A program made the position numbers and the translations under genes. A DNA stretch of 38,861 nucleotides from Chthonomonadales bacterium (lineage in GTDB: Bacteria > Armatimonadota > Chthonomonadetes > Chthonomonadales > CAJBBX01), in assembly GCA_027459625.1 (NCBI GenBank), contig DAIDHP010000008.1, positions 1 through 38,861 on the forward strand, in the 5' to 3' direction. Below the pieces are notes generated by a model. It saw nothing but the letters and a program-made list of their open reading frames with translations. It ran no database searches and had not been told where the DNA came from. Numbering within the stretch: the first letter of the stretch is position 1; every line of letters begins with the position of its first letter. This document shows, piece by piece, positions 1 to 38,861 of the stretch.

Positions 1-73
1 TTCGCTTAACGGTTACGGTTTCCTGCACCGTAGAGGACTTGCACCTCCGAGAGCATGAACATGCCCGGCATAC
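1..73 (-). mobile_element. 5' end of a class C group II intron (partial, runs off left edge)
   Basis: Read on the minus strand, this stretch starts GTATGCCGGGCATG, then has GGAGGTGCAAGTCCTC and later AACCGTTAAGCGAA. This matches, in order and spacing, what I remember of the start of bacterial class C group II introns such as the Oceanobacillus iheyensis one (GTGTGCCCGGCATG, then a GGTGAGAGTCC-type hairpin, then TTAACGCAA). It begins directly after a terminator hairpin and its T-rich tail, which is the known insertion preference of class C introns. The rest of the ribozyme and any reverse transcriptase would lie beyond the left edge. No alignment was run, so the call rests on remembered consensus and on position. 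Confidence 0.6.
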
Positions 74-109
74 AAAATAAAACCGGTACTCCCCATAGAG
101 CACCGGTTT
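74..109 (-). terminator. Rho-independent terminator of the secreted protein gene
   Basis: The arms at 80-91 and 98-109 (AACCGGT core) pair at 11 of 12 positions around a 6-nt loop. On the minus strand the stem is followed by TATTTTG, so it would end the gene that stops at 144. The plus-strand side is followed by TATTTTTCTTTC, so it could work in both directions. The putative intron starts at the end of the minus-strand T tract. Confidence 0.7.
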
Positions 110-143
110 ATTTTTCTTTCCCAACTCAAAAGAAGGATACGCT

Positions 144-914
144 TTAGTCTCCGTCAGCAATTTTATCCATATGCTGAGTTAGAGCAAGCGTTGCGGCTTT
201 TTCCTTGTCTGTAAAAGTGAGCAAGGCGTATGGAGAGTAATAGCGTCCGCCATGTCGGCTCAGTTCCGTTAGGGGGTTGATCTTGCATGCAATCATCGTC
301 GACATGTTGAAATTCCCTTGACGGATCAAGCCGGTATCGGAAATGTAGAGTGCGTTTGTCTTAGTCTCCATTTTGGATTTCTTTTGCGGTACGATTTTCC
401 ACCCGGAAAAAGCGACACTGTTTACGGTGACGTTCTTATCGGAATGGTTGATAAGGGTGAAATAGTTTGCGATCCAAGGGGAGGACCCAGGCCCGACTTC
501 GTATTTTTCCTCAATCGCCCATCCATCGTTAGAGGCGATCCCCTCTAGGTGCACCGTGAGAATTCTCCCTCCTTCGGTGGTGTCCAAAACCGTTTGCCAG
601 GAAAACGCCCAGTCTTTATTCAATGATATAGTCTGGTCTCCCGGTTCCAACTGAATGACGGCGGCGCTTTGCACGGGAGTTTCCAGTCGCATGGGACCGC
701 GTTTAGCGCGCAATTGTATTGGCGTAAGGGAATTGGATAGCTTGTTAAAATGAATTACAGCCTCAAGCGCATCATTTCCTATTTTCCAAGTGAGATTGTT
801 TGAATTGTAGTAGCAATACGCCGGTTTTTCATTGTGTCGAGTACTGAGTGGTTTCGCGACCGCACTCATCGGTATCATGACCGTCGCCAAAAGAACAGGA
901 ATGATTCCCCGCAT
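144..914 (-). CDS. Secreted beta-sandwich-like protein of unknown function
   Basis: The 256-residue protein begins with a signal peptide (MRGIIPVLLATVMIPMSAVA). I chose the ATG at 914 because GGAGG lies 8 nt upstream. The reading frame stays open to an ATG at 962, but a TATAAT touches that codon. The mature part is rich in beta-strand-like segments with conserved-looking tryptophans (IGNDALEAVIHF, YEVGPGSSPWIANYFTLINH). This loosely recalls the N-terminal sandwich domain of GH36 or GH97 glycosidases, but no catalytic domain follows: the frame stops and a terminator lies about 35 nt downstream. It may be a stand-alone carbohydrate-binding-like domain or the remnant of a longer enzyme. No function is assigned. 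Confidence 0.6.
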   Translation of the reverse strand: MRGIIPVLLATVMIPMSAVAKPLSTRHNEKPAYCYYNSNNLTWKIGNDALEAVIHFNKLSNSLTPIQLRAKRGPMRLETPVQSAAVIQLEPGDQTISLNKDWAFSWQTVLDTTEGGRILTVHLEGIASNDGWAIEEKYEVGPGSSPWIANYFTLINHSDKNVTVNSVAFSGWKIVPQKKSKMETKTNALYISDTGLIRQGNFNMSTMIACKINPLTELSRHGGRYYSPYALLTFTDKEKAATLALTQHMDKIADGD

Positions 915-960
915 TCCACTATCCTCCATGTTTATTTTCAGGCTATTCATCCCCGTGTGC

Positions 961-966
961 ATTATA
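961..966 (-). promoter_or_regulatory. Candidate -10 box for the secreted protein gene
   Basis: A perfect TATAAT on the minus strand lies about 46 nt upstream of the chosen start at 914. No good -35 box is seen at 16-18 nt. Its position argues against translation from the ATG at 962. Confidence 0.35.
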
Positions 967-1235
967 ATCGTTTAATGGTACGCACAGGGTTAAAGTATAT
1001 ACGCAATAATGCTTAGCCATGGTGAAATTCCGCACAGTATCGCTTACAAGGCTAACGGCGGAACATACAGTTACCTGTAGTTATACTCCATTCTTATCGG
1101 AAAATACTTTGTAATTCTATACTGGGAAACTTACGCTTGCAAAAATATTTTTCACACCATCCTTTATTATCGACTTAAGCGATGCCAAGCAGCCGAAAAA
1201 TAGGCTTGTAATCCAGCAATCGGTATGTCAGATTA

Positions 1236-1251
1236 TGTGATTTCTATCACA
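1236..1251. promoter_or_regulatory. CRP/FNR-family-like operator
   Basis: TGTGA-TTTCTA-TCACA is a perfect two-fold symmetric match to the CRP core (TGTGA, six bases, TCACA). Its centre is about 64 nt upstream of the start point predicted from the TAAAAT at 1296, close to a class I activator position. Whether this organism has a regulator that reads this motif cannot be seen here. Confidence 0.4.
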
Positions 1252-1271
1252 GCCTTTACTATGATGCACCT

Positions 1272-1301
1272 TTGTTATGCGAAGGGAAAATAGAGTAAAA
1301 T
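1272..1301 (+). promoter_or_regulatory. Weak candidate sigma-70 promoter of rpiB
   Basis: TTGTTA (1272-1277) and TAAAAT (1296-1301) are separated by 18 nt. The -35 box is poor, which would fit an activator-dependent promoter below the CRP-like site. The leader to the rpiB ATG would be about 84 nt. Confidence 0.3.
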
Positions 1302-1334
1302 AAGAAATAGTGAGGGTATGTTCCCTTATCGAAT

Positions 1335-1372
1335 GCGGTTCTAACCGCCAATGGCGGATGAAAAATATCCGC
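1335..1372 (+). other. Competing hairpins in the rpiB leader
   Basis: Three pairings can be drawn. GCGGTT (1335-1340) pairs with AACCGC (1343-1348). CCGCC (1345-1349) pairs with GGCGG (1353-1357). GCGGAT (1354-1359) pairs with ATCCGC (1367-1372). The middle hairpin excludes the other two, so the leader could switch between two folds. No U-tract follows, so an effect on translation start is more likely than termination. Confidence 0.3.
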
Positions 1373-1391
1373 GCCGAAAGCGAGTTCAGTC

Positions 1392-1835
1392 ATGATTATC
1401 GCCATGGGTTCCGACCATGCCGGATTTATATTAAAAACCCATCTAAAGGAATTTCTTTTAGATCTCCAGTACGATGTTCGGGATTTCGGAACTTACGATA
1501 CCACCTCAACGGATTATCCGGATTACGCCTTGCTTGTGGCAAAAGAGATAACCGAGGGGAAAGCGGATTTGGGACTGTTGGTGTGCGGCACGGGCGTGGG
1601 TATGTCCATTGCCGCGAACAAGGTTAAAGGAGTTCGCGCGGCAGCGGTGTCCGAGCCATCCTCTGCAAGACTTAGCCGTCAACATAACAACGCCAACATT
1701 GTCTGCATGGGTGCGAGAGTTGTGGGGCAGGAATTGGCGGAAGATATCATGCGCGCATTCTTGAACAACGATTTTTCCAATGGCGAGCGTCATTGCCGCA
1801 GAATCGCGAAAATATCCGCAATGGAGGGGAAATAG
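1392..1835 (+). CDS. rpiB: Ribose-5-phosphate isomerase B
   Basis: RpiB interconverts ribose 5-phosphate and ribulose 5-phosphate in the non-oxidative pentose phosphate pathway, in the cytoplasm. The 147-residue length is normal for the RpiB/LacA family. It starts with the typical MIIAMGSDHAG phosphate-binding segment and carries CGTGVGMSIAANK, with Cys65 at the position of the catalytic cysteine in Escherichia coli RpiB. The ATG at 1392 has only a weak ribosome binding site. It lies 150 nt upstream of glyA, an association common in Gram-positive relatives. LacAB-type sugar-phosphate isomerases are the closest alternative, but the single-gene context favours RpiB. Confidence 0.95.
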   Translation: MIIAMGSDHAGFILKTHLKEFLLDLQYDVRDFGTYDTTSTDYPDYALLVAKEITEGKADLGLLVCGTGVGMSIAANKVKGVRAAAVSEPSSARLSRQHNNANIVCMGARVVGQELAEDIMRAFLNNDFSNGERHCRRIAKISAMEGK

Positions 1836-1988
1836 GCTTACTTCCGTTTTCACAGATAATTACGGAATTCGCATATCTGCCACATCTGCGAAAGAAAACT
1901 GACGGTATTTGCCTTATGCTCCGATTTTTTTCAATCACATCTGATTATTGCCGTTACATCGAAATATACTTGAAACAAGGAGAGCCTG

Positions 1989-3257
1989 GTGCAAGCAACC
2001 CAATCTAAACGAACAATGACTTTGGCGGGAGTGGATCCCGAAATCGCTAACGCCATTCAATTGGAGATAAAGCGTTTAAGCAACAATATTGAATTAATCG
2101 CTTCCGAGAACGTGGTCTCACGCGCAGTTTTGGAGGCGATGGGATCACCGTTGACAAACAAATACGCGGAAGGGTTTCCCGGCAAGCGATATTATGGCGG
2201 CTGCGAAAACATGGATATCGTGGAGGATTTGGCGCGGGAACGTGTGAAAAAGTTATTCAACGCCGAACATGCCAACGTCCAGCCTCATAGCGGCGCCCAA
2301 GCAAACCAGGCGGTCTTCAGTGTCGCATTAAAACCGGGCGATACATTCCTTGCGATGAACCTTTCGGAGGGGGGGCACCTCACGCATGGATCACCAGTCA
2401 ATTTTTCAGGCATTCTCTATAACGCCGTTCATTACGGCGTCGATCCGGATTCCGGTAGGATCAATTACGAGGAAGTCGAAAGGCTTGCGAAGGAACACAA
2501 GCCCAAGCTCATCCTCGCCGGGGCGAGCTGTTATGCACGCATCATCGATTTCGAAAGATTTCGCAGCATAGCGGATTCCGTTGGAGCGGTGTTGATGGTG
2601 GACATGGCGCACATTGCCGGGCTTGTGGCTTCAGGCGAACACCCATCCCCCATCCCCCATGCGCAATTTGTCACCTCCACTACGCATAAGACCCTCCGAG
2701 GTCCTCGATCCGGATTAATTCTTTGCAAAAGCGAATACGCGCAGGCAATGGACAAAGCCGTATTCCCTGGCATGCAGGGGGGACCGTTGATGCATGTGAT
2801 CGCCGCCAAGGCGGTCTCTTTCCTTGAGGCTTTGCAGCCGGAGTTCAAGGTTTATCAAGCGCAAATCCGCAAGAACGCGAAAGCATTGGCGGATGCTTTG
2901 ATGGATCTCGGGTGGAAATTGGTCTCCGATGGCACGGACAATCATCTGGTATGGTGCGATCTGCGACCAAAGAAAGTCACCGGCCGTACCGCCGAGGTTG
3001 CGCTTGATAAGATCGGCATCACCATAAACAGAAATATGATCCCTGGTGACACCGAAAAGCCTTGGAACGCGGGAGGAATACGAATCGGATCGCCCGCCGT
3101 CACCACGAGAGGCATGAAGGAGACTGAAATGCGGGAGATAGCTACGCTCCTAGACAAAGCGTTATCAAACCTTCATGATGAGCAGGTGATGAAACAGCTT
3201 AAGGAACAGGTTAGTGAGTTAACATCAAGGTTTCCGATGACCGATGGCGTGGTGTAG
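1989..3257 (+). CDS. glyA: Serine hydroxymethyltransferase
   Basis: SHMT converts serine and tetrahydrofolate into glycine and 5,10-methylene-tetrahydrofolate, using pyridoxal phosphate. This is the main source of one-carbon units, including those for thymidylate. The protein has 422 residues, the usual length. The family signatures are clear: [13 protein letters not shown] near the N terminus, [13 protein letters not shown], and [13 protein letters not shown], in which Lys234 is the expected PLP-binding lysine. The start is GTG at 1989, supported by AGGAG 7 nt upstream. No terminator is evident downstream; a new promoter candidate appears at 3410. Confidence 0.97.
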
Positions 3258-3409
3258 GCTTACGCACCTTTAATATTCATTTAATACGAAGAGCCATGAG
3301 GTCTGACGGCAAGCCCACACCACGGCGATAGATAATGAGACGGAGACGGAAATCGTTATAAATTTAATAGAATGTATTGCCAACGCATTGAAATTAATTT
3401 CTTTCTAAT

Positions 3410-3438
3410 TGGACAGATTTCTAAAACGCGGGTAAAAT
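3410..3438 (+). promoter_or_regulatory. Sigma-70 promoter of the dCMP deaminase-wecA-wecB operon
   Basis: TGGACA (3410-3415) and TAAAAT (3433-3438) are separated by 17 nt, and each matches consensus at five of six positions. Transcription would start near 3445, giving a leader of about 70 nt that contains the inverted repeat at 3460. Confidence 0.5.
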
Positions 3439-3459
3439 ATAGGCAGAGGAATCGATGTG

Positions 3460-3477
3460 CCAATCCGGTTGGATTGG
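3460..3477. other. Perfect inverted repeat in the dCMP deaminase leader
   Basis: CCAATCC and GGATTGG flank a GGTT loop. It lies between the predicted transcription start and the ribosome binding site at 3499. It could be a leader hairpin or a repressor site just downstream of the start point. No U-tract follows. Confidence 0.35.
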
Positions 3478-3513
3478 AGTTGATAGGATGTTCGTTTTGG
3501 AGGGTGAATAGTT

Positions 3514-3969
3514 TTGGAAGGCAGACCTACATGGGATGAATACTTTATGCAGATAGCGCGGGATGTCTCCAGCAGAGCTACGTGTAACCGGCGCAAAGTT
3601 GGTGCGGTGGTTGTACTGGAGAAGCGAATCCTCACGACCGGCTATAACGGTTCTCCGCACGGTCTGCCCCACTGCACCGATGTGGGATGTAAGATGCAGG
3701 ATGGTCATTGCATTCGAACCCTTCATGCGGAGCAGAACGCTATCATCCAAGGGGCTCTGTATGGTGTCTCATTACGAGGGAGCGCCCTCTATGTTACTTG
3801 TCAGCCGTGCAATAGTTGCGCCAAGATGATTATCAACGCCGGTATTATCAAAGTTGTTTTTGACGGGGATTACCCGGATGAATTCGCCATGGAACTTTTC
3901 CATGAAGCTAAAATAGACCTAATACGCCTTCGTCCTGAAATGGATGGACGTTGGGAGATGTTGCTATGA
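3514..3969 (+). CDS. comEB: dCMP deaminase (ComE operon protein 2 family)
   Basis: This is a zinc-dependent deaminase that turns dCMP into dUMP, the substrate of thymidylate synthase. The 151-residue protein has the cytidine/deoxycytidylate deaminase zinc site: HAE at residues 71-73 and PCNSC at 98-102. It also has the extra Cys and His residues (GLPHCTDVGC, DGHC) typical of the dCMP branch. The likely start is TTG at 3514, with GGAGGG 9 nt upstream. The stop overlaps the next start as ATGA, so it is translationally coupled to the wecA-like gene. The dUTPase at 20404 feeds the same dUMP pool. Confidence 0.9.
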   Translation: MEGRPTWDEYFMQIARDVSSRATCNRRKVGAVVVLEKRILTTGYNGSPHGLPHCTDVGCKMQDGHCIRTLHAEQNAIIQGALYGVSLRGSALYVTCQPCNSCAKMIINAGIIKVVFDGDYPDEFAMELFHEAKIDLIRLRPEMDGRWEMLL

Positions 3970-4970
3970 TAGGTTTGTTTACTGCATTTGCGATTGCAAT
4001 GCTGATCACATGGTTATTGACGCCTCATATTCGCAATCTTGCGTTGCATTGGAATGTTATCGCAATTCCCCGCGACAGAGACGTTCATGTTAAGCCGATC
4101 CCGCGCTTGGGAGGGATTGCCATCTATCTGGGCGTGATTATCGCGGCGGCTCTCACAATCACCTATCGTCATTATGTCACGCATGGATTAAACGGATGGT
4201 CATGGCGAATGGGCGGCGTTATTATCGCATCCACATTCATTGCGCTTGTTGGCATACTCGACGATGTTAAGGATTTGAAAGCCCAATGGCAGGCTTTGGG
4301 AATTGTCCTGGGCGGAATTATCCTGATATCTTTCGGAGTGAAAATAGACGGTTTTTCCAATCCGTTTATCAGCCACAAACCCGGAGTTTATCTGCCCCAG
4401 GACTGGATTGCGCTTTCACCTCCCATAAGCATCATCGTAACGCTATTCTGGGTTTTTTTGGTCACGAAAACTGTTGACGCCGTGGACGGATTGGACGGGC
4501 TTGCCGCCGGGGTATGCGCCATTTCCGCCTCCACGCTCGCGATATTAGCGGCTATTTCGCGTCAGCCTGAAGGTCCGACTATCGCATTACTCGCTGCTTC
4601 ACTTGTGGGAGCCTGTCTGGGTTTTCTGAAATTCAATTATAATCCCGCTAAAATATTCATGAGCACGGTTGGAGCGCAATTCCTCGGGTTTACATTGGCT
4701 GCGATCTCCATCATGGGGACGTTCAAATGGGCGGCGGCGATTACCGTCGCGGTGCCGATCTTGGTGCTCGGAGTTCCAATTTTCGATTATGGAATCGTAC
4801 TGGTACAACGAATGATGTGCCGCGCCCCGCTCACAATGGCGGATCGCCGACATTTTCATCACCGATTATTGGATCGCGGGCTGTCGCAAAAGCAGGCGGT
4901 ATGGGTGATATACGGATGCACTGCTGTGCTATGTATCTTCGCTCTCGTTCTATTTCAAGTATCCAGGTAG
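3966..4970 (+). CDS. wecA: Undecaprenyl-phosphate GlcNAc-1-phosphate transferase (WecA/TagO type)
   Basis: This membrane enzyme of the MraY/WecA family moves a sugar-1-phosphate, usually GlcNAc-1-P, from its UDP form to undecaprenyl phosphate. That is the first step of a lipid-linked surface glycan. The 334-residue protein is multi-spanning. It has the paired Asp motif LDD (99-100), the DAVDGLDGL motif (171-179) and the C-terminal cytoplasmic loop DRRHFHHRLLDRG. The ATG at 3966 has GGGAG 8 nt upstream and overlaps the deaminase stop; an in-frame TTG at 3951 is less likely. The following wecB makes a WecA/TagO-type role likelier than MraY. The precise sugar substrate is not proven by sequence. 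Confidence 0.9.
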   Translation: MIGLFTAFAIAMLITWLLTPHIRNLALHWNVIAIPRDRDVHVKPIPRLGGIAIYLGVIIAAALTITYRHYVTHGLNGWSWRMGGVIIASTFIALVGILDDVKDLKAQWQALGIVLGGIILISFGVKIDGFSNPFISHKPGVYLPQDWIALSPPISIIVTLFWVFLVTKTVDAVDGLDGLAAGVCAISASTLAILAAISRQPEGPTIALLAASLVGACLGFLKFNYNPAKIFMSTVGAQFLGFTLAAISIMGTFKWAAAITVAVPILVLGVPIFDYGIVLVQRMMCRAPLTMADRRHFHHRLLDRGLSQKQAVWVIYGCTAVLCIFALVLFQVSR

Positions 4971-4976
4971 ATATGA

Positions 4977-6113
4977 ATGACTTCTCCATTAAATGTCCTT
5001 TGCGTTTTCGGCACGCGTCCTGACGCGATTAAAATGGCGCCCGTCGTCAAGGCGTTCAAACAGAATCCTGACATTTTTCATCCCAAGGTGTTGGTGACAG
5101 GGCAACACCGTGAGCAACTGGATCAAGTCCTCCACGCATTTAACATCGTTCCCGATTACGATTTGGGGATCATGCAGCACGGCCAAACCCTCACTCAGAT
5201 CACTACACGCGTATTAGACGGCTTGGAGAAGGTGTTGTCGATCGAACGAGTCTCCGCCCTTCTTGCTCAAGGAGACACCACCACGACATTCGCAGCCGCT
5301 CTTGCCGCGTTTTACCGCAAAATCCCATTCGGTCACGTGGAGGCGGGCTTGCGCACGGATAATATTTATAATCCGTTCCCGGAGGAGATGAATCGCCGAC
5401 TTGCGGGCGTTATAGCCACTTTCCATTTCGCTCCGACAGATCAGGCGCGCGATAACCTGCTGCGCGAGAATATTCCGGCAAATCGGATTTGGCTAACGGG
5501 CAACACCGGAATCGACGCATTGCATTCCATCGCCTCCACCGAGTTCGACACGGACGAGGAGCCTCTTCACTCCATCTTGCATTCCCGTTCGAGGCTTGTT
5601 TTGATCACTGCGCATCGGCGTGAAAACTGGGGAGAGCCGCTTGAAAACATCTGTAATGCCATCGCCGACTTGGCTCGTGAGTTCAGTGACTGCATATTCG
5701 TTTACGCAATGCATAAAAATCCCGTCGTGCGCAAAACCGCCCAAACCATACTAGGCGATATGGAGAGGGTCAGCTTGATAGAGCCTCCCGAGTATGTTCC
5801 TTTCGTTAAACTGATGCAACGCAGCTATTTGATCCTCACGGACTCCGGCGGGGTGCAGGAGGAGGCGCCTAGTTTTAAAGTTCCCACACTAGTATTACGA
5901 ACCACCACCGAAAGACCGGAGGGCATAGACGCAGGAGCGGCTAAGCTGGTGGGAGTGTATAGGGAGCGGATCGTATCCGAAGCGCGTATTTTGCTTAACG
6001 ATATGACGAAGCATAACATGATGTCGTGCTCGGCAAATCCTTATGGCGACGGAAAAGCTGCGGAAAAAATTCGCTCCGTTCTTCAAAGGGAACTTTTCAA
6101 CGATGGAGCCTAA
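4977..6113 (+). CDS. wecB: UDP-N-acetylglucosamine 2-epimerase (non-hydrolysing)
   Basis: WecB/MnaA reversibly converts UDP-GlcNAc to UDP-ManNAc in the cytoplasm, providing ManNAc for surface polysaccharides. The protein has 378 residues, the standard length. It shows VFGTRPDAIKMAP at the N terminus, GHVEAGLRT, ITAHRRENWG and DSGGVQEEA, all diagnostic of the bacterial non-hydrolysing epimerase with a GT-B fold. It starts 6 nt after the wecA-like gene, so the pair is probably one transcript. The end overlaps the chosen start of the next gene by 11 nt. Confidence 0.96.
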   Translation: MTSPLNVLCVFGTRPDAIKMAPVVKAFKQNPDIFHPKVLVTGQHREQLDQVLHAFNIVPDYDLGIMQHGQTLTQITTRVLDGLEKVLSIERVSALLAQGDTTTTFAAALAAFYRKIPFGHVEAGLRTDNIYNPFPEEMNRRLAGVIATFHFAPTDQARDNLLRENIPANRIWLTGNTGIDALHSIASTEFDTDEEPLHSILHSRSRLVLITAHRRENWGEPLENICNAIADLAREFSDCIFVYAMHKNPVVRKTAQTILGDMERVSLIEPPEYVPFVKLMQRSYLILTDSGGVQEEAPSFKVPTLVLRTTTERPEGIDAGAAKLVGVYRERIVSEARILLNDMTKHNMMSCSANPYGDGKAAEKIRSVLQRELFNDGA

Positions 6114-7278
6114 TGTCAATAACCCCGAGATTTGGATGAACGGTGTAAGCAAACGCTTGTCACGATTCCTGCTATACGCTATCATCATAGTCGGCGTGGC
6201 GCTTTTTCTTGTTAGAATTCGATCCATCCTCATTACTCTTTTTATAGCAGGAGCGTTCGCATATATTATCCGACCGGTGGCGAAACGTCTTGCAGCAAGC
6301 AAGCTATTTATCATGATGCATGGCGGACCCCGTTTTACCAGCAGACAATCTTTGCGAATACTCTCCTCTTTATATGTGCTTATCCTCTTTTTGTTTCTTG
6401 GCTGGGTGTCCATGCGGGTCATCATGAAGCCATTCGTACATGAATTGAAACGTGTCACGGAAAATTGGGGAGCGGGCGGTCCCGATGACTTGAGTTTAAA
6501 ACTGGAGCAGAATTTCTTCAATTTAAAGTATTGGTACTCTACGCGTATCCCGGAAGGGTGGCGAAAATCCATTGAAAACCAGTTTGGCCAAGGTCGGAAT
6601 TTTCAAAATGTTCGCGGGCAGACGACCGCATGGATTTCAAGGGCGCTCCCTCACGCGCGCAATATCGTGCAAAATATCGTGGAAATCGTTTTACTCCCGG
6701 TCCTGGCGTTTTATTTCGCCGTAGACAGCAAACGATTAAAACATGAATTCGTCTCCCTCCTCCCGCGCAAATGGTGGAAGGAGGTGTTTCGTATGGTTCA
6801 CGTTTTCAATGGAATCATGCATAGTTACATTATCGGTCAGGCGTTACTGTGTGTGTTGGCGGGAGTAATCGTGGGAATAGGGCTTTGGCTGCTAAGAATG
6901 GACTACTGGCTTATTCTCGGGCTTCTGGCGGGTTTCACGCGCGCGATACCTATCATCGGACCGATCCTCGGAGGGATACCAATCATCCTTCTTGCTTTCA
7001 TAACAAAGGGTTTCGCGGTGGCGTTAGGTGTGCTGATATTTTTCACACTGTTGAATTTTGCGGAAAGCAAATTTATCATGCCATATATAATCGGCGATAG
7101 AATGAACCTGCATCCTCTTGTGATAATTATCGTATTACTGATAGGCGAAGAATTCGGCGGTTTGCTTGGTATGTTTTTCGCGGCTCCCATTGCCGCTCTC
7201 GTGCGTGAATTACTACGCAGATACTGGCTTAAATCCAAAGAATATCAGCGGCATTCCAAGCTTAAGCCTATAACTTGA
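6103..7278 (+). CDS. AI-2E family membrane protein (PF01594)
   Basis: This is a polytopic inner-membrane protein of the AI-2E/YdiK/PerM superfamily. Members include the TqsA AI-2 exporter and proteins linked to sodium/proton antiport, so substrate cannot be inferred from family alone. From the chosen ATG the protein has 391 residues, with two hydrophobic segments near the N terminus, a long soluble stretch (about residues 110-200), then a C-terminal membrane block holding LLAGFTRAIPIIGPILGGIP and the LIGEEFGGLLGMFFAAPIAA motif typical of the family. The frame is open from 6043, but that would overlap wecB deeply. ATG 6103 or ATG 6136 are likelier. It sits in the wecA-wecB operon. Confidence 0.85.
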   Translation: MEPNVNNPEIWMNGVSKRLSRFLLYAIIIVGVALFLVRIRSILITLFIAGAFAYIIRPVAKRLAASKLFIMMHGGPRFTSRQSLRILSSLYVLILFLFLGWVSMRVIMKPFVHELKRVTENWGAGGPDDLSLKLEQNFFNLKYWYSTRIPEGWRKSIENQFGQGRNFQNVRGQTTAWISRALPHARNIVQNIVEIVLLPVLAFYFAVDSKRLKHEFVSLLPRKWWKEVFRMVHVFNGIMHSYIIGQALLCVLAGVIVGIGLWLLRMDYWLILGLLAGFTRAIPIIGPILGGIPIILLAFITKGFAVALGVLIFFTLLNFAESKFIMPYIIGDRMNLHPLVIIIVLLIGEEFGGLLGMFFAAPIAALVRELLRRYWLKSKEYQRHSKLKPIT

Positions 7279-7313
7279 TCGTCCTTAATTACATTCTTGC
7301 ATGAGGTGTTATT

Positions 7314-7865
7314 ATGATTAGCGCATCGGAACATAGCCGTGCGGTCGCAAAGACCATTCAGATGTTCAAAGAGGCTGGCATCGCCTTAACCAAAGAGGAG
7401 GAGAGTCGGATCGAGGTGGCGGATTTCGGGTTGAACAACCTCTCAGTCACAGGTTTGGAGCTTTTAACATACGTCAATACGGAGCGCTGTTGCGCCAAGG
7501 AGTTGGCGATGTTCCCCCAGCAAACCTGCCCCGAGCACAGGCATCCCTCCGTAGACGGGGCGCCAGGCAAGGAGGAGACTTTCAGGTGTCGGAAAGGCGT
7601 GATACACCTCTTCATTCCCGGAGAACCGATGCCGAATCAGCAGTGCGCACCGCCTAAGGGGGATGAAGCGTATTACACTTCCCGCAAGGAGATCATACTA
7701 TATCCAGGAGACCAATACACCATCTATCCCGACACACTTCACTGGTTTCAAAGCGGAGATGATGGAGCGATAGTGTCGGAGTTTTCCACCAAGAGTCGAG
7801 ATGAATATGATGTCTTCAGTGATCCACGCATATTACGGGAAACCAAGATCAAAAAGGAGGGCTGA
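7314..7865 (+). CDS. D-lyxose ketol-isomerase-like cupin protein
   Basis: The 183-residue protein resembles the D-lyxose/D-mannose isomerase family (for example Bacillus subtilis YdaE), which interconverts D-lyxose and D-xylulose or mannose and fructose with a metal ion. The expected cupin ligands are present: His75 and His77 in CPEHRHP, Glu88 in GKEETF, and His143 in DTLHWF. A GAGGTG ribosome binding site precedes the ATG at 7314. It lies 35 nt after the AI-2E gene and 3 nt before the YbjQ gene. A link to sugar-nucleotide supply for the glycan genes upstream is possible but is inference. Confidence 0.8.
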   Translation: MISASEHSRAVAKTIQMFKEAGIALTKEEESRIEVADFGLNNLSVTGLELLTYVNTERCCAKELAMFPQQTCPEHRHPSVDGAPGKEETFRCRKGVIHLFIPGEPMPNQQCAPPKGDEAYYTSRKEIILYPGDQYTIYPDTLHWFQSGDDGAIVSEFSTKSRDEYDVFSDPRILRETKIKKEG

Positions 7866-7868
7866 GAG

Positions 7869-8183
7869 ATGATAGTCACATCAGGAAACGAAGTGCAGGG
7901 AAGAACGATCAACGCCTATCTGGGCATCGTAAGAGGGATTGTGGTAAGGGCGCCAAATATCGCACAGGGCTTTATGGGTGGGATACAGTCTATATTCGGA
8001 GGGAATATCGATTCCTATGCGGAGGTTTGCGAGCAGGCGCGATTGGAGGCTTACCAACGCATGGTGCAACACGCCCTTGATATCGGAGCGGATGCCGTCA
8101 TTGGGATGCGCTACGACGCCACGGAATTCGCGCAAGGCGCCACGGAGGTGTTGGCTTACGGTACCGCTGTGAGACTTGGATAG
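7869..8183 (+). CDS. YbjQ/UPF0145 family protein
   Basis: This small 104-residue cytoplasmic protein has the YbjQ fold (PF01906), which forms beta-barrel-like pentamers and has been described as putatively heavy-metal binding. Its biochemical role is not established. The hallmarks are the start MIVTSGNEVQGRTI, the central GGNIDSYAEVCEQAR and the GADAVIGMRYD motif. AGGAGGG upstream is a strong ribosome binding site. It is the last gene of the operon, 24 nt before a strong terminator. Confidence 0.85.
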   Translation: MIVTSGNEVQGRTINAYLGIVRGIVVRAPNIAQGFMGGIQSIFGGNIDSYAEVCEQARLEAYQRMVQHALDIGADAVIGMRYDATEFAQGATEVLAYGTAVRLG

Positions 8184-8207
8184 AGGATTATAATATACGC
8201 ATGAGAC

Positions 8208-8236
8208 GGGGAGGCGATTCTCGCCTCCCCAATTTT
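8208..8236 (+). terminator. Rho-independent terminator after the YbjQ gene
   Basis: GGGGAGGCGA (8208-8217) pairs perfectly with TCGCCTCCCC (8221-8230), and AATTTT follows. It lies between the YbjQ stop and the tatD ribosome binding site. A lone TATAAT at 8189-8194 precedes it, without a matching -35 box. Confidence 0.85.
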
Positions 8237-8252
8237 ATCGGAGGCGCACGAA

Positions 8253-9014
8253 ATGCTCTACGATACGCATTGTCATTTGAATCATCCGCAGTTTGAGTCG
8301 GATTTGGACCAAGTTCTCGCACGAATGAGAGACGCAGGCGTGGGTCGCTGCCTCGTGGCGGGATATGATTCGCCATCCAGTCTGATCGCTGCGGAATTAT
8401 CCTCCATGCACGAGGATGTTTACGCTGCAGTAGGGGTGCATCCGCATGATGCCGATTCCTTCAATGAAGACATTGAGCGATCCCTTCTTTCTCTGCTGGA
8501 ACATCCCAAAGTCGTGGCTGTTGGAGAGATCGGTTTGGATTTTCACTACAATTATTCCCTCCCGAAAAAACAGATACTGGCGTTGGAGGCGCAACTTCGA
8601 ATTGCACAAGTAACGAACAAGCCTGTAATTTTCCACTGCAGGGAAGCGTATGAGCCGTTATTGGAGATATTGGAGTGCGCCGCCCCGATTCACGGCGTGA
8701 TGCATTGCTGGGTCGGCGACATTGACCAAGCACGAAGAGCTTTGGATATGGGCTTGTATTTGGGATTTGGGGGAATGGTGACGTTTAAAAATGCCTCCGA
8801 GATTTGCGACATTGCTGCAATGATCCCCGTCGATTCATTGCTTTTGGAAACCGACGCGCCGTATCTCGCCCCCACCCCCAATCGCGGAAAACGTAACGAA
8901 CCGGCCTACATTCGCCTAGTTGCGGAGAAAGTTGCGGCGATCAAGGAGATGGATATGGAAGAGGTTATGATGCGCACATGGGAGAATGGGTTAACGCTTT
9001 TTCATAGGGAATGA
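8253..9014 (+). CDS. tatD: TatD family metal-dependent DNase
   Basis: TatD proteins are cytoplasmic metal-dependent hydrolases with a TIM barrel and 3'-5' exonuclease activity, linked to DNA repair and DNA fragmentation. The protein has 253 residues, the normal length. The metal ligands are visible: HCH at residues 6-8, Glu92 in VGEIGLDFHY, His in VIFHCREA near residue 128, and Asp in LETDAPYLAP near residue 200. CGGAGG precedes the ATG at 8253. The gene lies just downstream of the operon terminator and converges with the ABC exporter genes. Confidence 0.93.
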   Translation: MLYDTHCHLNHPQFESDLDQVLARMRDAGVGRCLVAGYDSPSSLIAAELSSMHEDVYAAVGVHPHDADSFNEDIERSLLSLLEHPKVVAVGEIGLDFHYNYSLPKKQILALEAQLRIAQVTNKPVIFHCREAYEPLLEILECAAPIHGVMHCWVGDIDQARRALDMGLYLGFGGMVTFKNASEICDIAAMIPVDSLLLETDAPYLAPTPNRGKRNEPAYIRLVAEKVAAIKEMDMEEVMMRTWENGLTLFHRE

Positions 9015-9040
9015 AATCACTGGAAGCTTGGAGGTCGTTA

Positions 9041-9853
9041 TTATGATGAATTGGAGTGATAGTTTGGGTCGTCCGACGCCTTCAAGTAGGCTTCGAGGGT
9101 TGGTTCCAATGGCCCGTCCAATCGAATTAATCCGTTATGCATCCAGATGACGCGTGAAGCGACCTGCCGGATGATATGTGAGTAATGCGCTACGAAGACA
9201 ATCGTCTTGCCCACGTTCTGGAACTCCTCGATTTTACGGTAACACTTCTGCTGAAACGCCTCGTCCCCAACCGCCAGAACCTCGTCAATGAGCAGAATAT
9301 CGGGATCAGTATGTACGGCGAGTGAGAATCCAAGCCTCATTTTCATCCCCTCCGAGTAATTGCGAAGGGGAGTGTCGATCTTTTCAGCCAAATCCGGAGT
9401 GTCGAAAGCAAACTTCACGATCGAATCAAACTTTTGATGGATCTGCTTGATCGTTAATCCCAGTATGGCGCCATACAACTCCACATTCTCCACTCCGGTC
9501 AAATCAGGGTGAAATCCCGCGCCTAGCTCAAGGAGCGTGGCGATTTTTCCGTTAAGCTGGATGATTCCCGAAGTGGGCTTGTATACGTGCGCCATGAGAG
9601 AAAGCAGAGTGGATTTTCCCGAGCCATTCTTACCGACCAGAGCGACCGTTTCACCATGCTCCACCTTAAAGCTGACGCCTTTCAACGCCTCCCGTTTTTC
9701 CACCGGATTCTTCCGGTAGAAATTCAGGATGGCGTATTTTATTGATGCCGACTTTCTATGCTGAAGACGAAATGTCTTGTGAAGATTCTCCACCAATATC
9801 GCGGGTGAAGCGGTCATAGAATCCGGCGCTATGGTCTTTCGATAAATTCCCAT
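9041..9853 (-). CDS. Polysaccharide ABC exporter, ATP-binding subunit (Wzt/TagH/KpsT type)
   Basis: This is the ATPase of an ABC-2 exporter that moves lipid-linked polysaccharide across the inner membrane. The 270-residue protein has Walker A GKNGSGKS (74-81), the family-typical degenerate signature YSEGMKMRLGFS in place of LSGGQ, and Walker B with LLIDEVLAVGD, as in Wzt and TagH. It ends soon after the H-loop (FVAHYSH), so it lacks the C-terminal carbohydrate-binding domain of O9a-type Wzt. The start is uncertain (ATG 9853 or 9817; neither has a strong ribosome binding site). It overlaps the permease gene by 25 nt. Together with wecA and wecB on the other strand it suggests surface glycan export. 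Confidence 0.9.
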   Translation of the reverse strand: MGIYRKTIAPDSMTASPAILVENLHKTFRLQHRKSASIKYAILNFYRKNPVEKREALKGVSFKVEHGETVALVGKNGSGKSTLLSLMAHVYKPTSGIIQLNGKIATLLELGAGFHPDLTGVENVELYGAILGLTIKQIHQKFDSIVKFAFDTPDLAEKIDTPLRNYSEGMKMRLGFSLAVHTDPDILLIDEVLAVGDEAFQQKCYRKIEEFQNVGKTIVFVAHYSHIIRQVASRVIWMHNGLIRLDGPLEPTLEAYLKASDDPNYHSNSS

Positions 9854-10674
9854 TTTCTTTTATTAAAGTAGGCGTAGGATGCGATAAGTATTCCAAAAGA
9901 TATCAATCCGGCGAATAGCAAGGAACCCACGTTAAGAGGGAGGGATGGCCCCCCCACCGCTGCAGGGCTTGGCGGCTGAAGCAGAGTTTTCCGAAACCCG
10001 GTAATTAATGCGGTGATGGGGTTATTCATATAGAACCAGATGAATATCGGATGATACCTGCCGCCAATATGGCTGGTGTATACAACTTGCTCGGGCACAT
10101 ACATGATGGGCAAAACAAATAGAAGCAAGCTCATGACTATCGTCACGATATATTTTATATCCTCGTAAAACACATTAAGGCAAGCCACGAATAGTCCCAC
10201 GCCTGTCACAAGCATGAACTGAACTATGACAAGGTAGGGAAACCACAGGACGGTCCATAGAATCGGGCCTCGCCGAAAAATGTACCAATAGAGCACGAAC
10301 ACCAACCATGAAAGCAGAAAATGAATAAAGTTGCTGATGGTGCTGGAGAGTGGTATTATTTCACGGGGAAGATACACCTTCTTGATAACGGTGTACATCA
10401 TCAGGATGGATTGGCAAGAGTCCTGTACCGCGGTCTGAAAATAGGTCCAAGGGATCATCGCCACAAGCACAAACGCGGAGTAACTGGGAAATTTCGCGGC
10501 GAAATTGGTGGCGTGCCTAAACGCAAACGTAATAACCGCCACCTGCATCAACGGCGGGGCGATAGACCATAGAAAACCAAGGCGCGAATTCTTATAACGC
10601 ACCTTCAGGTCCCGACGAACCAGTTGCCAAAGGAGTCCTCGGAAACGCCACAACTCGGCGAGTTCTTTGCTCAA
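9829..10674 (-). CDS. Polysaccharide ABC exporter, permease subunit (Wzm/TagG type)
   Basis: This is the membrane subunit of the ABC-2 type exporter that partners the ATPase overlapping its end. It has the classical Wzm/TagG entry segment LLWQLVRRDLKVRYKNSRLG, then GFLWS, followed by six hydrophobic segments and the MNNPITALITGFR segment before the last helix. I chose TTG at 10674 (281 residues) because an AGGAG lies about 11 nt upstream and the protein then begins as other family members do. The frame stays open to a TTG at 10731, but that start has no ribosome binding site. The polymer exported cannot be read from sequence. Confidence 0.88.
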   Translation of the reverse strand: MSKELAELWRFRGLLWQLVRRDLKVRYKNSRLGFLWSIAPPLMQVAVITFAFRHATNFAAKFPSYSAFVLVAMIPWTYFQTAVQDSCQSILMMYTVIKKVYLPREIIPLSSTISNFIHFLLSWLVFVLYWYIFRRGPILWTVLWFPYLVIVQFMLVTGVGLFVACLNVFYEDIKYIVTIVMSLLLFVLPIMYVPEQVVYTSHIGGRYHPIFIWFYMNNPITALITGFRKTLLQPPSPAAVGGPSLPLNVGSLLFAGLISFGILIASYAYFNKRKWEFIERP

Positions 10675-10899
10675 ACTTATCGATTCTCCTCGTGAGATGG
10701 ATTCATGCAAATAAAATAAAACCGGTGTCAAATCGCAAAATTTATTTTATCGGATATCATTCAAGAGTAACATGACTCACGAACACGTTGCTGCAAATTT
10801 AGCGATGGCTTCCGTCAAATGGAATAGAGTATTCATTGGAAGGAATGAAGCGGTGCCGCTCGAAACATCTACAGTATACAAACAGTATCCCGAGTTGTC

Positions 10900-10918
10900 A
10901 ATCGAACGGAGTTCGATT
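10900..10918. other. Perfect inverted repeat in the divergent intergenic region
   Basis: AATCGAAC and GTTCGATT flank GGA. It lies in the 295-nt gap between the divergent permease gene and the secreted protein gene at 10970. It could be an operator or a leader hairpin. A TTGTCA (10895-10900) abuts it, but no -10 box sits at the right distance. Nothing else was recognised in the gap. Confidence 0.35.
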
Positions 10919-10969
10919 CGTAATAATTGGCTTGCATATCGTACGGACGCATCCACCACTCACACCATA

Positions 10970-12310
10970 ATGAAATCAATACGCCTTTTGATACACTTGT
11001 CATTTATTCCGATGTTTCTGCAGTATGCGTGTCTGGCATTCGCTTTTCAGACGGTTCCAAAGCCGCAAACCACGGAATTCCCTTTAAGCTATATTCGTAA
11101 CATAGCCATTGCCCCGGTTCGTATTGACGTTCTAGATCCTTATACGCAAAAACTTCCCATTCCCAAATCCATTAAGGGCGGATATGAATACTGGAAAAGC
11201 CAAATGCTTGCCATCCATCAACAGAGAGAGCTGATGCAGGAAGCGGCTTCATCCTTTCCCGAATTTCTCCGAAGAAGGCTGCAAACCAAGGAGCACATCC
11301 GACTTGCCATTTCCGATAGATTGGAACCTTTATGGAGGTCCATTCCTTCCTCGCACATCCGCAGACCTCTCGGAAACGAGGTGGCGGGAAAAAATGGATC
11401 TTCCGAAATCCATTGGGAAGGGCTTGAACAACTGGCGGAAAACACGCATTCGCAGGGAGCCGTCGCCTTTTCCATCGACTATTTTCACAACCCCACTCAA
11501 ATCAACGACACTTTTTGGATACGTCTCAAAGGGTTTTATTACAGATCTGATAACAAAAGAAAATACGGACCGTTTTATATTTACGGCAATATTCAATCAG
11601 GGTTGCTCTATCTCTACACGGAAAGCGTCCAGCAAGAGCGAATAATGATGAATGCTGCGTTGGAGGAATGCGCCAATCGGGTGGCGGAAACGCTTACTAG
11701 CGGTATGGAGAATCCGTTCGCGATCAAAAAACGAATCGCCGTGATTCCAGCCTTCGTCCCGAATGCGCTCACCATTCTTGATGGATCAAAGATAATTCAT
11801 GCGCCTTTGACGGAGGTGAATCGGGAAGCCGATGTGTTATTCCAGCCTTCTCTTGGTCCCGTGGTGACAATTCTGCATTTAAGATATGATTTCCGTTCCT
11901 ACGCCAATCTATTAACATCGCTGCGAAACGCATGGAGCCCCGCTGGAGATATTAATGTGGCTCCATACGCCAAAGCCGGAAGACAAATGAAGGCAAGCTA
12001 CGTTTTTATCAGTCGTGTAAACGGGATTACCATCAAGTTATTGGAGCGCAAGCAAGCATCCGACAGCACGGACGCGCTACCGGACAGAGAAGTGGCGGTA
12101 TCCGCTGAGGGGGCGCTAATAGACCCGGCGACATCGCAGATAATGTGGAGGAAAAACACGGACGCGGTGGTCGTGATACACAAACGAAACAAGGACGAAC
12201 TAACGAATAATCAATGCGCATTGGAGGCGGTGATTGTGGCTTATTCCCAATTAAGCGCGGATTACAACACATACCATAGGAGATGGCTTATCCCCATTCC
12301 GGTTCAATAG
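10970..12310 (+). CDS. Secreted protein of unknown function with two similar-looking modules
   Basis: From ATG 10970 the protein has 446 residues and starts with a good signal peptide (KSIRLLIHLSFIP, cut probably near CLAFAF). The frame is open from 10772, but that start would put 66 unremarkable residues before the signal peptide. There is no clear ribosome binding site for ATG 10970. Two segments begin with a similar strand (RNIAIAPVRI and KRIAVIPAFVP). The second half continues with YVFISRVNG and ALIDPATSQIMWRK, which recalls periplasmic CsgG/LpoB/TolB-N-like folds that assemble at the outer membrane. This resemblance is weak and by eye only. No function is assigned. Confidence 0.65.
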   Translation: MKSIRLLIHLSFIPMFLQYACLAFAFQTVPKPQTTEFPLSYIRNIAIAPVRIDVLDPYTQKLPIPKSIKGGYEYWKSQMLAIHQQRELMQEAASSFPEFLRRRLQTKEHIRLAISDRLEPLWRSIPSSHIRRPLGNEVAGKNGSSEIHWEGLEQLAENTHSQGAVAFSIDYFHNPTQINDTFWIRLKGFYYRSDNKRKYGPFYIYGNIQSGLLYLYTESVQQERIMMNAALEECANRVAETLTSGMENPFAIKKRIAVIPAFVPNALTILDGSKIIHAPLTEVNREADVLFQPSLGPVVTILHLRYDFRSYANLLTSLRNAWSPAGDINVAPYAKAGRQMKASYVFISRVNGITIKLLERKQASDSTDALPDREVAVSAEGALIDPATSQIMWRKNTDAVVVIHKRNKDELTNNQCALEAVIVAYSQLSADYNTYHRRWLIPIPVQ

Positions 12311-12343
12311 TGAAGCGTTGCTATTGCATGAAAGGAGTTTGTC

Positions 12344-12586
12344 ATGACAAAATGGCGATATCATTCCATATTACTGCACGATTTGTCGCTGGCGGATTCT
12401 CGATTAAACTCGGAAGGAGAGAAAGGATGGGAACTGGTCTCCATATGCATGATCAATGAAAACAGCGCGCGCGCCTTTCTAAAAAAGCGCATGACCGATA
12501 ACGGGGCTGAACACTCCACGTCGAAAATAACGGCATCGAAGCGTCACGACTCGATCTCCGACAGGACAAACATCACTCATAGTTGA
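12344..12586 (+). CDS. Small DUF4177-like protein
   Basis: The 80-residue protein starts with WRYHSILL and contains LNSEGEKGWELVSICMI followed by AFLKKR. This is the pattern of DUF4177 proteins (a short strand, LN..G..GWELV, then F.KR). The family has no established function. The C-terminal 30 residues are polar and look disordered. AAGGAG sits 7 nt before the ATG, so the start is sound. It lies 33 nt after the secreted protein gene and may share its transcript. Confidence 0.75.
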   Translation: MTKWRYHSILLHDLSLADSRLNSEGEKGWELVSICMINENSARAFLKKRMTDNGAEHSTSKITASKRHDSISDRTNITHS

Positions 12587-12596
12587 AAATCCGGAA

Positions 12597-14108
12597 TCAC
12601 TGTCCGCCTGTCGCGAGGTACATGATTTTTTCCTGAGTGGCTTCCGTTTTCATAAGTTCACCGGCGATTCTTCCTTCGTGCATCACGAGGATTCTATCGC
12701 TCATCCCTAGAATTTCGGGTAAATCGGAAGAAATCATCAGTATCGCGACCCCCTGCCCCGCCAAAGTGTTCATCAGGTTGTATATTTCCGCTTTGGCGCC
12801 AACATCGATACCTCTTGTAGGTTCATCGAAGATTAAAAATTTCGACTGCGTGCAGAGCCATTTGGCTAACACCACCTTCTGTTGATTGCCTCCCGAGAGG
12901 TTCTGAACAATCTGGTTCATGGATGGAGTTTTGATCGATAGTTCCTTTATGTAATGCTCCGCGGTAGTTCGCTCCGCTCCGCTTTGAATGAAACCGCCTT
13001 TGGAGATGTTATGCAAGTTCGCTAGAGTTATGTTCTCCCGCAAACTTATCGGAAGTACCAGTCCCTCCGCTTTGCGATCCTCCGTAACCAATCCTATTCC
13101 GAGTTCAATGGCTTTTTTCGGCGAGTCAATATGTACGGATTTACCCAAAAACTGTATTTCGCCGGAATCCATGGGATCGGCACCGAAGATCACCTTTGCC
13201 AGTTCTGTTCTTCCCGCGCCCACCAAACCCGCCATTCCCACCACCTCGCCTGCGCGAACCGTGAGACTGATATTCTTCAGCTTGCCTTTTCGCGAAACCT
13301 TGTCCACCTTTAACACCGGATCGCCTATTGGCACGTTTCTTTCCGGAATCATTTGATTGAGTTCACGCCCCACCATCAAGCGAATGATTTGCTGACGGTC
13401 CAATTCGGAGACGTTATGCGTTGAGACCAATTGGCCGTCTCTCAGCACGGTGACCCTGTCGCATAATCCGAAAATCTCCTCCAAGCGATGGGAAATGTAA
13501 ATGATGGCGATCCCTTCCGATTTCAGTTTGCGCATCAGAGTAAAAAGAGAGGATAGTTCATGTTCCGTTAGGGTTGCGGAGGGTTCGTCCATGATAATGA
13601 TTTTGCTATCTCTGGAAGCTGCCCGCGCAATCTCCACCATCTGTTGCTGGGCTATGGAAAGTCTGTTAACAGGCAACCGAACGTCCAAATGAACTCCAAG
13701 CGAGTCGATGATTTGCTCCGCCCTGCGATACATATCGGTGAAATTCACAAATCCCGGAAGCGACCCCGCAGGTTCGCGACCAAGAAAGATATTTTCGGCG
13801 GCAGTCAAATACGGTGCGAGGTTGAGTTCCTGATATATGGTGCTTATGCCAAGATGAATGGCGCGAATTGGACTGTCGAGATGAACTTTTTGTCCTTCAA
13901 GTAAGATTTCACCCGTGTCCATCTGTTCGGCTCCCGACAGTATCTTCATCAGGGTGGATTTGCCTGCGCCATTTTCACCGCATATAGCGTGTATCTCCCC
14001 TTTATGCACTGTAAGGTCCACCTTGTCCAGTGCGCGCACGCCCGGAAAGGATTTGCATATTTGTCTCATTTCCAGTGCCGGAACCATATTTGTATCGCTC
14101 GTTGCCAT
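12597..14108 (-). CDS. Sugar ABC importer ATPase (RbsA/MglA type), orphan
   Basis: The 503-residue protein has two fused nucleotide-binding domains as in RbsA, MglA and XylG, which power uptake of ribose, galactose or xylose. The first domain has Walker A GENGAGKST (44-52), signature LSIAQQQ and Walker B IIIMDEPSATL. The second has the degenerate Walker A GLVGAGRTE, the signature LSGGNQQKVVLAKWL and FDEPTRGIDVGAK, all typical of this class. GGAGGG lies 6 nt before the ATG. No permease or substrate-binding protein gene lies on either side, so its partners must be elsewhere and the substrate is unknown. Confidence 0.92.
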   Translation of the reverse strand: MATSDTNMVPALEMRQICKSFPGVRALDKVDLTVHKGEIHAICGENGAGKSTLMKILSGAEQMDTGEILLEGQKVHLDSPIRAIHLGISTIYQELNLAPYLTAAENIFLGREPAGSLPGFVNFTDMYRRAEQIIDSLGVHLDVRLPVNRLSIAQQQMVEIARAASRDSKIIIMDEPSATLTEHELSSLFTLMRKLKSEGIAIIYISHRLEEIFGLCDRVTVLRDGQLVSTHNVSELDRQQIIRLMVGRELNQMIPERNVPIGDPVLKVDKVSRKGKLKNISLTVRAGEVVGMAGLVGAGRTELAKVIFGADPMDSGEIQFLGKSVHIDSPKKAIELGIGLVTEDRKAEGLVLPISLRENITLANLHNISKGGFIQSGAERTTAEHYIKELSIKTPSMNQIVQNLSGGNQQKVVLAKWLCTQSKFLIFDEPTRGIDVGAKAEIYNLMNTLAGQGVAILMISSDLPEILGMSDRILVMHEGRIAGELMKTEATQEKIMYLATGGQ

Positions 14109-14663
14109 TAAAAACCCTCCAAGAAAAATGCCGTGTTTCGGAACTAAGACGGCGTACTATCATGAACGCGCTTGATTCGCGGTGAGAAGCAGGTGTGGAT
14201 GGATTCCACAATCAACTCAGCATATAATATACAGAAAAACGGCGTCTTTTCAAGCATACGGGTGCTGAATCCATGAAAATCATTTGACTCCCCGCCCGAC
14301 AAGTAAGAAGAGGATGCATATCCGCAATATTCGGAGGGTTTGGCAATTGTTATGTTATGATATTTTTGAGATATAATATAATGCTGGCGCTCATTCCCCG
14401 AAGGTGTCTTGCCTCGAAATAATATCGCCATAAGATATCGTCGGAATATGCTCCATCAATCCCGGATGCTGAAAACGCGTTTGCATGCGCAACATTCACC
14501 TATTCAATGACGTATAAGTGTAGAAATGCACTTTGTAATACAAAAATAGATATACTGTAAGCAAAGGTGGATGCGGCGTATATTTTGTCAACATTGATTA
14601 GCGGATCATGTTCCATTTCGCGACGTAATAAGCAAACACCTACATAACTCTAAAGGAGTAAAA
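14109..14663. other. Intergenic region between the divergent ABC ATPase and thioredoxin genes
   Basis: This 555-nt stretch is AT-rich and holds no credible gene. The left part has the minus-strand promoter at 14226. On the plus strand, a TATAATATAAT cluster near 14373-14383 lies 19 nt after a TTGTTA, a weak promoter candidate for the thioredoxin pair. A TATACT at 14551-14556 has no good -35 box. No terminator or other structure is convincing. Confidence 0.45.
14226..14253 (-). promoter_or_regulatory. Sigma-70 promoter of the sugar ABC ATPase gene
   Basis: On the minus strand TTGAAA (14248-14253) and TATATT (14226-14231) are separated by 16 nt, and each matches consensus at five of six positions. 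Transcription would start about 110 nt upstream of the ATG. Confidence 0.45.
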
Positions 14664-15185
14664 ATGAAAACGAAGTTCACTCTCGCGCTTGCCGGAATAT
14701 TGACTGTGGGGCTGATGTTCGGGTTCAAACCCGCGAACGCTCTTATTGCGGTGGGTTCCAAGATGCCCGGTATCGTAGTTCACACCACCAAGGGCGCCAC
14801 TCTTAACTTGGGGACTCAGCACGGATATGTTGTACTGCTTGATTTCTGGGCGACATGGTGTCCTCCTTGCCGCATGGAGACTCCTCACTTACAAGACCTG
14901 TATAAAAAGTATGGCAAGGATAAGGTGAAAGTTATTGGCGTATCCATGGGTGAGGGTAAGGAGACCCCAGAAAAGTTCGCTCAAGAGAACAAATTGACAT
15001 ATATCATTGGCTATACCTCACAGAAAGAGGCGAGCGAAATAGCCAACAAAATTCAGTTTGAGGGTATTCCCACCACCTTAATTATTGACAAGCATGGTAT
15101 TATACGTTATGCGGATTCAGGTTTTGGTGAGGGATTGCAAAACAAATTCGACAAAACAATCAGTGAGTACCTAAAGAAGAAATGA
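14664..15185 (+). CDS. Secreted thioredoxin-like protein (TlpA/ResA type)
   Basis: This is a periplasmic thiol-disulfide oxidoreductase candidate of 173 residues. A signal peptide (about residues 1-26, ending KPANA) is followed by a thioredoxin fold with the active site WCPPC (Cys66, Cys69) and the cis-proline segment EGIPTTLII. TlpA and ResA relatives reduce cysteines for cytochrome c maturation or copper-centre assembly, but the client here is unknown. AAGGAG lies 5 nt before the ATG. Its stop overlaps the next start as ATGA, so the two thioredoxins are probably made together. Confidence 0.9.
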   Translation: MKTKFTLALAGILTVGLMFGFKPANALIAVGSKMPGIVVHTTKGATLNLGTQHGYVVLLDFWATWCPPCRMETPHLQDLYKKYGKDKVKVIGVSMGEGKETPEKFAQENKLTYIIGYTSQKEASEIANKIQFEGIPTTLIIDKHGIIRYADSGFGEGLQNKFDKTISEYLKKK

Positions 15186-15712
15186 AAAGTCTATCCGGTA
15201 GCAGAGCTTTTGTCCTCGGCCTACTCGTCGCTATTCTTTTTGGAGCTTTGTACTATACCCATTCCGATGGGTCTATGGTTAACGGATCGGGAAAGCCCGC
15301 TCCGGATATAACCATCCAAACGGCCAAAGGTCCGGTCAGCCTTTCCTCGTTAAAGGGAAAGGTAGTGCTACTGGATTTTTGGGCCACTTGGTGTCCGCCG
15401 TGCAGGGCTAGCATACCCATCATTGAGTCACTTTACAACAAATACAAGAATCAGGGATTTGTTGTGATGGGAGTGGCGGGAAGCGAAAATGATGGTGGCG
15501 CAAGTCTCGATAGTTTTATAAAGGACATGGGAATGACCTATCCTACGGGTGTTCCTGACCCGCCCAGCAGCATTCAAAACTATCCCACTGCGGGAATCCC
15601 TTATGTGGTTCTTGTGGATAAAAACGGGACGATTCGATACACCATGGATGGGTATTCCCCGGATGAAGAGTCTGATCTGAGCGGAAAAATCCAACAACTG
15701 TTGAGTCAGTAG
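15182..15712 (+). CDS. Secreted thioredoxin-like protein (TlpA/ResA type), second copy
   Basis: The 176-residue protein has an N-terminal membrane segment (residues 9-25) that could be a signal anchor, then a thioredoxin fold with WCPPC (Cys71, Cys74) and TAGIPYVVLVDKNG as the cis-proline segment. It overlaps the preceding thioredoxin gene by 4 nt. The two share only the general TlpA pattern, so they look like an old duplication with separate roles. One could be a reductant and the other its partner. No cytochrome c maturation genes lie nearby. Confidence 0.9.
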   Translation: MKSLSGSRAFVLGLLVAILFGALYYTHSDGSMVNGSGKPAPDITIQTAKGPVSLSSLKGKVVLLDFWATWCPPCRASIPIIESLYNKYKNQGFVVMGVAGSENDGGASLDSFIKDMGMTYPTGVPDPPSSIQNYPTAGIPYVVLVDKNGTIRYTMDGYSPDEESDLSGKIQQLLSQ

Positions 15713-15803
15713 AGGTGACTCCATCAATTTGAATTTAAGGCATCTATGTTTCGCTATATCACATCCGAACATTTGAAAAGCGAGTTTTACAATAACCTGA
15801 ATG

Positions 15804-15830
15804 AAAAGAAGGCTTGGAACCCTCTTTTTT
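15804..15830. terminator. Probable bidirectional terminator between convergent genes
   Basis: AAAAGAAGG (15804-15812) pairs with CCCTCTTTT (15820-15828) except for one mismatch, and the plus strand ends in six Ts. It lies between the thioredoxin pair and the TPR gene, ending at the TPR stop codon. Confidence 0.5.
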
Positions 15831-18439
15831 CATGCGCCTAATCGCTTCAATGCCTGGGTGGCGATGACATTCTTTGGGTCTATTTGCAACGCCTCCTTGT
15901 ATTCCGATCCGGCTTGCTGTTTGTTCCCCTGTTTTTCATAAATGGAGCCAAGTTCCAACCTCACATTGAGGAGAGTTTTTTCGGGGACATTTTTCATATT
16001 CAGTATCTCATTGTTCAATTCGATAGCGTCATTCAGCTTGCCTGCAAGTTCGTATTGCCTCGCGGCGGTTTGAACCCCTTCGTAATCATTCGGCAGGATA
16101 TGCGCCGCTTGCCGATAAATCGGCAGGGCCTCCGATTGTTCGCCATTTCTCCCAAGCAAGGCTGCATACTGCATCAGAAACTCTCGATTCTTCGGAACCA
16201 TTTTTGCGATTCTATTCAGAAAACTAAACATTCGATCGGTCCGCTTGTATGCCACCGAATACGTTTCGTAATGAGTTAAAGCGGAAATGTTATCGGGATC
16301 CTGGGATATCTGTCCCTCAAGATAAGTCCCCCATCCTGCCGGGTCCTTTTCAGACATGTAGACATGCTGAATCTCCGTATATGCGAGTTCCTTGGATATG
16401 GGGTTCTTCACCAAAGGGTAGTAAAGATTGAGCGCGTCCTGGTATTTGCCCTCTTTCACATAGATATCTCCCAGCTTCGCGGCAACCAGAGTGTTATCCT
16501 TTCCGATTTTCAAAGCGGCAAGATATTCAGCGACTGCCGCATCTGTTTTGTTCTCCTTCACTAATAGCGAGCCAATCTTGATGTGATAGGATGCATTGTT
16601 CGGATCGGCTTGAAGCAACTTGCGATACTCCGCAATGGCTTCGTCGTAATGCCCTTCCAACTCCATTAAACGGGTGATATCGGAAGCGAACATAATGTTT
16701 CCCGGCTGAAGTTTCAGTATCTGTCGGTAAGTGGAGATGGCGTCATCATACTTTTTCTGCTCCTCCTGAATATGGGCGATATACGTGAGGGGGAGGATAT
16801 CCGAGGGGTTCACTTGCGACAAAGACTTGTATTCGGCTATCGCCTTGTCGTATTGATCCTGCCGCTCATAAATCCCTCCAATGGATAGATAAGATTCAGA
16901 ATCCTTTGGATTCAAAGCAATGATCTTGGTGTACTCCTCAATTGCGTCAGGGTACTTTTTGAGTTGTTCGTCCAATTGCGCTAGCTGACGATACGCCGCG
17001 ATATTCTTGGGATCCTTGGCTATTGCAGATTGTATTGTTTGTACGGCTAAGGGTGTCTTTTGCTCCTGATTGTACAATGTTGAAAGGGCAAGCAAGGCGT
17101 CCGTGTTTTTTGGATCTATCGCCAAGGCTTGCTTCATTGCCTTTTCAGCATCGGGATATTTATTCATGGATTGCTGCGCTTTGCCCAGCGCAATCCAGCC
17201 ATTGGGGTCTTTTGGCAAATCCTTTGTCCAGTCCTTGCATACGGATAAAGCCTTGGCGTTATTACCCGTTAATGAATATAGATAAGCCAATCCGGTAAAC
17301 AGCGCCGGAATGGGATGCGACGCGATTCCGGCAACGTAATGCGTTTCGGCATCGGCGAAATAGTTCCCTCGACCCTTCGGATCCTGGGCGGTGTTGCCCG
17401 CCATGACATCCGCCAGCCCCGCATCCGCCTGCAGACGGGAATCCTTGGGGAATAACTTGGAGGCGGCGCTGAAATGATTCGCCGCTTCTTCGTAATTGCC
17501 TATCATATAGTAAAGACGGGCTGCATTCACTTGCGCTGGTAGATATTTAGGGTTGATGGACAAGGCGCGAAGATAACATGATATGGACTTTTGAATGGAA
17601 ACCGAATTGAGGTTATTCCCGCCCAAATACTGATACACCACACCGAGATTGAACCATAGAGGAAGACTGTCGGGAAGTTTGGCAACTCCCCGTTTGTACG
17701 CGATAAGCGCATCCTGATATCTCTTTTGACGCTCATGAATAAGCCCGATGTAAAAATCGATGGATCCGTTATGAGGATCAAGTTTCTCAGCCTTGTCAAA
17801 TTCCAGGAGAGCCTCGTCGTATTTGCCCTCCTGTGCAAGGACAAAACCGAGATTGTAGTGGCTCTGCATGTTTTTATCCGAAAGTTGCACGCATGCGCGA
17901 TACTCCTTCTCCGCCGCAGGGAAATCCCTCGCGATCATATCGCATCCGCCAAGCACGAAATGAGCCTGAACGTTTTTGGGATTCAATTTAATCGATTTTT
18001 CCGCCAAAGGCTTGGCTTTATTCTGTTCGCCCATTTGCATATACAGCAATGCCAGTTGAGCGTAGGGATAGCTGTTCTTTGGATCCACTCTGCAGGCATC
18101 CAGATAGTATGTAACCGCCTGCGGATATCGTTTTTGCATTTGATTTATCAATGCAAGGTTCATGTATACGGGGGTGGCTCGCGGCGTAATTTTTATAATC
18201 CGCTGGTACACTTTTTCCGCCTCATCGTATTTTCCCTTCTGCTGCAACTTTATAGCCGTTTGGAACAACGCCGCTGCTTTTCTGATGGAAGGCGGAGGGA
18301 CTATGGGCGATTTGATATGCGACTTGGCGCCAGATATGGATGTGGAGGCATTCCTCGCTCCAAATGAGAGGGAGGGAAGCAATAAAATTGACAGCATAAT
18401 GAAAACGGCATATGCCTTAATGGGATGTGTTCGCTTCAA
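15830..18439 (-). CDS. Long secreted tetratricopeptide repeat protein
   Basis: The 869-residue protein has a signal peptide (residues 1 to about 27, ending SLSFGA) and then about twenty TPR units almost end to end, with the usual pattern of a Tyr/Ala-rich helix pair and DP.N at the turn (for example KYDEAIAEYRKLLQADPNN). There is no enzyme domain. It is expected in the periplasm or at the cell surface as a protein-binding scaffold. Proteins of this build often help outer-membrane assembly or polysaccharide secretion, but no partner is visible here. The start is TTG at 18439 with AGGAG 9 nt upstream. A near-consensus promoter lies about 36 nt upstream of the start. Confidence 0.9.
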   Translation of the reverse strand: MKRTHPIKAYAVFIMLSILLLPSLSFGARNASTSISGAKSHIKSPIVPPPSIRKAAALFQTAIKLQQKGKYDEAEKVYQRIIKITPRATPVYMNLALINQMQKRYPQAVTYYLDACRVDPKNSYPYAQLALLYMQMGEQNKAKPLAEKSIKLNPKNVQAHFVLGGCDMIARDFPAAEKEYRACVQLSDKNMQSHYNLGFVLAQEGKYDEALLEFDKAEKLDPHNGSIDFYIGLIHERQKRYQDALIAYKRGVAKLPDSLPLWFNLGVVYQYLGGNNLNSVSIQKSISCYLRALSINPKYLPAQVNAARLYYMIGNYEEAANHFSAASKLFPKDSRLQADAGLADVMAGNTAQDPKGRGNYFADAETHYVAGIASHPIPALFTGLAYLYSLTGNNAKALSVCKDWTKDLPKDPNGWIALGKAQQSMNKYPDAEKAMKQALAIDPKNTDALLALSTLYNQEQKTPLAVQTIQSAIAKDPKNIAAYRQLAQLDEQLKKYPDAIEEYTKIIALNPKDSESYLSIGGIYERQDQYDKAIAEYKSLSQVNPSDILPLTYIAHIQEEQKKYDDAISTYRQILKLQPGNIMFASDITRLMELEGHYDEAIAEYRKLLQADPNNASYHIKIGSLLVKENKTDAAVAEYLAALKIGKDNTLVAAKLGDIYVKEGKYQDALNLYYPLVKNPISKELAYTEIQHVYMSEKDPAGWGTYLEGQISQDPDNISALTHYETYSVAYKRTDRMFSFLNRIAKMVPKNREFLMQYAALLGRNGEQSEALPIYRQAAHILPNDYEGVQTAARQYELAGKLNDAIELNNEILNMKNVPEKTLLNVRLELGSIYEKQGNKQQAGSEYKEALQIDPKNVIATQALKRLGA

Positions 18440-18474
18440 TATGGAAACTCCTGAATAATGGTTTATCGCCTTGA

Positions 18475-18503
18475 ATTTTATCCCTACCCTTCCATGTTGT
18501 CAA
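18475..18503 (-). promoter_or_regulatory. Strong sigma-70 promoter of the TPR gene
   Basis: On the minus strand, TTGACA (18498-18503, perfect) and TAAAAT (18475-18480) are separated by 17 nt. The leader to the TTG start would be about 30 nt. Confidence 0.7.
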
Positions 18504-18531
18504 GCAATTTCCTCTGCGGACCTTGATATGA

Positions 18532-18561
18532 TTGACGCTCAATTCATGGATGTGATATAAT
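18532..18561 (+). promoter_or_regulatory. Strong extended -10 promoter of the histidine kinase gene
   Basis: TTGACG (18532-18537) and a perfect TATAAT (18556-18561) are separated by 18 nt, with the extended TGA element directly before the -10. Transcription would start about 40 nt before the ATG at 18609. It is back to back with the TPR promoter, about 30 nt apart. Confidence 0.75.
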
Positions 18562-18608
18562 CCCCATATGATAAGACTACTTCCCCCCATGTGAAAAGAG
18601 AATTCAGT

Positions 18609-20327
18609 ATGACATTTGATGATCGAGAAGCACTGAGATTACGAATCTCCCAACTGGAACAAGAGCTTGCTAATCGCAATCAGGAAATCGCTCGTCTTCA
18701 GCGCGGCATAAAAGTCTCCGAGGTGACGGAAACGCAGGTGGGTATCACTGAATTCGAGGACACGTTAAAACGCCTCGTGCAGCGAGTATCCATGATTTTA
18801 CAGGCTGAAAAATGCGTGATCATGATCTTGGACAAGGAGAAAGGAGAACTAGTCGGTCGCGCTCCGGCGTTTGGCATGAGCGAGACCGATCTTCACATGC
18901 TGCGCGTGAAATCCAACAGCGGGCTAGTGGGAGAGGTTTTCAGAACGGAGCGACCGGCAATATTTCATGACGCAGTGAACGACCCGCGCACGATCAAGGA
19001 GAATGTGGCATTGTTGCACATTCGTAACGGGGTGATCGTTCCCCTTATCGTGGAGAAGCGTGACGAGGAGAACAGGGTTCTTGATAGAATCACCATCGGC
19101 GTTCTAAGCGTGTACAATAAGCGTTACGGGGCGGAGTTTATTGAAGAGGATGTCCGTCTATTGGAGAGGCTATCCCGCAATGCGGCTGCTGTCATCGCCA
19201 ATGCTCAGATGTTTCAGGAGCTTGTGGAGGAGAAGGAGAAACTTGTCCATACGATTGAGAGCCTTTATGCGGGTTTGATGCTCGTGAATGAGTCCGGACG
19301 AATTATGCAAATGAACGCAAGGGCGCGTCAGATTTTCAATGTAAGCAACGATCCCTCCGGCAAGCATTTCCGCGAAGTTCTTAATCATGATAAGGCGCTG
19401 GATATTCTCTCAAGACTGTTGGAGACTAGCCCCAATTCCGGGGAGGAGGATTCCAACGCAGCGGAGGAGATATCCGTAACGGATCCGGAAACGGACGAGG
19501 AGCGAATTTTCCAGATGCATTCCGCTCCCGTCAAGGGCGAGGACAATAAGCTGATCGGAATCGCGATCATTCTCAATGATATCACCGAACTACGCAATCT
19601 GGATCGGATGAAAACGGAATTCGTCGCCATCGCCGCGCATGAGTTGCGCACCCCAATGACCCCGATCAAAGGATTCATCTCCATGCTGGCTCAGGATGAG
19701 TTTGATTCCTTCTCCTATGAAGAGAGAAAGGAATACTACGACATCATTGAGCAAAATGTGGACAGATTGAATAGGTTGATCAACGATCTTTTGAACGTTA
19801 CCCGCATTGAAAGAGGTATCGCCCTCCAGTTATTCTGGGAGGAGGTGGATCTCACTGCATTGGCGGAATCCGTGTTTGAAGTGCAACGGGGAATGACCAA
19901 CACCGACAAACACCCGCTTGTGGTGGACTCCGTACCCAGCCCGATATTCGCCACAGTGGGTAAGGATCAGCTAGAGCAGATACTCCAAAATCTTGTGAGC
20001 AACGCCATCAAATATTCGCCCGACGGCGGTGAGGTGCGAATAATTCTTCGCGAAGAGCTGGACACCGACAGCCTTCTATGTGGCGTTCAGGATCATGGAA
20101 CCGGCATTCCGGAATCCGCCAAGGCGAAACTGTTCAAGCCATATCGCAGAATCCACAATCCAAAAACCGTGAGCGTTAAGGGAACAGGCATCGGGCTTTT
20201 CCTCGTTAAAAATTTAGTTGAAGCGCATCACGGCAACATTTGGGTTGAGAGCGAATTAGGCAAAGGGACGACCTTCTGGTTCCGTCTTCCCAAAACTCCG
20301 CAAGATGAAAATTCCCAATCCAAATAA
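18609..20327 (+). CDS. Soluble GAF-PAS sensor histidine kinase
   Basis: The 572-residue protein has no membrane segment, so it senses in the cytoplasm. In order it has a short coiled coil (about residues 5-35), a GAF domain (about 45-200), a PAS domain (about 215-330), a HisKA dimerisation domain with the H-box AAHELRTPMTPIKGF (His344 from this start) and a HATPase_c domain with N-box NAIKYSP, DHGTGIP and GTGIGLFLVK. The best start is ATG 18609, with AGAGA upstream; a GTG at 18591 would add six residues. No response regulator is present in the window, so its partner is encoded elsewhere. The ligand of the GAF domain is unknown. Confidence 0.92.
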   Translation: MTFDDREALRLRISQLEQELANRNQEIARLQRGIKVSEVTETQVGITEFEDTLKRLVQRVSMILQAEKCVIMILDKEKGELVGRAPAFGMSETDLHMLRVKSNSGLVGEVFRTERPAIFHDAVNDPRTIKENVALLHIRNGVIVPLIVEKRDEENRVLDRITIGVLSVYNKRYGAEFIEEDVRLLERLSRNAAAVIANAQMFQELVEEKEKLVHTIESLYAGLMLVNESGRIMQMNARARQIFNVSNDPSGKHFREVLNHDKALDILSRLLETSPNSGEEDSNAAEEISVTDPETDEERIFQMHSAPVKGEDNKLIGIAIILNDITELRNLDRMKTEFVAIAAHELRTPMTPIKGFISMLAQDEFDSFSYEERKEYYDIIEQNVDRLNRLINDLLNVTRIERGIALQLFWEEVDLTALAESVFEVQRGMTNTDKHPLVVDSVPSPIFATVGKDQLEQILQNLVSNAIKYSPDGGEVRIILREELDTDSLLCGVQDHGTGIPESAKAKLFKPYRRIHNPKTVSVKGTGIGLFLVKNLVEAHHGNIWVESELGKGTTFWFRLPKTPQDENSQSK

Positions 20328-20403
20328 CGGAATCCGCGTTCGGGTGCGTTGAAGTGGTCATTATAACGGCTTTGAAAAGAGATTGTTATATCAGGAAGCG
20401 GAT

Positions 20404-20895
20404 ATGCACCTCATTATCACCATGGAATCAAAGGCGTCTCATCTCGTGCCACAACTTATTTTGCATGTAAAACAATTGGAACATGGGAAAGACTTGCCTC
20501 TTCCCTCATACGCAACAGAAGACTCCGCAGGGATGGATTTGTATGCGGCGATTGCGGACGTGCTCACTATCGATGTCGGCAAGCGTACTTTAGTGCAGGC
20601 GGGAATTTGCTTGGAGATCCCCAGAGGATACGAGGGGCAAGTCCGACCTCGAAGCGGTCTTGCATTGAAACACGGCATAGGAATGGTGAACGCACCCGGA
20701 ACAATCGACAGCGATTACAGAGGCGAAATTGGGGTGATTCTCATTAACTTGGGGGATTGCCCATACGTAATTCATAGAGGGGACAGAATCGCCCAACTGA
20801 TCATTTCACCTATTAACCGTGTTCAAGTGGTGTTGGCAACCGAGTTGAATGAATCCGGGCGTGGAGATGGCGGGTTCGGTCATTCGGGTATTTGA
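20404..20895 (+). CDS. dut: Deoxyuridine 5'-triphosphate nucleotidohydrolase (dUTPase)
   Basis: dUTPase splits dUTP into dUMP and pyrophosphate, keeping uracil out of DNA and supplying thymidylate synthesis. All five motifs of the trimeric family are present: SAGMDLYA (I), PRSGLALKHGI (II), NAPGTIDSDYRGEI (III), GDRIAQLII (IV) and the C-terminal glycine-rich RGDGGFGHSG (V). From ATG 20404, which has AGGA 8 nt upstream, it has 163 residues. The first 20 or so residues are an extra N-terminal stretch compared with short dUTPases. It works in the same pathway as the dCMP deaminase at 3514. Confidence 0.96.
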   Translation: MHLIITMESKASHLVPQLILHVKQLEHGKDLPLPSYATEDSAGMDLYAAIADVLTIDVGKRTLVQAGICLEIPRGYEGQVRPRSGLALKHGIGMVNAPGTIDSDYRGEIGVILINLGDCPYVIHRGDRIAQLIISPINRVQVVLATELNESGRGDGGFGHSGI

Positions 20896-20951
20896 CGAAC
20901 TGAATACGCGGACCGCTTCCCACTACCGCCTTAGGCGAATGGAACATAACG

Positions 20952-22052
20952 ATGAATTGCATCGTCTGCAAAGCTGAAATACCTGACGACAGTCTGTTTT
21001 GTTGCATATGCGGAGCTAAGTTGGATAGCATGAACGCATCATTAAGCGCTAAGGACCTGCCATCGTTGGAATACATGTTGGCTCAGGCGAATCTTCTTCG
21101 CATGCAGGCGAAGTGGGAGGAGGCGGAGAATAAATGCATTGACATTCTTCGCAAAGACCCGAACAATTACGACGCCCATTCGTTATTAGGTGATATTTAC
21201 CGCGATCAGGGTAGATATGAAGACGCCGCGCAGTGGTATCAGTTGGCTCTCGACTTATATCCCGAAAGTCAGAAGGAACCTGAAAAGCTGGCTCAACTCA
21301 GGGAGTTGAGCGCGAAAAGTCAATCTTCGATTGACGAGGAATCATCCCTCGCCTTGGATCGAACACAGCGGCTCATAGGTATCACTCCTTCTGTGTGGTT
21401 GAAAGGATTAACGGTCATCTCCGTCGTCTTCATGGTTATTGTCGTCGTATTTCTCATTAAGGCTCGCAACAATTACGAAAATAACACGAAGGAATCTTCA
21501 TCTCCATCCTCGAATGTTAGCATGCAGCCGGCTCAGCCGGTTGCACCTCAACCCGCCGCCCCCAGAGTCGGGATATCCGTTCAACCTCAACAACCCAAGC
21601 AGTCTCTGGTAATGCCGTCGCTCCTCCCATCTGTCATGAATTCACAGGATGAAAACCGATTGCAGTCTATCCTTGCACAATCGAATATTCTTGATTCCTC
21701 CTATTCCCTGCTTGGGATTACTTTCGATCCGCGAACCGAGCACGCCACGGTGCAGTTGTTGTACAACATCCAAAACGCCAGCCCCTTCGACCCGAGCGCC
21801 CGGGAGTTGGCGATACATCAGTCCTTATCTGCCGCACAGGCTTTGTTTAAAGGCGATCCCTCCTTGCAATCCCTAACCATGGAGGTGAAATGCCCTACAT
21901 CCCTGCAAACAGCGGAGCCGATATTCATCGGGGATATTCAGTCAGCGGCGGCGATGAAGATACCCTCAACCTCCCCCTCCGGGCAACTGCTCGCACTATT
22001 CAGCAATGTTTGGCCGACCTACGAGAACACTCCCGTACTTCCGCAACCGTAG
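20952..22052 (+). CDS. Zinc-ribbon, TPR and single-pass membrane protein
   Basis: The 366-residue protein starts with a zinc ribbon (Cys3, Cys6, Cys17, Cys20), followed by about two TPR units (residues 36-110), one membrane helix (about 148-170), a proline- and glutamine-rich linker, and a C-terminal domain of about 130 residues that I do not recognise. This places the zinc ribbon and TPRs in the cytoplasm and the last domain outside. The ribosome binding site is weak. It ends 175 nt before the PilX-like gene, so it may belong with the pilus locus. No function can be named from sequence. Confidence 0.8.
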   Translation: MNCIVCKAEIPDDSLFCCICGAKLDSMNASLSAKDLPSLEYMLAQANLLRMQAKWEEAENKCIDILRKDPNNYDAHSLLGDIYRDQGRYEDAAQWYQLALDLYPESQKEPEKLAQLRELSAKSQSSIDEESSLALDRTQRLIGITPSVWLKGLTVISVVFMVIVVVFLIKARNNYENNTKESSSPSSNVSMQPAQPVAPQPAAPRVGISVQPQQPKQSLVMPSLLPSVMNSQDENRLQSILAQSNILDSSYSLLGITFDPRTEHATVQLLYNIQNASPFDPSARELAIHQSLSAAQALFKGDPSLQSLTMEVKCPTSLQTAEPIFIGDIQSAAAMKIPSTSPSGQLLALFSNVWPTYENTPVLPQP

Positions 22053-22227
22053 CGTGCCCTGTTTTTTACGTTCCTTCCTTTACTTCGAATCCCATCCTTC
22101 TTTAAAAAAGACGGTATATAAACCGTATGGAAACCATGGCGATCCATGGAAAAAAGACACAAGGACGAGAATATGCGGCGGTAGGTGTCGGAGATGATTC
22201 TCGCCAATCCAATCCGGAGAGTTGCAA

Positions 22228-23460
22228 ATGAAGGCAGGCGAATCGATTACCCTCGGACGAGAACGAGGCGCTATTTTAATTGGCACGCTATTCTGCATTT
22301 TGATTCTATCCATCCTTCTTATGGGAATCGGCACATACGCGACATCGCACTATCAAAGAGCGGTGGTCGATTCCAACTACGCTGAGGCGATGGATGCCGC
22401 TGAAGCGGGCGTGAATTGGGAATTAAGCAAAATATCCGCGAGTGTGAACAATGCGGACACCTCCTGGTCCCCCACGCAAGCTCTCGGCAACGAATATTAC
22501 ACTGTCAAATGCACTAACAGGGACGGCGTCACCCCGTGGGACAAATCCAGCCCTCTTTATGTCTTCGCCGTTGGCAGTTGCGGATTGGCGTCAAGAACCA
22601 TACGCGTCTCCGTGAAGGGATATACCAACTCCTCCTTGCAGGATTTCGCGGTATTCTCCATTGGCAATGGCTTGATCAGCACGTTGAACGGACATGTGAG
22701 CATAGCGGGGAATCTTGGAACCAATGGTTATTTAACTGTCAATGGCAACTGCAGCATCTCAGGAGGGGTGTCGTTTAACGGGTCCCAGTCAGGCTGGACG
22801 GGTACGGATCCCGGCACCTATAGCGAGGTTTATAATTCCAATCCGGTCCTTTGGCCAACGGTACAGCAGGTGGCGAACCAAGTAACCAACACCACAACGG
22901 GTATGAACTATCTCGCCACCCATAACGATAACAGCATGTGCTCATTTATAAATAATAACACTATTCTTTTGAACGGAAGTACGGTAGGCACATTCGTTGG
23001 AAAGTCCGGAGGTGCGAATTATTATCTCACATCCATGATTTTGAGTGGAAACAGCAAAATCGCATTCGACAACACCAAAGGTCCGATCAATATCTGGGTG
23101 GGACCGCCAGGTAGCAGCGGAAGCTGCATTATCAACGGAGGAAACTCCCTTGTATCCATGTCCACAAATCCCAGCAATGCTGTTCGCATATATTGCGACA
23201 CATCAACCGGAGTCTCGTTGAATGGAAATGACGAGTTGGATGCGGGAATATACGCATACGATGTTACTTCAGGCGGCACTCCTTACGGGCAAATCATTAA
23301 CAACGGCACGCCAACCGTGAACGGATCTCTCATGTCTAACACGGTGACATTAAATGGCACCGTGAATATCAACCACGTGACGGGATATTTCCAAGGAAAT
23401 ACAAGCACCATTGGCTATTATGGGTATGACAATTCCTGGATGGAAATAAACGGTAGATAG
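22228..23460 (+). CDS. PilX-like type IV pilus assembly protein
   Basis: The 410-residue protein begins with a short basic leader, RERGAILIGTLF, and one long hydrophobic helix (about residues 14-36), then AAEAGVNWEL. This is the pattern of PilX N-terminal proteins, which follow pilins through the assembly machinery without classical prepilin cleavage. The rest is rich in Gly, Asn, Ser and Thr with repeated NG turns (VNGNCSISGG, TLNGTVNINHVTG), like the beta-solenoid DUF7305-type domains found on such proteins. GGAGAG lies 6 nt before ATG 22228. The reading frame starts at TTG 22222, which is less likely. It opens the pilus locus. Confidence 0.8.
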   Translation: MKAGESITLGRERGAILIGTLFCILILSILLMGIGTYATSHYQRAVVDSNYAEAMDAAEAGVNWELSKISASVNNADTSWSPTQALGNEYYTVKCTNRDGVTPWDKSSPLYVFAVGSCGLASRTIRVSVKGYTNSSLQDFAVFSIGNGLISTLNGHVSIAGNLGTNGYLTVNGNCSISGGVSFNGSQSGWTGTDPGTYSEVYNSNPVLWPTVQQVANQVTNTTTGMNYLATHNDNSMCSFINNNTILLNGSTVGTFVGKSGGANYYLTSMILSGNSKIAFDNTKGPINIWVGPPGSSGSCIINGGNSLVSMSTNPSNAVRIYCDTSTGVSLNGNDELDAGIYAYDVTSGGTPYGQIINNGTPTVNGSLMSNTVTLNGTVNINHVTGYFQGNTSTIGYYGYDNSWMEINGR

Positions 23461-23616
23461 CAATTATATCTCCTCAATTTGGCATCATATCTAGTTCGTG
23501 ATGCATTCCACATAGGTGGTTGCGTGATTTCTATTCAAGGTTATCTCAAAATATGAAGATGCGGGATTAACCTCAATTATCCGGATTTTGCAATCACCTA
23601 CACATTCGAGGAAAGG

Positions 23617-25341
23617 ATGGAATACCAGATGAAAAGAGCCTCGATTTTTGCATTCGCTCTTGTGCTGCTTCTTTGCGTGGCTTCCATGGTCAAAGCGCAG
23701 AACGTGAGACCCTCGTATCCTGTTGCGGATCCAGGATTCGCATACGTGGATGTGAACAATGATGGAATGTACAACCCTGCCGATGGCGATATTGCGCTGA
23801 CAGGAAGTAGGGACCTGACCGTTTTAACTGCGGCAAATCATGGCGTTTTCAACACTCAACAGAGCGTTGGGGCTTATGTGGCGCCAAAATATCCCGCGAG
23901 TTTGATCATTCCACCATCCGTAACCGATCTCATGTTTACGGTTCCAACCACCATCAAGGCAGGCTTGAATATCGTCATTGCCGGAACGGTTAACGCTCCA
24001 TCTCTCACTCTTCTAGGGTATGGGTCAGGGTACCATCCATCCCTTGCACCTTCAAGCTTCAGTTGCTCCGCAGGCGACGATTCATGGGGAGGTCAATCCG
24101 GAGAGGATTGCAATCACGGATGCGGTTCATGCATATCGATCCGTTCATTATCGCCAAATATGGGAGTGGAATGCGATCAACCATATTATTCCGTTGGAAA
24201 AATCGACTTGACGAATGGAACCATCAACTTCAATGATCAATTTCGCGCCGAGATCGGCGGGGATATAATTATCAACGGCGCAACCGTTACGGGATATGGT
24301 GATCTCAGTGATATCATGATTTCCGCAGGTGGGAAACTCTATGGGAATCCATCCACAAAGTTGCAATCGTCTCTGTTTTCATTCGGCAACCTGACGCTTG
24401 GAGCCACCAAAGGCGTTAACTTAAGCGGGGCATCGTTAGGAAACGTAAATAACCCTTCGAATATGCTTATTGGTGCAATAGGGCCAGTTAGCATTACGAA
24501 TCAGAGCGATATCGCCACTTACGGGGGAGGAAATATCACCATATATTCACTTTGCGACAATGTGACGTTAACCAACAGCGACCTTATCGGCGGTAATATC
24601 ACTTGCTCTTCGGGACGTGAAATGAATGTATCCGGCTCGGTTATTAATACAGCCGGAAACCTTACATTCAAATCCAATCATTATTTTTACAGTTCCACAT
24701 CTGGAGAAACATCCAATGCTGACGGGTGTGATAAGTATCATCCCGATGAGGATTGGTGCAACTCTGAATCCAAAATTACCGCCACCAACTTAACAGTGAC
24801 GGTCCATTCAGGAAATATGAATGTAAAAAGTCCTGGTTCCATCGACATGTCGGGCAGCGTTATCACCGTCAGCAACGGTGCGTTAAAGATTCGGTCGGAA
24901 TATGGACAAGTCACGCTAACAAGTAGCTCATTTGATTCATCCGGAGGAATCTCCGTATACGCACGCCGCGATCTGTTGGCGGATAGTTTGAAACTCGCTG
25001 CGGATCAGATGATAAGCCTGAAATCCAAATACGGGAAAGTCAGCGCGGTCAGCAGCATCATAAATCCTTATACGATTGGATTAAATGCGGTTACTGCCAC
25101 CGGAATATCGGTAAGCGCGGGCGAGGGCGGTGTGGATTGCGACATGGCGAAATGGATGATTCCAGCCTTCATGTCCTTCATATCAAAGGCGGACATTAGC
25201 GCCACCAACGGAACATTTGACGTCACTAATCCGAATGGAACCATAGCATTCACCGCATTCGGAGGGTTGATTGATGTAACTAATTCCAATCTAATAGGAA
25301 CCGCTTCTTACTCCCCATCCGGAGTAACGGTGAAACAATAA
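23617..25341 (+). CDS. Secreted beta-helix adhesin-like protein with a calcium-loop motif
   Basis: The 574-residue protein has a signal peptide (to about residue 27, ending MVKA) and then a stretch with DVNNDGMYNPADGD, which looks like a dockerin or EF-hand-type calcium loop. A Cys-rich patch (DCNHGCGSC) follows. From there the protein is almost entirely short repeated strands with many Asn, Ser, Thr and Gly (for example GGNITIYSL, VSGSVINTAGNLTF), the pattern of filamentous-haemagglutinin-type beta helices. No translocator, sorting or anchor sequence is seen at the C terminus. It lies between the PilX-like and prepilin genes, so a pilus-associated adhesin role is an inference. Confidence 0.75.
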   Translation: MEYQMKRASIFAFALVLLLCVASMVKAQNVRPSYPVADPGFAYVDVNNDGMYNPADGDIALTGSRDLTVLTAANHGVFNTQQSVGAYVAPKYPASLIIPPSVTDLMFTVPTTIKAGLNIVIAGTVNAPSLTLLGYGSGYHPSLAPSSFSCSAGDDSWGGQSGEDCNHGCGSCISIRSLSPNMGVECDQPYYSVGKIDLTNGTINFNDQFRAEIGGDIIINGATVTGYGDLSDIMISAGGKLYGNPSTKLQSSLFSFGNLTLGATKGVNLSGASLGNVNNPSNMLIGAIGPVSITNQSDIATYGGGNITIYSLCDNVTLTNSDLIGGNITCSSGREMNVSGSVINTAGNLTFKSNHYFYSSTSGETSNADGCDKYHPDEDWCNSESKITATNLTVTVHSGNMNVKSPGSIDMSGSVITVSNGALKIRSEYGQVTLTSSSFDSSGGISVYARRDLLADSLKLAADQMISLKSKYGKVSAVSSIINPYTIGLNAVTATGISVSAGEGGVDCDMAKWMIPAFMSFISKADISATNGTFDVTNPNGTIAFTAFGGLIDVTNSNLIGTASYSPSGVTVKQ

Positions 25342-25362
25342 ACTTAAATATCGTCTATCAAC

Positions 25363-25399
25363 ATTTGCGCATCCAGCATCTCTGTCCGGATGCGTAAAT
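25363..25399. other. Long hairpin between the beta-helix and prepilin genes
   Basis: ATTTGCGCATCC (25363-25374) and GGATGCGTAAAT (25388-25399) pair over 12 positions with a single G-U wobble, around a 13-nt loop. No T tract follows on either strand, so it is not a standard terminator. It may protect or process the mRNA between the two parts of the locus. Confidence 0.5.
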
Positions 25400-25426
25400 A
25401 TATAGTATCCGTTCCGAACCATGAGA

Positions 25427-25435
25427 GGGGGGGGG
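25427..25435. repeat. Homopolymeric G9 tract upstream of the prepilin genes
   Basis: Nine consecutive G residues lie 118 nt upstream of the first prepilin ATG. A weak promoter (TTGATA at 25442, TAGAAA at 25465, 17-nt spacing) sits just after it. Tracts of this length are prone to slippage, so expression could vary between cells. This is inference. Confidence 0.6.
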
Positions 25436-25552
25436 TGATTTTTGATATTACCTTCATCAATCCATAGAAAAGATGGAATAACACACTATATCAGAAATTT
25501 CGACCGTTGCATCCTCTGAGGCGGCATTGGAATTAAAAGGAGATTTACCCTA

Positions 25553-25987
25553 ATGAAAACACCGGGTAACCGCCGAAAATTACACCAAGGCGGTACTTAC
25601 GTGGAGGTTTTGGTGGCGGGTGTGCTTTTCTCAATCGGACTAATGGCGCTCATGAATATTTGGCTCTATTCATTCCGTCAAACTATTTCCACCGATGAGT
25701 TATCCGTCGCGTACAACTTAGGCAGACAAGCCATGGAACGCGCCAAAATGTCGGGATTTTACAACTTGGTTGAGGGATCCACCACGAACTATTACGATGG
25801 AAACCAGAACCTCATACAGCAGGGAGCGAGTAACGCGGTTTATTACGTCACCACCACCGTGACAAGTAACCCGACGGGACATCCCCTAAATGCTTTGCTC
25901 ACAGTGACGATCAATGTTGGGACGGTTTCATCGCCCAGTTCAACTCTATACACCTCTTCGGAATACATGGTGCGAGGCGGGATATGA
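25553..25987 (+). CDS. Type IV prepilin-like protein (PilV type)
   Basis: The 144-residue protein has a class III signal sequence. The basic leader ends at Gly13, and cleavage before Gly14 would give a mature protein with Glu18 at the conserved +5 position (GTYVEVLVAG), followed by the hydrophobic pilin helix. The short soluble domain is polar, as in minor pilins or pseudopilins. AAGGAG lies 9 nt before the ATG. It overlaps the next prepilin gene by 4 nt (ATGA). The prepilin peptidase and the major pilin are not evident in this window. Confidence 0.85.
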   Translation: MKTPGNRRKLHQGGTYVEVLVAGVLFSIGLMALMNIWLYSFRQTISTDELSVAYNLGRQAMERAKMSGFYNLVEGSTTNYYDGNQNLIQQGASNAVYYVTTTVTSNPTGHPLNALLTVTINVGTVSSPSSTLYTSSEYMVRGGI

Positions 25988-26571
25988 ACAAACGAAAACG
26001 TGGAACCACTTTGTTGGAACTGATGATCGCGGGAATGATCGCTTTGACATTGGGAGCGGGGCTGTTTCTGTTTTTCGAGTCCGGATACAATTCGCAGAGT
26101 TTTATCATGGATCAAAACAACAGTACTCTTGACTCTCGACGAGGGCTTGATTTGATCACGGACGGATGGGCGGACTCATCGTCGGGTGTGAGCTATCCTG
26201 GATTGCGAGGAGCCACCAGCCTGGCAAGCGGAACAGGACCAAACATGTTGATTTACAACTGCGTGGATAGCTCCGGAGCGTCTCATGTCGTGAAATATTG
26301 GGTCAGCAACGGAAATCTGGTTCGTTCGGTGGATGGAGTTCCCGCAAACGGAACCGATATCGTCCAGAACGTCGACAATATATCGTTTAATTATTGGACT
26401 TGGAACGGGGGCTCCTGGGAGTCCTCTACAAATCCGGAAACTCCCGCCAACGTCGGCGCGGTGGATTATCAGTTGATGTCCAATGTGGATAACCAGTCCG
26501 TAGCTATGTCCGGATCAGTGAGGATGCGTGAAATACGTTGCACGATATCAAGCAATGGTGATGTATTTTGA
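25984..26571 (+). CDS. Type IV prepilin-like protein (PilW type)
   Basis: The 195-residue protein starts MNKRKRG, then TTLLELMIAG: cleavage after Gly7 places Glu12 at +5, the standard prepilin arrangement, followed by the hydrophobic helix. The soluble part has a repeated W.W..GSW pattern and no cysteine pair typical of a major pilin disulfide loop. It is translationally coupled to the preceding prepilin gene. Together with the PilX-like gene upstream it forms the usual minor-pilin set (V, W, X), which in other bacteria primes pilus assembly. Confidence 0.85.
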   Translation: MNKRKRGTTLLELMIAGMIALTLGAGLFLFFESGYNSQSFIMDQNNSTLDSRRGLDLITDGWADSSSGVSYPGLRGATSLASGTGPNMLIYNCVDSSGASHVVKYWVSNGNLVRSVDGVPANGTDIVQNVDNISFNYWTWNGGSWESSTNPETPANVGAVDYQLMSNVDNQSVAMSGSVRMREIRCTISSNGDVF

Positions 26572-26691
26572 TAGGACAGAGAAAATCCAAAAGAATGTGA
26601 TAATTGTCTAATTCACCCATGCATTCATCCTATGGCATAACTTTTGCATCCGGGTGAGAACAGCGGTTATCCGCTTTAAACGAGGATAAAA

Positions 26692-28368
26692 GTGAAAACG
26701 CGCACAATTATAGGAATCGATATTTCCACGAATGAAGTGCGAGGAGCATGTATCCGAACAGGGGGCGGAGGGCCCCAATTGACAGGGATCACCGCTCTTC
26801 CCACTTCACAAGACGCCATGGATTCGGAAGGTTTGCTCTCTCCCTCCGTTTTAGGGGAAATGATACGGCAAATCGTAACCGAACTGGATCCAAAATGCAA
26901 TACCATCAATCTCGGAATCAACAATTGCAGTATGGTGGCGCGCGTAATGGAGATCCCACCCGTGCCGGATCAGGAGATTCGTCCTGTTTTGCGCGGGGAA
27001 TTGGACCATTACCGAATTCTCCCCATGGGTCAAAGCGCCTTTGATTTTTGCACGCTTCCCGACCTCCCGGATAAAGAGGATGATCAGAAAACGGAACAGA
27101 CGAAGCGCGTCCTTCTGATCGGAGCGGATGAGCGGCTGGTAACGAGTTATATGGACGCCTCTTTCGAGGCGAACGTCAATCTGAAATCCCTGGAACCCGG
27201 ATCGATTGCCGTTTTAAGAGCCCTTTATCCCCAGCTAAAGGAGATGGAGGCGGTGGCGATGGTGATACTTTCCACGTCAGGCACGGATGTCTTCATCGTA
27301 CATCAAGGAAATCTTCAGTTTTATCGCAGAGTGGATACCGGGACAACTGAATTGATGAACCAATCCTCCTCCGTCCCAGAAGAGGAAGGGCAGAAACGAC
27401 CTCAGCGCACCAGCCTTCTCACGCAGATGGATGACCCTGAGGAGGACGAACCCGAACAGCCGTCCATTGCGGAGCGCTTCAATCGCCAAGCGATATCGCT
27501 GCTTATGACGGAGGTTCAGAGATCCATCGACTACTATCTGCGGGAGTTTCCGCCGAACAGTGAAAAGCTCCATGTGCAATGCGTGATAGACTCCCCCAAC
27601 TCAAACGATTTATTTGAGATTATGCAGCAATATCTCCGTAGCGATGCGGAGTTGGCGTCAATCCAAAGCACTCTTGCGATATCCCAGAACGTTCCGGAAT
27701 TCGTAACGAAATCGAGTGGTGGAGCCTATTTAATCGCGATAGGATTGGCGTTGAAAGATTCGGGAGTTCAATACTCTCATGCTCCCGCATTGAATCTCAG
27801 GATGGGCGACAGTATTGTCACCGAACAAAAAATCGCCCCCAGATTGATGATGCTTAGCTACGCTTTCAGCGGCGCCATGCTTTTGGGGGCGATCATTACT
27901 TCCATCTACTTTGGGATTAAAATCAGCGAAGCGAATCAAACGCTATTTCTACAAAAAAATGAATTACAGGCCATTACGGCTCAGCACGCCGCAAAAGTGG
28001 CATATCTGAATCGCCAGAACACCTTGGTCACTGCCATCCATGAGAAGGACAAGCCTATCAGGGAGACAATCGATTTCCTTTCCGCATGCATTGGAAATAA
28101 CGCAAGTTTGAATAATCTTTCGGTGAGCAACGCAGGCAATATCGATATTAACGGCGTGGCTCCCACCCCGCAGGTGATTGCGGACATTATGGACACCATC
28201 AACCTATCCCCGGTTCTGGATCCCATTCGATTGAATAATATCGCAAGAGTCACCGCTAGCAACGAAAAGGGGGTTTTAAATTTCGATCTTCAAACTTCAT
28301 ACGTTAAGGATTCCAACGGTGATTTGGAACTCACATCATACTCCACACAGGGAGGACAATCGCAATGA
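26692..28368 (+). CDS. PilM-PilN fusion, type IV pilus inner-membrane platform
   Basis: The 558-residue protein joins two usually separate pilus proteins. The N-terminal part (about 1-370) is PilM-like, an actin/FtsA-fold protein that starts IIGIDISTNEVRGACI and has a polar insertion near residues 225-260. The C-terminal part (about 375-558) is PilN-like: LNLRMGDS, recalling the N-terminal PilN peptide that binds PilM; one membrane helix (about 384-408); a coiled coil; and a small alpha/beta domain. The start is GTG 26692 with AGGA upstream. It overlaps pilO by 4 nt. Translation is continuous, with no sign of a frameshift. In other bacteria PilM and PilN are separate but bind each other, so the fusion is plausible functionally. 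Confidence 0.85.
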   Translation: MKTRTIIGIDISTNEVRGACIRTGGGGPQLTGITALPTSQDAMDSEGLLSPSVLGEMIRQIVTELDPKCNTINLGINNCSMVARVMEIPPVPDQEIRPVLRGELDHYRILPMGQSAFDFCTLPDLPDKEDDQKTEQTKRVLLIGADERLVTSYMDASFEANVNLKSLEPGSIAVLRALYPQLKEMEAVAMVILSTSGTDVFIVHQGNLQFYRRVDTGTTELMNQSSSVPEEEGQKRPQRTSLLTQMDDPEEDEPEQPSIAERFNRQAISLLMTEVQRSIDYYLREFPPNSEKLHVQCVIDSPNSNDLFEIMQQYLRSDAELASIQSTLAISQNVPEFVTKSSGGAYLIAIGLALKDSGVQYSHAPALNLRMGDSIVTEQKIAPRLMMLSYAFSGAMLLGAIITSIYFGIKISEANQTLFLQKNELQAITAQHAAKVAYLNRQNTLVTAIHEKDKPIRETIDFLSACIGNNASLNNLSVSNAGNIDINGVAPTPQVIADIMDTINLSPVLDPIRLNNIARVTASNEKGVLNFDLQTSYVKDSNGDLELTSYSTQGGQSQ

Positions 28369-29015
28369 AAATCATTCCCCCATCCGTCTTGAGATGGCTG
28401 GCAATACTGATGCCTCCTGTTTCCATATTGGCGCTCGTGCTTATCGTATATCCGAGAGTGGAGCAGTTACACCATATACACTTGGCAACCGGTAAAACGG
28501 ATCGTCAGATTCAATCTTTCATCGAGCAAATCAAGGCGATTGATAACCTTCCGCCTAATCCCAAGATCGCTTCATTGCCTTTGAGTAAACAGGAGCAAAG
28601 CGATTTTCTGCGGGGATTGTCGATGATGTGTTCGCAAACGGGAAACAGGCTTATTTCGCTTTCCTGTATCGCTCCGCCCTTGCCGCCGCCGCCAACCGCT
28701 CAGAAAAACACCGGTGCAACAGCGACGAACACTCAGAAGAAATCGTTACTTCCGCCAGATGTTACGGAGATAAAAAGCGTGATTGTATTTGAAGGATCGT
28801 TTAATTCAATTCGAGCATTTCTAACGGATTTGGATAATTCCAGGAGGCTTATCTCTTTAAGTGATTGCCGACTCATACCTGGAGATTCCGGGTATCCCAC
28901 CATTCAAATGTCATTGGGCATTTGTCGTTACGTGGATACTCCGCCTCCTCCCCCATCGTCTTCGACGCAAACTGCGGCTAACTCCACGGCAACCGCCAGC
29001 ACGGGGGGATCATGA
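28365..29015 (+). CDS. pilO: PilO-like type IV pilus inner-membrane protein
   Basis: The 216-residue protein has one N-terminal membrane helix (about residues 12-28), a coiled-coil segment with QIQSFIEQIKAI, and a periplasmic domain resembling the PilO ferredoxin-like fold (VIVFEGSFNSIRAFLTDLDN). PilO pairs with PilN to form the alignment complex between the cytoplasmic PilM and the outer-membrane secretin. There are two proline/threonine-rich low-complexity stretches, at about 100-125 and in the last 25 residues. GGAGG lies 8 nt before the ATG, which overlaps the PilM-N stop. Divergence is high, so the call rests on topology and gene order. Confidence 0.8.
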   Translation: MKIIPPSVLRWLAILMPPVSILALVLIVYPRVEQLHHIHLATGKTDRQIQSFIEQIKAIDNLPPNPKIASLPLSKQEQSDFLRGLSMMCSQTGNRLISLSCIAPPLPPPPTAQKNTGATATNTQKKSLLPPDVTEIKSVIVFEGSFNSIRAFLTDLDNSRRLISLSDCRLIPGDSGYPTIQMSLGICRYVDTPPPPPSSSTQTAANSTATASTGGS

Positions 29016-29252
29016 AAAGAGGAGCGATAAACAGTTAAAATCATAAAATCCGTTCGAAACATGAAACTGGTCGAGAATCCAACGGTTTTGCATGTCCAAC
29101 GGATCAATCCGGAGCGTAATTCACTATTCAAACATACGGTTCAATTTGGATGATTTACCTATATTCGTCTCTCAACGAATTGCTCCATTATCTCGGATGA
29201 ATACGATCTTCCCGTATTAAGATATTCCGAAGCTATATTAACGAGGTGTAGG

Positions 29253-31079
29253 ATGAAAATAATTTCAAAAGTCATTATAGCGTTTGCGATGTTGTCCATC
29301 CTGAAATGTGGAACGGTTTCCGCACAGGCGGTTCCCGCCGCAAACACATCGACTAGATCAAAACTTGTCACTTTGGACTATGTGAATGCGGACGTGACGG
29401 ATATATTAAGAGCGATATCTACTCAAAGCGGTGCTAACATCGCCATAAGTCCGAATGCGAAGGGACAGATAACGATTCACTTGCGGGATAAAACCGTGGA
29501 TGAGGCTGTGCATTTTGTGGCGAATATGGCGGGGTTGGGTGCGCGCAAGATAAATGACACCTATGTCATCGCACCCAGATCCGATATGCGTCAGACTCTC
29601 GCACGTTTGGGAGCCCCCCAAATGGTGCCTTTGGCGCATTTAAGCCCAAAAGACGCAGCGGATCTCATTACGAACGCATTTCCTGATGTCACCGCTCGTC
29701 CGCAGGGGAACGCGGTGGAACTAATAGGAACAACCAATGATCTCGCACAAGCTATTCAGTTACTGCAACAGAACGACGCCATTACCATGGAGAGCGAACA
29801 CATCGTGGAAAAGGTGGCGCTGAAAAACATAGCCGCCAAGGATGCCGCGGACGCCATCGTTAAAATGACGCCGGGGATCACCGCTCAACCTGCAGGCGAT
29901 TCGCTTGTTCTTTCCGGTACTCGAGCCGATATCAACGCCGCAAAGAAGGGGTTGGAGTTGATTGACGTGTCAAGCCAACCCGATAGCGAAGTGGAGGTAT
30001 ACAACATCAAATATGCCTCCCCCGTTGACCTGGCAAATATCATCAAGAAAACCTTCCCGGACGTGAATGTGGTATCCGGGCCGGACAGCAACGCACCTTC
30101 GAATCCCATACTTAACACGATCAATGGCACCGGAACCAGCGGAATGGATTCGTCAATGGGGAATGGGCAATCTTCCAATAACCAAGGTTCAGGTGGGGGC
30201 TCCTCTTCGAATCAGTCACAGCAATACAATCAGCAATCAGGGTTCCCTGGAGCCGCTTCCAACGGCAAGCAGGTCAACCCGCGAGCGCTGTCGCTGCTAT
30301 TGCAAGGCAATCCCGATGAAGTAAAGCAGGCGATCAAAGTTCTGGCAATGGTGGATGTGCCTCCGCAACAGATGTTGATTGATGCGAAGGTCGTGGAAAC
30401 GAATCCCGAACTCGTTAATAACATTGGGGTTCAATGGTCATGGAATCCATTCCAGTTCGTGGAGAGACCAGGAGTGAGCGGAAACGCCGTTCCTAACGCC
30501 TCATCCTCCTCATCCTCCTCATCCTCAACATTGCCGGTGATGAACTCATTGGGTTTTGGAAGCTTTGGACGAACGCAGTTCACTCCAAGCGCAACCTTAA
30601 ATCTGCTTATCCAAAAGAATGAGGCGAAAATGCTCGCGAACCCCTCCATCACGGTTTTGGATGATCAAAACGCCTCGGTATTCATTGGAGATACGTTGCG
30701 CTATCAGGTGGAAACGTCCGGAATTAACGGTCCTACCATTCAGGTTTTTCAGGTGCCAGTCGGTATTATTCTCCTGGTGCATCCGAAGATCAATACCGAT
30801 GGATATATCACAATGAACATCCATCCCGAGGTTAGCACCGCCACGATGGTTAACAACCTGCCACAAACACATACGAGAGAGGCTTCCACCGTGGTGAGAG
30901 TCAAGGATGGCGATACGTTGGTAATTGGCGGATTAATTAGCGATCAAGACATCCGACAAATGTCCAAGATACCGTTGCTGGGCGATCTGCCAATCATTGG
31001 CAGGCTCTTCAGGAATTACTCGCGGGATCATACTCATGACGAAGTGATGATCTTCTTAACCATCCACATAGTGCATTAA
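29253..31079 (+). CDS. pilQ: Type IV pilus secretin (PilQ/GspD family)
   Basis: The secretin forms the outer-membrane pore for the pilus. The 608-residue protein has a signal peptide (to about residue 25, ending TVSAQA), an STN-type N0 domain (YVNADVTDILRAISTQ), two or three N-domain repeats (about 115-345), a Ser/Gln/Asn-rich linker, and the C-terminal secretin domain with VIGGLISDQD and IPLLGDLPIIGRLFRN, both diagnostic. There is no AMIN domain as seen in many PilQ proteins, so it looks closer to a short GspD. GAGGTG precedes the ATG. It is separated from pilO by 237 nt, in which no gene is credible. Confidence 0.92.
   Translation: MKIISKVIIAFAMLSILKCGTVSAQAVPAANTSTRSKLVTLDYVNADVTDILRAISTQSGANIAISPNAKGQITIHLRDKTVDEAVHFVANMAGLGARKINDTYVIAPRSDMRQTLARLGAPQMVPLAHLSPKDAADLITNAFPDVTARPQGNAVELIGTTNDLAQAIQLLQQNDAITMESEHIVEKVALKNIAAKDAADAIVKMTPGITAQPAGDSLVLSGTRADINAAKKGLELIDVSSQPDSEVEVYNIKYASPVDLANIIKKTFPDVNVVSGPDSNAPSNPILNTINGTGTSGMDSSMGNGQSSNNQGSGGGSSSNQSQQYNQQSGFPGAASNGKQVNPRALSLLLQGNPDEVKQAIKVLAMVDVPPQQMLIDAKVVETNPELVNNIGVQWSWNPFQFVERPGVSGNAVPNASSSSSSSSSTLPVMNSLGFGSFGRTQFTPSATLNLLIQKNEAKMLANPSITVLDDQNASVFIGDTLRYQVETSGINGPTIQVFQVPVGIILLVHPKINTDGYITMNIHPEVSTATMVNNLPQTHTREASTVVRVKDGDTLVIGGLISDQDIRQMSKIPLLGDLPIIGRLFRNYSRDHTHDEVMIFLTIHIVH
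30501..30527 (+). repeat. Nine-base tandem repeat coding for a serine run in the secretin
   Basis: Three copies of TCATCCTCC (the last ending in A) code for nine serines between the N domains and the secretin core. The unit is a multiple of three, so copy-number change would lengthen or shorten the linker without a frameshift. Confidence 0.8.
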
Positions 31080-31111
31080 TGCGGTACATATCCGAATAAC
31101 GGAGCAAAGTC

Positions 31112-31852
31112 ATGAACTTTACAAACATAAACCCTGCAGATAGAACGAAGGTATTCGCCTTGATAGGCGGCATAGCGTTGGTGTTATTTCTTTTCATTCA
31201 TACTCTGATAGGGGTGTTAAAACCGAAAAAGCCTGCGCCATCGGTGATCAGCCAGCAGCAAAATTCGAGTGCGGTGCCCGCACCTCCAGCTCCGGCTCAA
31301 GTGGCATCAACGCAATCCGTTCCCTCGAACATGAGCGAATTGTCCGCGTTTCCATCCACCAAAGCGGAGTCGATCTCCAGCAAGTTGCATCAGAGTGACT
31401 TAGGTTTGGATGTGCACGACCCATTCAAGCCATTATACGGTACGGGCAAGGCCAATCAGTCTCAACCAGCCAAACCTAGCGCTCCTCCGGAGGTTTCTGT
31501 GACTCCCGCGAGTTCCGCAGGGATGACCCCGTTGCCTGCAATGGGAAGCGGCTCTGCTCCGCCCGCCGCCCTTCTTAATGAGAGCGGACCGACAGGAAAA
31601 CTTAGCACTGTTCCTGTAACTCCGCCCGCCCCACCCGAGCCGACAATCAAACTAATGGGAGTTGTGCAAGGGGACAGTTCCGTGGCGACAATCCAAGTTA
31701 ACAGCCAGACAATCAACGCTACTCCGGGACGAGCCCTTGCGAAAGGGTATCGATTGATAAGCGTGGGTAACGACGGTGTGCAAATAAGACATAATAGCTC
31801 CTTATTGCATTTGAATGTGGGGGATATAATCAATCCTCCATCCAGTAATTAA
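31112..31852 (+). CDS. PilP/GspC-like pilus or secretion protein
   Basis: The 246-residue protein has one N-terminal membrane helix (about residues 15-34), a long Pro/Ala/Ser-rich linker (about 36-170) containing DPFKPL, and a compact C-terminal domain (TIKLMGVVQG, ATIQVNSQTIN, GDIINPP). This is the HR/PilP beta domain that contacts the secretin N0 domain. GspC has the same helix-linker-HR build, while PilP is usually a lipoprotein. Here there is a helix and no lipobox, so it is closer to GspC in build. GGAG lies 8 nt before the ATG. It follows the secretin directly, whereas pilP usually precedes pilQ. Confidence 0.8.
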   Translation: MNFTNINPADRTKVFALIGGIALVLFLFIHTLIGVLKPKKPAPSVISQQQNSSAVPAPPAPAQVASTQSVPSNMSELSAFPSTKAESISSKLHQSDLGLDVHDPFKPLYGTGKANQSQPAKPSAPPEVSVTPASSAGMTPLPAMGSGSAPPAALLNESGPTGKLSTVPVTPPAPPEPTIKLMGVVQGDSSVATIQVNSQTINATPGRALAKGYRLISVGNDGVQIRHNSSLLHLNVGDIINPPSSN

Positions 31853-31858
31853 TCACAC

Positions 31859-31887
31859 GTGACAAATCGGAAGATTTGATTTATAAT
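31859..31887 (+). promoter_or_regulatory. Strong sigma-70 promoter upstream of the lipoprotein gene
   Basis: GTGACA (31859-31864, five of six) and TATAAT (31882-31887, perfect) are separated by 17 nt. Transcription would start near 31894. It lies just after the stop of the PilP/GspC-like gene. Confidence 0.65.
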
Positions 31888-31893
31888 ACAATT

Positions 31894-32041
31894 GAAGATG
31901 ATTGCACCGTTCATTTCGAGGTTCGGCTCACGACGAAAGATGTGCGTTCGAGATCAAGAAAGGAATGATGCATTCATCCGGATTTCAGGGAAGAGCCCTC
32001 CTCTTCCAGGCAATCGGCGCATGCTGATTGCCATTCTTTTT
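31894..32041 (+). ncRNA. Candidate small RNA or attenuated leader
   Basis: The predicted transcript from the promoter at 31859 would run about 148 nt through two adjacent hairpins (31989-32007 and 32009-32032) to a U tract at 32036-32040. This is the layout of a free-standing small RNA. Equally, it could be an attenuated leader of the lipoprotein gene that starts at 32069. The frame is also open here from 31892, but no ribosome binding site supports translation. No known RNA family is recognised. Confidence 0.35.
32009..32040 (+). terminator. Rho-independent terminator in the lipoprotein leader
   Basis: GGCAATCGGC (32009-32018) pairs with GCTGATTGCC (32023-32032) over ten positions with one G-U wobble and a GCAT loop, followed by ATTCTTTTT. 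It ends 28 nt before the lipoprotein start. It may end the pilus transcript, a small RNA, or act as an attenuator. Confidence 0.65.
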
Positions 32042-32068
32042 GATGAATTCATTGCGGAGGAACGGATA

Positions 32069-32452
32069 ATGCGCCGTCTTTGGGCGATAATGGCGTTAAG
32101 CGTCATTGCAATGGCTTTGGCGGGATGCGGGCATAGTCTTTCAGGCGCATACTCCATCCCCGCCCATCCGAATATTCGAATCACTTTTTCTTTCAACGGT
32201 ACGTACACCACCGATGTTTACGGGGATAAACGTAACGGAGTATATACATTGTACAAAGATGGAAAGACGGTTAGTCTCACACCGAAATCGAAATATAACG
32301 TCTCTACAAGCGAAGCCATTGAAAGCATATTCAACAAGAATCAGCCTTTTGAGGGCGTTGCGAAAAAGGCGTTCGATAACGTTACGTCCATAACTTTGGA
32401 GGATAAAGGCGACTCATTCTATATTCCGCCTTTGAAATTCATCAAGGAATAG
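32069..32452 (+). CDS. Small lipoprotein of unknown function
   Basis: The 127-residue protein has a lipoprotein signal peptide ending in the lipobox LAGC (Cys20), so it is expected to be lipid-anchored. ATG 32069 has GGAGG 8 nt upstream, which fixes the start. The frame is open to 31892 but that start falls at the predicted transcription start. The mature part has a beta-rich pattern (IRITFSFNGTYTTDVYGDKR, then NGVYTLYKDGKTVSL), similar to small secreted proteins whose strands report a stress-like threshold, but no family is recognised. It sits between the PilP/GspC-like gene and comEA. Confidence 0.75.
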   Translation: MRRLWAIMALSVIAMALAGCGHSLSGAYSIPAHPNIRITFSFNGTYTTDVYGDKRNGVYTLYKDGKTVSLTPKSKYNVSTSEAIESIFNKNQPFEGVAKKAFDNVTSITLEDKGDSFYIPPLKFIKE

Positions 32453-32558
32453 GCCACTAGGTATTATTGGATGATTTCGTAAAGCGCTCTCCATACGATC
32501 TATGTGCGTATTGGAATCCATGACGATCTCCGATTGGAGAAAGTGGGAGAGATTAAAA

Positions 32559-33272
32559 ATGAAAAATGGAAAAGGGAATATGGTTTTGGCGATCGCCTTT
32601 TTGGCGGTTGTTATCTTGAGTGTGACTGGATATACATTCTGGCAAAAAGGAAAAGAGGCGGAGACGGAATTCATCATCAAGGATGATCCGCGGCAAATGA
32701 ATCCCGCCTCGTCATCAACCTCCCCGCCCTCCACCTCCCAGCAATCCTCTTCGGATCCGATGAAACCATCCTGCATTTATGTTCATGTGGCTGGCAAGGT
32801 GGTAAAGCCGGCGGTGTATCGCCTGCCGCTAGGTTCTCGCGCCATTGACGGCGTGAAAATCGCAGGCGGCCCCACACGGAATGCGAACACGGACGCCGTA
32901 AATCTCGCAGAGAAGCTTGAGGATGGACAACAACTATACATCCCCTCCAAGGAGGAGAGTTCTGGCGTCGTTCAACCCGTTGGTCACGCCATACTACGGA
33001 AAAAGTCCGCCAAAGGAGACCTTCGCAAAGGCGTGGGGCAAGCTCAAACCCCGGTTCAAAAGCTAACGGATCCGGTCAAGCAGCATGTGAATATTAATTC
33101 AGCCACCAGCGAGCAGTTGCAACAATTGAAGGGCATCGGTCCGGCGATGGCTGAAAGGATAATTCAATATCGAAAAAGTATTGGGAAGTTTCATTCCGCG
33201 GATCAACTAATGGACGTACAGGGAATCGGCACGAAAAAGTTTGAGCAGTTGAAACCATTTATTCGATTGTAA
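32559..33272 (+). CDS. comEA: ComEA competence DNA-binding protein
   Basis: ComEA binds incoming double-stranded DNA at the membrane or in the periplasm during natural transformation. The 237-residue protein has an N-terminal membrane helix (about residues 8-26), a Ser/Pro linker, an SLBB domain (VHVAGKVVKPAVYRL) and a C-terminal helix-hairpin-helix pair (VNINSATSEQLQQLKGIGP and DVQGIGTKKFEQLKPF). GGAGAG lies 7 nt before ATG 32559. The frame extends to 32502 without a ribosome binding site. ComEC, the channel, is not in the window. Its place next to the pilus genes supports a pilus with DNA-uptake function. Confidence 0.93.
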   Translation: MKNGKGNMVLAIAFLAVVILSVTGYTFWQKGKEAETEFIIKDDPRQMNPASSSTSPPSTSQQSSSDPMKPSCIYVHVAGKVVKPAVYRLPLGSRAIDGVKIAGGPTRNANTDAVNLAEKLEDGQQLYIPSKEESSGVVQPVGHAILRKKSAKGDLRKGVGQAQTPVQKLTDPVKQHVNINSATSEQLQQLKGIGPAMAERIIQYRKSIGKFHSADQLMDVQGIGTKKFEQLKPFIRL

Positions 33273-33285
33273 AAAGGCGCACTCA

Positions 33286-34050
33286 TTGGATTCAAAAAAG
33301 AGGAAAAACTGTTCCTTTTGCGGAGCTATCTGTTGGGAAATGGAAAATGTGTGTTGGCAATGCGGGCGTTCCCTATCCCCTCCCCCTCAGCGGGATGTCT
33401 CCATGAAAGAGAATACCTACATATCTTTTGATTCCGATCTAGTTGACACACAGGCTATTACAGATACAACTGAATTCGTTCAATCGTCGGAAACGACTTC
33501 TTATAAGCAGGGTTCCGCTCAAAGTATCGAATCTACGGAACCAGTGATGCGCCTCACCTTTTGTAAATATTGCGGTTATCAGAATCTGGAAGGTGACACA
33601 GAGTGCCGAAAATGCCACAAAGAGTTGGAATGGGTAAGCGCGAAAACACAGACGATCGTGGAGCCCATCAAGCGATTTTGGGGAATTGACGTTTTGGGAT
33701 CGATTTGGATCATCCTCGGGTTTGCTGCGGTTTACAGTCGAATTTTTCTTATTCATACCTCTCCGGGGCAACCTGCGGAACTTAGCGATTACCTTTGGAC
33801 GGGCGTCATAGTATGCATCCCGGGGGCTTTGATATTTGCACGTCACTACTTCTCCAGGTTTTTATTCTGGGTGATGTCCCTGGTCAGTTTGTTCGTTTGG
33901 TTTGTCATTTTTATCGTTTGGATCATGGGACACCTCTTTGTCAGTCTAAACTTGCAAGTGGGATTAATCTGGTTGTCGATCTTCAGCATCCTGACTATAT
34001 TTAGCTTTTATGTCGTACGCGAGAACGATGAGTTCAACCCGCTTCTTTAA
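33286..34050 (+). CDS. Double zinc-ribbon integral membrane protein
   Basis: The 254-residue protein has two zinc ribbons, Cys9/Cys12/Cys23/Cys26 and Cys93/Cys96/Cys107/Cys110, separated by a polar linker, then four hydrophobic segments from about residue 128 to near the end. Zinc ribbons of this type often act as adaptor or regulatory modules in membrane proteins, but the role here is unknown. The start is TTG 33286, with AAGGCG about 9 nt upstream. It lies 13 nt after comEA and is probably on the same transcript. It resembles the zinc-ribbon proteins at 20952 and 34235 only in having the motif. Confidence 0.75.
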   Translation: MDSKKRKNCSFCGAICWEMENVCWQCGRSLSPPPQRDVSMKENTYISFDSDLVDTQAITDTTEFVQSSETTSYKQGSAQSIESTEPVMRLTFCKYCGYQNLEGDTECRKCHKELEWVSAKTQTIVEPIKRFWGIDVLGSIWIILGFAAVYSRIFLIHTSPGQPAELSDYLWTGVIVCIPGALIFARHYFSRFLFWVMSLVSLFVWFVIFIVWIMGHLFVSLNLQVGLIWLSIFSILTIFSFYVVRENDEFNPLL

Positions 34051-34234
34051 GAATGGGATACCTATAGCACCTCTCGGATATAATGCACGCAAAAGCTCGG
34101 ATCGAGAAGACCGAAATCATTGATGCAACTCCTTGTTTTTTTTATATAGCCATATTAAATTCCAACGTATATGCATCAATTTCTATGGTATGATTCAATG
34201 GATTTATATTATTTTGGATAGTACGAGTAAAAAT

Positions 34235-36427
34235 ATGCCATTCACAACCGCTTCAGATGATCAGAATTCCAATGATATGTCTATCAATGACCCGGATGTT
34301 TTAATTCAACTCACTGCGGATATCAACGTTGACGGAAAATTTGGCGCTCGCACACTCAAGGTGACTACGGATTCCGTTGACATCATTGAGCAAAACGGAT
34401 TCAATAGCGTTCATATTCCTATTTCGGACATTAAGAACGCTCGGCATGAACCGCTTGTGGGGGGCGGACGCCTAGAGGTTACGACGAAAAAAGGGGATAT
34501 CATCCCTGTTGTGAGCTACACCCTCTCCATGGCGAACAAGTTTTCCGAAGCCGCGCGGGGAATAGAACAACTTGCCAAGGGCGAAACCCTGGCCATCAAC
34601 ATGAAAGAGGAACGTATTCGCTGTCCGAAATGCGGTCGACGGTTGCCGGAGAAGGACGGCATATGCCCCGCCTGCATCAACCGCAGCGCCACATTGATGC
34701 GCATAGCGACATATCTTAAGCCCTATCGCAAGCAGGCGATAATATTGGCTATTCTTTCCATCGCTACCACGTCCATCAACTTGGCGCCGCCATACATTCA
34801 GGGCACCCTCATTGACACTGTCTTAAACGCTCATCATGATATCTCCCGTCTCTATGTTCTAATGGGGATTTGGCTTGTAACCATGGCTGCGGGAATCGGA
34901 GTCCAGATCTTCGCCGGCAGACTAGTTGCATATCTCGGATCGCACATCGCCGCCGATTTACGGAGTTCTCTTTACCGTGCGGTTGAATTTCTTCAGCTTT
35001 CGTTCTTTGATAAAAAGCAGGTGGGAGCCATCGCTAGTCGTGTGACCCAGGATACGGACCGAGTATGGGGTTTTCTTGTGGATGGGGTTCCTTATTTTGT
35101 CATTAACGGTTTGCTATTGATCGGAATTACAGGGTTCCTTTTCTGGACCAACTGGAAACTGACCCTCTGCATTCTCGCCCCTCTGCCCATAGTGATAATA
35201 ATCAGCATCATTTTTTGGAAGCCCGTATCTCAGCTATTCTATCGTGTGGGTCAGAAATGGGCGAGATTTTACATGCACCTGAATGAGTCTCTCACGGGTA
35301 TCCGGGTTATCAAGGCTTTCGCGAAGGAGGATTTGGAATACGGCAAGTTCCAGATCCGAAATCAGGAGCTTAGAAACGCAGGCTTGGCTGCGGACACCAG
35401 ATGGATAACCATCTTCAGCATCATGTCCTTTTTTACAAGCCTCGGAGCTCTTATTAACTGGACTGTTGGCGGATACATGGTTTATAACAAAACCATGTCC
35501 TTGGGCGATTTTTGGAAAATCAACGCCTATCTTGGATTAATATACGGACCGCTTCAATGGTTTGCTCAGGTCAACAACTGGTTCAGCAGAGCCATGGCGG
35601 GTGCTGAGCGAATATTCGAGGTTATGGACACCACCACCGAATGCTACGGGGATCCCGGTAAGAAACATCCAATTCGCGGAGAAGTGACCTTTGATAACGT
35701 TCGTTTCGGATACGATAAATCGAATCCGGTTTTGAAAGGCTTGAATTTCACAGCCGACCCTGGGGAGATGATCGGGCTAGTTGGAAAGAGCGGCGCAGGA
35801 AAATCCACAACGATCAACCTTCTTTGCCGGTTTTATGAACCTGATACCGGGACGATCAAAATTGATGACATTGATTACCGTGATATCTCTCTACAGGACA
35901 TGCGAAGACAGATTGGGGTGGTATTACAAGAGCCATTCTTGTTCAACGGCACCATAGCCGAAAATATCGCATACGGCTCACCTACCGCCTCGCTTGATGA
36001 AATCATGGAGGCGTCAAAAGCGGCAAACGCTCATAACTTCATTCTATCCAAACCGGACGGGTACGATACGATGGTCGGCGAGCGAGGAGCCAAGCTTTCC
36101 GGTGGGGAAAAACAGAGGATATCCATCGCCCGAGCGATCCTGCACAATCCAAGGATACTGATATTGGACGAGGCCACTAGTTCCGTGGACGTGGAGACGG
36201 AAAAGCAGATTCAGGAGGCGATCGCCAGATTGATCAAAGGACGCACCACATTCGCCATAGCGCACCGTCTCTCAACTTTGCGAAACGCGAGCCGACTTAT
36301 CGTATTGGATCAAGGGCAGATCGTTGAAATGGGCACCCATGCGGAATTAATGGATAAGCACGGCGTGTTCTACAATCTTGTCGAAACGCAAAGCACGGTA
36401 ACTCAGATTATCGGGGTGGGAGGATAA
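34235..36427 (+). CDS. ABC exporter with an extra N-terminal domain and zinc ribbon
   Basis: The 730-residue protein is a fused half-transporter of the MsbA/ABCB type: a six-helix membrane domain (from about residue 165 to 450) and an ATPase domain with Walker A GLVGKSGAGKST (about 511-522), signature LSGGEKQRISIARA and ILDEATSSVD. Unusually, it has about 165 residues in front. Residues 22-110 look like a small beta-sandwich (a PH-like pattern, DINVDGKFGARTLKVTTDS), and Cys130/Cys133/Cys144/Cys147 form a zinc ribbon (CPKCG, CPAC). The start is ATG 34235 after a weak GAG. A TTG at 34133 would add 34 residues without support. The substrate is unknown; lipid, peptide or drug export are family options. 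Confidence 0.88.
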   Translation: MPFTTASDDQNSNDMSINDPDVLIQLTADINVDGKFGARTLKVTTDSVDIIEQNGFNSVHIPISDIKNARHEPLVGGGRLEVTTKKGDIIPVVSYTLSMANKFSEAARGIEQLAKGETLAINMKEERIRCPKCGRRLPEKDGICPACINRSATLMRIATYLKPYRKQAIILAILSIATTSINLAPPYIQGTLIDTVLNAHHDISRLYVLMGIWLVTMAAGIGVQIFAGRLVAYLGSHIAADLRSSLYRAVEFLQLSFFDKKQVGAIASRVTQDTDRVWGFLVDGVPYFVINGLLLIGITGFLFWTNWKLTLCILAPLPIVIIISIIFWKPVSQLFYRVGQKWARFYMHLNESLTGIRVIKAFAKEDLEYGKFQIRNQELRNAGLAADTRWITIFSIMSFFTSLGALINWTVGGYMVYNKTMSLGDFWKINAYLGLIYGPLQWFAQVNNWFSRAMAGAERIFEVMDTTTECYGDPGKKHPIRGEVTFDNVRFGYDKSNPVLKGLNFTADPGEMIGLVGKSGAGKSTTINLLCRFYEPDTGTIKIDDIDYRDISLQDMRRQIGVVLQEPFLFNGTIAENIAYGSPTASLDEIMEASKAANAHNFILSKPDGYDTMVGERGAKLSGGEKQRISIARAILHNPRILILDEATSSVDVETEKQIQEAIARLIKGRTTFAIAHRLSTLRNASRLIVLDQGQIVEMGTHAELMDKHGVFYNLVETQSTVTQIIGVGG

Positions 36428-36774
36428 TGGAAATTAACAACACTTTCGGGGATGGTTTGGTGCGCATCAATTTGTATCCTCAATTCATGGAGGATACAAA
36501 AACGGATATTCAGTGTGATCCGCAGGAGGAAATCGCACACGATGATGGACCATGGGTGGTTATTCTGTATAACTGTGATTGTCATTCTTTTGAGGAGGTC
36601 ACGGAACAGTTGCGATTGGCTACCGGACGCGGGGTTAGTGAGTCCTGGAAAATTGCATTGCAGGCGCATTTAACCGGGCGAGCCATTGCATATACAGGCG
36701 GGGAAACCGAATGCCGACACGTGGAACGTTGTCTTCGTTCCATACGATTACAGGTGGAAATGGATATTTTTTAA
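36427..36774 (+). CDS. clpS: ClpS-like Clp protease adaptor
   Basis: ClpS delivers N-degron proteins to the ClpA or ClpC unfoldase. The 115-residue protein has an N-terminal extension of about 40 residues and then the ClpS core: [29 protein letters not shown], and [13 protein letters not shown]. His81 matches the conserved histidine of the E. coli binding pocket. The usual N-D-D of ClpS is Asn49-Cys50-Asp51 here, so one acidic residue is missing. The ATG overlaps the ABC exporter stop (TAATG), so the two are coupled. No clpA or clpC lies nearby. The end overlaps the ruvB stop on the other strand. Confidence 0.75.
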
Positions 36775-37781
36775 AAGAGAAGCTTGTCGTTTTTTATTCC
36801 CAGATGCTCAAATGCGGGGGATGTGGCGATCCTGCCGCGAGGCGTCCGATTGATGAATCCCAATTGCAGGAGATATGGCTCGCATATATCCTCTATGGTG
36901 TCTCGTTCCTCCCCGAGCATTGAAGTCAGCGTTTCCACGCCAACAGGTCCACCGTCATATTTTTTGATGATCGCTCGTAGATATTTCCGATCGAAATCAT
37001 CCAGCCCAAGGTCATCTATGTGAAGCAGCGCCATGGTATCCTTAACCACTTCGGTGGTTATGATTCCATTCGCTCTGACTTGCGCATAATCGCGGCATCG
37101 TTTTAATAGCCTGTTGGCAATGCGAGGAGTGCCTCGGGACCTTGCTGCAATCGCCATGGCGCCTTCCCTATCCACCTCGATGTTTAACAGGCTTGCAGAT
37201 CGGACCACGATGGAACACAACTCCTCAGCCGAGTAAAATTCAAAATAGTGATGGATGCCGAAACGATCTCTCAGAGGTGATGATATCAGTCCCGCGCGCG
37301 TGGTGGCGCCAATCAACGTGAACGGTGATAGATTTAAGCGCATAGTGCGGGCGTTCGGACCTTTGCCAATAATCAGATCCAATGTGAAATCCTCCATGGC
37401 TGGATAGAGTATCTCCTCGACGACTCTGTTCAGCCTATGGATTTCATCGATAAACAGGATACCGCCCTTTTCCAAATTGGTAAGGATCGCTGCTAGATCG
37501 CCGGGACGCTCTATGGCAGGTCCGGAGGTAATTCGGATGGAGGTTTGCATCTCGTTAGCGCACACCAAGCTTAAAGTTGTCTTGCCAAGCCCGGGGGGAC
37601 CATAAAACAACACATGATCAATCGGTTCCTCTCGCGCGAGGGCGGCTTCGATGGCGATTTGAAGGTTGGCTTTCAAACCCTGCTGACCAATGAACTCCTT
37701 CAAACGCTTTGGACGGAGAGAGAGTTCGTTTTCATCCTCTTCGATTTGATTAGCGGAAATGGGGCGGTTATCCGACATCAT
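36771..37781 (-). CDS. ruvB: Holliday junction DNA helicase RuvB
   Basis: RuvB is the AAA+ motor that, with RuvA, drives branch migration of Holliday junctions during recombination and repair. The 336-residue protein has Walker A GPPGLGKT (61-68), Walker [13 protein letters not shown], the sensor/arginine-finger segment [12 protein letters not shown] and the C-terminal winged helix with [10 protein letters not shown], all diagnostic. ATG 37781 or the adjacent second ATG follows AGGA. ruvA and ruvC are not adjacent. The gene converges on the clpS-like gene with a 4-nt overlap of stop codons. Confidence 0.97.
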
Positions 37782-37807
37782 AGAGTCCTAACAATGTAAT
37801 CTTCCAT

Positions 37808-37816
37808 ATTATACCA
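37808..37816 (-). promoter_or_regulatory. Extended -10 promoter of ruvB
   Basis: On the minus strand TGG directly precedes TATAAT (37808-37813), giving an extended -10. The -35 region is poor, as is common with this promoter class. Transcription would start near 37801, about 20 nt before the ATG. No LexA-type box was recognised. Confidence 0.55.
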
Positions 37817-37981
37817 GACAAACGTATTTAATATCGAAATGCAGCAAGACGCGTCTCTTCTGAGTATACTAAAATAGTTAGATGATTTTCGTATTAACCT
37901 GATGATCATTGCAAGCGGGTAACAATCATAAAACCACTGAAATCAATAAATTGAACATCTAAACAGGATTGGAAACTATAA

Positions 37982-38861
37982 ATGAAATACATTTTGCTTG
38001 TACCCGATGGGATGGCGGATGACCCATTGCCCGAGTTGGATTATAAGACACCCATGGAGGTGGCGCGCAAGCCTCACATGAATGAATTGGCGCTGAAGGG
38101 TCGGGTAGGCATGGTTCAGGTCACCCCGCTTGGAATGTATCCAGGTAGCGATTGCGCCAACATGGCTCTGCTTGGGTACGATCCTACGCTTTATTATACT
38201 GGTCGCGGGGCGGTGGAGGCTGCCGCAATGGGATTGCCGATGGAGGAGAAGGATGTGGCGTTTCGTTGCTCGTTAGTGAGCACTGACACGGAGAAAATGT
38301 TGGATTACAGCGCCGGGCACATCACCACCGAGGAGGCGCGTCCTTTGATTGAATTCGCCAATTCCAAGCTTGGCACAAGGGATTTGCGCCTATTCGCTGG
38401 AGTGGGCTATCGACACATACTGCTATGGAACAATGGACCGGTGGAACTGGAAACCTATCCGCCTCACGAATACATCAACACCCCGCTGACCAATATCCTC
38501 CCAAAAGGGGAAAAAGAGGAGAAAGTGAGGCGGTTTATTTGGGATTCCTATGAGATTCTGGATAAATTGCCGTTCAATAAAAAACGCGAGGACGAGGGTA
38601 TTCCTCCTGCAAACACCCTGTGGCCCTGGTCCCAAGGCAGAATGCCTAACATGCCATCCTTCTTCTCAAAAAGAGGCATGAAGGGCTCTGTGATATCAGC
38701 GGTGGACGTTGTGCGAGGTTTGGGTAAACTGACGGGGTTGGACATCATTAAAGTTCCTGGCGCGACGGGATATTACGACACGAACTACTTAGGCAAGGCC
38801 GAGGCGGCGATTGAAGCCTTGAACGAAAACGATTTCGTATGGATACACGTCGAGGCGCCGG
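37982..38861 (+). CDS. apgM: Cofactor-independent phosphoglycerate mutase, archaeal (ApgM) type, partial
   Basis: This enzyme interconverts 3- and 2-phosphoglycerate in glycolysis without bisphosphoglycerate. The first 293 residues are visible and the frame runs off the right edge; the family is usually about 400 residues. The metal-binding VPDGMADDP is at residues 7-15, and the catalytic serine is probably Ser56 in PGSDCANMALLGYDP. A VEAP at the cut end fits the next metal-site motif. The ATG at 37982 has GGAAA upstream. A distantly related homoserine-kinase-like branch of the same superfamily exists, so the exact reaction is likely rather than proven. It diverges from ruvB. Confidence 0.9.
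   Translation, partial: MKYILLVPDGMADDPLPELDYKTPMEVARKPHMNELALKGRVGMVQVTPLGMYPGSDCANMALLGYDPTLYYTGRGAVEAAAMGLPMEEKDVAFRCSLVSTDTEKMLDYSAGHITTEEARPLIEFANSKLGTRDLRLFAGVGYRHILLWNNGPVELETYPPHEYINTPLTNILPKGEKEEKVRRFIWDSYEILDKLPFNKKREDEGIPPANTLWPWSQGRMPNMPSFFSKRGMKGSVISAVDVVRGLGKLTGLDIIKVPGATGYYDTNYLGKAEAAIEALNENDFVWIHVEAP

Follow-up and report, generated by a model that had tools for sequence, protein, structure and literature searches.

A promoter–terminator unit ahead of a lipoprotein gene in a Chthonomonadales bacterium as a possible terminator-attenuated leader

In the genome of a Chthonomonadales bacterium, a sigma-70-type promoter followed by an intrinsic terminator lies between the end of a secretin/pilus-type operon and a lipoprotein gene. 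This arrangement raises the question of what the unit does: an earlier note on this DNA had suggested that it is either a small RNA or a leader whose terminator has to be passed for the gene to be expressed. We analyzed the window, that is, the whole stretch of 38,861 nt, against two backgrounds. The genome background comprised 839 kb in 41 stretches, ~18% of the genome, with 626 genes predicted by a simple home-made gene caller. The comparison of relatives was made with two sequences only, the window and its genus mate G001 (contig JAJZOL010000044.1).

The locus and the promoter–terminator unit

The unit sits in the 216-nt gap that separates a PilP-like gene (31112–31852, + strand) from the lipoprotein gene (32069–32452, + strand). 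The PilP-like ORF is the last gene of the operon; it has no Pfam family of its own, and is named only by its position and its N-terminal anchor. Just upstream of it lies the secretin gene (29253–31079, + strand; Pfam Secretin, E 1.8e-43), while a ComEA-like gene with the Pfam domains HHH_3 and SLBB is found downstream of the lipoprotein gene. All four genes are on the + strand.

The lipoprotein gene encodes 127 amino acids, including a signal peptide with an LAGC lipobox. Its product is 96% identical in G001, and the two copies of the gene differ by 28 synonymous versus 5 nonsynonymous codon changes, which means that the gene is real. A Shine-Dalgarno region, GGAGG, at 32056–32060 (+ strand) is conserved in G001. 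The protein has no Pfam family, and its homologues are confined to the genus; elsewhere in the phylum, four genomes gave only weak matches to part of it. The genome G152 (locus L107) encodes a possible distant relative with 27% identity. The structure prediction is a run of beta strands in a low-confidence model (pLDDT 50).

The promoter, GTGACA-N17-TATAAT (31859–31887, + strand), matches the consensus at 11 of 12 positions and begins 7 nt past the stop codon of the PilP-like gene; neither hexamer has a substitution in G001. The terminator (32009–32041, + strand) consists of a 10-bp stem at 32009–32032 with six G-C pairs and a GCAU loop, followed by the U-tract ATTCTTTTTG, and both stem-loop and U-tract are free of substitutions in G001. 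Transcription from the predicted start at ~31893/4 to the end of the T-run at ~32040/41 would yield a short transcript of ~148 nt (31894–32041, + strand), leaving ~28 nt to the ATG at 32069. The near-consensus promoter and the 148-nt unit with a strong terminator 28 nt before the lipoprotein start, both described in the earlier note, are thus where they had been placed.

Motif counts around the unit prove nothing, as the 900 local bases contain one promoter and one terminator, and shuffled sequences are expected to contain 1.1 and 1.0, respectively. Hence, better controls were sought in the 839-kb sample. There, promoter matches of at least 10/12 occur at 0.49 per kb in intergenic regions versus 0.06 per kb within genes. 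This eightfold difference in density suggests that promoters of this sigma-70 type are in use by the bacterium. Intrinsic terminators appear to be few in this lineage: the sample holds only 34 intergenic ones with stems of at least 8 pairs. A same-strand gene precedes 28 of them, and six have a co-directional gene start at most 80 nt downstream; among the 34, the terminator considered here is the only one that combines such a gene start with a strong promoter upstream. Counting any promoter–terminator pair in one gap yields three to eight cases per 839 kb, depending on the cut-off, and the present pair is the closest to the following start codon. Judging by its conservation in G001, the intergenic enrichment of promoters and the rarity of the arrangement in the sample, the predicted unit is above chance.

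Conservation and folding of the RNA

Among 291 genomes of the phylum, the element is carried only by the window genome and G001, in the same gene context. The two copies of the 216-nt gap differ by 22 substitutions and no indels (89% identity overall), and the substitutions are distributed unevenly, with 3 differences per 90 positions at 31979–32068 versus 14 per 86 at 31893–31978 (Fisher P 0.004). Fourfold-degenerate sites of the neighbouring genes are 70–83% identical between the two genomes. The identity of the 3' part, 31979–32068 (87/90, 97%), exceeds this level (binomial P 3e-8 at a rate of 0.75 and 6e-5 at 0.83), and so this part is, as judged from the alignment, clearly under constraint. 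The 5' part, 31893–31978, appears to evolve at about the fourfold-site rate, and is not clearly constrained. The 3' part includes a 57-nt identical run (31997–32053). Such runs are not unique to this gap, since longer ones are found at other junctions: 112 nt at 31068–31179, at the secretin/PilP-like junction, and 69 nt at 32486–32554, ahead of the ComEA-like gene.

The 153-nt RNA folds more stably than shuffled sequences in both species (z of –3.1 in the window, where the terminator accounts for much of the effect, and –2.3 in G001). The consensus fold comprises an irregular 5' hairpin, a 7-bp hairpin and the terminator. The long irregular 5' hairpin (approximately 31897–31977, + strand) is predicted in both species, and its region is ~84% identical, but it is doubtful. 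Covariation in the stems of relatives had been proposed as a check; with one relative, three pairs of the 5' hairpin had a compatible change on one side only, and no change was compensatory. When the 12 substitutions were placed randomly, the 5' hairpin folded equally well in 30% of trials, and in 11% of trials in the reverse direction (P 0.30 and 0.11). Hence, a conserved large 5' hairpin is not supported, as it has no compensatory change and is preserved no better than under random substitutions.

The 7-bp hairpin, GGAAGAG-CCCUC-CUCUUCC (31989–32007, + strand), has an invariant stem, with a single loop change from C to U at 31996 in G001. Of the two hairpins named in the earlier note, the 7-bp one is where it had been placed, and the large one is unsupported by the comparison with G001. 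As the stems of the 7-bp hairpin and the terminator do not vary, covariation is uninformative for both of them, and an element present in only two species would not be decided by such a test in any case.

Known RNA families and candidate switches

At the gathering score, no Rfam family, whether riboswitch, T-box, 6S or other, matched the window; at relaxed thresholds, the sole matches, with E of 0.6 and 9, were to lncRNA models from animals and are attributable to chance. There was no match to 6S RNA anywhere in the genome, no paralogue of the RNA in the same genome and no match in viral contigs. A model of the RNA (R1), searched against the class (31 genomes) and the phylum (291 genomes), found only the two genus members and one chance match (E 0.73). 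The sequence is thus specific to this lineage and has no known relatives, though its layout is known from other bacteria.

The 7-bp hairpin may be extended by GAUU/AAUC to a conserved candidate antiterminator (31981–32015, + strand; inverted repeat I1) that would sequester the terminator 5' arm. In stepwise folding, the extended hairpin is present as long as the 3' arm of the terminator has yet to be transcribed. However, a random flank matches the extension in 23% of trials (P 0.23), i.e. at chance level, and the terminator fold is more stable than the extended form by 9 kcal/mol. We consider it quite improbable that the terminator is a lineage-specific switch, in which some factor would stabilise the extended hairpin at 31981–32015 against the terminator and thereby activate a lipoprotein gene that had been inserted downstream of the pilus/secretin operon. 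If true, this would be a new class of attenuators without known relatives.

Several known or conceivable switches were considered and rejected. The candidate resembles the ribonucleic antiterminators of the LicT/BglG type in that a hairpin lies just upstream of the terminator and its extended form would overlap the terminator 5' arm. Unlike in those systems, the extension here is at chance level, and the genome has no match to the CAT_RBD domain, the RNA-binding domain of LicT/BglG, in a search that detected the positive controls. Leaders recognised by ANTAR proteins have two hairpins with six-base loops, with A at position 1 and G at position 4; the loops here are CCCUC in the 7-bp hairpin and GCAU in the terminator. 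An alternative pairing of 31968–31978 with 32042–32052 is disrupted in G001. In addition, the lipoprotein gene begins with eight bases, AUGCGCCG (32069–32076), that are in both species exactly complementary (8/8) to 32015–32022, in the 5' arm and loop of the terminator. By our own estimate, the chance of such a pairing is several per cent over all octamers of the start region, and for this reason it was left out as evidence.

Read-through of the terminator and alternative readings

We estimate at about one in two the probability that the region is a terminator-attenuated 5' leader of the lipoprotein gene. Transcription would start at ~31894 from the promoter at 31859–31887, and most transcripts would stop ~148 nt further on, at the terminator at 32009–32041. 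The lipoprotein gene, with its own ribosome-binding site and no recognisable promoter after the terminator, would be expressed only by polymerases reading through, and the leader would hold its expression low or make it conditional. Transcripts from the upstream secretin operon could be stopped at the same place, and the terminator may thus close that operon as well.

The predicted dependence of the gene on read-through comes from the downstream side of the terminator. A scan limited to sigma-70-type promoters had no match between the terminator and the start codon (32010–32068). Since the 28 nt before the start codon contain no promoter match and are too short for a promoter and a leader, expression of the lipoprotein gene most probably requires read-through. 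We infer that both the promoter and the terminator are active and that the gene is expressed by way of read-through. The need for read-through suggested in the earlier note is thereby supported, while the choice that it left between the two roles cannot be made from sequence alone. The roles are not mutually exclusive, and the short product of the leader may additionally be a small RNA.

Attenuators of this kind have been described among RNA 3' ends in 5' UTRs of Escherichia coli, where premature termination involves intrinsic terminators, and a stable short product acting as a small RNA has been reported for IspZ (PMC7815308). As in E. coli, a promoter is followed by a structured leader, an intrinsic terminator, a ribosome-binding site and the gene. 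Unlike the E. coli attenuators, the present candidate has no supported sensor domain, ligand, uORF or antiterminator.

We favour the attenuated leader because the promoter hexamers and the terminator are unchanged, because the constraint on the 3' part continues up to the start codon, and because no other promoter, terminator and gene are arranged in this way in 839 kb with 626 genes. Four points count against it. No structure that would relieve termination is supported, as the hairpin extension is at chance level and weaker than the terminator. The 5' part, where a sensor would be expected, barely exceeds fourfold sites in conservation. The fold predicted for the read-through RNA has both the ribosome-binding site and the start codon paired. 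Finally, strong terminators are found 22–76 nt after the stop of the PilP-like gene in three other genera (G003, G004 and G012; loci L046, L047 and L049) with no lipoprotein gene behind them, so read-through might be a leak of an operon terminator.

This last observation speaks for a plainer account, by which there is no regulation out of the ordinary: the terminator would end the secretin operon, the promoter would serve the lipoprotein gene, and leakiness of the terminator would set a low, fixed level of the protein. The lack of a supported switch structure agrees with it as well. However, the promoter stands before the terminator rather than after it, the sole such case in 839 kb, and its placement is unchanged in both species; we regard this account as unlikely. 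Alternatively, the secretin operon may have in its 3' region a separate promoter for a small RNA of ~148 nt that acts in trans and shares the operon terminator, with only incidental read-through into the lipoprotein gene; we consider this reading tentative and, on balance, rather unlikely. MicX offers a precedent: the promoter of this small RNA is located within an ORF, and the RNA spans the 3' UTR of that ORF (PMC9438474). As in the MicX type, the region has its own promoter where an operon ends, here 7 nt past the last stop codon, and shares with that operon an intrinsic terminator with a U-tract. Moreover, the 7-bp hairpin and the terminator are conserved, the genome encodes Hfq, and most sampled intergenic terminators (28/34) follow a same-strand gene. 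In contrast to the MicX type, a gene without another promoter lies 28 nt past the terminator, and the 5' part is poorly conserved: the first 86 nt change at about the fourfold-site rate, so that a conserved 5' seed could hardly be accommodated. Among the 291 genomes of the phylum, there is no copy outside the genus. Moreover, the conserved stretch continues beyond the terminator through the ribosome-binding site to the start codon, an extension for which a small RNA alone would have no use.

Control of termination by translation of the leader is very improbable. Two frames were considered, an almost leaderless ORF from ATG 31898 in the lipoprotein frame and a 19-codon ORF (31968–32027) with its stop inside the terminator. 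Both are open in both species, and the frame upstream of the lipoprotein gene is open for 63 codons in both. Yet in the long frame substitutions are spread evenly over the codon positions (51, 52 and 53 of 58 identical), and codon changes are synonymous in 6 cases and nonsynonymous in 8; in the short ORF, the counts are 0 and 3, respectively, as compared with 28 and 5 in the lipoprotein gene. Neither frame looks coding by these tests, and leader peptides are not supported.

If read-through of the attenuated leader controls the lipoprotein gene, the region would be a point of control at the RNA level, in a bacterial lineage that has been little studied; given the familiar layout and the confinement to one genus, the wider consequence would be modest.

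The search of the 839-kb sample also yielded three intergenic candidate small RNA genes. One, at L096 11753–11930 (– strand), combines a 12/12 promoter with a 14-bp terminator; another, at L098 14059–14179 (+ strand), has an 11/12 promoter and also a 14-bp terminator; the third, at L089 6636–6778 (– strand), has a 10/12 promoter and an 8-bp terminator.
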